This document shows, piece after piece, positions 1-64,000 of a stretch of DNA of 64,000 nucleotides (the first letter of the stretch is position 1; each line of letters opens with the position of its first letter). The notes under the pieces are model-generated. The model did no database searches. It had not been told where the DNA came from and saw nothing but the letters and a program-made list of their open reading frames with translations. The stretch is from Nitratireductor pacificus pht-3B (GTDB lineage Bacteria; Pseudomonadota; Alphaproteobacteria; Rhizobiales; Rhizobiaceae): positions 124,001-188,000 of the forward strand of contig NZ_AMRM01000006.1 of assembly GCF_000300335.1 (NCBI RefSeq), in the 5' to 3' direction. Made by a program: the position numbers and the translations under genes.

Positions 1-1105
1 ACAAATCCAGCAAGCCGCGCTGCCGCAGCAATATCCAGAGGAAGAACGGTGCGCCGATGGCGGCCGTGACGATGCCTATGGGAAGCTCGGCCGGGGCCAC
101 GATCATCCGGCTGATGGCGTCGGCGACGAGCAGCAGGCATGCCCCGAGCAGCGCCGAGGCCGGCAGAAGATAGCGATGCTCCGGCCCGATGGTCAGGCGC
201 AGGAGATGCGGAACGACGATGCCGATGAAGCCGATGCCGCCGGCCACCGCCACGGACGCGCCGGTGGCCGCGGCGACGGCAACGATCGCCGCGTTCTTCA
301 CGCGCTGCACCGGGATGCCCAGATGGTTGGCCGAGGCCTCCCCCAAAACCATGCCGTCCAGCCCGCGCGCCAGAAAGGGCGTCGCGAGCAGCGCCAGAAC
401 GATGATCGGCCCTGCCGCCCAGATCTTGCTCCACGTGGAGCCGGCAAGCGACCCCAGCCCCCAGAAGGTCAGGTCGCGCAATTGCTGGTCGTCCGCCAAG
501 TAGACCAGCACGCCGGAGAAGGCGCCCGCCATCGCCGCAAGCGCGATCCCGGCGAGCAGCATGGTCGCAATGGAGGTCTGGCCGCGCCGCGTGGCGACCC
601 GATAGAGAAGGAGCGTCGACGCCAGGCCGCCGAAGAAGGCGGCGAGCGGCAGCGCATAGATGCCGGCCAGAGGGACCGCGGGTCCAAGGACCGTGCCTCC
701 GAGCACGATCACCGTGATCGCGCCCAGTCCGGCGCCGGAGGCGACACCGACGATGCCCGGATCGGCGAGCGGGTTGCGAAACAGGCCCTGCATCACCGCG
801 CCGGAAACGGCCAGGGCCGCGCCCACGAGGCTGCCGAGCAGGATGCGCGGCAGGCGGATGTCCATGACGATGATGCGGTCGCGCTCGGACAGCACGCCGG
901 TTTCGGCGCCGCCGATGCCGAGCCAGCCGACAACCAGATCCCGGAGGGAGGCGTCCGACGCGCCGGAGGCAAGGCTCGCGGTGCAGATGACGCCGTAAAG
1001 TCCGATCAGAAGCAGGATCGCCACCCGTGCGCGCGCCGTGCGATCCCCTGGCAGGTGGATCGAAAGTCCGGCGGATGCCGGAGCCGTCTGCTCGCCTAAC
1101 GCCAT
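1..1105 (-). CDS. hmuU: Heme ABC transporter permease HmuU (3' end at window edge)
   Basis: Inner-membrane permease of the FecCD family that moves heme delivered by HmuT into the cytoplasm. Reading the minus strand from the ATG at 1105 gives about 368 codons without a stop. They encode a hydrophobic protein with the family signatures MDIRLPRILLGSLVGAALA (about residue 80) and GFIGIVVPHLLR (about residue 300), and several membrane segments. The length is normal for HmuU, so only the last residues or the stop lie beyond the edge. The start lies 2 bp past the hmuT stop, indicating translational coupling. The ATPase gene hmuV would be expected next, outside the window. Family assignment is firm; heme as substrate rests on the neighbours. 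Confidence 0.93.
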   Translation of the reverse strand, partial: MALGEQTAPASAGLSIHLPGDRTARARVAILLLIGLYGVICTASLASGASDASLRDLVVGWLGIGGAETGVLSERDRIIVMDIRLPRILLGSLVGAALAVSGAVMQGLFRNPLADPGIVGVASGAGLGAITVIVLGGTVLGPAVPLAGIYALPLAAFFGGLASTLLLYRVATRRGQTSIATMLLAGIALAAMAGAFSGVLVYLADDQQLRDLTFWGLGSLAGSTWSKIWAAGPIIVLALLATPFLARGLDGMVLGEASANHLGIPVQRVKNAAIVAVAAATGASVAVAGGIGFIGIVVPHLLRLTIGPEHRYLLPASALLGACLLLVADAISRMIVAPAELPIGIVTAAIGAPFFLWILLRQRGLLDL

Positions 1106-1106
1106 C

Positions 1107-2027
1107 TCATTCAGCTGCCGTCTTGATCTCCGCCAGCCGGGCCGACAGGTCGCGCACGGCATCCGCCGTGCGGGGCCCGAAGCCCAGAAGATAGGAGCCG
1201 TCCATGCGCATGATCGCCCTGTTTCGCCCGGCCGGCGTGCCGGCTATAGCCGGGTGGGCGAAGAGCTTCTCGTCGGCAAGTCCCGGACTGCCGCCCCGCT
1301 CCATCATCAACACCACATCCGGACGGGCTTCCAGCACCGCTTCTTCCGAAACCTGCCGATAGCCCTTGAAAGCACCCATGGCATTGACGCCGCCGGCCAT
1401 TCCGATCACGCCATCGGCCCCGGTGTCGCTGCCTGCGGCCATGATACGTCCGCCCTGCATGCTGAGCACGAACAGCACTCGTTTGCCGCCGGAAGCGGAT
1501 CGGGCCGCATCTTCGGCAGCCTGCAGGTCGGCCTCCACCTTGCGGGCAAGCTCCTCGGCCTTCTCGCTCACGCCCAGCGCCGCGCCGGTGATGCGGATCT
1601 TGCGCAGGATGGCGTCGCGGTCATACCCCTCCGGCACCAGGATCAACGGCACGGTGGCCTTTTCCAGGACATCCATCGTGGCGGGCGGGCCGCTGCCCTC
1701 CATGGCGAGCACGGCGCTCGGAGCGACCGACAGCACGCCTTCCGGCGACAGCGCGCGCATATAGCCCACGTCCGGCAGGGCTTTCGCCACCTCGGGATAG
1801 GTGCTGGTCGTGTCGCGCGCGATGAGCCGGTGCTCCTCGCCCAGCGCATAGATGATCTCCGTGATTGCCCCGCCAATGCTGACGAGGCGCGAAGCATCGG
1901 GAAAGCGCTCAGGGGTCTCGGAGGCAATGGCGACCTGCGCAGCCGCGCCGGCGGAAACGGCGATGGCGCAGGCAATCAGCCAGGCACGCGCACGGCGGAC
2001 GGGCGTGCGAAAACGGGGTATGGGCAC
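1107..2027 (-). CDS. hmuT: Heme ABC transporter periplasmic binding protein HmuT
   Basis: Periplasmic protein that takes heme from the outer-membrane receptor and hands it to HmuU. The 306-residue product has an N-terminal signal peptide (basic start, hydrophobic core about residues 15-35, likely cleavage after AIAS). A class III periplasmic-binding fold follows, with the motif RLVSIGGAITEIIYALG (about 47-63). The tyrosine in DVGYMRALSPEG (Y89) matches the heme-ligand tyrosine of ShuT/HmuT proteins. The start is GTG, preceded by a good AAGGAG site about 9 bases upstream. It lies downstream of hmuS, separated from it by a strong hairpin. Confidence 0.94.
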   Translation of the reverse strand: MPIPRFRTPVRRARAWLIACAIAVSAGAAAQVAIASETPERFPDASRLVSIGGAITEIIYALGEEHRLIARDTTSTYPEVAKALPDVGYMRALSPEGVLSVAPSAVLAMEGSGPPATMDVLEKATVPLILVPEGYDRDAILRKIRITGAALGVSEKAEELARKVEADLQAAEDAARSASGGKRVLFVLSMQGGRIMAAGSDTGADGVIGMAGGVNAMGAFKGYRQVSEEAVLEARPDVVLMMERGGSPGLADEKLFAHPAIAGTPAGRNRAIMRMDGSYLLGFGPRTADAVRDLSARLAEIKTAAE

Positions 2028-2070
2028 AACAAGGCTCCTTATGCGGCGCGAAAGATCAAAGTCCGGAACA

Positions 2071-2107
2071 AGAAGAAGTGCGGGCGCTTTCCGCCCGCAC
2101 TTCTTCT
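2071..2107 (-). terminator. Long perfect hairpin between hmuS and hmuT
   Basis: A 16-bp perfect inverted repeat (arms 2071-2086 and 2092-2107, 5-nt loop) begins at the hmuS stop codon. On the transcribed minus strand the right arm is followed by TTGTTCC rather than a clean run of T. It is therefore more likely a partial terminator or an mRNA-stabilising/processing hairpin than a full stop. It could set the ratio of the hmuPS message to hmuTU. The hairpin is read directly; the role is inferred. Confidence 0.6.
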
Positions 2108-3165
2108 CAGCCGGCTCTGGGCAGGGACTGCAGCCGTTCGACCATCAGCCGCCAGTCGGGCCGCTCGTCGTGTCCTTCGTGCCGTTCGCCGAAGAACTGC
2201 GCGATCAGCTCGCCGTCGGCGCCATAGGCCTCGATCGACGTGACATGACCTTCCTTGGTCGGCTTGCGCACGGCCCACAATTCGCTGACGTGGTCTGTCC
2301 GCAGATGCAGGTTGAAACCCGGATCGAGAATGTTGATCCATGGCCCCATCGGCTTGACCGTGTGAATGGTGCCGGTGTGAATCTGGACGCAACCGGGGCT
2401 TCCGACAAAGCACATGATCGGCACTTCGTCGCGCACCGCCTGATAGAGCATCGCCGTCAGCGCCTCGTTCTCGAGACGCCAGGCGTAATCCTCGCCGATC
2501 AGGTGAACGGCCTGGTGGCGGGTGAGCTTCAGCTTGCGCAGGATGTTGAACAGCTGGTGCACGTCCGTCATCGCGGCCCAGCGCTCGCGCAGGATCTCCG
2601 CCGAAGGCAGCGCCTCGGGCGCTTCCTGTACCGGCGGTTCGGCACGTCCCACGGTGATCGCTGCGCCCTGATCCGGCGAGACAAGCTCATCGATGAGCGC
2701 CCGGTAGGCCGCCTGATCCGACTGCGGGCGCAGGTGAATCTTGTGAACCGCCTCCCCCGCATGATCGAAGAACTGGAGGCTGTGACGCACCGCGCCGGAC
2801 TCCTCGTCACGTTTCTCGACGGCGAAGCCGAAGGCCCAGCGCGACGGGAAAATGCGCAGGTCGATATCGGCGCCGAGCACGAGGGCATGTTCGGAGCCCG
2901 TCATCGTCTTCTCGTAGATGCCGACCTTCTCGTGCACGGCGCTCTCGTTGCGCGTCAGCGCCATGACTTCGCCGACAGCCTCCAGGGACGGCAGCAGATC
3001 GCTGACGCGCGGCTCGATCCGCGTGACGCCGTGGCCGACATGCGCCGCCAGCAATTCAGCCTCGGAAATACCGAGCTGCGCAGCGAGGTCGCGCTCGCGC
3101 ATCTTCGGGTTCTCGCTCCTGGCGCGCCTGATCCCCTCAGGCGCGCGTCTCGCTTGAATGTTCAT
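2107..3165 (-). CDS. hmuS: Hemin-degrading factor / heme chaperone HmuS
   Basis: Cytoplasmic heme-handling protein of the HemS/HmuS/ChuX family, which binds imported heme and helps release iron. The 352-residue product has the usual two-repeat architecture. The first half holds RVSDLLPSLEAVGEVMALTRN; the second holds VPIMCFVGSPGCVQIHTG and WINILDPGFNLHLR. It starts at an ATG with GAGGA immediately upstream and follows hmuP by 14 bp. Length and motifs are typical, so the family call is firm. Whether the protein degrades heme or only ferries it varies between species and cannot be read here. Confidence 0.94.
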   Translation of the reverse strand: MNIQARRAPEGIRRARSENPKMRERDLAAQLGISEAELLAAHVGHGVTRIEPRVSDLLPSLEAVGEVMALTRNESAVHEKVGIYEKTMTGSEHALVLGADIDLRIFPSRWAFGFAVEKRDEESGAVRHSLQFFDHAGEAVHKIHLRPQSDQAAYRALIDELVSPDQGAAITVGRAEPPVQEAPEALPSAEILRERWAAMTDVHQLFNILRKLKLTRHQAVHLIGEDYAWRLENEALTAMLYQAVRDEVPIMCFVGSPGCVQIHTGTIHTVKPMGPWINILDPGFNLHLRTDHVSELWAVRKPTKEGHVTSIEAYGADGELIAQFFGERHEGHDERPDWRLMVERLQSLPRAG

Positions 3166-3179
3166 TCCTCATCCCTGTC

Positions 3180-3380
3180 CTACTTGTTCAAGATCAGCTT
3201 TCCCTGGCGCGTGATCTTCAAGCGGTAATAGGCACCGTGATGCTCTATTCCGATCTCCCGACGCCCGCAGAAAAGGTCGACGCTGGAAATGGTGCGGTCA
3301 GGCGTTATCCCGGCGTGAGCACCCGTCCACTGCTGCATGTCGGCCTGCCCCGTAGGGTCGATGGACATATACGTCTTCAT
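3180..3380 (-). CDS. hmuP: Hemin uptake protein HemP/HmuP
   Basis: Small protein (66 residues) of the HemP/HmuP family, which in rhizobia acts as a co-regulator needed for hmuR expression. The C-terminal half carries the family core: ISSVDLFCGRREIGIEHHG followed by YYRLKITRQGKLILNK. I place the start at the ATG at 3380 because AGAGGAGG lies about 8-9 bases upstream; an upstream in-frame ATG at 3467 has no such site. It is the first gene of the leftward hmuPSTU operon and diverges from hmuR, fitting a shared control region. Confidence 0.9.
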   Translation of the reverse strand: MKTYMSIDPTGQADMQQWTGAHAGITPDRTISSVDLFCGRREIGIEHHGAYYRLKITRQGKLILNK

Positions 3381-3584
3381 GGAGAAACCCTCCTCTTTCA
3401 GTTCGGCTCGCATCGGCTGGCACAACGGTGCATTTTCGTATTCCGCTTTCTTGACTTTCATTATCATATTTTATAGCCACCGCAATACCGGAGTGGAATT
3501 CTCAAGAAAAAATTCTTAGCCGGTTCACAATCGGCAAGCCAGCGCCAGCCGATCAGGTTTCTTCTCATTTCGGGGAACGTTGTA
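3381..3584. promoter_or_regulatory. Divergent hmuP / hmuR control region with iron-regulator-like sites
   Basis: This AT-rich 204-bp stretch separates the divergent hmuP and hmuR starts. It holds TCATTATC at 3458-3465, identical to the right half of a classical Fur box. At 3499-3517 two overlapping inverted repeats occur: TTCT-CA-AGAA, then AAGAA-AAAA-TTCTT, resembling the AT-rich palindromes bound by Irr in rhizobia. The repeats are visible; assigning them to Fur/Mur, Irr or HmuP is inference from the usual control of hmu genes in this group. Confidence 0.5.
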
Positions 3585-5645
3585 ATGTTGAGGTATATTG
3601 CGCGCAGGAACACCTTGCTCCTTTGCGGAACTGCGCTGGTTCCATTGCTGATGTCCGATTTTTCAAGCGCTCAGGAAGCGCAGACCTCGCCGGAGCGCAT
3701 TGCAGCTCCCGGAGACACGACGACACTCGACCGGATCACGATCGTGAGCAGGACGGGAGAAACGCCGATCGAGACGATGGCCTCGGTGAGCCAAGTCAGC
3801 GGCGAGCAGCTGGCCCGCCGGATGGCCGCAACGCCGGGCGAGATTCTGTTCGGCGTGCCGGGCGTCAACATCTACTCCCAGGGCCGCCCGTCGGTGGCCA
3901 ATGTCAATATTCGCGGCCTGCAGGACGCCGGACGCGTTTCGGTCATCGTGGACGGCGCGCGGCAGAATTTCCACAAGACGGGGCATGAGGTGTCCCGCAT
4001 GTTCTGGCTCGACCCCGAACTGGTGAAGCAGGTGGACGTCATGCGCGGACCGAGCGCGAACACGTTTGGATCGGGAGCGATCGGCGGTGTCGTCTATTTC
4101 GAGACGAAGGATGCCGAGGATTTCCTCCGCGACGACGAGACCTATGCGCTTTCCACGACCGGACGCTACGATTCGAACGGTTCCGGCTGGACCGTCAGCA
4201 CCACGGGGGCGTTCCGCTTCAACGAGAGCGCGTCGGTCCTGGGCAACATCGTCTGGCGGGATTTCGGCGACTACAAGGACGGCGGCGGCACCCGGGTGGA
4301 CCATTCCGGCTTCGATGTGCTGAGCGGACACCTGAAGGGAACCGTCAGGCCGACCGAGTTCAGCAAGCTGACGCTCGGCTGGACCGGCGCCAGCAACGAG
4401 TGGTCCAGTTCGGCGATCCAGGACAACAGCCTGAAAAGCAACACCTTTACCGGCGCATTCGAAATCTCGGATGCGGAAGAGAAATGGCTGAATCTCAGCA
4501 TCAAGGGCGCCGTGAACTCCATGGGCCTCGAGGAAGTACGGTCCGGCACCACCACCGACTACGATCTGCGCACCTCCAGCCTCGACGTGTGGAACACCTC
4601 CCATTTCGACACCGGTCCGGTCCAGCATCAACTGACCTTCGGCGGTGACTGGGTTTATGACGACTTCACCTCGCAGACCGCATCCGGCGGAGCGAACTTC
4701 TTCAATCCCAACGGCAAGAGAACGGTCTGGGGCGGCTACGTACAGGACAAGCTGCGCTACGACTGGCTCGAAGTCGTCGCCGGGCTGCGCTACGACGCCT
4801 ATGATCTCGAAGGATCCTCGGAAAGCTCCGGCAGCCGCCTCTCGCCGCGTGTTTCGGTCGGCATCTCCCCGTTCAGCGAGGGGACCCTTGCGGGGCTGCA
4901 GGTCTACGGTTCCTATGCGGAAGGGTATCGGGCGCCGACCACCTCGGAAGCGTTCATCAGCGGCATGCACGCGGGCGGAGCGCCCTTCCCTTTCCTGCCC
5001 AATCCGGACCTGAAACCGGAAACGGGCAAGACCTGGGAAGCCGGCGTGAACTACGCGGCGGAAGGATTGATGTCGGCGGACGACACGCTGCGCATCAAGG
5101 CGGCGTATTTCCACAACGATGTGAAGGACTACATCACCTTCGCCCGCGTCAACGTGGTGCCGGGAACGTCGTGTTCCTTCTCCCCTATGGGGTTCTGCAT
5201 GCAGAACCAGAACATCCAGTCGGCGGAGATCCACGGCTTCGAGCTGGAAAGCTACTATGACGCCGGCCGTTATTTCGGCGGCATCAGCGTATCGATCGTC
5301 GACGGCGAGGAGATCGACCTCAACGGCGTGCGCAGCGACCTGACCCGCATTCCCGCAACCAGCGTCACGCTCGACGGCGGAATGCGGTTCCTGGAGAGGC
5401 GCCTGACCGTTGGCGGCGAAGTGCAGTTCAACAAGGCGCCCAAGGGGTCGAGCTTCGCCGACGACTACACGCTGGTCAATCTCTACGCCAACTACCAGGC
5501 GACCGACAATTTGCGCTTCGATTTCCGCGTCGATAACCTGCTCGACGAGAAATACATGCTTCCCATGGCTGATGTCAGCGCAGGGAGTTACAACCAGCCG
5601 GGCCTCACCGTGAAGGTCGGCGCGACCATGAGACTGGGAGGCTGA
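3585..5645 (+). CDS. hmuR: TonB-dependent heme/hemoglobin outer-membrane receptor
   Basis: Outer-membrane barrel that binds heme or hemoproteins and imports heme using TonB energy. The 686-residue product has a signal peptide (cleavage near SSAQEA), a TonB box-like ITIVSR (51-56) and a plug domain with NIRGLQDAGRVSVIVDGARQ. Two candidate heme ligands match the receptor family: H130 or H134 in the plug, and H462 between the boxes YRAP (about 448) and NPDL (about 471). These parallel His128 and His461 of Yersinia HemR and the FRAP/NPNL boxes. The barrel ends in LTVKVGATMRLGG, lacking the usual terminal aromatic residue. It leads the hmuR-exbB-exbD-exbD-tonB operon. Confidence 0.95.
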   Translation: MLRYIARRNTLLLCGTALVPLLMSDFSSAQEAQTSPERIAAPGDTTTLDRITIVSRTGETPIETMASVSQVSGEQLARRMAATPGEILFGVPGVNIYSQGRPSVANVNIRGLQDAGRVSVIVDGARQNFHKTGHEVSRMFWLDPELVKQVDVMRGPSANTFGSGAIGGVVYFETKDAEDFLRDDETYALSTTGRYDSNGSGWTVSTTGAFRFNESASVLGNIVWRDFGDYKDGGGTRVDHSGFDVLSGHLKGTVRPTEFSKLTLGWTGASNEWSSSAIQDNSLKSNTFTGAFEISDAEEKWLNLSIKGAVNSMGLEEVRSGTTTDYDLRTSSLDVWNTSHFDTGPVQHQLTFGGDWVYDDFTSQTASGGANFFNPNGKRTVWGGYVQDKLRYDWLEVVAGLRYDAYDLEGSSESSGSRLSPRVSVGISPFSEGTLAGLQVYGSYAEGYRAPTTSEAFISGMHAGGAPFPFLPNPDLKPETGKTWEAGVNYAAEGLMSADDTLRIKAAYFHNDVKDYITFARVNVVPGTSCSFSPMGFCMQNQNIQSAEIHGFELESYYDAGRYFGGISVSIVDGEEIDLNGVRSDLTRIPATSVTLDGGMRFLERRLTVGGEVQFNKAPKGSSFADDYTLVNLYANYQATDNLRFDFRVDNLLDEKYMLPMADVSAGSYNQPGLTVKVGATMRLGG

Positions 5646-5651
5646 TCAGCC

Positions 5652-6113
5652 GTGTTATCGAATATCCCGTTCCGCTCGTTCGTCTCCGCCGCCGCCCTCG
5701 GGCTGGCGGCGGGACTGACCGTGACGACACCCTCGGACACGCTGGCGCAGGAAACCGCGCCGGCGAAGGCGATCAACCTGGAACTCAACGCGCTGGAACC
5801 GAGCGACAAGGGCTGCCGCATCGCCTTCGTGGTCCAGAACGGCCTGGCACAGGACATCGACAAGGCGGCGTTCGAGATCGCCCTGTTCGATGGCCAGGGC
5901 TTGGTCGACCGGCTGCTGGTTCTGGATTTCCAGGACCTGCCTGCAGAGAAGACCAAGGTGCGCCGCTTCGATCTTGCCGAAGCGGACTGCGCGCAGATCA
6001 GCCGCGTGCTGGTCAACGACGCCACCGCCTGCGAGGGCCAGGGCGTCGAGGCGGGGACCTGCATCGCCGCCCTGGCGCCCACCACCCGCACAAAGATCAT
6101 CTTCGGCAAGTAG
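5652..6113 (+). CDS. Hypothetical periplasmic protein between hmuR and exbB
   Basis: I do not recognise a named family. The 153-residue product has an N-terminal signal peptide (hydrophobic core about residues 10-28, likely cleavage near DTLAQE). A compact acidic domain follows, with paired cysteines: C54 in DKGCRIAF, then three near ADCAQ, TACEG and GTCIA. These could form two disulfides in the periplasm. The start is GTG with GGAGG about 11 bases upstream, overlapping the end of hmuR. Its place between the receptor and its energiser suggests a role in heme uptake or in the TonB-ExbBD complex, but that is inference from position. Confidence 0.8.
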   Translation: MLSNIPFRSFVSAAALGLAAGLTVTTPSDTLAQETAPAKAINLELNALEPSDKGCRIAFVVQNGLAQDIDKAAFEIALFDGQGLVDRLLVLDFQDLPAEKTKVRRFDLAEADCAQISRVLVNDATACEGQGVEAGTCIAALAPTTRTKIIFGK

Positions 6114-6135
6114 CACGCCGACCAACGCAACGGGA

Positions 6136-6858
6136 ATGCTCATCATGATCGACGGTCTCGCCGCCTCAATCGGCTCCTTTCTCAAGCTCGGCGGCCCGGT
6201 CGTGGCGATCCTGCTGGTGCTCTCCGTGTTCGCCCTGGCGCTGGTTCTCCTGAAACTCGTGCAGTTCCAGCGCGAGCGCATCGGCCGGCACGGGAAGGCC
6301 AGGCGCGCGCTGCATGCGTGGTTCCATCGCAATCAGGGCGAGGCACGCGCTGCTCTGGCGACGGCGCGCTCGCCGCTCGAGGAGGCTCTGGCAGCCGCCA
6401 TGCGGCTCGGCAGCGCCGGTGCGCCGAGGGACGCGGTCGAGAACGAGGTGGGCCGCATCGCGCTTGCCCGGCTGCACGAACTGCAACGCGGTTTCCGCGC
6501 CCTCGACGCCATCGTCCAGGTGGCCCCGCTGCTCGGCCTGTTCGGCACGGTGCTTGGCATGATCGAGGCCTTCCGGGAACTGCAGGCGGCCGGCAACGCG
6601 GTCGATCCGTCGCTGCTGGCCGGCGGCATCTGGGTGGCCCTGCTGACGACGGCCTGCGGGCTTGCGGTGGCGATGCCCGTTTCGCTGATGCTCACCTGGT
6701 TCGAAACCCGTCTGGAGAATGAGCGGGTGGCCATAGAGACGATGACCAGCGCCGCCCTGTCGCAGGCGCTGCCCCGCGATGCGGAAAGGACGGAGGCAAC
6801 GACCGGCACGGCCCGCGACGCCCCCGCCGTTCTGCACGGAGCCCGCCATGCGCATTGA
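6136..6858 (+). CDS. exbB: ExbB-type proton channel subunit (MotA/TolQ/ExbB family)
   Basis: Inner-membrane subunit that, with ExbD, uses the proton gradient to energise TonB. From the ATG at 6136 it is 240 residues. A first membrane segment (about 14-38, VVAILLVLSVFALALVLLKL) precedes a cytoplasmic loop. The MotA/TolQ/ExbB core, with QVAPLLGLFGTVLGMIEAF (about residue 131) and GGIWVALLTTACGLAVAMPV (about 163), gives the remaining membrane helices. The next gene starts inside its 3' end, so exbB and exbD are coupled. An ATG at 6145 is an alternative start. In this locus it most likely serves HmuR. Confidence 0.92.
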   Translation: MLIMIDGLAASIGSFLKLGGPVVAILLVLSVFALALVLLKLVQFQRERIGRHGKARRALHAWFHRNQGEARAALATARSPLEEALAAAMRLGSAGAPRDAVENEVGRIALARLHELQRGFRALDAIVQVAPLLGLFGTVLGMIEAFRELQAAGNAVDPSLLAGGIWVALLTTACGLAVAMPVSLMLTWFETRLENERVAIETMTSAALSQALPRDAERTEATTGTARDAPAVLHGARHAH

Positions 6859-7237
6859 GGTGAATGCGATACGCAGGCGCAAACCCTTGTCCATGACCTC
6901 GCTCATCGACGTCATCTTCCTGCTGCTCCTGTTCTTCATGCTGTCGTCGACCTTCACGCGCTTCGCGAGGGTGGAGGTCTCCGGCGGGCCGGCTTCGGCC
7001 GCCGCGGGCGGAAAGACGCCCGACATTCTCATCCGAGTCGATGCGGCGAACGACTGGCGCGTCAACGGCATGGCGCTGCAGGAAGCCGCGGCGCTAGCGG
7101 AGCTGACGCGGCTCGATGCGTCCGGCGCCGACACCGCGGTTCTCCTGGTGCGCGGCGCGCTGACGTCGCAGGCGCTGGTGAGCGCCGTCGAGCAGATCCG
7201 CAAGAACACAACGCTAACCCTTTCGATCGCGAGGTAG
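6848..7237 (+). CDS. exbD: ExbD-type biopolymer transport protein (first copy)
   Basis: Single-pass inner-membrane partner of ExbB. The 129-residue protein has a short basic N-terminus and a membrane helix containing the essential aspartate: SLIDVIFLLLLFFMLSS (about 17-33, D20). A periplasmic domain follows. The start ATG lies 11 bp before the exbB stop, so the genes overlap. It shares only the family pattern with the ExbD encoded immediately downstream and is not a recent duplicate. The heme role is inferred from the operon. Confidence 0.9.
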   Translation: MRIEVNAIRRRKPLSMTSLIDVIFLLLLFFMLSSTFTRFARVEVSGGPASAAAGGKTPDILIRVDAANDWRVNGMALQEAAALAELTRLDASGADTAVLLVRGALTSQALVSAVEQIRKNTTLTLSIAR

Positions 7238-7240
7238 ACC

Positions 7241-7651
7241 ATGATGCGCCTTGCCCGCCCTCGCGCCGCGCGCGAGCGTGAAAGCACCGTCACCCTGATC
7301 AACATCGTCTTCCTGATGCTGATCTTCTTCCTCGTCGCCGGCACGCTGACCCCGCCGCTCGACGGCGAGGTGACGCTGATCTCCACCACGGACGCCGAGC
7401 GGTCCGAGCCGCCCGGCGCACTCTTCGTCACCCGTGACGGCGCGTTGCGCGTCAAGGGCGCCGAGGTCGATGCCGCCGGCTTCGTCGCGCAGCGCCGGGC
7501 CCAAAGCGAAGCGCCGGACAGCGAAACGCTGGAAATCACGGTGGCGGCCGATCGCGACCTGCCGGCCTCACGTCTGGTCGACATCGTCGGCGCACTGAAG
7601 GCGGCCGGCGCCAGCAAGATCAGCATCATCACGGAACGCGCCGGACAATGA
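7241..7651 (+). CDS. ExbD-type biopolymer transport protein (second copy)
   Basis: Second ExbD/TolR-family subunit, 136 residues. Its membrane segment is TLINIVFLMLIFFLVAGTL (about 18-36). The channel aspartate of the family is replaced by asparagine at the aligned place (LINIVF here, LIDVIF in the first copy). A periplasmic domain follows. The stop overlaps the tonB start as ATGA, so it is translated with tonB. Two adjacent ExbD genes suggest a mixed ExbB-ExbD-ExbD' complex in which only the first copy carries the proton-relay aspartate. That is a hypothesis from the sequence alignment read by eye. Confidence 0.88.
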   Translation: MMRLARPRAARERESTVTLINIVFLMLIFFLVAGTLTPPLDGEVTLISTTDAERSEPPGALFVTRDGALRVKGAEVDAAGFVAQRRAQSEAPDSETLEITVAADRDLPASRLVDIVGALKAAGASKISIITERAGQ

Positions 7652-8592
7652 ACGCCAGGGCATTGAAGTGGACGGCGGCGATCGTCGTTTCGCTCGGTCT
7701 GCACACCGCAGCAGGCGGCTTCGCCGTTTCGCGTTTTCCGGAGGCCGAAGTCGCCGGAGGCAGCACGACCGAGTTCGCCATCGCCGGCGATGCATTCGCC
7801 GACCAGGTGGCGTCGGGCGAAACGCTGGAGACGGTGGCCCCCGTCTCGCAAGACGCACCGGAAACGGTGCAACCGGACACCACCGCCGAGATCGCGCCCG
7901 AAGCCCCCGCAACGCTGGTGCGGAGCGACGTGGCGGAGGTCGCTCCGACCGTGACCGCGCAGGAAACGGCGATCCCGCAGCCTGCGGACACGCCGGAGCA
8001 GCCCGTCGAACAGGCGGAAACGGTCATGCCTGTTGAACAATCGGAAATGGTCGTCGCCGCACTCGATGCGCCGTTGCCCACGCCCCGGCCGGCCTACACG
8101 CCACCTAAGAAACCCAAGACCGCGAAGCAGACCGCGCCGCGCGAGACGCGCAAGGCGACCAGGAACACCCGCAAGCCGCCCAGTTCGGGATCGCGCGGCC
8201 GGGACGAGCAGGACGCCCGGCGCGGCAGCGCGACAAGCAGCCGGGACGCGGGAGAAACGGCGCGCGGACGGCAGACCGCGCGTGCCTCGCAAAGCGGCAA
8301 TGCCCGGGTTTCGAACTATCCGGGCAAGATCATCGCCAAACTGCGCCGTGCACGGCGCTATCCGAGTGAAGCCAAGCGAGAGCGGCTGCGCGGTCAGGTG
8401 CGTATCAGCTTCACCGTCACCAGCGGCGGCGCGGTGAGCAGCATCCGCGTCTTGCGCAGTTCCGGCTCGCCGATCCTCGACCGGGCGGCGCTCGACACGG
8501 TGCGCCGCGCCGCCCCCTTCCCGCCGATCCCCCAGGAGGCCCGCCGCTCAACCTGGCCCTTCGACGTGCCGATCGACTTTTCGACGCGGTAG
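7648..8592 (+). CDS. tonB: TonB-family energy-transducing protein
   Basis: Links the ExbB-ExbD motor to outer-membrane receptors. The 314-residue product has an uncleaved N-terminal membrane anchor (about 9-28). A long Pro/Glu-rich then basic spacer with PTPRPAYTPPKKPK follows (about 145-158). The C-terminal TonB domain is about residues 215-314, with YPGKIIAKLRRARRYPSEAK and VSSIRVLRSSGSPILDRAAL. It ends the receptor-energiser operon, overlapping the previous gene by 4 bp. The presence of hmuR in the same operon makes a dedicated heme TonB likely. Confidence 0.92.
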   Translation: MNARALKWTAAIVVSLGLHTAAGGFAVSRFPEAEVAGGSTTEFAIAGDAFADQVASGETLETVAPVSQDAPETVQPDTTAEIAPEAPATLVRSDVAEVAPTVTAQETAIPQPADTPEQPVEQAETVMPVEQSEMVVAALDAPLPTPRPAYTPPKKPKTAKQTAPRETRKATRNTRKPPSSGSRGRDEQDARRGSATSSRDAGETARGRQTARASQSGNARVSNYPGKIIAKLRRARRYPSEAKRERLRGQVRISFTVTSGGAVSSIRVLRSSGSPILDRAALDTVRRAAPFPPIPQEARRSTWPFDVPIDFSTR

Positions 8593-8698
8593 GAGAACGC
8601 GCAGGCACCAACCTGCGCGTGCCTCGCCTGGAGCGTTTGCAGTCAGGTGGAATCGCCCGACGCCCGCATAAACACGGAAAAACACGGAAAAACAATGA

Positions 8699-8743
8699 GA
8701 TAGACCCGTTGTGCGTTTCGATGAAACGATGAACGGGTCTATC
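8699..8743. terminator. Strong two-part hairpin between convergent tonB and putA
   Basis: Arms 8699-8710 and 8732-8743 pair perfectly over 12 bp (GATAGACCCGTT with its complement). Inside, CGTTTC and GAAACG (8714-8728) form a second stem. It lies between the tonB and putA 3' ends, so it probably ends transcription from both sides, although no long T run follows. Just upstream, 8672-8694 holds two tandem copies of an ACACGGAAAA unit. Confidence 0.6.
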
Positions 8744-8752
8744 GGAGAGCTT

Positions 8753-11700
8753 TCAGACCGCCGCAAGCAGGCTGGCATTGCCACCGGCCGCCGTGGTGTC
8801 GACGCAGATCGCCCGTTCATGCACATAGGCCGCCGGATAGAGCGCTTCCGTGATGAGCGGCACGATCGGGCCACTGCGCCCGGCCAGAGCGAGACGCAGG
8901 GCTCGTAGCCAGCCATCGTCCCCGCCGGCGGCAACGGCATCGAGCGGCAGGGACTTCAGGCTTGCCGGGTCGATGACGCCATCGGCGGCAGCGACTGGCA
9001 GCCCCTGGCCAAGCAGCGGCTTCAGGATGCGGGATGCGTCGGGGTGCACGGCAAGCACGACATTGCCCACCGCCAGCGCCTGAACCGCCTGCGCGAGCAG
9101 CGCCGGCTCGTCGGCGCCGAGGCACAGAACCGCACCACGCGGCGTCAGCATCAGCGTGTTGCCCTCGCCCGTCGGTCCCGGCAGGTCGACCGGCCCCTGG
9201 TCGAGCGCCGCAGCCGCGGCCATGGCCTCCGTCGCCTTGCCGCGCAGGAGCCGGCGCAGCGCTGCGAGACGGTCGCTGCGCCCAACCCATGCCCCGTCGC
9301 GCTGCGGCATCAGGCTTGCGACGAAATCGGTGGACAGAACCGAGCCTTCCGCGCTTGCCACCGTGTCCGGAATGGCCCGGCGGAAACGGCGCAGATAATG
9401 GGGGCCACCCGCCTTTGGGCCGGTTCCGGACAGGCCCTCGCCGCCGAAAGGCTGCGAGCCGACAATGGCGCCGATCTGATTCCGGTTGACGTAGATGTTG
9501 CCGGCATGGACGCGGTCGATGATGTGCTGGGCGCGCGCGTCGATGCGCGTGTGAAGCCCGAAGGTAAGACCGTAACCCTTTGCGTTGACGGCTGAAATCA
9601 CCTCGTCGATGGCATCGGCATCGAAGCTCGCCACATGCAGAACGGGGCCGAAAACCTCGCGTTCCAGCTCGTCGATGCCGGAAACCCTGAATGCTGCCGG
9701 CGCCACGTGTCGTCCACCCTGCGGCGCGTCGAGCGCGGTGATGAGACGCCCCTGGTCCGTCATCCGCCGGTTGTAGCCGGCGATGCCCTCCAGCGCCTCG
9801 CTGTCGATGACGGGGCCGACATCGGTGGAGATCTCCCACGGATCGCCGACCGTCAGCGCATGCATCGCGCCTTCCAGCATCTCAAGCACGCGCTTCTCCA
9901 CGTCCTTCTGGACGTAGAGCATGCGCAGGGCCGAGCAGCGCTGACCGGCGCTCTGGAAGGCGGAGGCGACGATGTCGCGCACCGCCTGCTCCGGCAGCGC
10001 GGTCGAATCGACGATCATGGCGTTCAGGCCGCCCGTCTCGGCGATCAGCATCGCGTCCGGCGCGGCATTGCGGGCAAGCTGCCCCTCGATCAGACGGGCC
10101 ACCTCGGTCGAGCCGGTGAAACAGACGCCGGCGATGCGCGGATCGGCGGTGAGCGGACCGCCCACCGTCGGGCCGTCGCCGGTCAGGAGCTGGATCACGT
10201 CCTGCGGGATGCCTGCCTCGTGCATCAATACCACGGCCCGCGCGGCGATCAGTGACGTCTGTTCGGCCGGCTTGGCGATCACCGTATTGCCGGTGACCAG
10301 CGCGGCGGCAATCTGCCCGGTGAAGATGGCGAGCGGGAAGTTCCAGGGGGAGATGCAGACGATGACGCCCCGCGCCGCGGTATCCTTCTCGGCCTGCCTC
10401 GCCTCATTGGCGTAGTAGCGCAGGAAGTCGACCGCCTCGCGCACTTCGGCGATGCCGTCAGCCAGCGTCTTGCCCGCCTCGCGCGTCGCCAGGGCGAAGA
10501 ACTCCGCCGCATGGGTCTCATACAGATCGGCGATGCCGCGCAGGATCGCCGCACGCTCGCCGACCGGCCGCGCCGCCCAGGCGGGTTGCGCCGCTAGCGC
10601 GAGGCCCACAGCCTCGGCCGCCTGTTCCTCGGTGGCGTCGCGCACGGTGCCGACCTGCTCCGACACGCTGGCCGGATTTGCAACGGGACGCGTCGCGCCC
10701 TTGCCCTTGGCCCGGGTGATCGGTTCGGCCTGCCAGGCGTGCGGCGCGGCAAAGGGCGCGCGCGCGCCGCCTCGAGCGCGGCCAGGGTCAGCGGATCCGT
10801 GATGTCCCAGCCCCGGGCGTTGACCCGGCCGGCGCCGAAAATCGCCTGCGGACGCTGGATCGCGGGATTGGTGGCGGGCTGTCCCTCGAGGCTCGCGAAG
10901 GGATCGCGGGCAATCGTCTCGGCGCTGACCGCCGTATCGACGATCTGGTGCACGAAGGAAGAGTTGGCGCCGTTCTCCAGCAGCCGGCGGACCAGATAGG
11001 CCAGCAGGTCCTGATGCGCGCCAACCGGCGCATAGATGCGGCAGCGCGTGCCCTCCCGCTTGCGGACAGCCTCGTGCAGCGCCTCGCCCATCCCGTGCAG
11101 GCGCTGGAACTCGAAAGCGGCGCGGTCGGGCGCCATGGCGAGGATCGCCGCCGCCGTATGGGCGTTGTGGGTGGCGAACTGCGGGTAGATGCGGTCTGTC
11201 ATGCCGATCAGCTTGCGCGCGCAGGCAATGTAGCTGACATCGGTGTTCACCTTTCGGGTGAACACCGGAAAGCCGTCCAGCCCCATCACCTGGGCGCGCT
11301 TGATCTCCGTGTCCCAGTAGGCGCCCTTGACGAGACGCACCATGATGCGCCGGTCGAGCCGCTCAGCCAGTTCGTAGAGCCAGTCGAGCACGTAGGGGGC
11401 GCGCGGCCCATAGGCCTGGACGACGACGCCGAAACCGTCCCAGCCGGCCAGCGCCTCGTCGGCCAGAACCGTCTCGATCACGTCGAGCGACAGGTCGAGC
11501 CGGTCCGCCTCCTCCGCGTCGATGTTGAGGCCCATGCGGGCGTCGCGCGCCGCCAGCGCGAGGCTTTTCAAGCGCTCGACCATGACCGGCAGCATCCGGG
11601 CCTTCTGTGCCTCCTCATAGCGCGGATGAAGCGCCGATAGCTTGACCGAGATGCCGGGATTGGCCCGGATGTCGTCGCGGTTCGAATGCCGCTTCAGGGC

Positions 11701-12366
11701 CGCGATCGCGTCCGCATAGGCCTTGTGGTAGCGCAGCGCGTCCGCTTCGGTGCGGGCCGCCTCGCCCAGCATGTCGTAGGAATAGGAATAGCCCTTCGCG
11801 ACCATGGACTGACCGCGCTTGATCGCCTCGTCGATGGTGCGGCCGAGGACGAACTGCTCGCCCATCTCGCGCATCGCCTTCGATACCGCCTTGCGGATGA
11901 CCGGCTCGCCCAGCCGACGCACGAGGCCGCGGAGGGTCGCCTCGACGCCCTCGCCTTCCTCGTCCAGGACGCGCCCGGTCAGCATCAGCGCCCAGGTGGA
12001 GGCGTTGACGAAGATCGAGGCCGATTCACCCGAATGCGCCGACCAGTCATGCGGCGCGATCTTGTCGCGGATCAGGTCGTCCATGGTCTCGGCGTCGGGG
12101 ACGCGCAACAGCGCCTCGGCGAGGCACATCAGCGCGACGCCCTCGCGCGTCGACAGCCCGTATTCCGAGAGGAACGCCTCCATCAGATGCATGTCGCCCG
12201 AGCCACGCACGGCGCGCACCAGCTCGGCGGCGTCCGCCGATATCGCCTGCCGGTCGGCCTGCGACAGGGCCGCGAGCCGCACCAGATCGTCCACGGCCCG
12301 CGCCTCGTCGGCCAGGTAATGGGCGCGGATGGTGTCTCGTCTTCCGGCAGGGGCAGTGTTTGGCAT
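8753..12366 (-). pseudogene. putA: putA: proline dehydrogenase / P5C dehydrogenase, broken by a frameshift
   Basis: Bifunctional flavoenzyme oxidising proline to glutamate, about 1,200 codons in total, matching type-B PutA (Sinorhizobium type). The N-terminal frame (start ATG 12366, GAGG upstream) carries the PRODH barrel: RLVKGAYWDTEIK, YPQFATHNAHT, CRIYAPVGAHQDLLAYL. The C-terminal frame (down to 8753) carries the aldehyde dehydrogenase: SPWNFPLAIFTGQIAAAL, the GFCFTGSTEV-like CFTGSTEVA, ETGGLNA and SAGQRCSALR (catalytic Cys). The two frames meet at a run of six GC pairs (10756-10767). One GC fewer would restore a single frame, as would a -1 slip. It may be an assembly error, a slippage allele or true inactivation. 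The protein is otherwise undegraded. Confidence 0.9.
10756..10767. repeat. GC-dinucleotide run at the putA frame junction
   Basis: Twelve bases of alternating G and C (six GC units) lie exactly where the putA reading frame changes. Upstream on the minus strand the frame reads LTLAALEAARA; downstream the continuing homology reads PFAAPHAWQAEPITRAKGKG. Simple GC runs like this are prone to replication slippage and to sequencing error. Five units would give an intact gene. Confidence 0.85.
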
Positions 12367-12529
12367 GGGGACCTCGAACGATTTTTGCGGGCCGCGCGGA
12401 CTGCACGGCACTGGTTTCGGCCGCAACATAACACAGCCGCTGCACCGCTTCGGGCTGTATGATTGCGCATGGCAGGTAATTTGGACTAAGTTTTGGACGC
12501 AATCATTCTCAATGAGACCTCATTTCCCC
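12367..12529. promoter_or_regulatory. Divergent putA / putR intergenic region
   Basis: The 163 bp between the putA start and the divergent Lrp-type gene must hold both promoters. The stretch near 12475-12515 is the most AT-rich part (around TAATTTGGACTAAG and AATCATTCTCAATGAG) and is the likely binding area for the regulator, by analogy with divergent putA/putR pairs. I see no perfect palindrome that would define an operator. Confidence 0.4.
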
Positions 12530-12982
12530 ATGTCAACAGAACGAATAGACCGCATCGACCGCAACATTCTCGACGCGCTGACGCAGGACGGGCGCCTGTC
12601 CATCGCGGAACTGGCGCGCCGGGTCGGCCTGTCCAAGACGCCGGTTCAGGCGCGACTGCGCCGGCTGGAGAAGGAAGGCTATATCCGCGGCTATTCCGCG
12701 ATCATCGACCGGGCGCGCATCGGCGAGGGTCACATCGCCTTCGTGCAGGTGGAACTGTCCGACACGCGCTCCTCGGCGCTCGCTGCCTTCAACAAGGCGG
12801 TGCTCGCGGTGCCGGAGATCGAGCAGTGCCACATGACCGCCGCCGGCTTCGATTATCTCCTGAAGGTGCGCACGCGCGACATCGCCAGCTACCGGAAGAT
12901 TCTCGGCGAGAAGATCTCCGCCCTGCCGCACGTGGCGCGCACATCGACATTCGTCACCATGGAAACGGTCAAGGACCGCTAG
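12530..12982 (+). CDS. putR: Lrp/AsnC-family regulator of putA (PutR)
   Basis: Transcription factor expected to activate putA when proline is present. From the ATG at 12530 it has 150 residues. An N-terminal winged helix-turn-helix (about 5-60; DRIDRNILDALTQDGRLSIA and VGLSKTPVQARLRRLEKEG) precedes a C-terminal RAM ligand-binding domain (about 65-145; GEGHIAFVQVELSD and HMTAAGFDYLLKVRT). It is divergent from putA, the classic arrangement. Longer in-frame starts (for example 12512) exist, but the family start matches MSTERIDRIDRN. Its TAG stop overlaps the TAG of the convergent peroxidase gene. Confidence 0.92.
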   Translation: MSTERIDRIDRNILDALTQDGRLSIAELARRVGLSKTPVQARLRRLEKEGYIRGYSAIIDRARIGEGHIAFVQVELSDTRSSALAAFNKAVLAVPEIEQCHMTAAGFDYLLKVRTRDIASYRKILGEKISALPHVARTSTFVTMETVKDR

Positions 12983-14190
12983 GGTATCGGGTCGAGGGTC
13001 TTCAGGAAGGCGATCAGGGCCTTGCGGCCGCGCTCGGTGAAGACCACGCCGCGCAGCTCGCTCGTGCCGGACGGCGCATCGGGTGCCCGGCTGTAGTGAT
13101 CGATCACCGCGTCGAGCGTGGCGATCTGGCCGGCATGCATATAGGGCGGCCGGCTCGCGGCACCGCGCAGCGACGGGGTCTTGTAGGCCCGCTCCATCGC
13201 AGGATCGTCGGACCGCATGAAGCGGAGCGCGGTGCAGGCCGCCGCCGGTGCATCGCTGAAGGTGCCGAAGCAGTTGAACGGATCGGCGGCCAGTTCCGCG
13301 ACGGCCCCGGCGCGGCCCCGATCGGGCGGCGCGCCGGCAAGCGCCGGCACGCCCGTATTGTGAAAATGATCGTCGGTTAAGCGCGGCCCGTTGTGGCATT
13401 CAAGGCAGTTCGCCTTGCCGATGAAGAGCCTTAGCCCCTCGCGCTCCAGCGGCGTGAAGGCGGCGATGCCTGCCGGCTCCTCCCCCTTACCCACCGCCTC
13501 GGCGAACAGGTCGAAGCGTGTCCGCGGCGGATGGATCGTCCGTTCGAATGCCGCGAGCGCCTTGCCGATATTGGCGAAGACCCGATCCACCGCCCGGCGA
13601 TCCTCCTCGGACATCGCCTGCCAGGCGGCCTGCTGGGCGGGCGAGCCTTTCGGCCCCGCCTCGGCGGGAAGATGCGCCAGCGGCGGCAACGGGCCGAAGA
13701 TCGCGCCATAGCGATCCCCGTGGGCATCGGCGACATGGTGGGCGAACGCGGTTCGATTGCCCGCATGCTCGCGCGGGTCCTCGAGGGGCGCGAGCGCCTG
13801 CGCCCAGAAACTGTCGCGCCGTCCGTCCCAGAACAGGAACGGGCTCCAGCCGACGCCGGCGAGCGGCATGGTGCGGCGGTCCGTCCGCGCGACCCCGACG
13901 CCGCGCGGCAGGTGGTCCTGAAACTGGCGCTCGGCCTTGTGACAGGTGGCGCAGGAGATGTCGCCGCCGCCGCTCAGCCCGGCATCGAAGAACAGGGTTT
14001 TGCCAAAAGCGGCTGCCGGCGGGTCGTCCGCGAAGCGGTTGCTCGGATCGTCCGGCAGAGGCGACAGCTCGGCGAGCGACAGGGAGCGGATGATCTTCCT
14101 TTCGTCGTCGCTGAAATCATCCGGCCCGCAGGCCGCCAGGATCAGGCTCGCCAGCAGCGCCGCGACAGCCGCTCCCGCGCGCGGCGCCAT
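12979..14190 (-). CDS. Di-heme cytochrome c peroxidase / MauG-family lipoprotein
   Basis: Periplasmic di-heme enzyme of the CcpA/MauG family. Canonical members reduce hydrogen peroxide; MauG members oxidise protein substrates. The 403-residue product starts with a lipoprotein signal (SLILAACGP, lipid-modified C21). It has two c-type heme sites, CATCH at 80-84 and CLECH near 262, and a distal region with AYKTPSLRGAA. It lies 2 bp after a small YtkA/FixH-like gene on the same strand, so the two are probably one unit. The actual substrate cannot be read from sequence. Confidence 0.88.
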   Translation of the reverse strand: MAPRAGAAVAALLASLILAACGPDDFSDDERKIIRSLSLAELSPLPDDPSNRFADDPPAAAFGKTLFFDAGLSGGGDISCATCHKAERQFQDHLPRGVGVARTDRRTMPLAGVGWSPFLFWDGRRDSFWAQALAPLEDPREHAGNRTAFAHHVADAHGDRYGAIFGPLPPLAHLPAEAGPKGSPAQQAAWQAMSEEDRRAVDRVFANIGKALAAFERTIHPPRTRFDLFAEAVGKGEEPAGIAAFTPLEREGLRLFIGKANCLECHNGPRLTDDHFHNTGVPALAGAPPDRGRAGAVAELAADPFNCFGTFSDAPAAACTALRFMRSDDPAMERAYKTPSLRGAASRPPYMHAGQIATLDAVIDHYSRAPDAPSGTSELRGVVFTERGRKALIAFLKTLDPIP

Positions 14191-14192
14191 CG

Positions 14193-14648
14193 CTACAGCT
14201 CGAGATTGAACACCGCCGAATCGTCGCCCGGCGGCGCGCTGATCGCGATGCGGATCTCCCAGTGGCCGCCCATGTTGAAACGCATGCCTTCAATCCGGTA
14301 GCGGCCCTCGCCGAGATTCTCTGAGACCTGCGGCGCGGTCGGGAGGCCATGGCCGTGCGCCGGCATCCCGCCATCGATCAGGATGGTCGCGTCGCTGACC
14401 GGCGCGCCCTCCGGGGTCGTCAGGCTCAGCACCCACGAATGGGTCTCGCCGACCGGGACCGGCTCGACATCCGTCTCGAACATCACCTGATAAAGCCCGT
14501 CAGCGCTGACCGTGTTGTACGAAACGTCGATCTCGGGCGGCGGCGGCGCGAGCAGTTTCCAGCCCGCATAGACGGCAAGCACGGCGACCAGAACGCCCAG
14601 AACGGACCTCATGACACGGCGGCTTCCGGTCGCTGGCTGCGCTGGCAT
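14193..14648 (-). CDS. Membrane-anchored YtkA/FixH-like domain protein
   Basis: A 151-residue protein with an N-terminal membrane anchor (MRSVLGVLVAVLAVYAGW region) and a periplasmic immunoglobulin-like domain of the YtkA/FixH type. The domain has the hallmark GGMPAHGHGLPT (about residues 90-101) and GRYRIEGMRFNMGGHWEI. Such His/Met-rich domains often occur near copper or cytochrome proteins. I choose the ATG at 14648: GGAGG lies 6 bases upstream, whereas the ATG at 14654 directly abuts that site. Its place 2 bp before the di-heme peroxidase suggests a joint function, inferred only. Confidence 0.8.
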   Translation of the reverse strand: MPAQPATGSRRVMRSVLGVLVAVLAVYAGWKLLAPPPPEIDVSYNTVSADGLYQVMFETDVEPVPVGETHSWVLSLTTPEGAPVSDATILIDGGMPAHGHGLPTAPQVSENLGEGRYRIEGMRFNMGGHWEIRIAISAPPGDDSAVFNLEL

Positions 14649-14732
14649 TCTCATCCTCCGATTCGCTCAGGCGTCATCTAACCCAGCGTCAGGCGAATAG
14701 GCCATAGAGGTCCGGCAGGAAAACGCTTCCGT

Positions 14733-16190
14733 TCAGAGGCCGAGGCCGCCGATGCAGACATATTTGGTGTCGAGATAGTCATCGATGCCCTGGTGGCCGC
14801 CCTCCTTGCCGAGACCCGATTCCTTCAGGCCGCCAAAGGGCGCCTCCACCGTCGTGATGATGCCTTCGTTGACGCCGACCAGGCCGTATCTCAGCCCTTC
14901 CATGACGCGGAAGGCACGACCCAGATCACCCGTGTAGAAATAGCAGGCCAGGCCGTACACCGTATCGTTGGCGAGACTGACCGCTTCTTCCTCCGTCTCG
15001 AAGCGGAAGACGGGCGCGACGGGGCCAAAAATCTCCTCCTGCATGAAGCGCATGTCCGGCGTGGCATCGGAAATCACGGTCGGCTGGAAGAAGGTGCCGC
15101 CCAGTGCATGGCGCGCGCCGCCGGCCACAACCTTGCCGCCCTTTTTGGTGGCATCGCCGATCAGTTCCTCGACCTTGGCGACCGCGTTGTCGTCGATCAG
15201 CGGGCCCTGCTGCGTCCCCTCGTCCATGCCGGGACCGACGCGTAGCTTTTCGGCCTCCGCCGCCAGCCGCTCGACAAAGCGGTCGTAGATGCCGGCCTGC
15301 ACGAAGAAGCGGTTCGTGCAGACGCAGGTCTGGCCGGAATTGCGGTATTTTGCGGCGACGGCGCCTTCGACCGCCCGGTCGATATCCGCATCGTCGAAGA
15401 CCAGGAACGGCGCGTTGCCGCCAAGCTCCATCGAAACCTTCTTCACCGTGCCGGCGGTCTTCCGGATCAGCGTCTTGCCGACCTCGGTCGAGCCGGTGAA
15501 GGTGATCTTGCGCACGAGCGGGTTTGTGCAGAGTTCATCGCCGATCTCGGAGGCCGAACCGGTGACGATGTTCACGACGCCGTTCGGAAAGCCCACCTCC
15601 TCGCACAGAACGCCCCAGGCGAGCCCCGAATAGGGCGTCTGGGAGGCGGGCTTGGCCACCGCCGTGCAGCCTGCGGCGAGCGCCGGCCCGAGCTTGCGGG
15701 CGAGCATGGAGGACGGGAAATTCCATGGCGTCACGGCGCCGACGACGCCGACCGGTTCGCGGGTGACGAGGATACGTCGGTCGGCCCAGGGAGACGGGAC
15801 CAAATCGCCATAGACCCGCCTGCCCTCCTCGGCATACCAGAGCACATAGGCGGCCGACATGCCGACCTCGCCCTTGGCCTCGGCGAAGGACTTGCCCTGT
15901 TCGAGCACGAGAAGCTCTGCGAGCGCTTTCTGATTGTCCATGATCGCGTCATGCAGCTTGCGCAGCAGCTTCGCGCGGTGATCGGCGGACGTCTTCTTCC
16001 ATGAGTGGAAGGCGCGCTTTGCCGCCTCGATGGCGCGCCGGGTTTCGGCCTCGCCGCAGCGCGGCACCGTGCCGATCGCCGATCCCGTCGCCGGGTTCAC
16101 CACATCGATGGTCGCGCCCGAATCGGCCCCGACCCAGTCGCCGTCGATGAAATTCGCCTGACGCATGAAATGACTGATCTTCTGCAGCAT
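14733..16190 (-). CDS. gabD: NAD(P)-dependent succinate-semialdehyde dehydrogenase
   Basis: Oxidises succinate semialdehyde to succinate, the last step of 4-aminobutyrate breakdown. The 485-residue protein is of normal GabD length and closely resembles the family: NFIDGDWVGADSG at the start, TPWNFPSSMLARKLGPALAA, FTGSTEVGK, the general base in ELGGNAPFLVF, and the catalytic cysteine in NSGQTCVCTNRF. The ATG at 16190 has GGAGAAG about 5 bases upstream. An AEC carrier gene lies 73 bp upstream on the same strand. No 4-aminobutyrate transaminase is adjacent; the class III transaminase at 37-38.5 kb is a possible but unproven partner. Confidence 0.9.
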   Translation of the reverse strand: MLQKISHFMRQANFIDGDWVGADSGATIDVVNPATGSAIGTVPRCGEAETRRAIEAAKRAFHSWKKTSADHRAKLLRKLHDAIMDNQKALAELLVLEQGKSFAEAKGEVGMSAAYVLWYAEEGRRVYGDLVPSPWADRRILVTREPVGVVGAVTPWNFPSSMLARKLGPALAAGCTAVAKPASQTPYSGLAWGVLCEEVGFPNGVVNIVTGSASEIGDELCTNPLVRKITFTGSTEVGKTLIRKTAGTVKKVSMELGGNAPFLVFDDADIDRAVEGAVAAKYRNSGQTCVCTNRFFVQAGIYDRFVERLAAEAEKLRVGPGMDEGTQQGPLIDDNAVAKVEELIGDATKKGGKVVAGGARHALGGTFFQPTVISDATPDMRFMQEEIFGPVAPVFRFETEEEAVSLANDTVYGLACYFYTGDLGRAFRVMEGLRYGLVGVNEGIITTVEAPFGGLKESGLGKEGGHQGIDDYLDTKYVCIGGLGL

Positions 16191-16263
16191 GGACTTCTCC
16201 TTCCGATCGTGGGGCCTTCGTGCGGAGCGCTTCTCCCTCGGGCGCCCGGACGGTCCGCCCCGC

Positions 16264-17208
16264 TTAAGGATAGACCCAATGAACCGCCGACAGCCAGAAA
16301 GCCGTGGTGACGACGGCAAACAACGTTCCGATGGTCATCGAATTGCTGGCGAGCGCCTGCCCCGTGCCGAAGCGGTTGGCGATCAGATAGGGGTTCACCC
16401 CGGACGGCAGGGATGCCGCCGCAACGACCACCTGCGCGCTCAACAGCGGCAGGCCAAGCATCTTGGCCATCGCCAGGGCAACGGCCGGCATCAGGAAAAG
16501 TTTCAGCCCCGCGATGACGAGCGCCGGGCGGATGTCGCCCGAGATGCCGAACTTGCGCAGGCCGAGCCCCATGGCGAACAGCGCGGTCGGGCCGGCGATG
16601 TTGGCCAGCGCATCGACGAAGCGGGTGCCGAGCGCCGGCATTTCGAGGCCGGAGAAGCGCCAGGCCAGCCCGGCGAGGATGCCGATGATCAGCGGGCTGG
16701 AGAAGAGATTGACGACGAACTCGCGCGCCAGCTGCAGGAAACCGCCATTGCCGCTGCGTCCGACCAGCGCGAACAGCAGGATCGACATGCCCATCATGAT
16801 CGGCAGATGGATCGAGATGATCAGCGACAAAATCTCGAAGCCGCTCTGGCCATAAACGCCGAGCATGAAGGGAATGCCGAGCAGCACCAGGTTCGAGAAG
16901 CTGGTGGACAGGCCGGCGACGACACCCGCCCGCGCGTCGCGGCCGAAGACGCGTGTGATGATCAACTGCCCTGCGATCCAGGCCACCGCGATAGCGCTGA
17001 AATAGGCGATCCACAGATGCCAGGGCACATGGCCGTCGAAACCGGCGCCGGCCATGGTCCGGAACAAGAGCAGCGGTACGGCGACGGAGATGGCGAAATC
17101 GGTCAGCGCATCGCCTACCTGCGGCTTCAACAGGCCGATCCAGCCGGCCAGATAGCCGAATGCGACGAGACCAAAAACGAAGGAGACGGTTTCAACCAAT
17201 GGAGACAT
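16264..17208 (-). CDS. AEC-family transporter
   Basis: Inner-membrane carrier of the auxin efflux carrier family, 314 residues with about ten predicted membrane segments in two halves. Characteristic features are an early glycine-rich helix pair (SFVFGLVAFGYLAGW), STSFSNLVLLGIPFMLGVYG near residue 105, and the C-terminal AAASLPSGVNPYLIANRFG and SMTIGTLFAVVTTAFW. Bacterial members carry dicarboxylates such as malate or malonate, but the substrate here is unknown. It lies immediately upstream of gabD on the same strand, which may point to a related organic acid. Confidence 0.88.
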   Translation of the reverse strand: MSPLVETVSFVFGLVAFGYLAGWIGLLKPQVGDALTDFAISVAVPLLLFRTMAGAGFDGHVPWHLWIAYFSAIAVAWIAGQLIITRVFGRDARAGVVAGLSTSFSNLVLLGIPFMLGVYGQSGFEILSLIISIHLPIMMGMSILLFALVGRSGNGGFLQLAREFVVNLFSSPLIIGILAGLAWRFSGLEMPALGTRFVDALANIAGPTALFAMGLGLRKFGISGDIRPALVIAGLKLFLMPAVALAMAKMLGLPLLSAQVVVAAASLPSGVNPYLIANRFGTGQALASNSMTIGTLFAVVTTAFWLSAVHWVYP

Positions 17209-17553
17209 CGGACCGGCTTACCGCATCGCCGGTCAAATCGGTACCGGTTTTCATGGGACAGGAACCGCCGATGCGATGATCCAGGGTCCTTCACCGGAAC
17301 GTCTTCCGTCTGGTCTAGCTTAGTTTCGCGCGCGGTGCATGCGGAGCTGGCCGCGCTGCGGCGGCGTCCTGCGTGGTTCGACAGGCTCACCATGAGGAGG
17401 TGTGTGGCTGCAAGCTCGTCCACACGCAGGATGAGCCTGTAGAGCCACGCACCGGGTCAGCGCAACGCGGCGAAGCGGCCGGGAACCACACCGCTTCTTT
17501 CATGAATCGGTCAACTGCCTATATGCTAGGGAACATAGTTTGAGGATTGCCGA
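17209..17553. other. Intergenic region with a RIME-like palindrome, no gene seen
   Basis: This 345-bp stretch between the AEC gene and the histidine phosphatase gene has no convincing open frame. Its centre holds the long inverted repeat described separately. The last 60 bases before 17554 would carry the phosphatase promoter. Confidence 0.6.
17371..17450. repeat. RIME-like intergenic palindrome
   Basis: Arms 17371-17389 and 17432-17450 match at 17 of 19 positions as an inverted repeat. An inner stem GTGTGG/CCACAC (17402-17407 with 17420-17425) completes a long cruciform. The arm contains GTGGTTCGACAGGCTCA, a sequence widely repeated between genes in rhizobia and relatives and related to the RIME mosaic elements. 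Such elements are presumed non-autonomous repeats. The structure is visible; membership of a repeat family needs genome-wide comparison. Confidence 0.65.
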
Positions 17554-18105
17554 ATGCTTCGTATTGTTATCGCCCTTGCCCTCGTTCTCGCCGCCATGCC
17601 CGCGCAGGCGACGGAAGCCGGCTGGGCGCTCCTGCGCAATGGCGGCCAGGTGGTGCTGATGCGCCATGCGAATGCGCCGGGCAATGGCGATCCGGCCAAT
17701 TTCGACATCGAGAAATGCGGAACCCAGCGCAACCTCTCCGAGCGCGGCAGGCAACAGGCGCGGCGCATCGGCGCGCTCTACGACGCCCGCGCGGCGCCGG
17801 TCGAGAAGGTCCTAACCAGCCGCTACTGCCGCGCCCGGGACACGGCAGTGCTGGCCTTCGGGGCCGGTCTGGTCGAGCCCTTCCCGGCGCTGGACATCGC
17901 CCCCGACGCCGACGCGCTGGAGGCCCAGAAGGCCGAAATCCTCTCCACGATCGACGGCTACACCGGCTCCGGAAACCTGGTCATGGTGACCCATCTCGCG
18001 ATCATCGAGGCGCTGACCGGCGGGTCCGCGCGCGAGGGCGAGGCCATCATTTTGTCACGAGCGGGCGACAGTCTGCACGTCGCCGCGCGCATCACCTTCA
18101 ACTGA
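17554..18105 (+). CDS. Secreted histidine phosphatase family protein
   Basis: Phosphatase-fold protein of 183 residues with a signal peptide (residues 1-19, cleavage near AQATEA). The phosphohistidine motif VLMRHANAPG (R-H at about 36-37) is followed by LSERGRQQARRIGAL and VLTSRYCRARDTA, with the second catalytic histidine in VMVTHLAI near residue 148. Periplasmic members of this family include phytase- and SixA-like enzymes; the substrate is not evident. It stands alone upstream of the lipid A acyl cluster. Confidence 0.85.
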   Translation: MLRIVIALALVLAAMPAQATEAGWALLRNGGQVVLMRHANAPGNGDPANFDIEKCGTQRNLSERGRQQARRIGALYDARAAPVEKVLTSRYCRARDTAVLAFGAGLVEPFPALDIAPDADALEAQKAEILSTIDGYTGSGNLVMVTHLAIIEALTGGSAREGEAIILSRAGDSLHVAARITFN

Positions 18106-18213
18106 TCGCAGGCTCAACCACCATGGATCACCCCTTTTCCTGTCGGTAAAAACCGATTAGAGACCCCACGATCATTCGCTAACAGAGAATCTCCCCAGAC
18201 CGAGGGCCCCCAA

Positions 18214-18492
18214 GTGACGACATTCGACAAGGTTGCCGACATCATCGCCGAGACGAGCGAGATCGACCGCGAGAAGATTACGCCCGAGAGCCACACCATC
18301 GACGACCTGGGCATCGACAGCCTCGATTTCCTCGACATCGTGTTCGCGATCGACAAGGAGTTCGGCATCAAGGTGCCGCTCGAGAAATGGACCCAGGAAG
18401 TCAATGACGGCAAAGCTTCGACGGAAGAGTACTTCGTCATGAAGAACCTTTGCGCCAAGATCGACGATCTGGTGACCGCCAAGGCCGGCTGA
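18214..18492 (+). CDS. acpXL: Specialised acyl carrier protein AcpXL
   Basis: Carrier on which the 27-hydroxyoctacosanoyl chain of rhizobial lipid A is built. The 92-residue acidic protein has the phosphopantetheine attachment site in [16 protein letters not shown] (serine about residue 37). It is longer than housekeeping AcpP (about 78), as known for AcpXL. The start is GTG. It leads the cluster ending in lpxXL. Identification is firm because both the extended length and the neighbours match. Confidence 0.95.
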
Positions 18493-18541
18493 GCCCGGAC
18501 CCGCGCAAAAGTGTCTTTGAAGCAGAGCTGATGAGGATAGT

Positions 18542-19729
18542 ATGAGCCCGCGCGACGTTGTGATCACCGGCATGGGCATCGTCTCCTCGCTCGGCGAAGG
18601 CGTGGATGCGCACTGGCAGGCGCTGACCGCTACGGCGCCGGCGCCCGTTCTCGACCGCGAGCGCTTCGCTCCCTACACCATCCACCCGCTGCCGGAGATC
18701 GACTGGAGCCAGCAGATCCCGCGGCGCGGCGACCAGCGGCAGATGGAGACCTGGCAGCGGCTCGGCACCTATGCCGCCGGACTGGCGCTGGACGATGCCG
18801 GGATGAAGGATGACGAGGCGCTTTGCGCGTCGATGGATCTGGTGGTGGCCGCAGGCGGCGGCGAGCGCGACGAAGCCGTCGATCAGGCGATCCTCGACGC
18901 GTCGCTGACACGCAACGATCACGATGTCCTTCTGAACGAGAAGCTGACCACGGAGCTGCGCCCGACACTGTTCCTGGCACAGCTCTCGAACCTGCTCGCC
19001 GGCAACATCTCCATCGTCCACAAGGTCACCGGTTCCTCGCGCACCTTCATGGGCGAGGAAGGCGCCGGCGTATCGACAATCGAGACCGCCGCCGCACGCA
19101 TTCGCGCCGGCCAGTCCTCCCATGTTCTGGTGGGCGGCGCTTTCCAGACCGAGCATTCGGACATGCTGCTGGCCTATGAGTTGGCCGGATTCCTGCACCG
19201 GGACGACTGGAAACCGGTCTGGGAGCGCGCCGACAGCGAGGGCGGCGGCGTCGTCACGGGATCGGGCGCGGCCTTTCTCGTGCTGGAGGCGCGCGAACAC
19301 GCGGAGAAGCGCGGGCGCAAGGCCTATGCGACCGTGGGGCCGATCGTCTCGCGGCGCAGCCGGCGCAACAGCGAACCGCTCGCCGACGGCATCGATGCGA
19401 TGCTCGCGCAGCTTCCCCTGCCCGAGGGACCGCTGCTGACCCTCTCCGGCGCTTCGGGCGCGCATCAGGCAACGCAGGCCGAGGAAGAGGCTCTGGCCAA
19501 GCGGGGCACGCTGGTCGCGCGCGGCTTCTCCTCGCTGACCGGGCATATGAAGGAAGCGCAGTTTCCCTTCGCCATGGCGCTCGCCGCGCTGTCCGTCTGG
19601 CACGGCAAGGCCTACCCGGCCTTCGATGCGGACAGGGAGCAGGCCTTCGAGGGCGCGCCGCAGGCTGTGCTGGCGACGGCGATCGGCTATCATTGCTTCG
19701 AAGGAATGGGACTCGTCACCAAGGCCTAG
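18542..19729 (+). CDS. fabF2XL: Ketosynthase-like protein of the VLCFA cluster (FabF2XL type), catalytic Cys absent
   Basis: A 395-residue protein of the beta-ketoacyl-ACP synthase fold (VVITGMGIVSSLGEGVDAHW at the start). The nucleophile region that reads STACASG in the next gene here reads KVTGSSRTFMGEEGAG, so the active-site cysteine is missing. The NAHGTST histidine motif is also not recognisable (SGASGAHQAT instead), while a GH pair survives in SLTGHMKEAQ. This pattern resembles chain-length-factor (KS-beta) partners of type II polyketide synthases. I infer that it pairs with the following active ketosynthase to set the very long chain. Cluster position matches rhizobial fabF2XL. Confidence 0.85.
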   Translation: MSPRDVVITGMGIVSSLGEGVDAHWQALTATAPAPVLDRERFAPYTIHPLPEIDWSQQIPRRGDQRQMETWQRLGTYAAGLALDDAGMKDDEALCASMDLVVAAGGGERDEAVDQAILDASLTRNDHDVLLNEKLTTELRPTLFLAQLSNLLAGNISIVHKVTGSSRTFMGEEGAGVSTIETAAARIRAGQSSHVLVGGAFQTEHSDMLLAYELAGFLHRDDWKPVWERADSEGGGVVTGSGAAFLVLEAREHAEKRGRKAYATVGPIVSRRSRRNSEPLADGIDAMLAQLPLPEGPLLTLSGASGAHQATQAEEEALAKRGTLVARGFSSLTGHMKEAQFPFAMALAALSVWHGKAYPAFDADREQAFEGAPQAVLATAIGYHCFEGMGLVTKA

Positions 19730-19780
19730 GGCGCGGCGGAAAGCCGCCCTTCCCGGCCCGCAGGATAAGAGATCGATCAG

Positions 19781-21049
19781 GTGAAAACGACCGACAGTTT
19801 TGGAAGACCCGTGGTTGCCGTGACCGGCATGGGCGTCGTCACGTCGCTGGGCCAGGGCCGCGAGGACAATTGGAAAGCCCTGATCGGCGGGCGTTCCGGC
19901 ATTCATCCGATCACACGCTTCCCGACCGAGCATCTGGCGACGACCATCGCCGGCACGGTCGACTTCCTGCCCTCCAGCAATGACGGCGCCAGCGCGCTGA
20001 CCTTCGAGCTCGCCGATCTGGCGGCGGCCGAGGCGGTGGCGCAGGCAAATGTTACCGCCGGCGATTTCGCCGGCCCGCTGTTCCTGGCGGCCCCCCCGGT
20101 CGAACTGGACTGGCGCCACCGGCTTTCGCTCTATGCCGGCGCACGCGAGCACAACGGCGCGATGAGCCTGATCGAGGCGGCGCGGACAGCCCACGCACTG
20201 CAGCTTTTCGGCGAAAGCCAGTTCGCGACCATCGCCGACCGGCTCGCCGAACGCTACGGCACGCGCGGCCTGCCGATCACGCTGTCGACGGCCTGCGCCT
20301 CCGGCGCGACGGCGATCCAGCTCGGCATGGAGGCGATCCGCCGGGGCGAATGCGACCGGGCTCTGGCCATCGGCGCCGACGGTTCGGCGACCGCCGAGGC
20401 GCTAATCCGCTTCTCGCTGCTTTCCGCGTTGACCACGCAGAACGACGTTCCCGAAAAGGCCTCGCGCCCCTTCTCGAAGGACCGCAGCGGCTTCGTTCTG
20501 GCCGAAGGCGCCGGCGCGCTAGTGCTGGAATCGCTCGAAAGCGCGCTGGCCCGCGGCGCCGAGATCCTCGGCATCATGCGCGGCTGCGGCGAGAAATCCG
20601 ACGATTTCCACCGCACGCGCTCGAAGCCGGACGGCTCGCCGGCCATCGCCGCGGTCCGGGCCGCCCTTTCGGATGCCGGCATGGCCGAGGATGCGATCGA
20701 GTACATCAACGCGCACGGCACCTCGACGCCGGAAAACGACAAGATGGAGCATCTCTCCCTGTCCACCGTGTTCGGCGAGCGGATCAGGGACGTTCCCGTC
20801 TCCTCGAACAAGTCGATGATCGGTCACACCCTTTCGGCAGCGGGGGCGGTGGAAGCGGTGTTCTCGCTGATGACCATGCGCGAGGGCGTTCTGCCGCCGA
20901 CGATCAACTACGACACACCCGACCCGGCGATCGAGCTCGACGTGGTGCCGAACGTGATGCGCGAAGCGCAGGTTTCCAGCGTTCTTTCGAACTCCTTCGG
21001 CTTTGGCGGCCAGAACACCTGCCTTGTCATGGCGCGCGAACCGGTCTAA
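19781..21049 (+). CDS. fabF1XL: Beta-ketoacyl-ACP synthase of the VLCFA cluster (FabF1XL type)
   Basis: Condensing enzyme that elongates the acyl chain on AcpXL. The 422-residue protein keeps the complete FabF triad: the cysteine in STACASGATAIQLG (about residue 172), the histidine in INAHGTSTPEND (about 310) and the histidine in KSMIGHTLSAAGAVEA (about 347). The start is GTG, 51 bp after the preceding ketosynthase-like gene. It is the only clearly active condensing enzyme of this cluster and probably works as a heterodimer with its upstream neighbour (inference). Confidence 0.93.
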   Translation: MKTTDSFGRPVVAVTGMGVVTSLGQGREDNWKALIGGRSGIHPITRFPTEHLATTIAGTVDFLPSSNDGASALTFELADLAAAEAVAQANVTAGDFAGPLFLAAPPVELDWRHRLSLYAGAREHNGAMSLIEAARTAHALQLFGESQFATIADRLAERYGTRGLPITLSTACASGATAIQLGMEAIRRGECDRALAIGADGSATAEALIRFSLLSALTTQNDVPEKASRPFSKDRSGFVLAEGAGALVLESLESALARGAEILGIMRGCGEKSDDFHRTRSKPDGSPAIAAVRAALSDAGMAEDAIEYINAHGTSTPENDKMEHLSLSTVFGERIRDVPVSSNKSMIGHTLSAAGAVEAVFSLMTMREGVLPPTINYDTPDPAIELDVVPNVMREAQVSSVLSNSFGFGGQNTCLVMAREPV

Positions 21050-21083
21050 TCGACCCCTCCAATTGGCAGAACCGGAAGATCTC

Positions 21084-22112
21084 ATGCGCGCATTGCAACT
21101 CGTCGCGGATCGTGACCTCAAGATCGTCGATCTCCCGCCCCCGCCCCCGCCCGGCCAGGGCGAGGTGACGGTGCGCATCCGCGCGGTGGCGCTCAACCAT
21201 ATCGACGTCTGGGGCTGGCGCGGCATGGCCTTCGCCAAGCGCAAGATGCCGCTGGTCGTCGGAGCGGAAGCTTCGGGTGAAGTGGAAGCGGTCGGCGCGG
21301 GCGTCGGCAACCTGCTGCCCGGCCAGCTCGTCTCCATCTACGGTGCGCGCACCTGCGGACTGTGCCGCCCGTGCCGCGAAGGCCGCGACAATCTCTGTGA
21401 GCACGTTTCCGGCGTGCATGGGTTCCACCTCGACGGTTTCGCGCAGGAGAAAATCAACCTGCCGGCGCGCCTGCTGGTGCCGGCCCCGCCCGGCGTCGAC
21501 GAGATCGGCGCGGCGGTCGCGCCCGTCACCTTTGGCACGGTCGAGCACATGTTGTTCGACAACGCGAAACTGGAACCGGGCGAGACGATCCTCGTTCAGG
21601 CCGGCGGCTCCGGCATCGGCACCGCCGCAATCCAGCTCGCCAAGCGGATCGGCTGCACCGTCATCACGACGGTCGGCTCGAACGACAAGATCGAGAAGGC
21701 GAAGGCGCTGGGCGCCGACCATGTGATCAACTACCGCGAGGACCGGTTCGAGGGCGTGGTGCGCAAACTGACCAGGAAGCGCGGCGTGGACGTGGTGTTC
21801 GAGCATGTGGGCGCCGACACTTGGGCCGGCTCGATGCTGTCGCTCAGGCGCGGCGGCCGCCTCGTCACCTGTGGCTCGACATCGGGCGTCTCGACCAACA
21901 TGAACCTGATGCAGCTCTTCCAGCAGCAGCTACGGCTCATCGGCTCGTTCGGCTGCCGCATGGAGAACATGGCCGACGCGATGCAGAAGATGGCCGCCGG
22001 CCTCGTCTCCCCCGTCGTCGATACCGAAGTCGATTTCGACGGCATCGACAAGGCGCTGGCGCGCATGGAAGGCCGCGACGTGTTCGGCAAGATCATCCTG
22101 CGCGTGGGTTGA
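21084..22112 (+). CDS. adh2XL: Zinc-type alcohol dehydrogenase-like protein of the VLCFA cluster
   Basis: Medium-chain dehydrogenase/reductase, 342 residues. It has the GroES-like domain with GAEASGEVEAVGAGV, the structural zinc cysteines in CGLCRPCREGRDNLCEH, and the NAD(P) site ILVQAGGSGIGTAAIQLAKR (about 170-189). In rhizobial lipid A clusters this gene is thought to act as an enoyl-ACP reductase or related oxidoreductase during chain building. It starts at the ATG at 21084 (GGAAG upstream) and ends 8 bp before lpxXL. Confidence 0.9.
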   Translation: MRALQLVADRDLKIVDLPPPPPPGQGEVTVRIRAVALNHIDVWGWRGMAFAKRKMPLVVGAEASGEVEAVGAGVGNLLPGQLVSIYGARTCGLCRPCREGRDNLCEHVSGVHGFHLDGFAQEKINLPARLLVPAPPGVDEIGAAVAPVTFGTVEHMLFDNAKLEPGETILVQAGGSGIGTAAIQLAKRIGCTVITTVGSNDKIEKAKALGADHVINYREDRFEGVVRKLTRKRGVDVVFEHVGADTWAGSMLSLRRGGRLVTCGSTSGVSTNMNLMQLFQQQLRLIGSFGCRMENMADAMQKMAAGLVSPVVDTEVDFDGIDKALARMEGRDVFGKIILRVG

Positions 22113-22120
22113 CCGGCGCG

Positions 22121-23041
22121 ATGCAGCGCTTCCTCATCCGTTTCGCGCGGCGTCTGAAGACCGCCGAGTACTGGCTGACCGGCAAGATCGTCATTTCCGT
22201 TCTGGCGCTGCTGCGCCGGCTGCCGCCAGAGAAGGCGCTGGGGCTGGCGGAGACGATCGCGCGGCGCGCCGGCCCCTGGGTCGGCCGGCACCGGCTGGCG
22301 GTCAGCAATCTGCGCCACGCCTATCCCGAGAAAACGGAAGCCGAGATCGAGGCCATCGCCTCGGACATGTGGGCCAACATGGCGCGGCTCGCGGCGGAGT
22401 ATGTCTTCCTCGACAAGCTGTTCGATCTCGACACCGATGCCGCCACGCCGGGCCGGGTGGAGGTGTCGGGCCGCGACCTGTTCCTGCTCCTGCGCGAGGA
22501 AAAGGACACGCCGCACATCTTCTTCACGGCGCATCTGGGCAATTTCGAGTTCCTGCCGATCGCCGCGTCGAACTTCGATCTCGCCATCACGTCGCTGTTC
22601 CGTCCGCCGAACAATCCCTATGTCGCCGACTACATCCTGCAGACGCGGCGCGGCGCGATGGGCGGTCTCGTGCCGTCTCAGGCGGGTGCCGCGCTCCAGC
22701 TCGCGCGGGTGCTCGACGACAAGGGCAATGTCGGCGTCCTGGTCGACCAGAAATTTCAGAAGGGCGTGCGCACGACCTTCTTCGGCCGCCCGTGCCTGAC
22801 GAACCCGCTCCTGCCGAAACTGGCGCGGCAATATGGATGCGATGTCTATCCCGCACGCTGCGTCCGCCTGCCGGGCGGACGCTACCGGCTCATCATCGAG
22901 GACAAGATCACCCTGCCCCGCGGCGCGGACGGCGTGATCGACATCGCCGCCAGCGCGCAGATGCTGAACGACATCGTCGAGGCCTGGGTGCGGGAGGATC
23001 CCGGCCAGTGGATGTGGTTCCACAAGCGCTGGGCACTCTGA
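22121..23041 (+). CDS. lpxXL: Very-long-chain acyltransferase LpxXL
   Basis: Inner-membrane acyltransferase of the LpxL/HtrB family that moves the 27-hydroxyoctacosanoyl chain from AcpXL to lipid A. The 306-residue protein has an N-terminal membrane-associated segment (IVISVLALLRRLPPEKAL). The catalytic H-X4-E box is FFTAHLGNFEFLPIA (about residue 129), and the motif VGVLVDQKFQKGVRTTFFG is typical of the family. It closes the acpXL cluster and is translated 8 bp after the dehydrogenase gene. Confidence 0.94.
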   Translation: MQRFLIRFARRLKTAEYWLTGKIVISVLALLRRLPPEKALGLAETIARRAGPWVGRHRLAVSNLRHAYPEKTEAEIEAIASDMWANMARLAAEYVFLDKLFDLDTDAATPGRVEVSGRDLFLLLREEKDTPHIFFTAHLGNFEFLPIAASNFDLAITSLFRPPNNPYVADYILQTRRGAMGGLVPSQAGAALQLARVLDDKGNVGVLVDQKFQKGVRTTFFGRPCLTNPLLPKLARQYGCDVYPARCVRLPGGRYRLIIEDKITLPRGADGVIDIAASAQMLNDIVEAWVREDPGQWMWFHKRWAL

Positions 23042-23066
23042 CCCCGCCCCCGGTCGGCGCGCGGTT

Positions 23067-23498
23067 TCAGTCCGTCACGACGATGCGCGTGTTGCGCGGA
23101 CCGATCTTTTTCACCAGCGCATAGAGCCGCGCGGCATTGGCCGTATCGAGCCGCACGCAGCCATGCGATGCCGGGCGCCCAAGCTTGGAAACGGCATTCG
23201 TGCCATGGATCGCGTAGCCGCCATGGTAGAAGATCGAATAGGGCATTGGCGACATATCGTATTTGCGCGAATGCCACATGCGATGCATGCGCTTCGGCCG
23301 CCACTGGCCGCGCGGCGTGACATAGCCGCGCCGCGCCGTGGACACGCGCCAGCGGTGCAGCACGCGCCCGCGATGCGTGACGGTCATCGTCTGTTTCGAG
23401 ACACTGACGCGCGCGACAAGGCTCGATGCAAAACCTTCAGGAACCGCGCCGACCAGAAGAAGGCCGGCCACGGCCAGCGAACAAAGAAAGTGTTTCAT
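23067..23498 (-). CDS. Secreted L,D-transpeptidase (YkuD domain)
   Basis: Periplasmic cell-wall enzyme that forms L,D-crosslinks or attaches proteins to peptidoglycan. From the ATG at 23498 it has 143 residues with a signal peptide (VAGLLLVGAVPEGFAS). It is essentially one YkuD domain: RVSVSKQTMTV at the start, the histidine in GGYAIHGTNAVSKLG, and the catalytic cysteine in SHGCVRLDTANA (about residue 116). A longer in-frame start at 23558 would place residues before the signal peptide and is unlikely. It converges on lpxXL with 25 bp between stops. Confidence 0.9.
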   Translation of the reverse strand: MKHFLCSLAVAGLLLVGAVPEGFASSLVARVSVSKQTMTVTHRGRVLHRWRVSTARRGYVTPRGQWRPKRMHRMWHSRKYDMSPMPYSIFYHGGYAIHGTNAVSKLGRPASHGCVRLDTANAARLYALVKKIGPRNTRIVVTD

Positions 23499-23804
23499 GA
23501 GCGCCCCCCGCTCTGACGCACCAGCCTCCGGAAACCTGTCACGGATTCCTGCAGGCATGATGCATTCGTTTCAATCAACGGAGCATCCCGTCGCGCCCGA
23601 AAGCGCTTGCGACACTCCGTACCGTGCATCTTGCAGGCCGTTTTTCTTGCTTCTGCACGGGTCAGGCTAGTCCAAATTCATAACAAAACCTGAAACGGAC
23701 CGCGTTTATTGAGCACCGCGCCCGCCGCTGGTGCAAGATTGGCACACTCACAATCGCGTGTGGACGACCTTGCCAAGCGTCCTTCGCGAAGGTCTATTGC
23801 GTTC

Positions 23805-25088
23805 ATGAACGAACAGCTTGCCCGGGCCGTTCGAGGCCGCGTCGACGACCTCGTCGCTCTCACCGCCGATCTCATCCGCTTCCCGACCGTCAACCCGCCG
23901 GGCGAGGCCTATACGCCGTGCGCCGAATACATCGCGCGCCGGCTCGCCGGACGGGGCTTTGCCACGGAACTCATTCGCGGGACGGGCACGCCGGGCGATT
24001 CGGACCGCTATCCGCGCGCCAATGTCGTGGCCCGGCGCGAAGGCAGGGGCCCCGGCGCGACCGTCCATTTCAATTCGCATATCGACGTGGTCGAGACGGG
24101 CGAAGGCTGGACCGTCGATCCCTTCGCCGGCGTCGTGCGCGACGGCAAGGTGTTCGGCCGCGGCGCCTGCGACATGAAGGGCGGGCTGGCCGCCTCGATC
24201 ATCGCCGCGGAGGCGTTCATGGCGGTCTATCCGGATTTTCCCGGCGCCATCGAGATATCCGGCACGGCGGACGAGGAGTCGGGCGGGTTCGGCGGCGTCG
24301 CCTATCTGGCCCGGAAGGGCTATTTCTCGAAACCGCGCGTCGATCACGTGATCATCCCCGAACCGCTCAACAAGGACCGCATCTGTCTCGGCCATCGCGG
24401 CGTGTGGTGGGCCGAGATCGAGACCCATGGCGCCATCGCCCACGGGGCCATGCCGTTCCTTGGCGATTCGGCGATCCGCCATATGGGCGCGGTGCTGACC
24501 GCCTTCGAGGAAGAACTGTTTCCAGCACTCGACCGCAAGCAGACCGCGATGCCGGTCGTGCCGGAAGGCGCGCGGCGCTCGACGCTGAACCTGAACTCCG
24601 TGCATGGCGGCCAGACGGAGGATTTCTTCCCCGGCCTGCCGGCGCCGAACGTCGCCGATTCGTGCCGCATGGTCCTTGATCGCCGCTTCCTGATCGAGGA
24701 GGACATCGCCGAGGTGAAGGGCGAAGTGGTCTCCATCCTGGAACGGCTGAAGCGCGAGCGCCCGCGCTTCGACTACGAATTGCGCGACCTGATGGAGGTC
24801 CTGCCCCTGATGACCGACCGCGACGCGCCGGTGCCCACGGCGATTGCCGCCGGCATCCGCGAGGTGTTCGGCAAGGAGCCGGAATACATCATCTCGCCCG
24901 GCACCTACGACCAGAAGCACATTGCCCGCATCGGCCATCTGCACGACTGCGTCGCCTACGGACCGGGCATACTCGATCTGGCGCACCAGCCCGACGAATG
25001 GGTCGGCATCGAGGACATGGTGCAGTCGGCGACGGTCATGGCAATGAGCCTCGACGCGCTTTTGCGCGGCGCCAGGCCGCCGGGCTGA
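23805..25088 (+). CDS. M20-family deacylase (ArgE/DapE type)
   Basis: Zinc-dependent amidohydrolase of 427 residues. Metal and catalytic motifs are plain: HFNSHIDVVETGEGW (metal H and catalytic D), GRGACDMKGGLAAS (bridging D), and TADEESGGFGG (catalytic and metal E). A dimerisation domain lies between. The upstream TTG at 23709 would add 32 residues without homology, so I use the ATG at 23805. It sits 82 bp before the binding-protein gene of a peptide importer on the same strand, so its substrate is probably an acylated amino acid or peptide taken up by that importer (inference). Confidence 0.87.
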   Translation: MNEQLARAVRGRVDDLVALTADLIRFPTVNPPGEAYTPCAEYIARRLAGRGFATELIRGTGTPGDSDRYPRANVVARREGRGPGATVHFNSHIDVVETGEGWTVDPFAGVVRDGKVFGRGACDMKGGLAASIIAAEAFMAVYPDFPGAIEISGTADEESGGFGGVAYLARKGYFSKPRVDHVIIPEPLNKDRICLGHRGVWWAEIETHGAIAHGAMPFLGDSAIRHMGAVLTAFEEELFPALDRKQTAMPVVPEGARRSTLNLNSVHGGQTEDFFPGLPAPNVADSCRMVLDRRFLIEEDIAEVKGEVVSILERLKRERPRFDYELRDLMEVLPLMTDRDAPVPTAIAAGIREVFGKEPEYIISPGTYDQKHIARIGHLHDCVAYGPGILDLAHQPDEWVGIEDMVQSATVMAMSLDALLRGARPPG

Positions 25089-25170
25089 GCCCTGTTTCAA
25101 GACGGTGATTTACTCGCGCGAGAAATCGCGCTTCAATCCTCCAAAATCGAAGGTTTCCCGGGAGAGACGC

Positions 25171-26652
25171 ATGAAAACGATCAAGTCCGTCATCGGTGGC
25201 GCGGCGCTGTTGCTGGCAGCCGGCACCGCCGCCCTTGCGGCGCGCACAGACCTGGTGGTCGGCGTCGTCCTGGAACCGCCGCATCTCGACCCGACGGCGA
25301 GCGCCGCGGCGGCCATCGACGAGATCGTCTATGCCAATCTCTTCCAGGGACTGACCCGCATCGGCCGCAACGGCGAGGTGCTGCCCTCCCTCGCCGAAAG
25401 CTGGGAGGTCTCCGACGACGGCAAGGTCTACACATTCAAGCTGCGCACAGGCGTGACCTTTCACGACGGCAGCGCCTTCGACGCGGAAGACGTCAAGTTC
25501 TCGCTCGACCGGGCACGCGCCGAGGATTCGACCAATGCGCAGAAGCAGCTTTTCGCCGCCATCGACACGGTGGAAGCCGTCGATCCGGCCACGGTGAAGG
25601 TGACTCTGAAGGCGCCGCAGGGCTCGTTCCTCTACAATATGGGCTGGGGCGATGCGGTGATCGTGGCGCCCGAGACCGCCGACGCCAACAAGGAAACGCC
25701 CGTCGGCACGGGACCGTTCAAGTTCGACGGCTGGGCCAAGGGGTCGGCGGTCAGGCTGGTGAAGAACACCGACTACTGGGGCGACGCCGTCGCCCTGGAG
25801 AAGGCGGAATTCCGCGTCATTCCCGACGCCGCCGCCGCCATCCCCGCCCTTCTGTCGGGCGACGTACAGGCTTTCCCGCAGATGCCGGCCGGCGACGCGC
25901 TGGCGCAGATCGAGAGCGATCCACGCTTCACCGTCAAGATCGGTGCAACCGAGGGCGAGACGCTTCTGTCCACCAACAACGGCAAGGAACCGTTCAGCGA
26001 CATCAAGGTTCGCCAGGCGATTGCCCATGCGCTTAACCGCGAGGAAATCATCGCCGGAAATGGCTCGGGCTACGGCACGCCGATCGGTTCGCATTTCTCG
26101 CCGGCCAACGAAGCCTATGTCGACCTGACCGGCACCTATTCCTACGATCCGGAAAAGGCCAAGGCGCTGCTTGCCGAGGCGGGCTACGCGGACGGCTTCA
26201 AGGCGACGCTCAAGCTGCCGCCGCCGCCCTATGCGCGCCAGGGCGGAGAGGTCGTCGCCTCGCAGCTGCGCCAGGTGGGCATCGAGCTGGAGATCATTCC
26301 CGTGGAATGGGCGCAGTGGCTCGAGCAGGTGTTCAAGAACAAAGATTATGACCTGACGGTCATCTCCCACACCGAGCCCAACGACATCAACATCTATGCG
26401 CGCGATGACTATTACTTCGACTACGACAACCCGGCTTTCAAGGAGGTCATGAACACGCTCGAAGCGACCGCGGATCCGGCGAAGCGCATCGAGCTGTACA
26501 AGACGGCGCAGAAGATCATCGCCGAGGATGCGGTGAACGGGTTCCTGTTCCAGCTGCCGAAGGTCGGCGTGTGGGACGCCAAGCTCGAGGGCATGTGGGA
26601 GAACTCGCCGATCCAGGCGAACGACCTGACCGAGGTGCGCTGGGCCGACTGA
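25171..26652 (+). CDS. Peptide-type ABC transporter binding protein (SBP family 5)
   Basis: Periplasmic binding protein of 493 residues for di/oligopeptides, nickel or related solutes. It has a signal peptide (GAALLLAAGTAALAA) and the family-5 features YANLFQGLTRIGRNGEVLPS, AESWEVSDDGKVYTFKLRTG, VTFHDGSAFDAEDVKFS and ETPVGTGPFKF. The ATG at 25171 has GGGAGAG about 4 bases upstream. It begins a four-gene importer operon. Substrate is not evident; the upstream M20 deacylase hints at modified peptides or amino acids. Confidence 0.92.
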   Translation: MKTIKSVIGGAALLLAAGTAALAARTDLVVGVVLEPPHLDPTASAAAAIDEIVYANLFQGLTRIGRNGEVLPSLAESWEVSDDGKVYTFKLRTGVTFHDGSAFDAEDVKFSLDRARAEDSTNAQKQLFAAIDTVEAVDPATVKVTLKAPQGSFLYNMGWGDAVIVAPETADANKETPVGTGPFKFDGWAKGSAVRLVKNTDYWGDAVALEKAEFRVIPDAAAAIPALLSGDVQAFPQMPAGDALAQIESDPRFTVKIGATEGETLLSTNNGKEPFSDIKVRQAIAHALNREEIIAGNGSGYGTPIGSHFSPANEAYVDLTGTYSYDPEKAKALLAEAGYADGFKATLKLPPPPYARQGGEVVASQLRQVGIELEIIPVEWAQWLEQVFKNKDYDLTVISHTEPNDINIYARDDYYFDYDNPAFKEVMNTLEATADPAKRIELYKTAQKIIAEDAVNGFLFQLPKVGVWDAKLEGMWENSPIQANDLTEVRWAD

Positions 26653-26686
26653 CGGTCCCCGCATCGCCCGCCTGCCGCGCGCCGCC

Positions 26687-27634
26687 ATGATCGCCTACCT
26701 CATCAAGCGGATCGCCATCGGTCTCGTCACGCTCGCCGTGGCGTCGGCCGTGGTGTTCTGCGTGCTGGAGATCGTGCCCGGCGATCCGGCGCTCCTGATG
26801 CTGGGCATGAATGCCGAGCCGGAAGCGCTGGCGGCGCTGCGCGACGAGATGGGGCTGAACCAGCCGGTCCTGCTGCGCTATGTGGACTGGGTTTCCGGCA
26901 TGATGGTCGGCGATTTCGGCCGCTCCTACACCTATTCCTCGCCGGTCATCGACCTGATCGCCGAACGGGTGCTCGTCTCGCTGCCGCTCGCCCTCATGGC
27001 GCTCTTCCTGTCGACCGCGATCGCCCTGCCGGTCGGCATCTTTTCCGCCGCGCGGCGCGGGAAGGCTGCCGACACCATGGTCATGGGGGCGGCGCAGGTG
27101 GGCGTGGCGATCCCCAATTTCTGGTTCGCGCTGCTCCTGATCTATCTGTTCGCCGTCTGGCTGAGGCTGGTGCCGGCGGGCGGGTTTCCCGGCTGGGGCG
27201 CCGGCGTCTGGCCGGCGGTCAAGGCGCTGATCATGCCGGCGGTGGCGCTGGCCCTGCCACAGGCGGCGATCCTTGCCCGCGTCACGCGCTCGGCGATGCT
27301 CGAAGTGCTCGGAGAGGACTATATCCGCACGGCGCGCGCCAAGGGCATGCCGCGCCGCATCGTGCTGTGGCATCACGCGCTGCGCAACGCGCTGATTCCG
27401 GTTCTGACCATTCTCGGCCTGCAGTTCGCCTTCCTGCTTGCCGGCACGATCATCATCGAGAACGTGTTCTACCTGCCGGGCCTCGGGCGGCTGGTGTTCC
27501 AGGCGATCACCCAGCGCGACCTGATCGTCGTCGAGGGCGTGATGATGCTGCTCGTCGCGACGGTGGTCCTCGTCAACATCCTTGTCGACATCGGCTACGC
27601 CATCGTCGATCCGCGCCTGAGGACACGGCGATGA
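26687..27634 (+). CDS. ABC transporter permease (DppB type)
   Basis: Inner-membrane subunit of the peptide importer, 315 residues with six predicted membrane helices. The N-terminal helix and LEIVPGDPALLMLGMNA are typical of the DppB/OppB branch. The EAA loop that contacts the ATPase reads YIRTARAKGMPRRIVLWHHA (about 208-227). Its stop overlaps the start of the next permease as ATGA, so the two subunits are coupled. Confidence 0.93.
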   Translation: MIAYLIKRIAIGLVTLAVASAVVFCVLEIVPGDPALLMLGMNAEPEALAALRDEMGLNQPVLLRYVDWVSGMMVGDFGRSYTYSSPVIDLIAERVLVSLPLALMALFLSTAIALPVGIFSAARRGKAADTMVMGAAQVGVAIPNFWFALLLIYLFAVWLRLVPAGGFPGWGAGVWPAVKALIMPAVALALPQAAILARVTRSAMLEVLGEDYIRTARAKGMPRRIVLWHHALRNALIPVLTILGLQFAFLLAGTIIIENVFYLPGLGRLVFQAITQRDLIVVEGVMMLLVATVVLVNILVDIGYAIVDPRLRTRR

Positions 27635-28499
27635 GCATGGATCCGACCATTCCCGGCGCGCCGCCCGAGCGCGGCTTCCTGCGCCTGGCGCTCGCCAACC
27701 GCTCCTTCCTGATCGGTTGCGCCATCACGCTGGCCGTTGCCGGGCTGGCGCTTCTCTCCTTCTTCTGGACGCCCTACGACATCACCCACCTGACCGTCGC
27801 CGACAGGCTCAAAGGCCTCTCGACGAACCATCCACTCGGCACGGATCATCTCGGCCGCGACATCCTGTCGATGATCATGATCGGTGCGCGCAACTCGATC
27901 GCCGTGGCCATCGTCGCCGTCCTGATCGGCATGGGGATCGGCGTGCCGCTCGGCGCCTGGGCCGCGGCGCGCGGCGGGCTGGTGGACGAGGTGCTGATGC
28001 GCTTCAACGACCTCGTCTTCGCCTTTCCCGCCCTGCTCTCGGCGATCATGATCACCGCCATCTTCGGGCCCGGCGCGCTCAACGCCATCATCGCCATCGG
28101 CATCTTCAACGTGCCCGTCTTCGCACGGGTGGCGCGCGCCGGCGCGCTGTCCATCTGGCCGCGCGAATTCATCCTGGCGGCGCGCGCGGCGGGCAAGAGC
28201 AGGACGCTGATCACCATCGAGCATATCCTGCCCAACATCACGGCGCTGCTGCTCGTCCAGGGCACGATCCAGTTCGCGCTCGGCATCCTGGCGGAAGCGG
28301 GCCTCTCCTATCTCGGCCTCGGCGCGCAGCCGCCGATGCCCTCCTGGGGCCGCATGCTGTTCGAGGCGCAGACACGCATGATCGTCGCGCCGCATCTGGC
28401 CCTCTTCCCGGGGCTTGCCATCGTCGTCACCGTGCTCGGCCTCAATCTGCTCGGCGACGGGCTGCGCGACCTGCTCGACCCGAGACTGAGGCGCGAGCG

Positions 28500-28503
<4 letters not shown>
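27631..28503 (+). CDS. ABC transporter permease (DppC type)
   Basis: Second inner-membrane subunit, 290 residues. Features of the DppC/OppC branch are GTDHLGRDILSMIMIGARNS near residue 70, the EAA loop FILAARAAGKSRTLITIEHI, and LAEAGLSYLGLGAQPPMPSWG toward the end. It overlaps both the preceding permease and the following ATPase gene by 4 bp. Confidence 0.93.
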
Positions 28504-30128
<1,625 letters not shown>

Positions 30129-30140
<12 letters not shown>

Positions 30141-30554
30141 CGCCTGCGCCGCGAGATCCTCCATCTCCTGCGGCGCCAGTCCCAGGATCTCGCCGACACG
30201 GGCAGCCAGCCTGTGGGCGCGCGGCGCGAGCGTCGCATCCCTGGCGACAAGGTCGAACAGGAGGCGCGCAAGGAGCCATGCATGACCCCGGCTGTCCTCG
30301 CGGAGCGACAGGCGTGCTGCGGCGACGTCCCGCTGTGTCGCGATCCCGTCGAAGGCCGAGAGTACTTCGGCGACGTCCTCCGCGCCCAGACCAAGAACCT
30401 TCGCCGCCCCCTCGAGCGCGTCCGCCTCGCGCCGCCCGAAAGCCTCATCGGACAAGGCCAGGCGCAGCAGCAGCAGCAGCTCGGCCGTCATCACGTTGCG
30501 CGGTTCCGGTTTCGGCGTTGGCCCTTCCCTGCCGGGAGACGGCGTTTGCGACAT
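30129..30554 (-). CDS. TerB-like domain protein
   Basis: A 141-residue helical protein. After a Pro-rich N-terminus (about 20 residues) comes a TerB-like fold with two helical repeats: MTAELLLLLRLALSDEAFGRREADAL and KVLGLGAEDVAEVLSAFDG, then LAPRAHRLAARVGEILGLAP. TerB-like domains occur in tellurite-resistance and membrane-stress proteins, but this stand-alone version has no known role. An AGGAAAC site precedes the ATG at 30554. Its stop lies inside the end of the convergent ATPase gene. Confidence 0.65.
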
Positions 30555-30647
30555 TGCGTGTTTCCTGTTTCCCGCATACTAGACGTGGCTGCATCCGGAT
30601 CAATCGGCCGGCGCAGCATTTTTTGCCTCCAGTGACCGGTTCCCCCG

Positions 30648-31433
30648 ATGTTTGAAGCAAGCCTCGAAATCCTCGCGCTCCTGGCGCTCATCGCCTTCCT
30701 GGCCGGCATCATGGATGCCATCGCCGGCGGCGGCGGTCTCGTTACGATACCGGCCCTGCTGCTTGCGGGCTTTCCGCCGGTCGAGGCGCTGGGAACGAAC
30801 AAGCTGCAGGGATTGTTCGGAACGGGTGCGGCGGCCTACAGCTACGCCAAGGGCGGGCATGTCGATATCAGACGGCAGTTCATGCCGGGTTTCCTGGCCT
30901 TCGCGGCATCCATCGCCGGCGCGCTGATCGCCACCCTGCTTCCGGCCGAGCTGCTGCGCGGAATGATGCCGGTGCTGCTCATCTCCGTCGCGCTGTACTT
31001 CGCCTTCAAGCCGAACCTGAACGATCTCGACCGGACCGAACGCATGTCGCCGCTCCTGTTCGGCCTGACCATCGCGCCGCTTCTCGGCCTCTACGACGGC
31101 GCCTTCGGACCGGGCACGGGATCGTTCCTCATGCTGGCCTTCGTCAGCCTGGCCGGCCATGGCCTTCTCAAGGCGACGGCGCACACCAAGTTCCTGAACT
31201 TCGCCTCCAATGTGGGCGGCTTCGCCGCCTTTGCCGCGGTCGGCGCCATTTCCTGGAAGACCGGGCTGGTGATGGGAGTGGCGCAGATCGTCGGCGCGCG
31301 GCTCGGCGCTTCCCTCGCCATGCGGAAGGGATCGGGGCTGATCAAGCCTCTTCTGGTGCTGGTCTGCCTCGCGCTGGCGGTGCGCCTCCTGATGGAGTCC
31401 GACAACCCGCTGCTGCGATCTATTGGCCTATAA
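30648..31433 (+). CDS. TSUP (TauE/SafE) family permease
   Basis: Inner-membrane protein of 261 residues with about eight membrane helices in two TauE halves. Typical motifs are LAGIMDAIAGGGGLVTIPAL (about 19-38), LGTNKLQGLFGTGAAAYSY, and in the second half LGLYDGAFGPGTGSFLMLAF plus THTKFLNFASNVGG-like KFLNFASNVGG. Family members export or import sulfite, sulfoacetate or other organosulfur anions. No sulfur gene lies nearby, so substrate is open. Confidence 0.9.
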   Translation: MFEASLEILALLALIAFLAGIMDAIAGGGGLVTIPALLLAGFPPVEALGTNKLQGLFGTGAAAYSYAKGGHVDIRRQFMPGFLAFAASIAGALIATLLPAELLRGMMPVLLISVALYFAFKPNLNDLDRTERMSPLLFGLTIAPLLGLYDGAFGPGTGSFLMLAFVSLAGHGLLKATAHTKFLNFASNVGGFAAFAAVGAISWKTGLVMGVAQIVGARLGASLAMRKGSGLIKPLLVLVCLALAVRLLMESDNPLLRSIGL

Positions 31434-31485
31434 GCCCTTTCGACGCTACCTTCATCCTTGCACAAACACTTATCGCGAGGATCAG

Positions 31486-31656
31486 ATGGTACTCAACGCT
31501 CCGACAAAACTCATTTTTCTCCTGAGCTTGATCATCGCCGTGGTCGCGCTGATCGCTGCGTTCAACGTCCTCTCGTTCATACCCGTTGCGGCGGTCTGGA
31601 TCATGACGATCGCCTATCTCCTGCTGGCTGCAGGCGTCCTGTTCAAGGGACTTTAG
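31486..31656 (+). CDS. Small membrane protein
   Basis: A 56-residue, very hydrophobic protein with two predicted membrane helices: LIFLLSLIIAVVALIAAFNVL and AVWIMTIAYLLLAAGVLF. It has short ends and lies just after the TSUP permease gene. The ATG at 31486 has GCGAGG about 5 bases upstream, which together with the clean helix pattern argues it is real. I recognise no family and assign no function. It may be a small partner of the permease, but there is a 52-bp gap and possibly its own promoter. Confidence 0.6.
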   Translation: MVLNAPTKLIFLLSLIIAVVALIAAFNVLSFIPVAAVWIMTIAYLLLAAGVLFKGL

Positions 31657-31842
31657 ATCGGCGCATCACGGAAATGCTGAAGCGATTGATCTCCTTGTCC
31701 TTATCCGCTCATGCGGCCACCAGTTGATTGCATCCGACCGCAGGACGCCGTGATTCCCCTCCCATTTGTCCGGTTGCGCGACTCCGGTCGCGTAACAGCG
31801 CGGGGTATTTCGCCGCCATGCGGAATGCGTTAACTTCGGGGA

Positions 31843-32694
31843 ATGCTGGATTGTCCTGCTGATCCGTGGAGAGCTTCGGCAACAGACCCGGTTCCGCCGG
31901 TGCCGGACGGTTTCCTGATGAGCCGACGGGCTTCCCGGCCCGCCTACCGGCATGCGGTGGAGGATTTCATCGCCTATAAGGAAGCGCGGGCCGGACATTT
32001 CCGGCAGCGCGAGGCGGCGTCCCTGGTGGTGCCGCTGATCATCAGCTTCGGCGCGCCGTTCAACATCGCGCTGGGCCGCGCGCCGGGCCCCGACGAGCGT
32101 TTCGAAACCTTCGTCGCTGGCCTGTTCGCCGGACCGGTGGTGATCGATTCCTTCGGCGCATCCGCCTGCATCCAGGTCAACTTCACGCCGCAGGGCGCGC
32201 GCCAGTTTTTTGGCCTGCCGATGCATGCGCTGACCGGGGAAATGGTACCGCTCGATGCGGTCCTGGGGGCGAGCGCCGGGCGGCTTCGTCAGCTTCTTGG
32301 AGAAGAATCCGACTGGCTGAGGCGCCTCGATCTCGTGGAGGCGCTGGTCTATCGGCGACTTGATCGGCATGCCGTGCCCACGCCCGCCATCCGCCAGGCG
32401 TTTCGCCGGCTGACGGTCGCCGAGGGGGCCGTGCGCATCGCGGACCTTGCCGACGATCTGGGCTGGAGCCGGAAACATCTGGCGCACCGTTTCCGCGAGG
32501 AGATCGGACTTGGTCCGAAAACAATTGCCCGGATGATGCGCTTCCAGCGGGTTCTGCGGCTGGCGCGCACCGGCGCGGCGCAATGGGCCGACATCGCCGC
32601 CCAGTGCGCCTATGCGGACCAGGCGCATCTGGCGCGCGAGTTCGCCGAATTTGCCGGAGAAACGCCTTCGGAGTGGAAAGCCCGCCTCGTCTGA
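31843..32694 (+). CDS. AraC-family transcriptional regulator
   Basis: Regulator of 283 residues. The N-terminal sensor half begins with SRRASRPAYRHAVEDFIAYKE. The C-terminal DNA-binding half (about 185-283) has two helix-turn-helices: VRIADLADDLGWSRKHLAHRF and WADIAAQCAYADQAHLAREF, ending in FAGETPSEWKAR. A VOC-family protein gene begins 104 bp downstream on the same strand and is a plausible target or partner. An internal ATG at 31918 is an alternative start. The inducer is unknown. Confidence 0.88.
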   Translation: MLDCPADPWRASATDPVPPVPDGFLMSRRASRPAYRHAVEDFIAYKEARAGHFRQREAASLVVPLIISFGAPFNIALGRAPGPDERFETFVAGLFAGPVVIDSFGASACIQVNFTPQGARQFFGLPMHALTGEMVPLDAVLGASAGRLRQLLGEESDWLRRLDLVEALVYRRLDRHAVPTPAIRQAFRRLTVAEGAVRIADLADDLGWSRKHLAHRFREEIGLGPKTIARMMRFQRVLRLARTGAAQWADIAAQCAYADQAHLAREFAEFAGETPSEWKARLV

Positions 32695-32798
32695 GAGAGG
32701 CCTTATCGGCGCGCCGGCGATGGAGGTAACATTCCTTCAAGACCGGATGGCGCCCAGCTGTCAGATTGCGCTTCTGACAGACAAGGAAGGAGCTTCTC

Positions 32799-33230
32799 AT
32801 GGTACAGGATTCCCCTGTTGAACCGCCCTGCATCTATCCCACATTCCGTTACCGGGACGCGGCGCGGATGGTGGACTGGCTGGTCGGGGCCTTCGGCTTC
32901 CAGGTTCATGCCAGACACGAGGACGAGGGACGCGTCACGCATGCCGAGCTGACGCTCGGTTCCTCGATGATCATGCTCGGCGAGACCGCGGATGATTCCT
33001 ATGGCGAGATGGTCGGCGGGCCGGGCCAGGCGGGCGGCAAGTCGGTCTACATCGCCACCCGGGACCCCGACGCGGTGTTCGCACAGGCGCAGGCCGCCGG
33101 CGCGAAGATCCTGGAGAAGCCGACGGACCGCAACTATGGCAGCCGCGACTTCATCTGCGCCGATCCCGAAGGCAATGTCTGGTGCTTCGGGACCTATTGG
33201 CCGAAGACGGATGAGAAGCGCAACGGTTAG
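32799..33230 (+). CDS. VOC-family (glyoxalase/bleomycin-resistance fold) protein
   Basis: A 143-residue protein of the vicinal oxygen chelate superfamily, PhnB-like branch. It reads PTFRYRDAARMVDWLVGAFGF at the N-terminal half and GSRDFICADPEGNVWCFGTYW at the C-terminal half. The ATG at 32799 has AAGGAG about 7 bases upstream. Such single-chain proteins are enzymes or resistance proteins of many kinds; the reaction here is unknown. Its stop overlaps the stop of the convergent cobQ by 3 bp. Confidence 0.85.
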   Translation: MVQDSPVEPPCIYPTFRYRDAARMVDWLVGAFGFQVHARHEDEGRVTHAELTLGSSMIMLGETADDSYGEMVGGPGQAGGKSVYIATRDPDAVFAQAQAAGAKILEKPTDRNYGSRDFICADPEGNVWCFGTYWPKTDEKRNG

Positions 33231-34696
33231 CGCGCTGCCGCGAGCAACGCATCGCAGTCGAGATGGGTTTCGAGCTGTGCGGCGATGTCGTCGAGCGCTG
33301 CCTCCACCTGCTCACGGTGGTTGACCCCGCCGGTCTCGACGCCGAAATCGCGCAGGAAACGGGAGCGGAACGCGTCGCTTTCGAAGAGGCCGTGGATATA
33401 GGTGCCGCTCACCCGTCCATCCTCCGATATGGCGCCGTCGGGCCGCTCGCCGATCATCGCCACGGGCCGGGCGCAATCCGGCCCGCCGGTGCGGCCGATA
33501 TGGATCTCGTAGCCGGTAACGGGCGCATCGTAGCGGGGAGAACGGGCGTTCACCTCACGCACCGCCTTCTGCGGCTGCATGAGGGTCTCGATATCGAGCA
33601 GGCCCAGCCCCTCCACCCGGCCGGCCGCGCCCTCGATGCCGGAGGGATCGTCGATGAAGCGGCCGAGCATCTGGTAGCCGCCGCACAGGCCGACGATGCG
33701 GCCACCGCTCGCCCGATGCGCAGCAATGTCGTCGGCCCAGCCCTGCCGGCGCAGAAACGCCAGATCGGCGATGGTCGACTTGGAGCCGGGGATGACGATC
33801 AGGCCCGCATCGCGCGGCAGGCGCTCGCCCGGCGGCACGAACACCACCTCCACATCCGGCTCGGCCGACAGCGGATCGAGATCGTCGAAATTGGCGATGC
33901 GTGACAGCATCGGCACCGCGACCCGGAGCTTTGCGGCGGTCGGGCTGGCGCGCCGCGCCAGCGTCACCGAATCCTCGGGCGGCAGCCGCGCCGCGTCGGC
34001 CAGCCACGGGACGACGCCGAACGAGCGCCAGCCGGTGAAGCGCTCGATGGCTGCCAGTCCTTCATCGAACAGCGAGATGTCGCCGCGGAACTTGTTGATG
34101 ATGGTCCCGACGATCATCCGCCGGTCTTCCTCATCGAGGATGAGATGCGTGCCGGCAAGCGCGGCGATCACCCCTCCCCGGTCGATGTCGCCGACCAGCA
34201 CCACCGGAACGTCGGCACGCGTCGCAAACCCCATATTGGCGATGTCGCGGGCGCGCAGGTTGATCTCCGCCGGCGAACCGGCGCCCTCGACGATGACCAG
34301 ATCCGTGTCCTCGCCAAGTCTCGAGAAGGATTCGAGCACGTTGCCCAGCAGTTCGCCCTTGCGCGACTGATAATCACGCGCCTTCGACGAACCGCGTGCC
34401 AGTCCCTGGACGACGAGCTGGGCGCCCATGTCGCTCTCGGGCTTGATCAGGACGGGGTTCATGTCGACGGTCGGAGCGACACCACAGGCCAGCGCCTGCA
34501 GCCATTGGGCACGGCCGATCTCGCCCATCTCCGTGGTGCCCGGAATGGCCGCCACAGCCGCGTTGTTCGACATGTTCTGCGGCTTGAAGGGACGCACGCT
34601 CAGGCCACGCCTGCGCGCCACGCGGCACAGGCCGGCCACGAGGACCGACTTGCCCACATCCGACCCCGTTCCCTGCAGCATGATGGCGCGTGCCAT
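33227..34696 (-). CDS. cobQ: Cobyric acid synthase CobQ
   Basis: Glutamine-dependent enzyme that amidates four side chains of adenosylcobyrinic acid diamide in cobalamin synthesis. The 489-residue protein has the N-terminal P-loop synthetase domain (GTGSDVGKSVLVAGLCR; SVRPFKPQNMSNNAAV). The C-terminal glutaminase domain carries the nucleophile in VGLCGGYQMLGRF (about residue 333) and the histidine in GTYIHGLFESD. No other cob gene and no recognisable cobalamin riboswitch is adjacent. The neighbouring mttB-family gene at 38.9 kb may depend on corrinoid, but there is no physical link. Confidence 0.95.
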   Translation of the reverse strand: MARAIMLQGTGSDVGKSVLVAGLCRVARRRGLSVRPFKPQNMSNNAAVAAIPGTTEMGEIGRAQWLQALACGVAPTVDMNPVLIKPESDMGAQLVVQGLARGSSKARDYQSRKGELLGNVLESFSRLGEDTDLVIVEGAGSPAEINLRARDIANMGFATRADVPVVLVGDIDRGGVIAALAGTHLILDEEDRRMIVGTIINKFRGDISLFDEGLAAIERFTGWRSFGVVPWLADAARLPPEDSVTLARRASPTAAKLRVAVPMLSRIANFDDLDPLSAEPDVEVVFVPPGERLPRDAGLIVIPGSKSTIADLAFLRRQGWADDIAAHRASGGRIVGLCGGYQMLGRFIDDPSGIEGAAGRVEGLGLLDIETLMQPQKAVREVNARSPRYDAPVTGYEIHIGRTGGPDCARPVAMIGERPDGAISEDGRVSGTYIHGLFESDAFRSRFLRDFGVETGGVNHREQVEAALDDIAAQLETHLDCDALLAAAR

Positions 34697-34737
34697 GACC
34701 CCGTCCGTATCGTCATCCGTGTTTGATGCAAAGCGCC

Positions 34738-34765
34738 TGTGCCACGCCTCGCATTGCGCGGCACA
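34738..34765. promoter_or_regulatory. Inverted repeat between divergent cobQ and acyl-CoA dehydrogenase genes
   Basis: Arms 34738-34747 and 34756-34765 pair over 10 bp with a single A-C mismatch (TGTGCCACGC with GCGCGGCACA), enclosing an 8-nt loop. It lies in the 122-bp region between the two divergent starts, so it may be an operator. There is no T run to suggest a terminator. The function is not known. Confidence 0.4.
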
Positions 34766-34818
34766 CTCAATGCACTAAACTTGAGGGACAGGAAAGAACA
34801 ACGTCTCGGGAGGACGTC

Positions 34819-35985
34819 ATGGATGCCAGTGTTTCGCCGGCGGCGGATCAGTTCGAACTAAACGCCGATCAACGCGCCATCCAGGAAATGACGCAGAACT
34901 TCGCTGCCGAGCAGGTGGCTCCGCACGCGCTCGACTGGGACCGCGACAAGCATTTTCCGGCCGATGTGGTGCGCCAGACCGGACCGCTCGGCTTCGGCGG
35001 GATCTATATCGGCGACGATGTGGGCGGCTCCGGCCTCGGGCGGCTCGACGCCGTGCTGATCTTCGAGGCACTGGCGGCCGCCTGCCCGGGCTTCTCCTCG
35101 TTCATCTCGATCCACAACATGGCGGGATGGATGATCGACACGTTCGGCAGCGAGGAGCAGCGGCAACGCTTCCTGCCGCGGCTGACATCCATGGAATGGC
35201 TGGCGAGCTACTGCCTCACCGAGCCGGGTTCCGGCTCCGATGCGGCCGCCCTGAAGACGCGCGCCGTGAAATCGGGCGGCGACTACGTGCTGAACGGCTC
35301 CAAGCAGTTCATCTCGGGGGCCGGAGACAACGACATCTACGTCACCATGGTGCGTACGGGCGACGATGGCCCGAAGGGCGTCTCCACCATCGTCGTGCCG
35401 AAGGACGCGCCGGGCCTTTCCTTCGGGCCGGCGGAGCACAAGATGGGCTGGCACATGCAGCCGACCCGGCAGGTCATCTTCGACGACTGCAAGGTGCCGG
35501 CCGACAATCTCCTGTCGAGCGAGGGAGCCGGTTTCGGCATTGCCATGGCCGGCCTCGACGGCGGTCGGCTGAACATCGCCGCCTGCTCGCTCGGCGGCGC
35601 GCAATCGGCCCTCGACAAGGCCCTGACCTACACTGCCGAGCGGCAGGCCTTCGGCCAGGCGATCAACCGCTTCCAGGGGCTGCAGTTCAAGCTGGCCGAC
35701 ATGGAGACCGGCATCCAGGCGTCGCGCATGATGCTCTATGCCGCCGCCGCCAAGCTGGATGCCAAGGCGCCCGACGCCTCGAAATGGTCCGCCATGGCCA
35801 AGCGGTTCGTCACCGATACCTGTTTCGACGTGGCGAATGACGCGCTGCAGCTGCATGGCGGTTACGGTTACCTGCACGAATACGGCGTCGAGAAGCTGGT
35901 GCGCGATCTGCGCGTCCACCAGATCCTCGAAGGCACCAACGAAATCATGCGCGTGATCATCGCGCGGCATCTGGTGGGGCGCTGA
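34819..35985 (+). CDS. Acyl-CoA dehydrogenase, isobutyryl-CoA type likely
   Basis: FAD enzyme of 388 residues that introduces a double bond into short branched acyl-CoA. Family motifs are WLASYCLTEPGSGSDAAALK, NGSKQFISGAGDNDIYVTM, RQAFGQAINRFQGLQFKLAD and the C-terminal DALQLHGGYGYLHEYGVEK with HQILEGTNEIMR. The ATG at 34819 follows GGGAGGACGTC. The gene is 42 bp upstream of a 3-hydroxyisobutyrate dehydrogenase gene on the same strand, so valine (isobutyryl-CoA) catabolism is the likely pathway. Substrate is inferred from that pairing. Confidence 0.9.
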   Translation: MDASVSPAADQFELNADQRAIQEMTQNFAAEQVAPHALDWDRDKHFPADVVRQTGPLGFGGIYIGDDVGGSGLGRLDAVLIFEALAAACPGFSSFISIHNMAGWMIDTFGSEEQRQRFLPRLTSMEWLASYCLTEPGSGSDAAALKTRAVKSGGDYVLNGSKQFISGAGDNDIYVTMVRTGDDGPKGVSTIVVPKDAPGLSFGPAEHKMGWHMQPTRQVIFDDCKVPADNLLSSEGAGFGIAMAGLDGGRLNIAACSLGGAQSALDKALTYTAERQAFGQAINRFQGLQFKLADMETGIQASRMMLYAAAAKLDAKAPDASKWSAMAKRFVTDTCFDVANDALQLHGGYGYLHEYGVEKLVRDLRVHQILEGTNEIMRVIIARHLVGR

Positions 35986-36027
35986 CGACCAGCGTCAGCC
36001 GCAGCCGGATCGGGAGGAAGGACTGAC

Positions 36028-36921
36028 ATGGCGACGATCGCATTCATCGGCCTGGGCAATATGGGCAACCCAATGGCCGCCAATCTGGTCAAGGCTGGAC
36101 ACACGGTGCACGGCTTCGACCTGGTCACCGAGAACCTGGAGACGGCGGCCAGCAACGGCGTCACCATCATGGCGAGTGCGGGCGCCGCCGTGAAAAGCGC
36201 CGAGACCGTCATCACCATGCTGCCCGCGGGCAAGCATGTGCTGTCGGTCTATCGCGACATCGCGCCGAAGGCGGCGAAGGGAACCCTGTTCATCGATTCC
36301 TCGACGATTGACGTGGAGTCCGCCAAGCAGGCCCATGCCATCGCGGCGGAGCACGGGCTCCTGTCGATTGACGCGCCGGTGTCCGGCGGCGTGGGCGGCG
36401 CGGAAGGCGGCACGCTGACCTTCATGGCGGGCGGATCGCAAAAAGCCTTCGGCAAGGCAGAGCCGATCCTGCAGCCGATGGCGGGCCGCGTCGTGCATTG
36501 CGGCAATGACGGTGCGGGACAGGCAGCGAAAATCTGCAACAACATGATCCTCGGCATTTCGATGATCGCCGTCGGCGAGGCCTTCGTGCTGGCCGAGAAG
36601 CTCGGGCTGTCGCATCAGGCGCTGTTCGATGTCGCTTCCACCTCTTCGGGCCAGTGCTGGTCGCTGACCAGCTATTGCCCGGTGCCGGGCCCGGTGCCCG
36701 CCTCGCCCGCCAACCGCGACTACAGGCCCGGCTTCGCCGCCGGCCTGATGCTGAAGGATCTGCGGCTGGCGCAGGAGGCCGCCCAGAGCGCAGGCGCGGC
36801 AACGCCGCTCGGCGCCGAGGCGACGCAGCTTTACACGCTGTTCAACGCCATGGGACATGAAGGCACGGACTTTTCCGGCATCATCAATTTCCTGCGCGGC
36901 CATCCCGATCAGAAAAAATAG
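36028..36921 (+). CDS. mmsB: 3-hydroxyisobutyrate dehydrogenase
   Basis: NAD-dependent enzyme of valine breakdown, 297 residues. The N-terminal dinucleotide site is IAFIGLGNMGNPMAANLVKAG (residues 4 on). The substrate motif is DAPVSGGVGGAEGGTLTFM (about 120), and the catalytic lysine lies in GAGQAAKICNNMILGISM (about 171). It follows the acyl-CoA dehydrogenase gene. The 3' end is odd: the last coding bases and TAG stop are repeated once, 20 bp downstream. Confidence 0.93.
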   Translation: MATIAFIGLGNMGNPMAANLVKAGHTVHGFDLVTENLETAASNGVTIMASAGAAVKSAETVITMLPAGKHVLSVYRDIAPKAAKGTLFIDSSTIDVESAKQAHAIAAEHGLLSIDAPVSGGVGGAEGGTLTFMAGGSQKAFGKAEPILQPMAGRVVHCGNDGAGQAAKICNNMILGISMIAVGEAFVLAEKLGLSHQALFDVASTSSGQCWSLTSYCPVPGPVPASPANRDYRPGFAAGLMLKDLRLAQEAAQSAGAATPLGAEATQLYTLFNAMGHEGTDFSGIINFLRGHPDQKK

Positions 36922-36941
36922 GGCCCGATCAGAAAAAATAG
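36904..36941. repeat. 20-bp-period tandem duplication across the mmsB stop codon
   Basis: The 18-bp sequence CCCGATCAGAAAAAATAG occurs at 36904-36921, where its last three bases are the mmsB stop. It recurs identically at 36924-36941 with GG between. The second copy is untranslated. This looks like a recent short tandem duplication. Confidence 0.9.
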
Positions 36942-37007
36942 AACGCCGGCAAAAAAATTCGATTTTAGATATCCCGCTAACTTCCCGGTAACCATGACCC
37001 GCTAGAA

Positions 37008-37157
37008 AGGGGACGAGGCAGACATCAACGGCCTCCCCGGCCCCGGATAAGGTCTCGCGTACCGGAGCGGGAAGCCTTCGCAGCGTAAGTGTTACGCGAA
37101 GGCGTGTCAGAGTAACGTAAAACCGCGTCTCTTCCCGCCCGAAGAAGCGCGGTTTTT
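37008..37157 (+). ncRNA. Possible structured small RNA or structured 3' region
   Basis: Between convergent mmsB and the transaminase gene there is no open frame, but several hairpins follow in series. GGGG...CCCC pairs around 37009-37038. TCTCGC pairs with GCGGGA around 37053-37072. A strong hairpin GCCTTCG-CAG-CGTAA / TTACG-CGAAGGC occupies about 37074-37103. The 37119-37157 terminator with a T run follows. Serial stems ending in an intrinsic terminator are the profile of a trans-acting small RNA. I recognise no Rfam family. A mundane alternative is stacked terminators and 3' UTR structure of the two flanking genes. Confidence 0.3.
37119..37157. terminator. Bidirectional intrinsic terminator between mmsB and the transaminase gene
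   Basis: Arms AAAACCGCG-TCTCTTC (37119-37134) and GAAGAAG-CGCGGTTTT (37141-37156) form a stem of about 14 bp with a two-base mismatch and a 6-nt loop. It ends in TTTTT on the plus strand and in TTTT on the minus strand. It sits 11 bp from the transaminase stop and can serve transcripts from both sides. Confidence 0.85.
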
Positions 37158-37167
37158 CCTTGCGGGC

Positions 37168-38547
37168 CTACCCCTTGCGCAGATCCTTCTCGGCCCGGTC
37201 GAGCGCCGTAACGATGCGGTCGCACGCCATGTCGATGGTGTCGCGCGTCCAGATCAGCGGCGGCGACAGGATCATCGTGTCGCCAACGGCGCGCATCATC
37301 AGGCCGCCTTCGATCGCATGATCGCGCAGGGTGACGGCCGCCGTCCCCTGACCGGGAAAGCGCTCGCGCGTCTCCTTGTCGGCGACGATCTCGATCGCCC
37401 CCATCAGGCCGAAGGCGCGAACCTCACCAACGATGCCGTGACCGGCGATCCGTTCGTTCAGGGCGTTGGCGAAATACGGTCCCGTGTCGTCGCGGACGCG
37501 CTCGACCAGCCCTTCCCGCTCGATGATCTCGATGTTCCTGAGCGCCACCGCGCAGGCCACCGGGTGCCCCGAATAGGTGTAGCCATGGTAGAATTCCCCG
37601 CCCTTCTCCACCAGCGTCTTCGCGATGCGGTCACCGACCAGCAGCGCGGACAGGGGCTGATAGCCCGAGGTCAGAGCCTTGGCGGTGGTGATCGTGTCGG
37701 GTTCGAGCCCCAGCCTTTCGGCGGCGAACCAGGCGCCGGTGCGACCGTAACCGGTGATCACCTCGTCCAGCATCAACAACACGTCGTGCTTCTTGCAGAT
37801 GCGGTCGATTTCCGGCCAGTAGCTTTCCGGCGGGATCTTGACGCCGCCGGCGCCCATGACCGGCTCGCCGATGAAGGCCGCGACATTGTCGGCGCCGGCC
37901 TCGAGGATCGCATCTTCGACCGCCTGCGCGGCGCGCAGGCCGAAATCATGATCGCTTTCGCCCGGACGCCGCAACTCGAAGGCGTAGGGTGGCATCACAT
38001 GCGCGATGTTCGGCACCGCGCCATACAGCTGATCGTGCATGCCGCCCATGCCGCCGAGCGACGTGCCGGCCACCGTCGAGCCGTGATAGGCCCAGTGGCG
38101 GGAGATGATGCGGTTCTTCTGCGGCCGGCCCTCCAGCGCCCAGTAGTGGCGCACAAGGCGCAGGGCCGTGTCGTTGGCCTCCGAACCGGACGAGCCGTAA
38201 AAGACCTGGTTGACGTTCTTCGGCGCGCGTTCGGCGAGTTTCTGCGACAGCAGCACCGGGGTCGGCGTCGAGCAGCGGAAGAAGGAATTGTAGTAGGGCA
38301 GCTCCTTCATCTGCTCGTAAGCCACTTCGGCAAGCTCGTCGCGGCCGTAACCGACATTCACGCACCACAGGCCGGCCATGCCGTCGAGGATCTCGCGCCC
38401 CTCGGTGTCGTAGACATAGGGTCCGCTGGCGCGCGTGATGATGCGCGAACCCGCGGCGCGCAGATCCTTGTGGTCGGTGAAGGGATGCAGATGATGCGCC
38501 GCATCCATCGCCTGAAGCTGGGCAAGCGAAAAATTCTGGTAAGTCAT
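37168..38547 (-). CDS. Class III PLP-dependent aminotransferase (putrescine/omega-amino acid type)
   Basis: Transaminase of 459 residues that moves an omega-amino group, usually to pyruvate. Motifs are ILDGMAGLWCVNVGYGRDEL, YGSSGSEANDTALRLVRHYW, HWAYHGSTVAGTSLGGM, LLMLDEVITGYGRTGAWFA and the PLP lysine in TTAKALTSGYQPLSALLV (about residue 285). It is closest in style to SpuC-like putrescine-pyruvate and beta-alanine/4-aminobutyrate transaminases. No polyamine gene is adjacent, so the exact substrate is open. Confidence 0.9.
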   Translation of the reverse strand: MTYQNFSLAQLQAMDAAHHLHPFTDHKDLRAAGSRIITRASGPYVYDTEGREILDGMAGLWCVNVGYGRDELAEVAYEQMKELPYYNSFFRCSTPTPVLLSQKLAERAPKNVNQVFYGSSGSEANDTALRLVRHYWALEGRPQKNRIISRHWAYHGSTVAGTSLGGMGGMHDQLYGAVPNIAHVMPPYAFELRRPGESDHDFGLRAAQAVEDAILEAGADNVAAFIGEPVMGAGGVKIPPESYWPEIDRICKKHDVLLMLDEVITGYGRTGAWFAAERLGLEPDTITTAKALTSGYQPLSALLVGDRIAKTLVEKGGEFYHGYTYSGHPVACAVALRNIEIIEREGLVERVRDDTGPYFANALNERIAGHGIVGEVRAFGLMGAIEIVADKETRERFPGQGTAAVTLRDHAIEGGLMMRAVGDTMILSPPLIWTRDTIDMACDRIVTALDRAEKDLRKG

Positions 38548-38876
38548 GGTGTTGTTCTCTCCGGTTGAACGCTCCCGGCAGGGCCGGACAATGCTTCAGG
38601 CGGAGACGGGCGGCGAATAGCCGATGCGCGCGCACAGCCGCAGAAGCTCCGTGTGCCGCGTGCGCGGCGACGGTTTTGCGGCCGGGAATGCAGGCCAGTG
38701 CGTGTGGCGTGGAGCGCTCATATGCCGAGTTTAGCCGTGACTCCCGCGCCCGCACAAGCGCGACCGGCACCCCGGAAGATGTGTCGCATCTGTCGCGCTA
38801 GGGGTCGCCAGCCCGGCCTAACCGGTCCGGTTTTGCGGTCATCATGGTCACCCCTGAGGCAGCGGGAAGGAACGCC
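38548..38876. other. Divergent intergenic region with a candidate operator
   Basis: The 329 bp between the divergent transaminase and mttB-family genes has open frames on both strands, but with Arg/Cys/Ala-rich composition and no family, so I regard it as non-coding. AGATG-TGTCG-CATCT at 38777-38791 is a perfect short palindrome about 85 bp before the mttB-family start and could be a regulator site. Otherwise I see nothing specific. Confidence 0.5.
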
Positions 38877-40445
38877 ATGACGGAGGACCTCGCCACAGCA
38901 GATGCGCTTCCGGGCCGCGCGCGGCGCGGCGGACGCGCCGGCAAGCGCAGCGGTTCGGCGACGTTCGAGCAACCCGCCTTCCGGCAACTGGTCAATCCGT
39001 TCGAACCGACGAAGATCGTCTCGGACGACGCGCTGGAAGCGATCCACGAGGCGTCGCTGCGGGTGCTCCGGGACATCGGCGTCGAGGTGCTGCACGACGA
39101 GGCACGCGCCATCATGAAGGCGCATGGGGCCGATGTGCGCCCGGACACGCAGCGCGTGCATTTCGATCCGGCGCTGATCCTAGAGCTGATCGTCCATTGC
39201 CCGAGCGCATTCGAGGTGCATGCCCGCAACCCCGCCCACAATCTGCGCATGGGCGGGCGGAACCTCATCGTCGCCGAAATGGCCTCGGCGCCCAACTGCT
39301 CCGATGCCGACCGTGGACGCCGACCCGGAAACCGGGAGGATTTCCGCAACTTCGTGAAGCTCTCCCAGATGCACAACATCATCCAGTGCCAGGGCGGCTA
39401 TCCGGTCGAGCCGGTCGACATCCATGCCGGCATACGGCACCTGGAATGCCTGCGCGACATCGTCACGCTGACCGACAAGGCGTTCCACATCTACTCGCTC
39501 GGCAAGGAGCGCAATCTCGACGGCATCGAGATCGCCCGGATCGCGCGCGGCGTGAGCCGCGAGCAGTTCGCGAACGAGGTGTCCTGCTTCACCATCATCA
39601 ACACTAACTCGCCGCTGAAGCTCGACGTGCCGATGATGGAAGGAATCATCCAGATGGCCAGGCACGGACAGGCCGTCATCGTCACCCCTTTCACGCTGGC
39701 CGGCGCCATGGCGCCCGTCACCATCGCCGGCGCGGTGGTGCAGCAGAACGCCGAGGCGCTGGCCGCCCTCGCCTTCGCGCAGATGGTGCGCAAGGGGGCG
39801 CCGGTCGGCTATGGCGGCTTCACCTCGAATGTCGACATGCGCTCGGGCGCGCCGGCCTTCGGCACGCCAGAATACATGAAGGCGCAGCTCCTGGGCGGAC
39901 AGCTCGCGCGGCGCTATGCGATCCCCTATCGCAGCTCGAATGTCTGCGCCGCCAACACGGTCGACGCGCAGGCCGCCTATGAAAGCGTCTTCTCGCTGTG
40001 GGGCTGCGTCCAGGGCGGCGCCAACATGATCAAGCATGCCGCCGGCTGGCTGGAGGGCGGGCTGTGCTGCTCCTACGAGAAGATGATGCTCGACATCGAC
40101 CTTTTACAGATGATGGCCGAGTTTATGGCGCCGCTCGACCTGTCGGAGGACGCGCTCGCCGTCGAGGCCATCCGCGAGGTGGGTCCGGGCGGTCACTTCT
40201 TCGGCTCGCCGCACACACAGGCGCGCTACAAGACGGCGTTTTACGCGCCGATCATCTCCGACTGGCGCAATTACGAAAACTGGGCGCAGGGCGGTTCGCC
40301 GACGTCCATCGACCACGCCAACCGGCTCTGGAAGGAGCGGCTGGCAATCTATGAACCGCCGCCGATGGACGAAGGCATCCGCGATGAGCTGAACGATTTC
40401 GTCGAACGCCGCATCCGCGAAGGCGGTGCGCCGACGGATTTTTGA
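38877..40445 (+). CDS. MttB-family (trimethylamine methyltransferase-like) protein, non-pyrrolysine
   Basis: A 522-residue member of the MttB superfamily, whose members transfer a methyl group from methylated amines or betaines to a corrinoid protein. Family features include EASLRVLRDIGVEVLHDEAR near the start, FTIINTNSPLKLD, GAMAPVTIAGAVVQQNAEAL and SSNVCAANTVDAQAAYESVF. There is no in-frame TAG, so it belongs to the non-pyrrolysine branch (MtgB-like). The ATG at 38877 has GGGAAGGA upstream. The next gene encodes a flavoprotein demethylase, suggesting a two-gene methylamine or betaine unit. No corrinoid-protein gene lies nearby. Confidence 0.88.
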   Translation: MTEDLATADALPGRARRGGRAGKRSGSATFEQPAFRQLVNPFEPTKIVSDDALEAIHEASLRVLRDIGVEVLHDEARAIMKAHGADVRPDTQRVHFDPALILELIVHCPSAFEVHARNPAHNLRMGGRNLIVAEMASAPNCSDADRGRRPGNREDFRNFVKLSQMHNIIQCQGGYPVEPVDIHAGIRHLECLRDIVTLTDKAFHIYSLGKERNLDGIEIARIARGVSREQFANEVSCFTIINTNSPLKLDVPMMEGIIQMARHGQAVIVTPFTLAGAMAPVTIAGAVVQQNAEALAALAFAQMVRKGAPVGYGGFTSNVDMRSGAPAFGTPEYMKAQLLGGQLARRYAIPYRSSNVCAANTVDAQAAYESVFSLWGCVQGGANMIKHAAGWLEGGLCCSYEKMMLDIDLLQMMAEFMAPLDLSEDALAVEAIREVGPGGHFFGSPHTQARYKTAFYAPIISDWRNYENWAQGGSPTSIDHANRLWKERLAIYEPPPMDEGIRDELNDFVERRIREGGAPTDF

Positions 40446-40503
40446 GCGCGGCGCGCCGCACCTTAAAACCTGTTCAACTGATTCATGAAGCGGGAACAAC
40501 CCC

Positions 40504-43101
40504 ATGAAATCTCACGCAAAAGCGGTGGTTATCGGCGGTGGCGTCGTCGGTTGCTCGGTGCTTTACCATCTGGCGCGGGCCGGCTGGCGCGACGTGATGC
40601 TGATCGAGCGCTCGGAGCTGACTTCGGGGTCGTCCTGGCATGCCGCCGGCGGCTTCCATACGCTCAATGGCGATCCGAACGTCGCCAAGCTGCAAGCCTA
40701 TACCGTGCAGCTCTACAAGGAGATCGAGGAACTTTCCGAGCAATCCTGCGGCTTGCATCTGACCGGCGGCGTGATGCTGGCCGACAGTCCCGAGCGCATG
40801 GATTTCCTGCGGCTCGCCCATGCCAAGGGCCGCTATCTGGGCATGGAGACGGAGCTGATCACGCCGTCCGAGGCCAAGGCGATGTTCCCGCTGATGGATG
40901 AGCGCCATTTCGTCGGCGCGATGTGGGACCCTGTCGAGGGGCATCTCGATCCCTCCGGCACGACCCATGCCTATGCCAAGGCTGCGCGCAAGCTGGGCGC
41001 GGAGATCGTCCTCAGAAACCGAGTCACGGAACTGACGCAAGAGCTTGACGGCACTTGGAATGTCGTCACCGAACAGGGCACGGTCAAAGCCGAACACGTG
41101 GTCAACTGCGGCGGGTTGTGGGCGCGCGAGGTGGGCCGAATGGTCGGCCTCGAACTGCCCCTTCTGGCGATGGAGCACATGTATCTCCTGACCGAGCCGA
41201 TGCCCGAGGTGGAGGCGTTCAACCGCGAGACCGGCCGCGAGATGATCGGCGTCATCGACTTCAAGGGCGAAATCTACACCCGGCAGGAGCGCAACGGCAT
41301 CCTGCTCGGCACCTACGAGAAAGCCGCAAAGCCCTGGTCGCCGCGCGAGACGCCGTGGGATTTCGGCCATGAGCTGCTGGAGCCGGACATCGACCGCATC
41401 GCGCCATCTCTGGAGGTGGGCTTCCGCCATTTCCCGGCGCTCGAGAATGCCGGCATCAAGCAGGTCATCAACGGGCCATTCACCTTCGCGCCGGACGGCA
41501 ACCCGCTTGTCGGGCCCGTGCAGGGGCTGACCAATTTCTGGTGCGCCTGCGCGGTGATGGCCGGCTTCAGCCAGGGCGGCGGCGTCGGGCTTGCGCTGTC
41601 GAACTGGATGGTCGACGGCGATCCGGGTTTTGATGTCTGGGGCATGGATGTCGCCCGCTTCGGCGAATGGGCGAGCCTGCGCTACACCAACGCCAAGGTC
41701 CGGGAAAACTACTCCCGCCGCTTCTCGATCCGCTTCCCGAACGAGGAACTGCCGGCCGCCCGCCCGGCCCAGACGACGCCGCTCTACGACGTCATGACCC
41801 GCGACAACAATGCCGTGATGGGCGACAGCTGGGGGCTGGAGACACCGCTCTGGTTCGCGCCGCCAGGCATGGAGGCGAAGGACATCGTTTCCTTCCATCG
41901 CTCCAATGATTTCGCGCATGTGGGCAATGAGGTGCGCGCCGTCCGCGAGCGGGTCGGCGTGACGGAGATCGCCAATTTCGCCAAATACGAGATTGCCGGG
42001 CCCGGTGCCGCGGCGTTTCTCAACCGGCTGATGACCAACCGCATGCCGAAACCCGGACGGATCGTGCTGACGCCGATGCTGAACGAGACCGGCAAGCTGA
42101 TCGGCGACTTCACCATCGCCAATCGCGGCCCCGACGGTGCCGGCGAGCGCTTCATGGTGTGGGGATCCTCGGCGGCGCAGATCTATCACATGCGCTGGTT
42201 CGAGAAGCATCTGCCGGCGGATGGCTCGGTGCGGATTCACCGCTTCGACCAGACCCTGGTCGGCCTGTCGATCGCGGGGCCGCAGGCGCGCGCGGTTCTA
42301 GATCAGCTTGCCGATACCGATGTGTCGAAGGAAGCGTTCCGGTTCATGGACTTTCGCGAGATGGCCGTGGCGGGCGCGACCTGCATGGTCAACCGGCTGA
42401 GCTATACGGGCGACCTCGGCTACGAGATCTGGATGCCGCCGGCCTATCAGCGCCGGGTCTACGAGGCAATCAAGGATGCGGGCAGCGCACATGGCATCGT
42501 CGATTTCGGCATGCGCGCCCTGCTGTGCATGCGACTGGAGAAAAATTTTCCAACCTGGTTTCGCGAGCTGCGGCCGATCTACGGCCCCTTCGAGGGTGCT
42601 ATGGAGCGCTTCGTCAAGCTGGAGAAGAACGATTTCATCGGCCGGGAGGCGGCGGCGTGGGAGAAGGCGGACGGGCCGAAGCTGCGTCGCGTGTCCTTCA
42701 TCGTCGATGCGGGCGATGCGGACGTGATGGGCGACGAGCCGATCTGGGCCAGGGTCGGCGACACGGATTACGGCACGGTGGAGAAACTGCATGGCTATGG
42801 CGCGCCGCGCTTCGATGCGAGCGGCCGTGCGATTTCGGGCGGCGGCGCGAATGGCCGTGACGCGGACGCTGCAGCCGTTCGCGGCATCAGGGACGGCGCG
42901 TGGCGCGTCGTCGGCTGGGTCACCTCAGGCGGCTATGCCCACCATGTGAAGCAATCCATGGCGCAGGGCTATGTGCCCGCCGCGCTCGCGGAGGATGAGA
43001 GCGACGGCCTGTTCGAGATCGAGATTCTCGGCCAGCGCCGCCCTGCGCGCATCAACACGCTGCCGCCGTTCGATCCCGATGGGGCGCGGATGCGGAGCTA
43101 G
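40504..43101 (+). CDS. FAD-dependent oxidase with GcvT domain (dimethylglycine/sarcosine dehydrogenase-like)
   Basis: An 865-residue protein with an N-terminal DAO-type FAD domain (AVVIGGGVVGCSVLYHLARAG; TSGSSWHAAGGFHTL, whose histidine matches the flavin-linking region of dimethylglycine dehydrogenase). A folate-binding GcvT domain follows (about 455-800), with a GcvT C-terminal barrel. Such enzymes oxidatively remove N-methyl groups and pass the carbon to tetrahydrofolate. It follows the MttB-family gene by 58 bp. The C-terminal barrel contains a Gly/Ala-rich insert (RAISGGGANGRDADAAA, about 773-790). Its 3' end overlaps a convergent gene by 50 bp. Confidence 0.9.
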   Translation: MKSHAKAVVIGGGVVGCSVLYHLARAGWRDVMLIERSELTSGSSWHAAGGFHTLNGDPNVAKLQAYTVQLYKEIEELSEQSCGLHLTGGVMLADSPERMDFLRLAHAKGRYLGMETELITPSEAKAMFPLMDERHFVGAMWDPVEGHLDPSGTTHAYAKAARKLGAEIVLRNRVTELTQELDGTWNVVTEQGTVKAEHVVNCGGLWAREVGRMVGLELPLLAMEHMYLLTEPMPEVEAFNRETGREMIGVIDFKGEIYTRQERNGILLGTYEKAAKPWSPRETPWDFGHELLEPDIDRIAPSLEVGFRHFPALENAGIKQVINGPFTFAPDGNPLVGPVQGLTNFWCACAVMAGFSQGGGVGLALSNWMVDGDPGFDVWGMDVARFGEWASLRYTNAKVRENYSRRFSIRFPNEELPAARPAQTTPLYDVMTRDNNAVMGDSWGLETPLWFAPPGMEAKDIVSFHRSNDFAHVGNEVRAVRERVGVTEIANFAKYEIAGPGAAAFLNRLMTNRMPKPGRIVLTPMLNETGKLIGDFTIANRGPDGAGERFMVWGSSAAQIYHMRWFEKHLPADGSVRIHRFDQTLVGLSIAGPQARAVLDQLADTDVSKEAFRFMDFREMAVAGATCMVNRLSYTGDLGYEIWMPPAYQRRVYEAIKDAGSAHGIVDFGMRALLCMRLEKNFPTWFRELRPIYGPFEGAMERFVKLEKNDFIGREAAAWEKADGPKLRRVSFIVDAGDADVMGDEPIWARVGDTDYGTVEKLHGYGAPRFDASGRAISGGGANGRDADAAAVRGIRDGAWRVVGWVTSGGYAHHVKQSMAQGYVPAALAEDESDGLFEIEILGQRRPARINTLPPFDPDGARMRS

Positions 43102-43807
43102 TCGCGGCCACCTGGCGCAGAAGCGCCACGGCGTCGGCCGGTGTCGCGCGGCTGGTGATGTAGGGCAGACCGGGACGCAGCGCCGTCCAGCCGACCACGC
43201 GCATCTGCCGGGCGGCCGGCTCGAACGCCTGCGCCAGCATCCATGAGCGGCAGTCCACCGAGCAGACATCGGCCTTCCGCGCCGCGACGCAACGGATCGC
43301 CGCGCGGTGCGCGCCGGTCATGATGCGCGCGGAGAATATTTCGAGGCCGGCACCCATGGCCTCCAGGTCGTTGGACAGGGCAAGCAGCCCCGACACGGAA
43401 AGTGGGTCGTTGTAGGCAAAGCGCTTGCCGCGCAGCCGTTCGACGCAGATGTCGGCCTTGCCGTCGGCCGGCGCAGCGATCTGGTCGCCTCCCTCCTCCG
43501 CGCGCATCAGAATGGCGCTCGAATAGAGCACGCCCGCCCCGCCCTCGCAGTCGGAATAATCGGGCTGGCCGACAAGCTCGACATCGTCCTGCAGGCCGGC
43601 CTGCATCGGTCCCCAGCAGGTCTGCCCAAGCAGGAGCTGCGGGTCGCGCCAGACGGCGTGCAGATTACCGGGCGGACGGGTCAGCTCGCCGGGTGCGTCG
43701 AGACCGGCGGAGCGCAGCGCATCGCGCAGGCCATGCCACTCGGCATCGACCTCCGCCCGGCGCTCGGGCCAGTCATACATGGGCAAGGTTGCGATCAGGG
43801 AACTCAT
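43052..43807 (-). CDS. PhnD-like phosphate/phosphonate-type binding protein without signal peptide
   Basis: A 251-residue protein of the PhnD/SsuA periplasmic-binding superfamily: LIATLPMYDWPERRAEVDAEW at the start, LLLGQTCWGPMQAGL, RFAYNDPLSVSGLLALSNDLE and AIRCVAARKADVCSVDCRSW. Unlike most transport binding proteins it has no signal peptide from the ATG at 43807, and no ABC permease is nearby, so it may be cytoplasmic or a sensor-like protein. No good ribosome site precedes the start. It is the gene after the desaturase on the same strand, 41 bp downstream. Confidence 0.8.
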   Translation of the reverse strand: MSSLIATLPMYDWPERRAEVDAEWHGLRDALRSAGLDAPGELTRPPGNLHAVWRDPQLLLGQTCWGPMQAGLQDDVELVGQPDYSDCEGGAGVLYSSAILMRAEEGGDQIAAPADGKADICVERLRGKRFAYNDPLSVSGLLALSNDLEAMGAGLEIFSARIMTGAHRAAIRCVAARKADVCSVDCRSWMLAQAFEPAARQMRVVGWTALRPGLPYITSRATPADAVALLRQVAATSSASAPHRDRTAAAC

Positions 43808-43848
43808 GGAACCATAACGGGCGATAATCGACGTGATGGCAAGGAAAA

Positions 43849-44898
43849 CTATTCCTTCGCCGGACGCGCCGGCACCGCGACGCCGCCGGCGCTGCCGAGG
43901 GAACGGCCGCGCGCGCGGGGGCTGAAGGCCCGCGGCTTCTCCCGGGCGCGGCGCAGGACCGGATGCGGCACCGGCTCCTTCGGACGGAAGGCGAAATCCT
44001 TCAGCAACGCCAGGTAGCCGGGATAGGCGTAACCGCCGTTCATCCGCAGCCACTCGGCGCGTTTCGCCCGGTATAGCGAGGGCAGTCTGTACCAGGGGGC
44101 GGACGGCATCTTGTGATGCACCAGATGCAGGTTGTTGTTGAGGAACAGGAGCGCGAGCGGCGAGCGCTCGACGATGATGGTCCGTCCGTCCGGGCGCTCC
44201 GACCATTGATGCTCGGCGAAGGTCCGGACGGAGATCAGGGACTGCCCGAGCCAAGCCGGCACAAGCACATAAAGCCACAGCGGCATGGAGAACCCGTAGG
44301 CGACGAGCGGCAGGACGACCGCCAGCCCGGCGACATGGAACCCCCACGCCCGACGCACCGCACGGTCGCCCTCGCCGATCAGCTTCGCCTCGGCGGCGAG
44401 GAAGCCGATGTTCATGATGACGGGTCCGAGCACGAAGCGGCCGGCCATGGTGTTGTTCACCGCGAGGATCGCCCGCGCCCAGCGCGGCAGTTCCTCATAG
44501 CGCCACAGCGCCTTGTAGTAGCTCTCCGGGTCCTCGAACGGATCGGTCAGGCGCTCGTCGGCATGGTGGCGCAGGTGCAGTGCCTTGAACCGGCGATAGG
44601 GATAGACCAGACCGATCGGCAGAAACACCAGGGATTCGTTGAGCCTGGCGTCGCGGGTCGGGTGACCATGCAGGCATTCATGCATGAGCGAGGATTGCAG
44701 CGCGATGGCGATTGTCAGGAGCGCCAGCGCGGCGAGCGGCCATTGCGGCCACAGAAGAATGCCGGCGGCCAGCCAAAGGCCGTAGCAAGCCACGATCAGA
44801 ATTAGTGTAGGCCATTCAATCGATAGACGGCCGCCGCCCCGGCGCTTTCCCGTGATGCGCATTCTGTCCCAGTTCCGCGCCGCACCCAAACCCGACAT
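43849..44898 (-). CDS. Membrane fatty acid desaturase-family protein
   Basis: Di-iron membrane enzyme of about 349 residues with the three histidine boxes: HECLHGH, HLRHHAD and HLVHH. Hydrophobic helices lie between (LILIVACYGLWLAAGILLWP; LAALALLTIAIALQSSL). Such enzymes desaturate or hydroxylate lipids or carotenoids. The start is uncertain: ATG 44898 is used, with GTG 44967 and ATG 44862 as options, none with a strong ribosome site. The C-terminus is Arg/Pro-rich. A divergent XRE regulator gene suggests control by a ligand-sensing repressor. Confidence 0.87.
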   Translation of the reverse strand: MSGLGAARNWDRMRITGKRRGGGRLSIEWPTLILIVACYGLWLAAGILLWPQWPLAALALLTIAIALQSSLMHECLHGHPTRDARLNESLVFLPIGLVYPYRRFKALHLRHHADERLTDPFEDPESYYKALWRYEELPRWARAILAVNNTMAGRFVLGPVIMNIGFLAAEAKLIGEGDRAVRRAWGFHVAGLAVVLPLVAYGFSMPLWLYVLVPAWLGQSLISVRTFAEHQWSERPDGRTIIVERSPLALLFLNNNLHLVHHKMPSAPWYRLPSLYRAKRAEWLRMNGGYAYPGYLALLKDFAFRPKEPVPHPVLRRAREKPRAFSPRARGRSLGSAGGVAVPARPAKE

Positions 44899-44996
44899 GG
44901 CGGCGCTGTTGATTCCTGACAGAAGAGTGTCAGGAGCACCCGCAGGGCTCAACGCGAGACTGCGCACAGAATGTTGACAATGATATCCATGCCCAT

Positions 44997-45034
44997 CATT
45001 TGTTTATTAAACGCATCATTTATTGCGACAAATG
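44997..45034. promoter_or_regulatory. Candidate operator between desaturase and XRE regulator genes
   Basis: CATTTGT (44997-45003) and ACAAATG (45028-45034) form an inverted repeat 24 bp apart, in a distinctly AT-rich island upstream of both divergent genes. A repeat here is the expected place for autoregulation by the XRE protein. Binding is inferred from position only. Confidence 0.4.
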
Positions 45035-45064
45035 AACGATTTCGACTTCGAAGGAGCATCCGGC

Positions 45065-45901
45065 ATGGACAAGCGCGACCTTTCCGGCACCTTTCGCGAC
45101 CGCCTGAAAGGCCTCCTGCAGCGCTCGGGACTGAACCAGTCTGCCTTCGCCGCGGCCGTCGGCATCGACCGGTCCGCCCTTTCGCAACTGCTCTCCGGCG
45201 CCTCGGCGCGGCTGCCGCGCGCCGAAACCCTGCTCAGGATCGCGGCGGAGCACCAGGTGTCGCTCGACTGGCTTCTCGGCCTCAGCCAGGACGAGGGCAT
45301 CACCGGCGAACTGCGCGAGAGCCTCGAGATCACCGAGGCGCGGGGCGGCTTCAACGATACGCTGCTGGCGAAATGGCATGCCGAGGCCGTCGGCACGAAG
45401 ATCCGCTACGTGCCGGCGGGCATTCCCGACCTGCTGCGCACGGAGGCGGTGATCCTCTACGAGGCGGAGGCGATGCCTCAGAGCCGCACTGCGCAGCTCA
45501 GCGAGGCGCAGTACCGGGTCGACTACAACCGGCGCCCGGAGACCGACATGGAAGTCTGCATGCCGCGCCAGACACTGGAACTGTTCGCCAAGGGCGAAGG
45601 CATCTGGCGCACCCTGCCCGAGCCTGTGCGCGCCGAGCAGATCGTTCACATGGCGCAGCTGCTGGACGATCTCTACCCGACGTTCCGCCTGTTCCTCTAC
45701 GACGGGCGCAAACGCTATTCGGCGCCCTACACGGTGTTCGGCCCCTACCGGGCGGCGCTGTATATGGGCGGCATGTATCTGGTGCTGAGCGCCACCAGCT
45801 CCGTCACCACGCTGACGCGCCATTTCGACGGGCTGATCCGCGGCGCCGAGATCAACGCGCATGAAGCGGCTGACTTCGTCAAGAGCCTGCGGCTCGGATA
45901 G
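45065..45901 (+). CDS. XRE-family regulator with C-terminal sensor-like domain
   Basis: A 278-residue protein. The N-terminal helix-turn-helix (about 8-70) reads FRDRLKGLLQRSGLNQSAFA then IDRSALSQLLSGAS and PRAETLLRIAAEHQVSLDWLL. The remaining 200 residues form a separate domain containing AGIPDLLRTEAVILYE, MEVCMPRQTLELFA and PTFRLFLYDGRKRYSAPYTV. Its layout recalls the DUF5753 domain of actinobacterial XRE regulators; I judge this by eye only. The ATG at 45065 has AAGGAG about 9 bases upstream, so I prefer it to the ATG at 45032. It diverges from the desaturase gene. Confidence 0.82.
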   Translation: MDKRDLSGTFRDRLKGLLQRSGLNQSAFAAAVGIDRSALSQLLSGASARLPRAETLLRIAAEHQVSLDWLLGLSQDEGITGELRESLEITEARGGFNDTLLAKWHAEAVGTKIRYVPAGIPDLLRTEAVILYEAEAMPQSRTAQLSEAQYRVDYNRRPETDMEVCMPRQTLELFAKGEGIWRTLPEPVRAEQIVHMAQLLDDLYPTFRLFLYDGRKRYSAPYTVFGPYRAALYMGGMYLVLSATSSVTTLTRHFDGLIRGAEINAHEAADFVKSLRLG

Positions 45902-46014
45902 GGTTTCCGGGGGCGCGACCGGCACCCGACCGTGCCGCCGCATTGACCCGCCGTGCAGATTTCTTCATAGCTTTCCCTGCAGGTCATTCTCCCGACAGAA
46001 GCGAGGCCACCGCC

Positions 46015-47034
46015 ATGCACAACCCCATCGACGCGCTGATCGCCGAAAAGGGAATTCTGCTTGCGGACGGGGCGACGGGCACCAATCTGTTCGCCATGGG
46101 CCTCCAGTCGGGCGACGCACCGGAACTGTGGAACACGGAAGCGCCGGAAAAGATCGAGGCGCTGCACCAAGGGTTCGTGGATTCAGGCGCCGACATCATC
46201 CTCACCAACTCCTTCGGCGGCACGCGCCAGCGGCTGAAACTGCACCATGCGCAGGACAGGGTCTTCGAACTCAACAAGAAGGCCGCGGAGATCGCCTGCA
46301 ACGTGGCGGCGAAGGCCGGACGCCGCGTCATCGTCGCCGGCTCGGTGGGTCCGACGGGCGAGCTTCTCGTGCCGCTCGGCGCCATGACCTATGACGAGGC
46401 CGTGGACGCCTTCGCCGAGCAGATGGAAGGGCTGAAGGCCGGAGGGGCGGAAGTCGCCTGGATCGAGACCATGTCGGCGCCGGACGAGATTCGCGCGGCG
46501 GCGGAGGCGGCGATCAGGGTCGGCATGCCCTACACCTATACCGGCTCGTTCGACACGGCGGGCCGCACGATGATGGGGCTGGCGCCGAAGGACATCCATG
46601 GCGTGGTCGACGGGCTGGCCGAGGCGCCGCTGGCCGTGGGCGCCAATTGCGGCGTCGGCGCTCCCGACATCCTGGCGGCCCTGCTCGACATGTCCGAGGC
46701 GAAGCCCGAGGCGACCATCGTTGTCAAGGGCAATTGCGGGATTCCGGAGTTCCGCGGCACGGAAGTCCACTATTCCGGAACGCCTGAACTGATGAGCGAA
46801 TATGTCCGCCTCGCCGTGGACGGCGGCGCCAGGATCATCGGCGGCTGCTGCGGCACGTCCTTCGAGCATCTGGCCGCCATGCGCGCGGCGCTCGACGGGC
46901 ACAGGCAACCGGCCGCGCGTCCGGACATCGCGGCGATCGAGGCCCGCGTCGGCCCGATGCGCAACAAGAGTGCCGCGCAGAGCGGCGCCGACAGCGCACC
47001 CGCCGGCCGACGCACGCGCCGCGCTCGCGGCTGA
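46015..47034 (+). CDS. bmt: Betaine-homocysteine S-methyltransferase-like protein
   Basis: Zinc-dependent methyltransferase of 339 residues. The N-terminal LLADGATGTNLFAMGL and NSFGGTRQRLKLH are typical of homocysteine S-methyltransferases. The zinc cysteines lie in GANCGVGAPD (about residue 213) and GGCCGTSFEH (about 281-282). It makes methionine from homocysteine, with glycine betaine the usual donor in rhizobial homologues. That would generate dimethylglycine, the likely substrate type of the 40.5 kb flavoprotein. The C-terminus after about 315 is a basic tail (RRTRRARG). No SAM riboswitch is evident upstream. Confidence 0.88.
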   Translation: MHNPIDALIAEKGILLADGATGTNLFAMGLQSGDAPELWNTEAPEKIEALHQGFVDSGADIILTNSFGGTRQRLKLHHAQDRVFELNKKAAEIACNVAAKAGRRVIVAGSVGPTGELLVPLGAMTYDEAVDAFAEQMEGLKAGGAEVAWIETMSAPDEIRAAAEAAIRVGMPYTYTGSFDTAGRTMMGLAPKDIHGVVDGLAEAPLAVGANCGVGAPDILAALLDMSEAKPEATIVVKGNCGIPEFRGTEVHYSGTPELMSEYVRLAVDGGARIIGGCCGTSFEHLAAMRAALDGHRQPAARPDIAAIEARVGPMRNKSAAQSGADSAPAGRRTRRARG

Positions 47035-47202
47035 TGTCGGCATCGATGGCCTGAACGAGGGCCGTTCCGGGCTGGACCAACCAAATCCTCCTTGCCTGTC
47101 ACGGTTAAGCCTATAAAAGCGATTGACCGCCGAAGGCATTTTCCTTCCGCGTCACTTTCGGTCGTCGTCGAGCATTCCGCCGGCCGCTACGAGGTAAACG
47201 AC

Positions 47203-48612
47203 ATGACTGTGCTTGCCTCCGGCGCGCGGGCGCCGGCCAATCCGTGGATCGCGGAAGTGCGCGCGACTCTGGCGCTCGCATGGCCGATGGTGCTCACCAA
47301 CCTCGCGCAGATCGCCATGACCACGACCGACGTCATGATGATGGGTCGTCTCGGACCGCAGGCGCTGGCGGCCGGCACGCTCGGCTACAATCTCTACTTC
47401 GCGCCGCTGATCTTCGGCCTTGGCCTGCTTCTCGCCGCCTCGCCGATGATGGCGAGCGCGCTCGGCCGCAAGCTTCATTCAGTTCGCGACGTGCGGCGAA
47501 CCGTGCGTCAGGCGCTGTGGCTGGCCATCGCCGCCTCGATCCCCATCTGGCTGATCCTCTGGCAGGCGGAGGCGTTCCTGCTCTGGATGGGCCAGGAACC
47601 GGCCCTCGCCAAGGTCGCCGCCAGCTATGTGCGCGCGCTGCAATGGGCAGCCCTGCCCTTCTTCGGCTACATCGTGCTGCGTTCCTTCATTTCGGCGCTG
47701 GAGCGGCCCGGCTGGGCACTGACCATCATGTTCATCATGGTGGCGTTCAACGTTTTCGCCAACTGGTGCCTGATGTTCGGCAATCTCGGCTTCCCGGCGC
47801 TTGGCGTGCCCGGGTCGGGGATCGCCACGACACTTGCGAGCACGCTGATGTTCTTCGGCATGGTCGCCGTCGTTTCGCTGGAACGCCGCTTCCGCCGGTT
47901 CCATCTCTTCGGACGCTTCTGGCGCTCCGACTGGCCGCGCTTCCGCGAATTGCTGCGCCTCGGCCTGCCGATCGCCGGTTCGATGACCTTCGAGGTGACG
48001 ATCTTCAACGCCGCCGCGCTGCTGATGGGCCTGATCAGCGCGCCGGCGCTCGCCGCGCACGCCATCGCGATGCAGATATCCTCGATCACCTTCATGGTGC
48101 CGATGGGCCTCAGCCAGGCGGCCACCGTGCGGGTCGGACGCGCTTTCGGCGCGCGCAATGTCGAGGCCATCACGCGCGCCGGCTGGACGGCCTATGCCAT
48201 CGGCGTCGGTTTCATGGCGCTGATGGGCCTGATGATGATCCTGATGCCGAAGGTGCTGATCGGCGGCTTCCTGGACCTGACGCTGCCGGACAACCAGCAG
48301 GTCATCCAGCTTGCCGTGTCGTTCCTGGCGCTGGCCGCCCTGTTCCAGATCTTCGACGGCGCGCAGGCGGTCGCCGGGGGCATGCTGCGCGGGCTGCACG
48401 ACACGAAGGTGCCGATGATCTACTCGCTCTGCGGCTATTGGGGGATCGGCATGACGCTCGGCGTGATGCTGGCCTTCCCGCTCGACTTCGGCGGCGTCGG
48501 CATCTGGATCGGCCTGGTCAGCGGTCTCGCCGTGGTGTCCGTGCTGCTGTTCGCACGCTGGCAGAACCGCAGCAAGCTCATGCCGTGGCTTTACCACGCC
48601 CCGGCTTTGTGA
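47203..48612 (+). CDS. MATE-family multidrug/metabolite efflux protein
   Basis: Inner-membrane antiporter of 469 residues with twelve predicted helices. The N-terminal repeat has WPMVLTNLAQIAMTTTDVMM and GRLGPQALAAGTLGYNLYF. The middle has ALGVPGSGIATTLASTLMFF, and the second repeat has LRLGLPIAGSMTFEVTIFN and AHAIAMQISSITFMVPMGLS. This matches the NorM-type branch. Start ATG 47203 follows GAGG. Substrates cannot be predicted. Its 3' end overlaps the convergent J-domain-like gene by 35 bp. Confidence 0.92.
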   Translation: MTVLASGARAPANPWIAEVRATLALAWPMVLTNLAQIAMTTTDVMMMGRLGPQALAAGTLGYNLYFAPLIFGLGLLLAASPMMASALGRKLHSVRDVRRTVRQALWLAIAASIPIWLILWQAEAFLLWMGQEPALAKVAASYVRALQWAALPFFGYIVLRSFISALERPGWALTIMFIMVAFNVFANWCLMFGNLGFPALGVPGSGIATTLASTLMFFGMVAVVSLERRFRRFHLFGRFWRSDWPRFRELLRLGLPIAGSMTFEVTIFNAAALLMGLISAPALAAHAIAMQISSITFMVPMGLSQAATVRVGRAFGARNVEAITRAGWTAYAIGVGFMALMGLMMILMPKVLIGGFLDLTLPDNQQVIQLAVSFLALAALFQIFDGAQAVAGGMLRGLHDTKVPMIYSLCGYWGIGMTLGVMLAFPLDFGGVGIWIGLVSGLAVVSVLLFARWQNRSKLMPWLYHAPAL

Positions 48613-49063
48613 GCGGCCGACGCTTCGCCTCATCGATCAGCATGTTGGCCACCTGCATGCGGATCATCGCATGGGCGCGCAGATGCGCCGGCACCCGGTC
48701 GGGGTGATTGCGGAAGGCGAAGTCGCGCCGCAGCCGGTCGAGCTTTTTCGGCTCCGCCGTGCCGGCATCGCCGGTGAGGCCCAGTTCGGCGGCGATCTCG
48801 TCCGGGTCCGTCGAAGGCGGCTTCACGGTCGGCTTTGCCTGCTTCTGGGTCCGGGGGGGCTCCGGGCGCGGCGCCGCCTGATGGGCGCGGTACTCGGCCT
48901 CGGCGCGCTTGTCGGTGAAATTGATCCGGCCGGAGTGAAGCTCGTCGGCGACCGACAGATAGTCGAGCGAACGCGGCGGCCCGACGACCTCGGCCGCCTC
49001 GGCCTCGTCGCGCAGAAGCTCGTCAAGAAGAGCCGCGAAATCGCGGCGCGCTCCCGTCGCCAT
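48578..49063 (-). CDS. J-domain-like protein of unknown function
   Basis: A 161-residue protein. The N-terminal half (FAALLDELLRDEAEAAEVVG, ADELHSGRINFTDKRAEAEY) is charged, and the middle is Pro/Lys-rich and probably disordered. The C-terminal 50 residues resemble a J domain: KLDRLRRDFAFRNHPDRVPAH followed by a helix MIRMQVANMLIDEAKRR. The HPD tripeptide that contacts DnaK is intact (about residue 125). A C-terminal J domain is less usual than an N-terminal one. It may be a co-chaperone, but the partner is unknown. Start ATG 49063 is preferred over an upstream 49135. Confidence 0.7.
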   Translation of the reverse strand: MATGARRDFAALLDELLRDEAEAAEVVGPPRSLDYLSVADELHSGRINFTDKRAEAEYRAHQAAPRPEPPRTQKQAKPTVKPPSTDPDEIAAELGLTGDAGTAEPKKLDRLRRDFAFRNHPDRVPAHLRAHAMIRMQVANMLIDEAKRRPLTKPGRGKATA

Positions 49064-49298
49064 GCCCGTTCCATTCTTGAATCGCCGGCCTGCCGACCGA
49101 TCATAGGATACTTTCGGCAGATTGTTAGCCAGCACCGGTTAAGAAACATCTGCCGCGGCGCAGTCTATTTGAAGCATCGGCAAAAGGCACCCGGCCTGCG
49201 GCGCCGACATAATCTGCCCATTCTGTCGGATCTATTATCGATACCGCTTCGCGTTTCCCTTCGATAGATTCGCGCGGCCGGAACGCTGAGGAGGCTCG

Positions 49299-50327
49299 AT
49301 GATGCGATTCGCACTGATTGCGGCTGCGGCAATGGCCGCGTCGCCGGTTCCCGCACTGGCGCAGGAAGCCTATCTCGACGACCGGTCGACGCCGGAAGCG
49401 CTCCTGCGCTCGCTCTACAACGCCGTCAACCGCCAGGAATATGCGCGCGCGTTCGACTATTTCTCGACCCCACCGGCCGCCAGCGTCGAGGCCTATGCGG
49501 CGGGCTACGCGGAGACGGAACATGTCGCGCTGGCGACGGGTGCGGCCACTACGGAGGGCGCGGCCGGCACCACCTTCTACGCCGTGCCGGTGGCGATCCG
49601 CGCACGGGGCAAGGACGGCGGCGAGCAGGTTTTCGCGGGTTGTTACACGCTGCGTCTCTCCAATCCGCAGATCCAGGGCACGCCCTACACTCCGCTGCAC
49701 ATCGAGAAGGCGTCCCTGAAGCGCGCGGAAGGTGCCCTCAACGATGTGCTTCCGGCGCAATGCGGCGACGGCGCGCCCGTGGAAGCAGATGCGGCACTGA
49801 GCAACGCCAGGGCGATGTTCGCGGCGACCTATGGCGAGACCTGCACGCTGGCGGGCGATCCGGAAGCCGCGGAGCCGCAGGTCTACAGCATCCCGTTCAA
49901 CTATTCCTACGAGAGCGCGGACACGCCGAAGCACGAGGCCCGCCTGTTCCGCTTCCTGTGCGATCGCGGTGCCTATAACGAGCTGCATGCCTATCTGCTC
50001 GCCGACGAGAATGGCAATGTCTCGCCGCTTCAGTTCGCGACCCCGGAACTCGACATCCAGTATGAGAATGACGACCGGGAGGGCAAAGTCGAGGACCTGC
50101 GCATCATCGGCTACAAGACCGACGGTCGGCTGGTGAACTCAGAATACGATCCCGAGACGTTGACACTCCTGTCGCATGCCAAGTGGCGCGGCATGGGCGA
50201 TGCCTTCTCGAGCGGCAAGTGGATCTTTCGCGAGGGCAGTTTTTCGCTGGTCCGATATGACATGGACGCCTCCTACGACGGCGAGAGCGAGCCCGTGACC
50301 CTGCTCGATTATCACAGCGGTCCCTGA
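49299..50327 (+). CDS. Secreted DUF1176-type protein
   Basis: A periplasmic protein of 342 residues with a signal peptide (residues 1-22, AAAMAASPVPALAQEA). Its body matches the DUF1176-like pattern: ARLFRFLCDRGAYNELHAYL, PLQFATPELDIQYENDD and IGYKTDGRLVNSEYDPETLTL, then SFSLVRYDMDASYDGES. Four cysteines could form disulfides. A GGAGG site precedes two adjacent ATGs (49299, 49302); the second has the better spacing. The function of the family is unknown to me. Confidence 0.8.
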   Translation: MMRFALIAAAAMAASPVPALAQEAYLDDRSTPEALLRSLYNAVNRQEYARAFDYFSTPPAASVEAYAAGYAETEHVALATGAATTEGAAGTTFYAVPVAIRARGKDGGEQVFAGCYTLRLSNPQIQGTPYTPLHIEKASLKRAEGALNDVLPAQCGDGAPVEADAALSNARAMFAATYGETCTLAGDPEAAEPQVYSIPFNYSYESADTPKHEARLFRFLCDRGAYNELHAYLLADENGNVSPLQFATPELDIQYENDDREGKVEDLRIIGYKTDGRLVNSEYDPETLTLLSHAKWRGMGDAFSSGKWIFREGSFSLVRYDMDASYDGESEPVTLLDYHSGP

Positions 50328-50360
50328 GACGCCGGCCACCCCTTCGCCATAGCGCCGCGT

Positions 50361-51257
50361 TCAGCGCAGCGACAGCATCCAGTTCAGGGTTTCGCGCCAG
50401 TCGGTCATGCGGATCGGCGTGCCGTGCGTTCCTGTCTCGAAGCGCACGAAGCGGGCGGGATAGTTCGGCGCGGCCCGGCGGATGCGCTGGAAGAAGGCCT
50501 CCTGCTTCTCCACCGCGAAAACCGGATCGCGGCTGCCATGGCCGAAGAAAACGGGCACGCGCCCGGCGAAGGCCGGCGCCTCGAGAAAACCCTCGTCCCA
50601 CATCGATCCCAGCAGGAGCAGGCCGCCGAGGCGCTTGGCCGTCGCCGGGTCGCTCGCCAGCATCCAGCAGAGAGCACCGCCCATCGAACCGCAGGCGACG
50701 AAAACCGGCGCACCCGGGGAGCGCGTGGCGTAGTGGTCGATCAGGGCGGCGATCTCGCGCGCGCCCTGCGCGGAGAAGTCGGAGAAATCGGGCGACAGAT
50801 ACAATCCCCCGGCGTTCGCCATCAGGTTCTTGATGCGGTTGAAATTGCCGCCGAAGGTGAAATCGTCGACGCCCTGCCGGCGGTTGCCGCCCTGCCCATG
50901 CAGGTAGAGGACGATGGCGCTGGCGCGCTCGCGCGTCCCGACCGCGACGTGGCGCACGGTGCCGGCGGACGTCCTGAGCGCCAGATCCTCCTGCACCCGG
51001 CGCACTCCGGTGGAGATATACCCTCCGTTGACCCGCCTTTCGGGGATGTCGTCGCGTCCGTTGATATCGCGCATCTCGCGATAGTCGACCACGCGGTAGC
51101 TCCCGTCGCCGCTGGCGGACAGGAGCGCCGGATAGGCGAACAGCCGGTCCTTTTGCGGAGGAAGCTCGAGCGCATGGGCCGGCTGCGAAAAGACCATGAC
51201 GGACGCAGCGAACAAAGCCAATTTGCACCAATGGCTTACGGAGGAAATCGAATTCAT
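50361..51257 (-). CDS. Secreted alpha/beta hydrolase
   Basis: Serine hydrolase of 298 residues with a signal peptide (KLALFAASVMVFSQPAHALE). The fold shows AIVLYLHGQGGNRRQGVDDF (oxyanion loop), the nucleophile elbow ACGSMGGALCW (serine about 195) and the acid/base region FGHGSRDPVFAV, with a histidine in GTHGTPIR. Its ATG overlaps the stop of the MoeA/MocA-like gene upstream (ATGA), so it is translated as the last gene of the Cox-type maturation operon. A secreted hydrolase in that operon is unexpected. Substrate is unknown. Confidence 0.85.
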   Translation of the reverse strand: MNSISSVSHWCKLALFAASVMVFSQPAHALELPPQKDRLFAYPALLSASGDGSYRVVDYREMRDINGRDDIPERRVNGGYISTGVRRVQEDLALRTSAGTVRHVAVGTRERASAIVLYLHGQGGNRRQGVDDFTFGGNFNRIKNLMANAGGLYLSPDFSDFSAQGAREIAALIDHYATRSPGAPVFVACGSMGGALCWMLASDPATAKRLGGLLLLGSMWDEGFLEAPAFAGRVPVFFGHGSRDPVFAVEKQEAFFQRIRRAAPNYPARFVRFETGTHGTPIRMTDWRETLNWMLSLR

Positions 51258-52864
51258 TGAATCAGCACGCCGCCGGCTTCCTCGAGCGCTTCCGGCGTGT
51301 CCACGTCCAGATGCGCCGCGGCGCCCACCTCCACGTCGATGACGGCAAAAAGCCCCTGCTCGACCACATGGCGGGCGCCGGTATCGCCCCGCAAGCGCCC
51401 GATCTCGGCAAACAGGGCGCGCGGCAGGAGCACCGGATTGCCGCGCTTGCCATTGTGCGAGGCGCGCACCACGCTGTTGCCGCCCGCCGCGCGGAACGCC
51501 TCGATCAGGAGGTCCAGGTCGCCGGCCGTGATGCCGGGCATGTCCGCAAGCACGATCAGGGCCCCGGCCGCATCATCCGGCAGCGCGGCGATGCCCGCGC
51601 GCAGCGAACCCGACAGGCCCTCCGCATAGGCGGGATTGACCGCCTCGGCCAATCCAAGCCCGTCGAGCGCCATGCGCACGCGGTCGGCCTGATGGCCGAG
51701 CACCGCGACGGCGCCATCGGCCTCGCTGCGCGCAAGCGCCGAGGCCGTGCGGCGCACGAGCGGCGTGCCGTCGAAATCGGCCAGAAGCTTGTTCCCGGCA
51801 CCCATGCGGCGCGACTGCCCGGCGGCAAGAAGCACGCCCCATACCGGCAGGGCGCGCGCCTGCCGGGCGGGTTCGCGCGGCTGCGGACGGGTCGGGATCT
51901 CGGCCAGCAGGCCGCCGACGCCCATGCCCGCAATGTCGGATCCCGTCACGGACAGTCCCGCCATCAGGCGGTCGAGAACCCAGTCGAAGCCGTTGGTCTT
52001 CGGACTGCGGGCGCAGCCCGGCGCGCCGAGGACCGGCTTGCCGCCGATCTCGCCGATGACCAGAAGATTGCCCGGATCGACCGGCATGCCGACGCGTTCG
52101 ACGCGCCCGCCGGCCCGCCGGATCGCCGCGGGAATGACATCGTCCGCGTCGCAGACCGCCGACGCGCCGAAGACCAGAAGAAGATCGCTTTCCTCGACCA
52201 GCGCGCCGATGGCCGCCGCGACGGCCTTTTCATCGTGTTCGGGGCGCAGTTCGCGGCCGGGCGCGCTTCCCGAGCGCGCCAGGCGCTCGGCGGTGATGCG
52301 CGCCGTCTTGTCGAGCACGCTCGGCTTCAGGCTCGGCAGCACCGTCTGCACCACGCCGACGCGCCGGGCGGCGAAGGGGCGGACGGAGAAGGCGTCCCGC
52401 CCCGCCACCGTCTCCGCGGCTTCCGCGATACGCGTCTCCGCGACGGCGAAGGGAATGATCTTGACCGTCGCCACCATCTGCCCGGCACTGACGGCGGTAA
52501 AGGGCGGCAGGGTGGCGATGGTGATCGCGGGATCGACGCCGTTGAAGGCGTCGATCATCGCCCTGTCGACGGTGAACAGGCCGGCATTGGCCGCATAGAG
52601 ATTGACCCGGCCGGTGGACGGTGCGCGCGCCTCGATGCCTGGGGTCACGAAGCTGGCCGCGAGGCGCGCCGCCGCCTCGTCCTCGCCGAGGTCGCCGGGA
52701 TCCAGGCGCGCGGCGGTCACCGTCTCGACACCGGCAGCCTTCAGCAGCGCGATGTCGCCGGCGGTCAGCCGATGCGCCTTGCGCAGCCGGGTGTCGCCGG
52801 CGAGCGTCGCGTGTGCAAGAACCGCGCCCTCGGCGTGGTCTATGGAAACCGGTCCGAACTTCAC
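51254..52864 (-). CDS. MoeA-like / MocA-like molybdenum cofactor fusion protein
   Basis: A 536-residue two-part protein. The N-terminal 330 residues resemble a molybdopterin-binding (MoeA/MoaB-like) domain: RLTAGDIALLKAAGVETV, LLLVFGASAVCDADDVIPAA and GKPVLGAPGCARSPKTNGF. The C-terminal 190 residues are a MobA/MocA nucleotidyltransferase: WGVLLAAGQSRRMGAGNKLL, AVLGHQADRVRMAL, LIVLADMPGITAGDL and GKRGNPVLLPRALF. This layout is typical of cytidylyltransferases that make molybdopterin cytosine dinucleotide for xanthine/CO dehydrogenase-family enzymes. It overlaps the preceding XdhC-like gene by 4 bp. Confidence 0.88.
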   Translation of the reverse strand: MKFGPVSIDHAEGAVLAHATLAGDTRLRKAHRLTAGDIALLKAAGVETVTAARLDPGDLGEDEAAARLAASFVTPGIEARAPSTGRVNLYAANAGLFTVDRAMIDAFNGVDPAITIATLPPFTAVSAGQMVATVKIIPFAVAETRIAEAAETVAGRDAFSVRPFAARRVGVVQTVLPSLKPSVLDKTARITAERLARSGSAPGRELRPEHDEKAVAAAIGALVEESDLLLVFGASAVCDADDVIPAAIRRAGGRVERVGMPVDPGNLLVIGEIGGKPVLGAPGCARSPKTNGFDWVLDRLMAGLSVTGSDIAGMGVGGLLAEIPTRPQPREPARQARALPVWGVLLAAGQSRRMGAGNKLLADFDGTPLVRRTASALARSEADGAVAVLGHQADRVRMALDGLGLAEAVNPAYAEGLSGSLRAGIAALPDDAAGALIVLADMPGITAGDLDLLIEAFRAAGGNSVVRASHNGKRGNPVLLPRALFAEIGRLRGDTGARHVVEQGLFAVIDVEVGAAAHLDVDTPEALEEAGGVLIQ

Positions 52865-53580
52865 GCCGCCTGTTCCTTCCCGGCGCCCGTGCGGACCGCC
52901 AGACCGCGCGAGCGCAAGGCGGCAATGACCGATCCGAGAACGGCCACCGCGATCTCGGCGGGCGTGGAGGCCCCGATGTTGAGGCCGATGGGCGCCTCGA
53001 TGCGCGCGAGCGCCTCAGGCGACGCGCCGGCCGCCATCAGCCGCTCGACGCGCTTGGCGTGGGTTTTGCGGCTGCCGAGCGCGCCGATGTAGAAGCATTC
53101 CGCATCCAGTCCCGCCAGGATCGCCGGGTCGTCGATCTTCGGGTCGTGGGTGAGCGCGGCCAGCGCCGTATAGGCGTCCAGCGGCGTCCGCTGCAGCACC
53201 GCGTCCGGCCATTCGGCATGGAGCGCGACGCCGGGGAAGCGTTCCGGCGAGGCAAAGGCGGTGCGCGGGTCGATGATCGTCAGGTCGAAGCCGGCGAGGC
53301 GCGCCATCGGCGCAAGCGCCTGGCTGATGTGGACGGCGCCGATCACCACAAGGCGCGGCGGCGGCAGATGCACGTTGAGGAAAAAGTTCCCGCCGTCGAT
53401 CTCGACGGCGCCGGAACGGCCCGAGCGGAAGGCGCGGTCAACCGCCTCGCCAAGCGCGCCCGCCACCGTGTCGCCCTCGCGGATCACCCGGTCGCGGCCG
53501 CCCGCAAGCTCGGTCAGCAGGATCGCGGCGCGGCGTTCGCGGCGCAGGGCGTTGAGTTTCTTGAGCGACAGCGGATCCAT
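52861..53580 (-). CDS. XdhC/CoxF-type Mo-hydroxylase maturation protein
   Basis: A 239-residue protein of the XdhC family, which binds and sulfurates the Mo cofactor before insertion into Mo-hydroxylases. After an N-terminal region (RAAILLTELAGGRDRVIREG) comes the XdhC C-terminal Rossmann domain: PPRLVVIGAVHISQALAPMA, LTIIDPRTAFASPERFPGV, LTHDPKIDDPAILAGL and GALGSRKTHAKRVERL. Start and the preceding gene's stop overlap as ATGA, so it is coupled to the small XdhC-N protein. The two together cover what single-chain XdhC proteins contain. Confidence 0.88.
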   Translation of the reverse strand: MDPLSLKKLNALRRERRAAILLTELAGGRDRVIREGDTVAGALGEAVDRAFRSGRSGAVEIDGGNFFLNVHLPPPRLVVIGAVHISQALAPMARLAGFDLTIIDPRTAFASPERFPGVALHAEWPDAVLQRTPLDAYTALAALTHDPKIDDPAILAGLDAECFYIGALGSRKTHAKRVERLMAAGASPEALARIEAPIGLNIGASTPAEIAVAVLGSVIAALRSRGLAVRTGAGKEQAA

Positions 53581-53930
53581 CAGCCCAGCCTCTCGACATA
53601 GACCCTGATGCGCCCGCCGCAGGAGAGACCCACTTCCCATGCGGTCTCGTCGGCGACGCCGAATTCCAGCATCCGAGGCGTGCCCTGCGCCAGGACGTCG
53701 GCCGCCTCGGCCACCACCGCCCCCTCCACGCAGCCGCCGGAAACCGAGCCCTCGAAATTGCCTTCGGCGTCGATCACCAGATGGCTGCCGACCGGGCGCG
53801 GCGCCGATCCCCAGGTCTCGACCACGGTGGCGATCGCCACGTCCCTGCCGGCCTTCATCCAGTCCTCGGCGATCATCAGGGGATCGCCCCGGGCGGTGGA
53901 CGGGCTGAGCGGTTCGGTGATGTCAGGCAT
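53580..53930 (-). CDS. Small XdhC/CoxI N-domain protein
   Basis: A 116-residue stand-alone XdhC N-terminal domain: DVAIATVVETWGSAPRPVGS, then SVSGGCVEGAVVAEAADVL (cysteine about residue 69) and GLSCGGRIRVYVE. In CO- and xanthine-dehydrogenase systems such proteins help load sulfurated Mo cofactor. I choose the ATG at 53930 because GGGAG lies 8 bases upstream; ATGs at 53936 and further up lack this spacing. It overlaps the end of the coxE-like gene by 8 bp. Confidence 0.85.
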   Translation of the reverse strand: MPDITEPLSPSTARGDPLMIAEDWMKAGRDVAIATVVETWGSAPRPVGSHLVIDAEGNFEGSVSGGCVEGAVVAEAADVLAQGTPRMLEFGVADETAWEVGLSCGGRIRVYVERLG

Positions 53931-55179
53931 TGGCATTTCTCCCATCTCCCATATGGGCATGACGATGCCCCGGTGCCAAGTCCCCGAAACGCCTTCCTGG
54001 AGCCTGCAGGGCGGCGCAAAGGTCGGACAGCGCATCGAGGGAATGAACGGGGCGCAGTTCGTCCACATGAGGCAGCATGGCGCGCATGCCGCGCGCACGC
54101 GGCTCGAACCCGTCGAAGCCGAGCAGCGGGTTGAGCCAGATCAGCCGGCGGCACGATTTGTGAAGCCGCTCCATCTCGCGCGACAGGACCTCGATGTGGT
54201 CGCGCTCCAGCCCGTCGGTGATCAGAAGGACGATGGCGCCCTGTCCCAGGACGCGCCGCGACCAGAGACGGTTGAACGCCTCCAGCGCCGTGCCGATGCG
54301 CGTGCCGCCCGACCAGTCCCGGACGGCTTTCGACGCCTCGGCGAGCGCCTCGTCGGGATCGCGGCGGGTCAGCGGACGGGTGATGTTGGTGAGCCGCGTG
54401 CCGAAGGTGAAGCTCGCGACGCGGCGGCGCTTCTCGGTCAGCGCATGAAGGAAATGCAGGAAGATGCGCGAATACTGGCTCATCGAGCCGGAGATGTCGA
54501 CCAGCGCCACCAGCGGCGGGGCGGTGCGCCGGGGCGAGCGGAATTTCGGCAGGATCAGGTCGCCGCCGGTCCGGAGGCTGAGGCGCAGCATGGCGCGCGG
54601 ATCGACCCGGACGCCGCGCGGATCGGGCCGGAAACGGCGGGTCGCCACCCGGTCGAAGGGCAGGACGAGATCGCGCAGGGCAAGCCGCGCCTCGGCCAGT
54701 TCCGCCGCCGACATCTGGGCGAAATCCCGGCGGCGCAGAACCTCCATCGCGGTAAAGGAAAGCCGCGCGTCCAGCTCGAATTCGGGTTTCCTGCGCAGGA
54801 TGCCCCGCCGCTCCTCGTCTAGCGCATCCTCGGCCCGGCGCGCGGCGGTGCGCGGCTTCTCGCGCAGCACCTCGGCCTCCTCGCCGCCATCGTCGGAGAT
54901 GTCGCGCTCCTCGCGGCGCGCCCAGTAGAGGCGGAACGCCTCCTCGAACAGCGCATGATCCTCGCGGCGCGAGACCAGCGTCGCATGCAGCGTCCAGTAA
55001 AAATCCTCGCGCCGCTCGATGCCGACCGCCAGAACGGCCTGGATCGCGTCCATCACGGCGGCCGGGCCGACCCGCATACCGGCGCGGCGCAGCACGCGCG
55101 CGAAACCGACGATCCGGTCGGCGAGGCGCGCCGATGGCGGCTGGCTGCGGGATCGCGCGCTGTCGTTTCGGGCCGTCAC
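53923..55179 (-). CDS. coxE: CoxE-type von Willebrand A domain protein
   Basis: Metal-binding VWA protein of 418 residues. In CO dehydrogenase systems it works with the AAA+ protein CoxD to assemble the Mo-Cu active site. The N-terminal helical region includes RVGPAAVMDAIQAVLAVGIE. The VWA domain carries the MIDAS motif ALVDISGSMSQYSR (about residue 227), with GGTRIGTALEAFNR and LLITDGLERDH completing the metal site. The start is GTG. It lies one base after the coxD-like stop, so the pair is coupled. Confidence 0.88.
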   Translation of the reverse strand: MTARNDSARSRSQPPSARLADRIVGFARVLRRAGMRVGPAAVMDAIQAVLAVGIERREDFYWTLHATLVSRREDHALFEEAFRLYWARREERDISDDGGEEAEVLREKPRTAARRAEDALDEERRGILRRKPEFELDARLSFTAMEVLRRRDFAQMSAAELAEARLALRDLVLPFDRVATRRFRPDPRGVRVDPRAMLRLSLRTGGDLILPKFRSPRRTAPPLVALVDISGSMSQYSRIFLHFLHALTEKRRRVASFTFGTRLTNITRPLTRRDPDEALAEASKAVRDWSGGTRIGTALEAFNRLWSRRVLGQGAIVLLITDGLERDHIEVLSREMERLHKSCRRLIWLNPLLGFDGFEPRARGMRAMLPHVDELRPVHSLDALSDLCAALQAPGRRFGDLAPGHRHAHMGDGRNANA

Positions 55180-55180
55180 G

Positions 55181-56095
55181 CTATCCGGCCTTCACCGCGT
55201 CCAGAACGTTCTGTCCCTCGCCCTCCTCCAGGCGGGCGATGTCGTCCTGGTATTTCAGGAGAACGCCCATCGTGTCCGAAACGGTGTCCGCGTCGAGCCG
55301 GTCCCTTCCGAGCGCCGTCAGCGCGGTCGCCCAGTCGATCGTCTCGGCGACGCCGGGAGCCTTGAACAGGTCGAGCTCGCGCAGCTTCTGGGCGAAAGCC
55401 ACCACCTCTCCGGCGAGCTGCCGGTTGGCATGCGGCACCTTGCGGGCAAGGATCTCCAGCTCCCGCGCCGCATCGGGGTAATCGACCCAGTGATAGAGGC
55501 AACGCCGCTTCAGGGCGTCGTGGATCTCGCGCGTGCGGTTGGTGGTGATGACGACGATCGGCGGTTCCTCGGCGCGGATCGTGCCCAGTTCGGGGACGCT
55601 CACCTGATAATCGGAAAGGACCTCGAGCAGATAGGCCTCGAACGCCTCGTCGGCACGGTCGAGCTCGTCGATCAGGAAGACCGGCGCGCCGCCAGGCCCG
55701 CCTTGCAGGGCTTCCAGAACCGGACGGCGGATCAGGTATTTTTCCGAGAACACACCGCTCTCCATCTCCGAGCGGTCCCGAATGCCGGCGGCCTCGGCAA
55801 TCCGGATCTCGATCATCTGCGCAGCGTAATTCCACTCGTAGACAGCCGACGAGACGTCGAGGCCCTCATAGCATTGCAGGCGGATCAGGCGCCGCCCGAG
55901 GCCCGCGGCCAGCACCTTGGCGATCTCGGTCTTGCCGACCCCCGCCTCGCCTTCGAGAAACAGCGGACGCTGCATGGTCAGGCCGAGGAAAAGCACGGTC
56001 GCCAGCGCGCGGTCGGCCACGTAGCCGCCGGCGGTCAGGAGGTCCAGCGTCTGGTCGATGGAGTGCGGGAGTGGCTGGGGTTTTGCGTCGGACAT
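55181..56095 (-). CDS. coxD: CoxD-type MoxR-family AAA+ ATPase
   Basis: ATPase of 304 residues that, in the carboxydotroph system, drives maturation of the Mo active site with CoxE. Walker A is LEGEAGVGKTEIAKVLA (about 48-64), Walker B PVFLIDELDRADEAFEAYLL (about 138) and sensor 1 IVVITTNRTREIHDAL (about 181). The ATG at 56095 follows GGGGGCAGG. Directly upstream, 29 bp away on the same strand, is a flavin reductase gene. CoxD-like proteins also occur with Mo-hydroxylases other than CO dehydrogenase, so the client enzyme is open. Confidence 0.9.
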   Translation of the reverse strand: MSDAKPQPLPHSIDQTLDLLTAGGYVADRALATVLFLGLTMQRPLFLEGEAGVGKTEIAKVLAAGLGRRLIRLQCYEGLDVSSAVYEWNYAAQMIEIRIAEAAGIRDRSEMESGVFSEKYLIRRPVLEALQGGPGGAPVFLIDELDRADEAFEAYLLEVLSDYQVSVPELGTIRAEEPPIVVITTNRTREIHDALKRRCLYHWVDYPDAARELEILARKVPHANRQLAGEVVAFAQKLRELDLFKAPGVAETIDWATALTALGRDRLDADTVSDTMGVLLKYQDDIARLEEGEGQNVLDAVKAG

Positions 56096-56124
56096 CCTGC
56101 CCCCGGTCTGCATTTCAGGTAGCC

Positions 56125-56619
56125 CTACAATACCCGGTAACCGCGATCATGATAGAGGAGTGGACGCAGATTTGCGCCGATGCTGAGACCCGCGACCCGG
56201 CCGAAATGGACGCGATGCGTCGCCAGATCGACCGTCTGGACGATGTGGCAGTCGAAGACGGCGACGGCCCCCGGCAGCGTCGGTGCGCCGGTCGCAATGG
56301 TTTCCCATTCGGCGAGGCCGAAGCGCTCTTCCGGCGGCAGGCCGGTCAGGCCGGAGAAGGCATTGGATAATTCCTCATGCTCCGCCGCCAGCGTGTTCAG
56401 CGCGAAGACGCCATTTTCGGCGAAACATGCGTTGCTGGGGTTTTCGCGGTTGAGGCAGACGAGAACGGTCGGCGGGTTGTCGGATACCGAACAGGCGGCG
56501 ATCGCCGTCACGCCCCGGCGGCCGGCCGGGCCGTCGGTGGTGACGACATGCACCGCACCGGCAAATCGGGCCATGGCATCGCGATAGTGGCGCGGTTCGA
56601 TCTCGTTTGTCTTCAACAC
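56125..56619 (-). CDS. Flavin reductase-family protein (RutF/HpaC type)
   Basis: A protein of about 164 residues of the flavin reductase domain family: MARFAGAVHVVTTDGPAGRR, GVTAIAACSVSDNPPTVLVC, NAFSGLTGLPPEERFG and a C-terminal LATHRVHFGRVAG. These enzymes reduce FMN or FAD with NAD(P)H for a partner oxygenase. The start is uncertain: I use the GTG at 56619, and longer in-frame options reach 56730 without homology. It appears to lead the coxD-coxE operon. No oxygenase gene is adjacent, so the role here is unknown. Confidence 0.8.
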   Translation of the reverse strand: MLKTNEIEPRHYRDAMARFAGAVHVVTTDGPAGRRGVTAIAACSVSDNPPTVLVCLNRENPSNACFAENGVFALNTLAAEHEELSNAFSGLTGLPPEERFGLAEWETIATGAPTLPGAVAVFDCHIVQTVDLATHRVHFGRVAGLSIGANLRPLLYHDRGYRVL

Positions 56620-56867
56620 AATCAAATCTTTCAACTCTTTGCGTGCGATATAGGTTCGGAGAAGAGCCTTACCAAGGAGCAGCCGGGGCCGACAGGCCAA
56701 ATCGGCGGAAACCGGTACGCCAGGCAACACCGCAGGACGCCGCCGGACTTGCCGCCCCAGGCAGGGCTGTTTACCAGTTTGGCGGCTTTTGGGGTTAAGC
56801 TGCCTGTGCGGGCGGCGTGATTCTCGTGCTACTGCGTGACCATCAACCGGGTGATCGACTTTCGGAC

Positions 56868-57941
56868 ATGCGCTGCCTCGCCTTCATCATGCTGCTGCCC
56901 ATCGCGCTTTCCTGGTCGCCGCACGCCATGGCGCAGGACATTTCCCTCGGCGTGGCGGCGCCGCTCAGCGGCGGCTTCGCGACGCTGGGCAGGCAGATGC
57001 TGAATGGCGCGCGAACCGCGGCGGCCAGCCAGGACATGCCCGGAGCGATCGTCGAGGCGGACACCGCCTGCAGCGCCGAAGGCGGCGCCCAGGCGGCACG
57101 GATGCTGATCGAGCGCGAGGTGGATGTCGTCGTCGGGTTCCTTTGCACCGATGCCGTCGAAAGCGCCCTGCCCCTGTTCAAGGAAGCCGGCATACCGGTC
57201 GTCACGCCCGGTGTCCGTACTGCGACCCTGACCGACCAGCGCGAGCGCACGGGCTGGCCGATCTTCCGCATCGCGCCGCGCGCCGACGCCGAACGCGACG
57301 CCGTCGCCACCCTTCTGGTGGACCATTGGCGCCGGGATTTTTTCGCAATCGTCGACGACGGCACGATCTATGGCCGGGAACTGGCGGAAACGTTGCGCGC
57401 GGCAGCCGAACTGAACGAATTGAAGCCGGTCTATGTCGATACGTTCCGGCCGCAGCTCGACAACCAGATCGGCTTGGCGGGTCGGCTGCGCCGCGCCGGC
57501 GCGACGCACGCCTTCGTCGGCGGAGACCGCAGCGACATCGCCATCCTGTCGCGCGACGCGAGGGGGATGGACTACGCGCTCGTGCTCGCCGGCGGCGAAG
57601 CGCTCAGGGCGGAAGACAGCGCCGTGCCGCTGGCGACCGGTACGTTGATGGTCGGCCTGCCGCGCTGGGCCGACATCGCGTCAGACAATGCCCTCAAAGC
57701 GCTTGCCGACGCCGAGATCGAGCCGAATGGCTATGTGCTGCCGGGCCTTGCGGCGGCGCAGATCGCCATCGCGGCAGCGCGTGCCGCGGCGAGCGCCGGA
57801 AGCAGCATCGGCGAAACCCTTTCGTCCGGCTCCTTCGCGACGGCCATCGGCGACATCTCCTTCGACGCCAAGGGCGACGCGACCGTCGAATTCTACCGCC
57901 TGTTCCGCTTCGACGGCGAGACCTTCGTGGAGGTCGAGTGA
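56868..57941 (+). CDS. Periplasmic Leu/Ile/Val-type binding protein
   Basis: Binding protein of 357 residues with a signal peptide (AFIMLLPIALSWSPHAMAQD) and the type-1 periplasmic-binding fold: ISLGVAAPLSGGFATLGRQM, DVVVGFLCTDAVESALPLF, GIPVVTPGVRTATLTDQ and FFAIVDDGTIYGRELAETL. It resembles amino-acid ABC binding proteins, but no permease or ATPase gene is nearby. Its stop overlaps the ATG of a P1-family peptidase gene, so the two are translated together. This points to a shared peptide or amino-amide substrate (inference). Confidence 0.85.
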   Translation: MRCLAFIMLLPIALSWSPHAMAQDISLGVAAPLSGGFATLGRQMLNGARTAAASQDMPGAIVEADTACSAEGGAQAARMLIEREVDVVVGFLCTDAVESALPLFKEAGIPVVTPGVRTATLTDQRERTGWPIFRIAPRADAERDAVATLLVDHWRRDFFAIVDDGTIYGRELAETLRAAAELNELKPVYVDTFRPQLDNQIGLAGRLRRAGATHAFVGGDRSDIAILSRDARGMDYALVLAGGEALRAEDSAVPLATGTLMVGLPRWADIASDNALKALADAEIEPNGYVLPGLAAAQIAIAAARAAASAGSSIGETLSSGSFATAIGDISFDAKGDATVEFYRLFRFDGETFVEVE

Positions 57942-58981
57942 TGTGGCGCCCGGGGCCGCGCAATCTGATCACCGATGTGGCGGGGCTGACCGTCGGCAAC
58001 CATTCCGACGCCACCGTCAAGTCCGGGGTCACTGCGGTCCTCTGCGACCGGCCGGCCGTTGCCGGGGTCCAGGTTCTGGGCGGTGCACCGGGAACGCGCG
58101 AAACGGACCTGCTCGAACCGCACAATCTGGTCGAAGCCGTCGATGCGATCACGCTGTCGGGCGGCTCGGCCTTCGGCCTCGACGCAGCGGCGGGCGTGCA
58201 GGCGGCGTTGCGCGAAATGGGACGGGGCTTCGAGATCCTGGGCTTCCGCGTGCCGATCGTGCCGGCGGCGATCCTGTTCGACCTGCCGAATGGCGGCGAC
58301 AAGGACTGGGGCCGCTTTCCACCCTATCGCGATTACGGCTTCGCGGCCGCGATGGCGGCGGACGAGGACTTCGCGCTGGGCAGCACCGGCGCCGGCACCG
58401 GCGCCAGCACGGTCGGCCTGAAGGGCGGACTGGGCTCCGCCTCCACCCTGCTCGACAACGGCGTCACCGTCGGCGCGCTCGTCGCCGTCAACGCGGTCGG
58501 ATCGACCACCATCGGCGGCACGCCGCATTTCTGGGCGGCGCCCTACGAGATCGGCGACGAGTTCGGGGGCCTCGGCCTGCCGCACCCCATGCCCGACGAT
58601 GCGCGGGCGGTGACGACCAAGATGCGCGCGGCCGCCGGGTCGAACACCACGATTGGCGTCATCGCCACCGACGCCAGGCTGGACAAGGCGGCGGCGAAGC
58701 GGCTGGCGATCGCCGCCCATGACGGGTTCGCCCGCGCGATCTGGCCGGCACACACGCCGGTAGACGGCGATCTGGTCTTCGCGCTGGCGACGGGCCGGAA
58801 CGAGACCCCGCTCGACCTTGCCGACACGATCGACCTCGGCGCGGCGGCAGCCAGCACGATGGCGCGCGCCATCGCGCGCGGCGTTCACGCGGCAACGAGC
58901 GCCAAAGGTGATATAAGTCCGGCTTGGGATGCGCGTGCCCGCCAGTGGATGGCGGCGCACGGTGCCACGAAAGGACGATGA
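57941..58981 (+). CDS. P1-family peptidase (DmpA/L-aminopeptidase D-esterase type)
   Basis: An N-terminal nucleophile-type self-processing peptidase of 346 residues (family S58). Characteristic stretches are ITDVAGLTVGNHSDATVKSG, AITLSGGSAFGLDAAAGVQ, AGTGASTVGLKGGLGSAS and the cleavage/nucleophile region AAGSNTTIGVIATDARLDK (about residue 228). Activated members release N-terminal amino acids from amides, beta-peptides or D-amino acid derivatives. It overlaps the binding-protein gene upstream by one base and ends just before the DUF2259 start. No signal peptide is visible. Confidence 0.88.
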   Translation: MWRPGPRNLITDVAGLTVGNHSDATVKSGVTAVLCDRPAVAGVQVLGGAPGTRETDLLEPHNLVEAVDAITLSGGSAFGLDAAAGVQAALREMGRGFEILGFRVPIVPAAILFDLPNGGDKDWGRFPPYRDYGFAAAMAADEDFALGSTGAGTGASTVGLKGGLGSASTLLDNGVTVGALVAVNAVGSTTIGGTPHFWAAPYEIGDEFGGLGLPHPMPDDARAVTTKMRAAAGSNTTIGVIATDARLDKAAAKRLAIAAHDGFARAIWPAHTPVDGDLVFALATGRNETPLDLADTIDLGAAAASTMARAIARGVHAATSAKGDISPAWDARARQWMAAHGATKGR

Positions 58982-58983
58982 TC

Positions 58984-59709
58984 ATGACCCTTCTTCGCCT
59001 GATCGCCGGTGCAGCGCTGTTCGCGATTGCCTGCGGCACAGCGCGGGCCGGCGACACCGCAACGGTCGAGATTCTCGGCTTCAGCGCCGATGGGGGCATC
59101 TTCGCCTTCGAGGAATACGGCATGCAGGACGGTTCGGGCTTTCCCTATGCCAACCGCTACTACATCAACACCGCCAGCGACAGTTTCCTGCCGGGCACGC
59201 CGGTGCGGGTGCGCATTGACCAGGACGGCGCGGCGATTGTCGATGCGCGGTCGCAGGCACGCGCGCAGGCCCAGTCGGTGATCGGCGACGCCGTTCTCGC
59301 CGAGAACCGCGGCTTCACCGCCGGCTGGAACAGTGTCACGGAGCGCTCCTCCGACCCGTTTCGCATCGAGGTCAATCCGCGCCCGGTGTTTCCGCCCATC
59401 GACGAGCCGCTGGAGTTCCGGCTGACCGAACTGCCGATGCCGGACGCCGCGCAGTGCCACGGGCTGGGCGAAGCGGCGGGCTTCCGCCTGATGCGGGTGG
59501 GCACGGCGCCCGGCACGCAGACCGACATCGTGCACGAGGACACCACCATTCCGACCAGCCGGGGATGTCCGCTCGGCTATGGCCTTGCCGGCGTTCAGAC
59601 CTTCCATCCCGCCGGCGGCGCGCCGGTCTTCGCGGTGATCATCGCGATCAGGGCGCTTGGTTTCGAAGGACCCGACCACCGGTTCATCGCCGTGACCGGG
59701 GCGCTTTGA
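58984..59709 (+). CDS. Secreted DUF2259 protein
   Basis: A 241-residue predicted periplasmic protein with a signal peptide (RLIAGAALFAIACGTARAGD). The DUF2259 core starts ATVEILGFSADGGIFAFEEY and includes SGFPYANRYYINTASDSFLP, FTAGWNSVTERS and LGYGLAGVQTFHPAGGAPVF. Function of the family is unknown. The ATG at 58984 has AAGGA 8 bases upstream; ATG 58978 is the alternative. It is downstream of the P1 peptidase gene with essentially no gap, so it belongs to the same operon. Confidence 0.85.
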   Translation: MTLLRLIAGAALFAIACGTARAGDTATVEILGFSADGGIFAFEEYGMQDGSGFPYANRYYINTASDSFLPGTPVRVRIDQDGAAIVDARSQARAQAQSVIGDAVLAENRGFTAGWNSVTERSSDPFRIEVNPRPVFPPIDEPLEFRLTELPMPDAAQCHGLGEAAGFRLMRVGTAPGTQTDIVHEDTTIPTSRGCPLGYGLAGVQTFHPAGGAPVFAVIIAIRALGFEGPDHRFIAVTGAL

Positions 59710-59730
59710 GACGATGCGTTTCCAAAGCCG

Positions 59731-60228
59731 ATGAGCATTGCGTTAGCGACTGTCCGTGACTGGCTTCCACCGCCGCGCGCGGCGCTGCTCGGGGCGCTGG
59801 TCTGGGGCGCGGCCATGGGCGTCAACGCATTCGGTTTCCTGTGGTTTTCGGAGTGGCAGACGCCGCTGCGGATGCTCGCCATCACGTTCATCTTCGCTCT
59901 CGGGGCGGCAATCGCCTTCCCCATCGGCCAGATCATCGATCGCGCACTGAGCAGGAGCGAGCGCCCCGAGAAGCGGTTTGCCGCCGCCTTCCTCGCCTTC
60001 TCCACCGCGACGGTCGGCACGACGGCGCTGGTCTATGCGCTGCAGTACCGGATGTACTACGCGCAATGGCATGGCGAGCTGTTCACGCTGCAATGGGTGC
60101 TGGAGTTCGTCTTCACCACGCTCGGCGCCTTCTACCAGTTCGCGGTGCTCGGGTTGCGCATCTATTTTCCCTGGGGATTTGCGGCACTTTTCCCCCTCTG
60201 CATCTTCTATGCGGCCAAGCCGCGTTGA
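59731..60228 (+). CDS. Four-helix membrane protein of unknown function
   Basis: A 165-residue inner-membrane protein with four predicted helices: AALLGALVWGAAMGVNAFGF, MLAITFIFALGAAIAFPIGQ, AAAFLAFSTATVGTTALVYAL and VLEFVFTTLGAFYQFAVLG. I do not recognise a family. It lies 21 bp after the DUF2259 gene and 60 bp before purB, in the same direction. Its context gives no clear job. Confidence 0.75.
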   Translation: MSIALATVRDWLPPPRAALLGALVWGAAMGVNAFGFLWFSEWQTPLRMLAITFIFALGAAIAFPIGQIIDRALSRSERPEKRFAAAFLAFSTATVGTTALVYALQYRMYYAQWHGELFTLQWVLEFVFTTLGAFYQFAVLGLRIYFPWGFAALFPLCIFYAAKPR

Positions 60229-60288
60229 GCAAAGCGCCCTCCTCTGGTACGGAGACGCCAACTCAACCGCAATGAAGGCAAGGCACGC

Positions 60289-61596
60289 ATGATCCCGCGC
60301 TATTCGCGGCCGGAAATGGTCGCCATCTGGTCGCCCGAGACCAAGTTTCGCATCTGGTTCGAAATCGAGGCGCATGCCGCCGACGCCATGGCCGAACTCG
60401 GCATCGTGCCGAAGGAAGCCGCAAAGATCATCTGGGACAAGGGCGGCAAGGCCGTCTTCGACATCGACCGCATCGACGAGATCGAGCGCGAGACCAAGCA
60501 TGACGTGATCGCCTTCCTGACGCATCTGGCCGAGATCGTCGGACCCGAGGCGCGCTTCGTCCACCAGGGCATGACATCGTCCGACGTGCTCGACACCTGC
60601 CTCAGCGTCCAGCTTGCACGGGCCACCGACATCCTGCTCGACGGTCTCGACAAGCTGCTCACTGCACTCAAGAAACGCGCCTTCGAGCACAGGGACACGG
60701 TCACCATTGGCCGCAGCCACGGCATCCATGCGGAACCGACGACCTTCGGCCTCAAGCTGGCGCAGGCCTATGCCGAGTTCGAGCGCTGCCGCGAGCGGCT
60801 CGTCAATGCGCGCGCCGAAATCGCCACCTGCGCGATTTCCGGCGCCGTCGGCACCTTCGCCAACATCGATCCGCGCGTCGAGGCACATGTGGCGGAAAAG
60901 ATGGGCCTTCTGCCCGAACCGGTCTCGACGCAGGTGATCCCGCGCGACCGGCACGCCATGTATTTCGCCACGCTGGCGGTGATCGCCTCTTCCATCGAGC
61001 GGCTGGCGACGGAAGTGCGCCATCTGCAGCGCACCGAGGTTCTCGAGGCGGAGGAGTATTTTTCGCCCGGCCAGAAGGGTTCCTCGGCCATGCCGCACAA
61101 GCGCAACCCGGTGCTGTCGGAGAACCTGACGGGCCTGGCGCGCATGGTGCGCGCCTATGCGATGCCCGCCATGGAGAATGTCGCGCTGTGGCACGAGCGT
61201 GATATCTCGCACTCCTCCGTGGAGCGGATGATCGGTCCTGATGCGACCGTGACGCTCGATTTCGCGCTCGGCCGCCTGACCGGCATGATGGAGAAGCTCG
61301 TCGTCTATCCGGAGACCATGCAGAAGAACATGGACCGCTTCCGCGGCCTCGTGCATTCGCAGCGCGTGCTGCTGGCCCTCACCCAGGCCGGCGTCAGCCG
61401 CGAGGATTCCTACCGGCTGGTGCAGCGCAACGCCATGCGGGTGTGGGAACAGGGCGCGGACTTTCTCGAGGAACTCCTGGCCGACAAGGATGTCCGCGCC
61501 GCGCTTTCCGAGGAGGAGATCCGCGACAGGTTCGACCTCGGCTACCACACCAAGCATGTGGAGACGATCTTCCGCCGGGTCTTCGGCGAGGCATAG
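60289..61596 (+). CDS. purB: Adenylosuccinate lyase
   Basis: Cytoplasmic enzyme of purine synthesis that removes fumarate from SAICAR and from adenylosuccinate. The 435-residue protein matches PurB: MIPRYSRPEMVAIWSPETKF at the start, FVHQGMTSSDVLDTCLSVQL, TIGRSHGIHAEPTTFGLKLA (catalytic His) and the flexible signature loop GQKGSSAMPHKRNPVLSEN (about 261). The fumarase-superfamily fold is complete. It stands at the end of a rightward gene group. A housekeeping gene. Confidence 0.97.
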   Translation: MIPRYSRPEMVAIWSPETKFRIWFEIEAHAADAMAELGIVPKEAAKIIWDKGGKAVFDIDRIDEIERETKHDVIAFLTHLAEIVGPEARFVHQGMTSSDVLDTCLSVQLARATDILLDGLDKLLTALKKRAFEHRDTVTIGRSHGIHAEPTTFGLKLAQAYAEFERCRERLVNARAEIATCAISGAVGTFANIDPRVEAHVAEKMGLLPEPVSTQVIPRDRHAMYFATLAVIASSIERLATEVRHLQRTEVLEAEEYFSPGQKGSSAMPHKRNPVLSENLTGLARMVRAYAMPAMENVALWHERDISHSSVERMIGPDATVTLDFALGRLTGMMEKLVVYPETMQKNMDRFRGLVHSQRVLLALTQAGVSREDSYRLVQRNAMRVWEQGADFLEELLADKDVRAALSEEEIRDRFDLGYHTKHVETIFRRVFGEA

Positions 61597-61630
61597 GAGC
61601 CGCGTTCCCGTCGCGCCGGCCCGCTGTTTC

Positions 61631-62437
61631 TCAGGCCGGCGCGACGCGGATCAGCGTTCCCCACGGATCGGCGAACTCCTTCTCCTGCGTGGCGTTGCTG
61701 CTCGAAAGCCTCACCCATGACAGGCCGGCGCGATGCGGATCGCGCCCCGCAGCGCCGGCGCTGCGCCAGGAATTGGCCCCGATATGGTGGTGATAGCCGC
61801 CCGTCGCCAGAAACACCGCCCTGTCGCCGTAGCGCGCCATGGTCTCGAAACCCTGGGCTTCATGCCACCATTCCTCCGCCGTCGCGGGATCGCCGACCCG
61901 CAGATGGACGTGCCCGACCACCGTGTTTTCCGGCGCGCCGCGCCAGCCCTCGTCTCCCTCGGGCATGGTCGCCAGAAGGCTCTGAAAATCGAGGGGGTTG
62001 GTGGCCATTGCGATGCCGTCGCCGGTTTTCGTCCAGCTTTCGGGCGCGCGGTCGGCATAGATCTCGATGCCGTTGCCTTCCGGGTCCGAGAGATAGAGCG
62101 CCTCGCTGACCAGATGGTCCGACGCTCCTTCCAGCCGCAGATTGCCGTCGCGGGCGAACAGTGCCCAGCGCGCCAGGTCCGTGCGTTCCGGCAGAAGGAA
62201 GGCGGTATGGAACAGGCCGGCCTGTCGCGGGTCGTCCGGTGTGGCTGAGGCGTCTTCCTCGATCTCCAGCAGCGTGCGCCCGCCTGCCCCCAGGGCGATC
62301 ATGCCGCCCTGCCGGGAGATTTCGACAAGCCCGATGACGTCTTTGTAGAACCTGGCCAGCGCCTCGCCGTCGCGCGCCCTGAGACCGACACTCGCGACGC
62401 TCACAGGCGTGGTGGCGGCGAAGGGTAAAGTGTTCAT
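61631..62437 (-). CDS. VOC-family ring-cleavage dioxygenase-like protein (CatE type)
   Basis: A 268-residue protein with two VOC repeats. The N-terminal reads VASVGLRARDGEALARFYKD and the middle GASDHLVSEALYLSDPEGNG. The second repeat reads VGHVHLRVGDPATAEEWWHEA and GYHHHIGANSWRSAG. It resembles CatE-type catechol 2,3-dioxygenases of the YfiE group. Metal-site residues (H in FHTAF and GHVHL, E in NGIEIY) appear intact. The true start is ATG 62437 with AGGAG seven bases upstream. No aromatic-degradation genes are nearby. Confidence 0.85.
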   Translation of the reverse strand: MNTLPFAATTPVSVASVGLRARDGEALARFYKDVIGLVEISRQGGMIALGAGGRTLLEIEEDASATPDDPRQAGLFHTAFLLPERTDLARWALFARDGNLRLEGASDHLVSEALYLSDPEGNGIEIYADRAPESWTKTGDGIAMATNPLDFQSLLATMPEGDEGWRGAPENTVVGHVHLRVGDPATAEEWWHEAQGFETMARYGDRAVFLATGGYHHHIGANSWRSAGAAGRDPHRAGLSWVRLSSSNATQEKEFADPWGTLIRVAPA

Positions 62438-62474
62438 TTTCAATCTCCTGCCGTTCGATCCTGACAGATCGATT

Positions 62475-62510
62475 CACCCGTCCGCAGGCCACCGGCTCCA
62501 CCGACGGGTG
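62475..62510. promoter_or_regulatory. Hairpin upstream of the CatE-like gene
   Basis: Arms CACCCGTC (62475-62482) and GACGGGTG (62503-62510) are perfectly complementary, with an inner GCC/GGC stem. It lies about 40 bp upstream of the minus-strand CatE-like start, in its likely leader, so it could be an operator or leader hairpin. No terminator-like T run follows on either side. Confidence 0.35.
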
Positions 62511-62687
62511 CTGGATTTGTCCTGGTTCATAGCTGGGCCTCTTCCATGGCCGTGGCAAGCTCCGGGTTGCGAACAGCCTGTTCACAATATCCAACCCTAT
62601 TCGAGGACTTCGTTCAATCAACCCATATGATCCACGCCCGGCGCCCGACGGTTGCATCCGGCGCCCGGCATGGCTACATGCGCGGCC

Positions 62688-63236
62688 ATGAAAGCATCAG
62701 ACGCCGATATCCTCATCATCCCCGGCTACACCAATTCGGGGCCGGACCACTGGCAATCGCGCTGGCAGTCGCGCCTGTCGACCGCGCGGCGCGTCGAGCA
62801 GGAAGCCTGGTCGAAGCCGGTGCGCGAGGACTGGGTGGCGAAGGTCGTCGAGGCCGTCAACGAGGCGGACAAGCCGGTGGTCCTGGTGGCGCACTCGCTG
62901 GGTGTCGCCGCGGCCGTCCAGGCGATCCCGGCGTTTCGCAAGCCGGTCGCCGGCGCCTTTCTGGTCGCGCCGCCCGACGTCGCCAATCCGAACATCAGGC
63001 CGAAGCACCTGATGACGTTCGGTCCCTATCCGCGCGACCCGCTGCCCTTTCCGTCGATCACCATCGCCAGCCGCAACGACCAGTTCGGCGCATTCGAGGC
63101 GGCGGAAGAGATCGCCGCCGCCTGGGGATCATTGTTCCTCGACGCGGGCGAAGCCGGCCACATCAATGCCGAATCGGGCTTCGGCCCGTGGCCCGAAGGT
63201 TCGATGACCTTCGCGCATTTCCTTCAGAGGCTCTGA
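62688..63236 (+). CDS. RBBP9/YdeN-type serine hydrolase
   Basis: A 182-residue alpha/beta hydrolase of the RBBP9/YdeN family: ADILIIPGYTNSGPDHWQSR, the nucleophile in VVLVAHSLGVAAAVQAI (serine about 77), the acid in TIASRNDQFGAFE and the histidine in GEAGHINAESGFGPWPEG. Lengths and motifs are typical. Start ATG 62688 is preferred over the upstream in-frame TTG/ATG. The biological substrate is unknown. Its 3' end overlaps the convergent aldolase gene by 13 bp. Confidence 0.88.
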   Translation: MKASDADILIIPGYTNSGPDHWQSRWQSRLSTARRVEQEAWSKPVREDWVAKVVEAVNEADKPVVLVAHSLGVAAAVQAIPAFRKPVAGAFLVAPPDVANPNIRPKHLMTFGPYPRDPLPFPSITIASRNDQFGAFEAAEEIAAAWGSLFLDAGEAGHINAESGFGPWPEGSMTFAHFLQRL

Positions 63237-64000
63237 CCCGGAGCGCCAATCCCGCTGCGCATCGCCGCGAGAATGGAAGAACCGCCCTGCGCCATATACG
63301 CCGCCTCGGAACCAGAGGCGATGAGCCGGTAGCCCATGGCGTGATAGCGCCCCGCCAGCTGCGGATCGGCCGCGTAGATGGCGGCATGCCTGCCGGCCGC
63401 TCGCGCTTTCCCGGCGATCGAGGCGATGGCCGGCATGATGTCCTCGAGCGTGTGATCGACCACCCGGCCACCGGTCCAGGCGATCGAAAAGTCAGAGGGT
63501 CCGACGAGGACCCCGTCGATGCCCTCGACGCCGAGAATGTCGTCAACAGCGGCAAACGCGGCGCGCGTTTCGATCATGGCGAAGGAGAACGTCTCGTGAT
63601 TCGCGGTCTCGAGCCAGTTCTGCTGGTTCGTGGCGCCACTGCGCGGCATGGCGAAGCTCGGCCCCCAGGAACGGCCTCCTTTTGGGGGATACTTCATCGA
63701 CGCGGCAAAGGCCCTCGCGTCGTCGACGCTGTTGATCATCGGCGCGATGACCGCCTCGGCGCCGAAGTCGAGCGCGCGGCTTGCCATGTCGAAGCGCCCC
63801 ACCGGAATGCGCACGAGGGGATGCGCGCCGCGCAGACGAATACCGGCGATGTCGCGCAGAACGCTGTCTTCGTGATGGCCGCCATGCTGCATGTCCAGCG
63901 TGACGGCGTCGAAGCCCAGCCCGGCAACGAGTTCGACGGTCAGCGAATCGGGAATGGCGGACCATGCGGAGAAAACCGCCTCGCCAGCCCCGAGGCGCGC
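63224..64000 (-). CDS. HpcH/HpaI-family aldolase (5' end beyond the window)
   Basis: Partial gene: the frame stays open to position 64000, giving at least 258 residues without the N-terminus. Class II pyruvate aldolases of this family cleave 2-keto-3-deoxy or 4-hydroxy-2-oxo acids using a metal. Visible motifs are LVAGLGFDAVTLDMQHGGHH, PLVRIPVGRFDMASRALDFG, AEAVIAPMINSVDDARAFA, METHIONINE-poor IETRAAFAAVDDILGVEG and VLVGPSDFSIAWTG. An internal ATG at 63892 is not the true start, because conserved family sequence lies upstream of it. Confidence 0.9.
   Translation of the reverse strand, partial: ARLGAGEAVFSAWSAIPDSLTVELVAGLGFDAVTLDMQHGGHHEDSVLRDIAGIRLRGAHPLVRIPVGRFDMASRALDFGAEAVIAPMINSVDDARAFAASMKYPPKGGRSWGPSFAMPRSGATNQQNWLETANHETFSFAMIETRAAFAAVDDILGVEGIDGVLVGPSDFSIAWTGGRVVDHTLEDIMPAIASIAGKARAAGRHAAIYAADPQLAGRYHAMGYRLIASGSEAAYMAQGGSSILAAMRSGIGAPGQSL

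Follow-up and report, generated by a model that had tools for sequence, protein, structure and literature searches.

PutA is a bifunctional enzyme in which proline dehydrogenase (PRODH) precedes P5C dehydrogenase (P5CDH); separate PRODH and P5CDH proteins are normal in other bacteria. Frame changes inside bacterial genes are known from programmed −1 frameshifting, of the dnaX and IS element type, and from phase-variable genes driven by simple sequence repeats (SSRs). The accessible part of the GeneTack report (PMC3711429) states that singleton frameshifts with full-length protein homologues are expected to be sequencing errors, not genuine indels, and that phase variation is called for clusters of at least five frameshifted homologues. 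In E. coli, C_CC.U_UU.G is given among the heptamers that shift at more than 0.10% without stimulators (PMC4066793, accessible part). The accessible parts of four further papers concern mutations in putA itself: it was hit repeatedly by mutation in E. coli, with eight events (SNPs and large deletions) across two patients (PMC7845604); three alleles were found in a long stationary culture of E. coli (PMC7858067); point mutations occurred in Klebsiella, where deletion was neutral (PMC12911405); and one paper gives a putA substitution only (PMC3352902). The titles and abstract openings of the best-ranked open-access literature matches held no precedent for a GC tract in putA.

We analysed a 64,000-nt stretch of the Nitratireductor pacificus pht-3B genome (the window), in which putA lies on the minus strand, with a start near 12429 and an end at 8753 (Table 1). 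The upstream ORF matched Pfam PRODH, Pro_dh-DNA_bdg and Pro_dh (complete, 1–278 of 278), and the downstream ORF, taken from 10666 to 8753, matched Aldedh. The NCBIfam PutA model NF008869 was divided between the two ORFs at positions 9–543 and 574–1021 (9–543 and 549–1021, in two frames, in the genome search). PRODH thus precedes P5CDH in the usual domain order, and the single continuous frame present in the 17 relatives used for the invariant-column test below is missing here; the frame is disrupted in comparison with intact homologues, as in a pseudogene. These results agreed with the initial annotation, which had described a putA split at a (GC)6 run, with PRODH homology in one frame and P5CDH homology in another. 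Upstream of the tract, the P5CDH frame was open back to a stop at 11365–11363. Because the PRODH frame was also open as far as its own stop, there is no other interruption in putA. The divergent Lrp/AsnC-family ORF is intact, as had been said of putR. Its start is probably over-long, since the HTH match begins only at residue 73–74, and its position suggests a role as regulator of putA.

Table 1. Features of the putA locus (positions in the window).
Feature	Position	Strand	Remark
PRODH half of putA	10594..12429	-	true frame as far as the tract, followed by some 50 out-of-frame residues; stop at 10596-10594
(GC)6 tract	10756..10767	-	two extra bases, absent from all 29 aligned relatives
C_CCT_TTG, X_XXY_YYZ slippery heptamer	10750..10756	-	in the zero (PRODH) frame; its -1 frame is the P5CDH frame
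P5CDH half of putA	8753..10750	-	no interruption between tract and stop; past the tract, the first mechanical start is GTG 10666
Lrp/AsnC-family regulator, divergent, putR-like by position	12329..12982	+	mechanical ORF

The junction DNA was searched in 100 genomes (this one and 99 relatives), and 84 matched, this one included. We aligned the 30 best loci, one per genome (this genome and 29 relatives); the junctions of the 54 other matching genomes lie outside the alignment. The two extra bases were absent from all 29 aligned relatives, including all nine other genus members searched, and a recurrent break at this site across relatives was rejected (0 of 29). In the closest relative (G003, 85% identity), the GC run is 10 nt long, one GC unit fewer. 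The comparison of tract lengths proposed in the initial annotation gave 12 nt here, 10 nt in two of the 29 relatives and 2–8 nt in the other 27, indicating that the repeat is not kept at the site. Eighteen named loci from the genome collection were also retrieved, the best being two from Chelativorans (74 and 76% protein identity), and 15 were compared. In this loose alignment, the gap sizes in the 13 loci with letters at the tract fit extra bases confined to the window; L045 and L047 are blank at this position.

We then asked the same of the family. PutA matched at E 1e-100 in 114 of 121 family genomes, this one included, and only this genome carried it in two frames on the same contig with no N gap. 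Several apparent splits were discarded. A run of N interrupts the gene in G104 (L117, G104:C2:16500-20300) and mimics a split, both matches share one frame in G135, and the two matches sit on different contigs in G043, G114 and G137. Single partial matches start at a contig end in G010 and G013, as judged by coordinates, or run to a contig end in G101, G158 and G134. A same-genus draft outside this sample, G005 (86% complete), showed two apparent frame changes in the P5CDH half of its putA (L010, G005:C195), around locus nt 2785 and 3672, one of them near GGGGG; draft errors or an independent inactivation are the likely causes.

Codon changes were assigned to branches with G009 as the outgroup. 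In the PRODH half, 54 synonymous and 5 nonsynonymous changes fell on the branch of this genome, compared with 50 and 7 on that of G003; the P5CDH counts were 81 and 12, compared with 59 and 10. Among columns that 17 other proteins keep invariant, this genome differed at 0 of 289 positions in PRODH and 1 of 266 in P5CDH, inside the range of controls put through the same test (0–10 and 0–18, respectively). This test used 17 of the 29 relatives and left out G005; a version with 18 relatives that included G005 cut the P5CDH columns to 152 and gave G005 113 departures. No relaxed selection or further lesion in putA was seen in the codon changes, the invariant columns or the open frames, and the view that the rest of the gene is undamaged was upheld. 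Judged from the sequence, both halves are under normal purifying selection. The lack of decay indicates that the break arose very recently compared with the divergence of the species, is compensated during translation, or is not real; the selection signal fits a very young mutation and a sequencing error equally well.

The genome contains one Pro_dh, and none of its 17 other aldehyde dehydrogenases exceeds 36% identity to the P5CDH half. With one Pro_dh and no close P5CDH, a second putA copy was rejected. A scan of seven of the 17 dehydrogenases at a strict cut-off of 1e-150 gave matches to models of other enzymes for three and no match for four. A distant monofunctional P5CDH may be among the 17, seven of which were covered by this strict scan.

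The frameshift background of the assembly was estimated by reading coding-like ORFs from contigs C4 and C53 of G003 in contigs C6 and C1 of this genome (G000). The scan yielded 110 and 99 orthologues (39,908 and 37,367 codons), that is, 209 ORF comparisons over about 77,000 codons, and may miss frame changes near gene ends. Three candidates were obtained, of which putA was the only convincing one. The other two, a gene on G000:C6 labelled PhaC-like from its translation by eye and a small ORF on G000:C1, were discounted from their coordinates because they fall where an over-long ORF start overruns the likely real start. Reverse scans, with G000 ORFs read in G003, gave eight candidates, which would mark breaks in G003, not in G000. 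Tracts of (GC)6 or longer occur at 12 separate places in the genome (14 forward matches when overlaps are counted). Of the 11 tracts other than that in putA, at least eight are spanned by long ORFs whose codon-position composition is coding-like; the remaining three (L074, L075 and L079) are ambiguous, all as judged by composition, not homology. The single convincing frameshift and the tracts in continuing ORFs together suggest that the assembly is good in the sampled parts, although a lone error at a GC repeat may still have occurred. At L075 (G000:C18:104000-107000), a (GC)7 tract at 1469–1482 has no ORF with a clear coding pattern on both sides; the tract may lie between genes or mark another frame junction. 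In the window, GCGCGCGCGC had two overlapping matches compared with a dinucleotide-shuffle mean of 6.82, i.e. no excess; long GC alternations were rarer there than the shuffles predict, a hint that such runs are avoided.

These data bear on whether the two bases exist in the organism. That the consensus or the assembly is wrong at the GC run, with putA intact in the living strain, is a serious possibility. The gene is otherwise sound, with purifying selection in both halves, and the break is a singleton at a self-complementary GC repeat, which matches the published expectation for singletons (PMC3711429, accessible part). The putA frame changes of G005, which lie elsewhere in the gene, indicate that such flaws do occur in drafts from this group. 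Against an error stand the finding of just one convincing frameshift in 209 ORF comparisons and the position of at least eight of 11 other (GC)6 or longer tracts in continuing ORFs. This low background moved the odds slightly toward a real mutation, against the GeneTack expectation. The recurrent putA mutations seen in E. coli (PMC7845604, PMC7858067) also count in favour of a real one.

If the bases are real, the gene might still be expressed in other ways. The P5CDH frame is −1 relative to the PRODH frame, and the slippery heptamer, which the initial annotation had missed, follows the GC run immediately on its 3' side, in the zero frame. Ribosomal −1 slippage on C_CCU_UUG would yield PRODH alone and a full-length PutA with one residue more than that of G003, so that the allele would stay functional. 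We consider this unlikely, even though the direction is right, the heptamer is a known shifter at more than 0.10% in E. coli without stimulators (PMC4066793, accessible part), an SD-like GAGG lies 13 nt upstream, and P5CDH is under purifying selection. Heptamers of the X_XXY_YYZ form are also rare in the zero frame of this genome's genes (145 in 93,506 codons), and CCCTTTG occurs there twice, one of which may be putA's own. However, the heptamer is a by-product of ordinary Pro-Phe codons once the frame is displaced, and in-frame CCCTTT is present at the same place in four of the 29 relatives with no frameshift at the site. The RNA around and 3' of the junction was no more stable than its shuffles (z 0.15, 0.38 and 0.19, from folding that leaves pseudoknots aside), the frame junction was kept in none of the 29 relatives, and shifting at about 0.1% would hardly be enough for growth on proline. 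With the junction not conserved and the folding ordinary, programmed −1 slippage lacks support; with a zero-frame slippery heptamer right after the run, a low-level leak to full-length PutA is plausible. A self-buffered null allele, in which the slip that breaks the gene also makes the −1 site, so that PRODH alone and some full-length protein are made, the PRODH:P5CDH ratio is shifted and proline use is kept, seems quite unlikely. Very unlikely is reversible phase variation of proline use through changes in tract length. The (GC)6 run lies exactly at the junction and the closest relative differs by one unit, but 12 nt would be a short tract for a contingency locus, conservation of the repeat is lacking, and not one of the 29 relatives, each species represented by one genome, is off-frame at the site; the unconserved repeat and the lack of extra bases elsewhere leave phase variation unsupported. 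There is also one frameshifted homologue here, compared with the five or more needed for a GeneTack call (PMC3711429, accessible part). Gene fission, with P5CDH made as a second protein from an internal start, is hardly conceivable. Separate PRODH and P5CDH are usual elsewhere in bacteria, GTG codons at 10666, 10645 and 10609 precede the PRODH-frame stop in the P5CDH frame, and a GGAG lies 12 nt before GTG 10645. On the other hand, the P5CDH frame contains no ATG or TTG between 10500 and 10860, no well-placed ribosome site was seen there by eye, and there is no sign of conservation. The ORF from 10666 matches Aldedh from profile position 18 only, so a protein started there would have its N-terminal part cut. 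Among the four options listed in the initial annotation, recent inactivation and assembly error are therefore the favoured ones; phase variation is without support, and −1 slippage survives as a possible leak from a heptamer in the right frame and place, not as a programme.

In this assembly, two bases absent from the aligned relatives separate two intact halves of a putA with no decay, in a genome with no second proline dehydrogenase. We infer a real, very recent repeat-slippage indel with loss of P5CDH, to which we give a probability of about 0.5 and which we slightly favour over a consensus error. A single slippage event would have added one GC unit to the GC run at the PRODH/P5CDH hinge of an ordinary bifunctional PutA, as a very recent mutation of the strain, either natural or acquired in culture. 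The main product would keep the PRODH domain complete, end in a foreign tail and lack P5CDH. Slippage to −1 at C_CCU_UUG might leak a little full-length PutA, and growth on proline would be poor or absent.

If the slip is real, the strain is predicted to be a natural mutant deficient in P5CDH, with PRODH still made and P5C possibly accumulating, and its proline catabolism past P5C should fail or be weak; a single repeat slip can then mislead metabolic reconstruction from a draft genome. If it is an error, one draft genome needs a minor correction. The slip-made heptamer offers a compact test case of whether a frameshift can be partly self-cancelling in translation.

Compared with known systems, this putA shares with programmed −1 frameshifting a zero-frame X_XXY_YYZ heptamer at the frame junction, but it has neither conservation nor an unusually stable structure, and its heptamer comes from Pro-Phe codons. 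Like SSR-driven phase-variable genes, it changes frame at a short tandem repeat; unlike them, its tract is short and not conserved, the gene is metabolic, and one tract length is known, with one genome per species. A conserved genetic switch at the GC run is thus not supported. The singleton frameshifted genes of GeneTack, attributed to a recent indel or a sequencing error, are a closer match: the break occurs in one genome only in the searched sets, the homologues are full-length and intact, and no tested feature sets this putA apart from that class as the accessible part of the report describes it (PMC3711429). Except that its halves stand in different frames in this assembly, the gene encodes a bifunctional PutA of the NF008869/PRK11904 type, in which PRODH with its N-terminal domains is followed by P5CDH and then by a C-terminal region, an order shared with its relatives.
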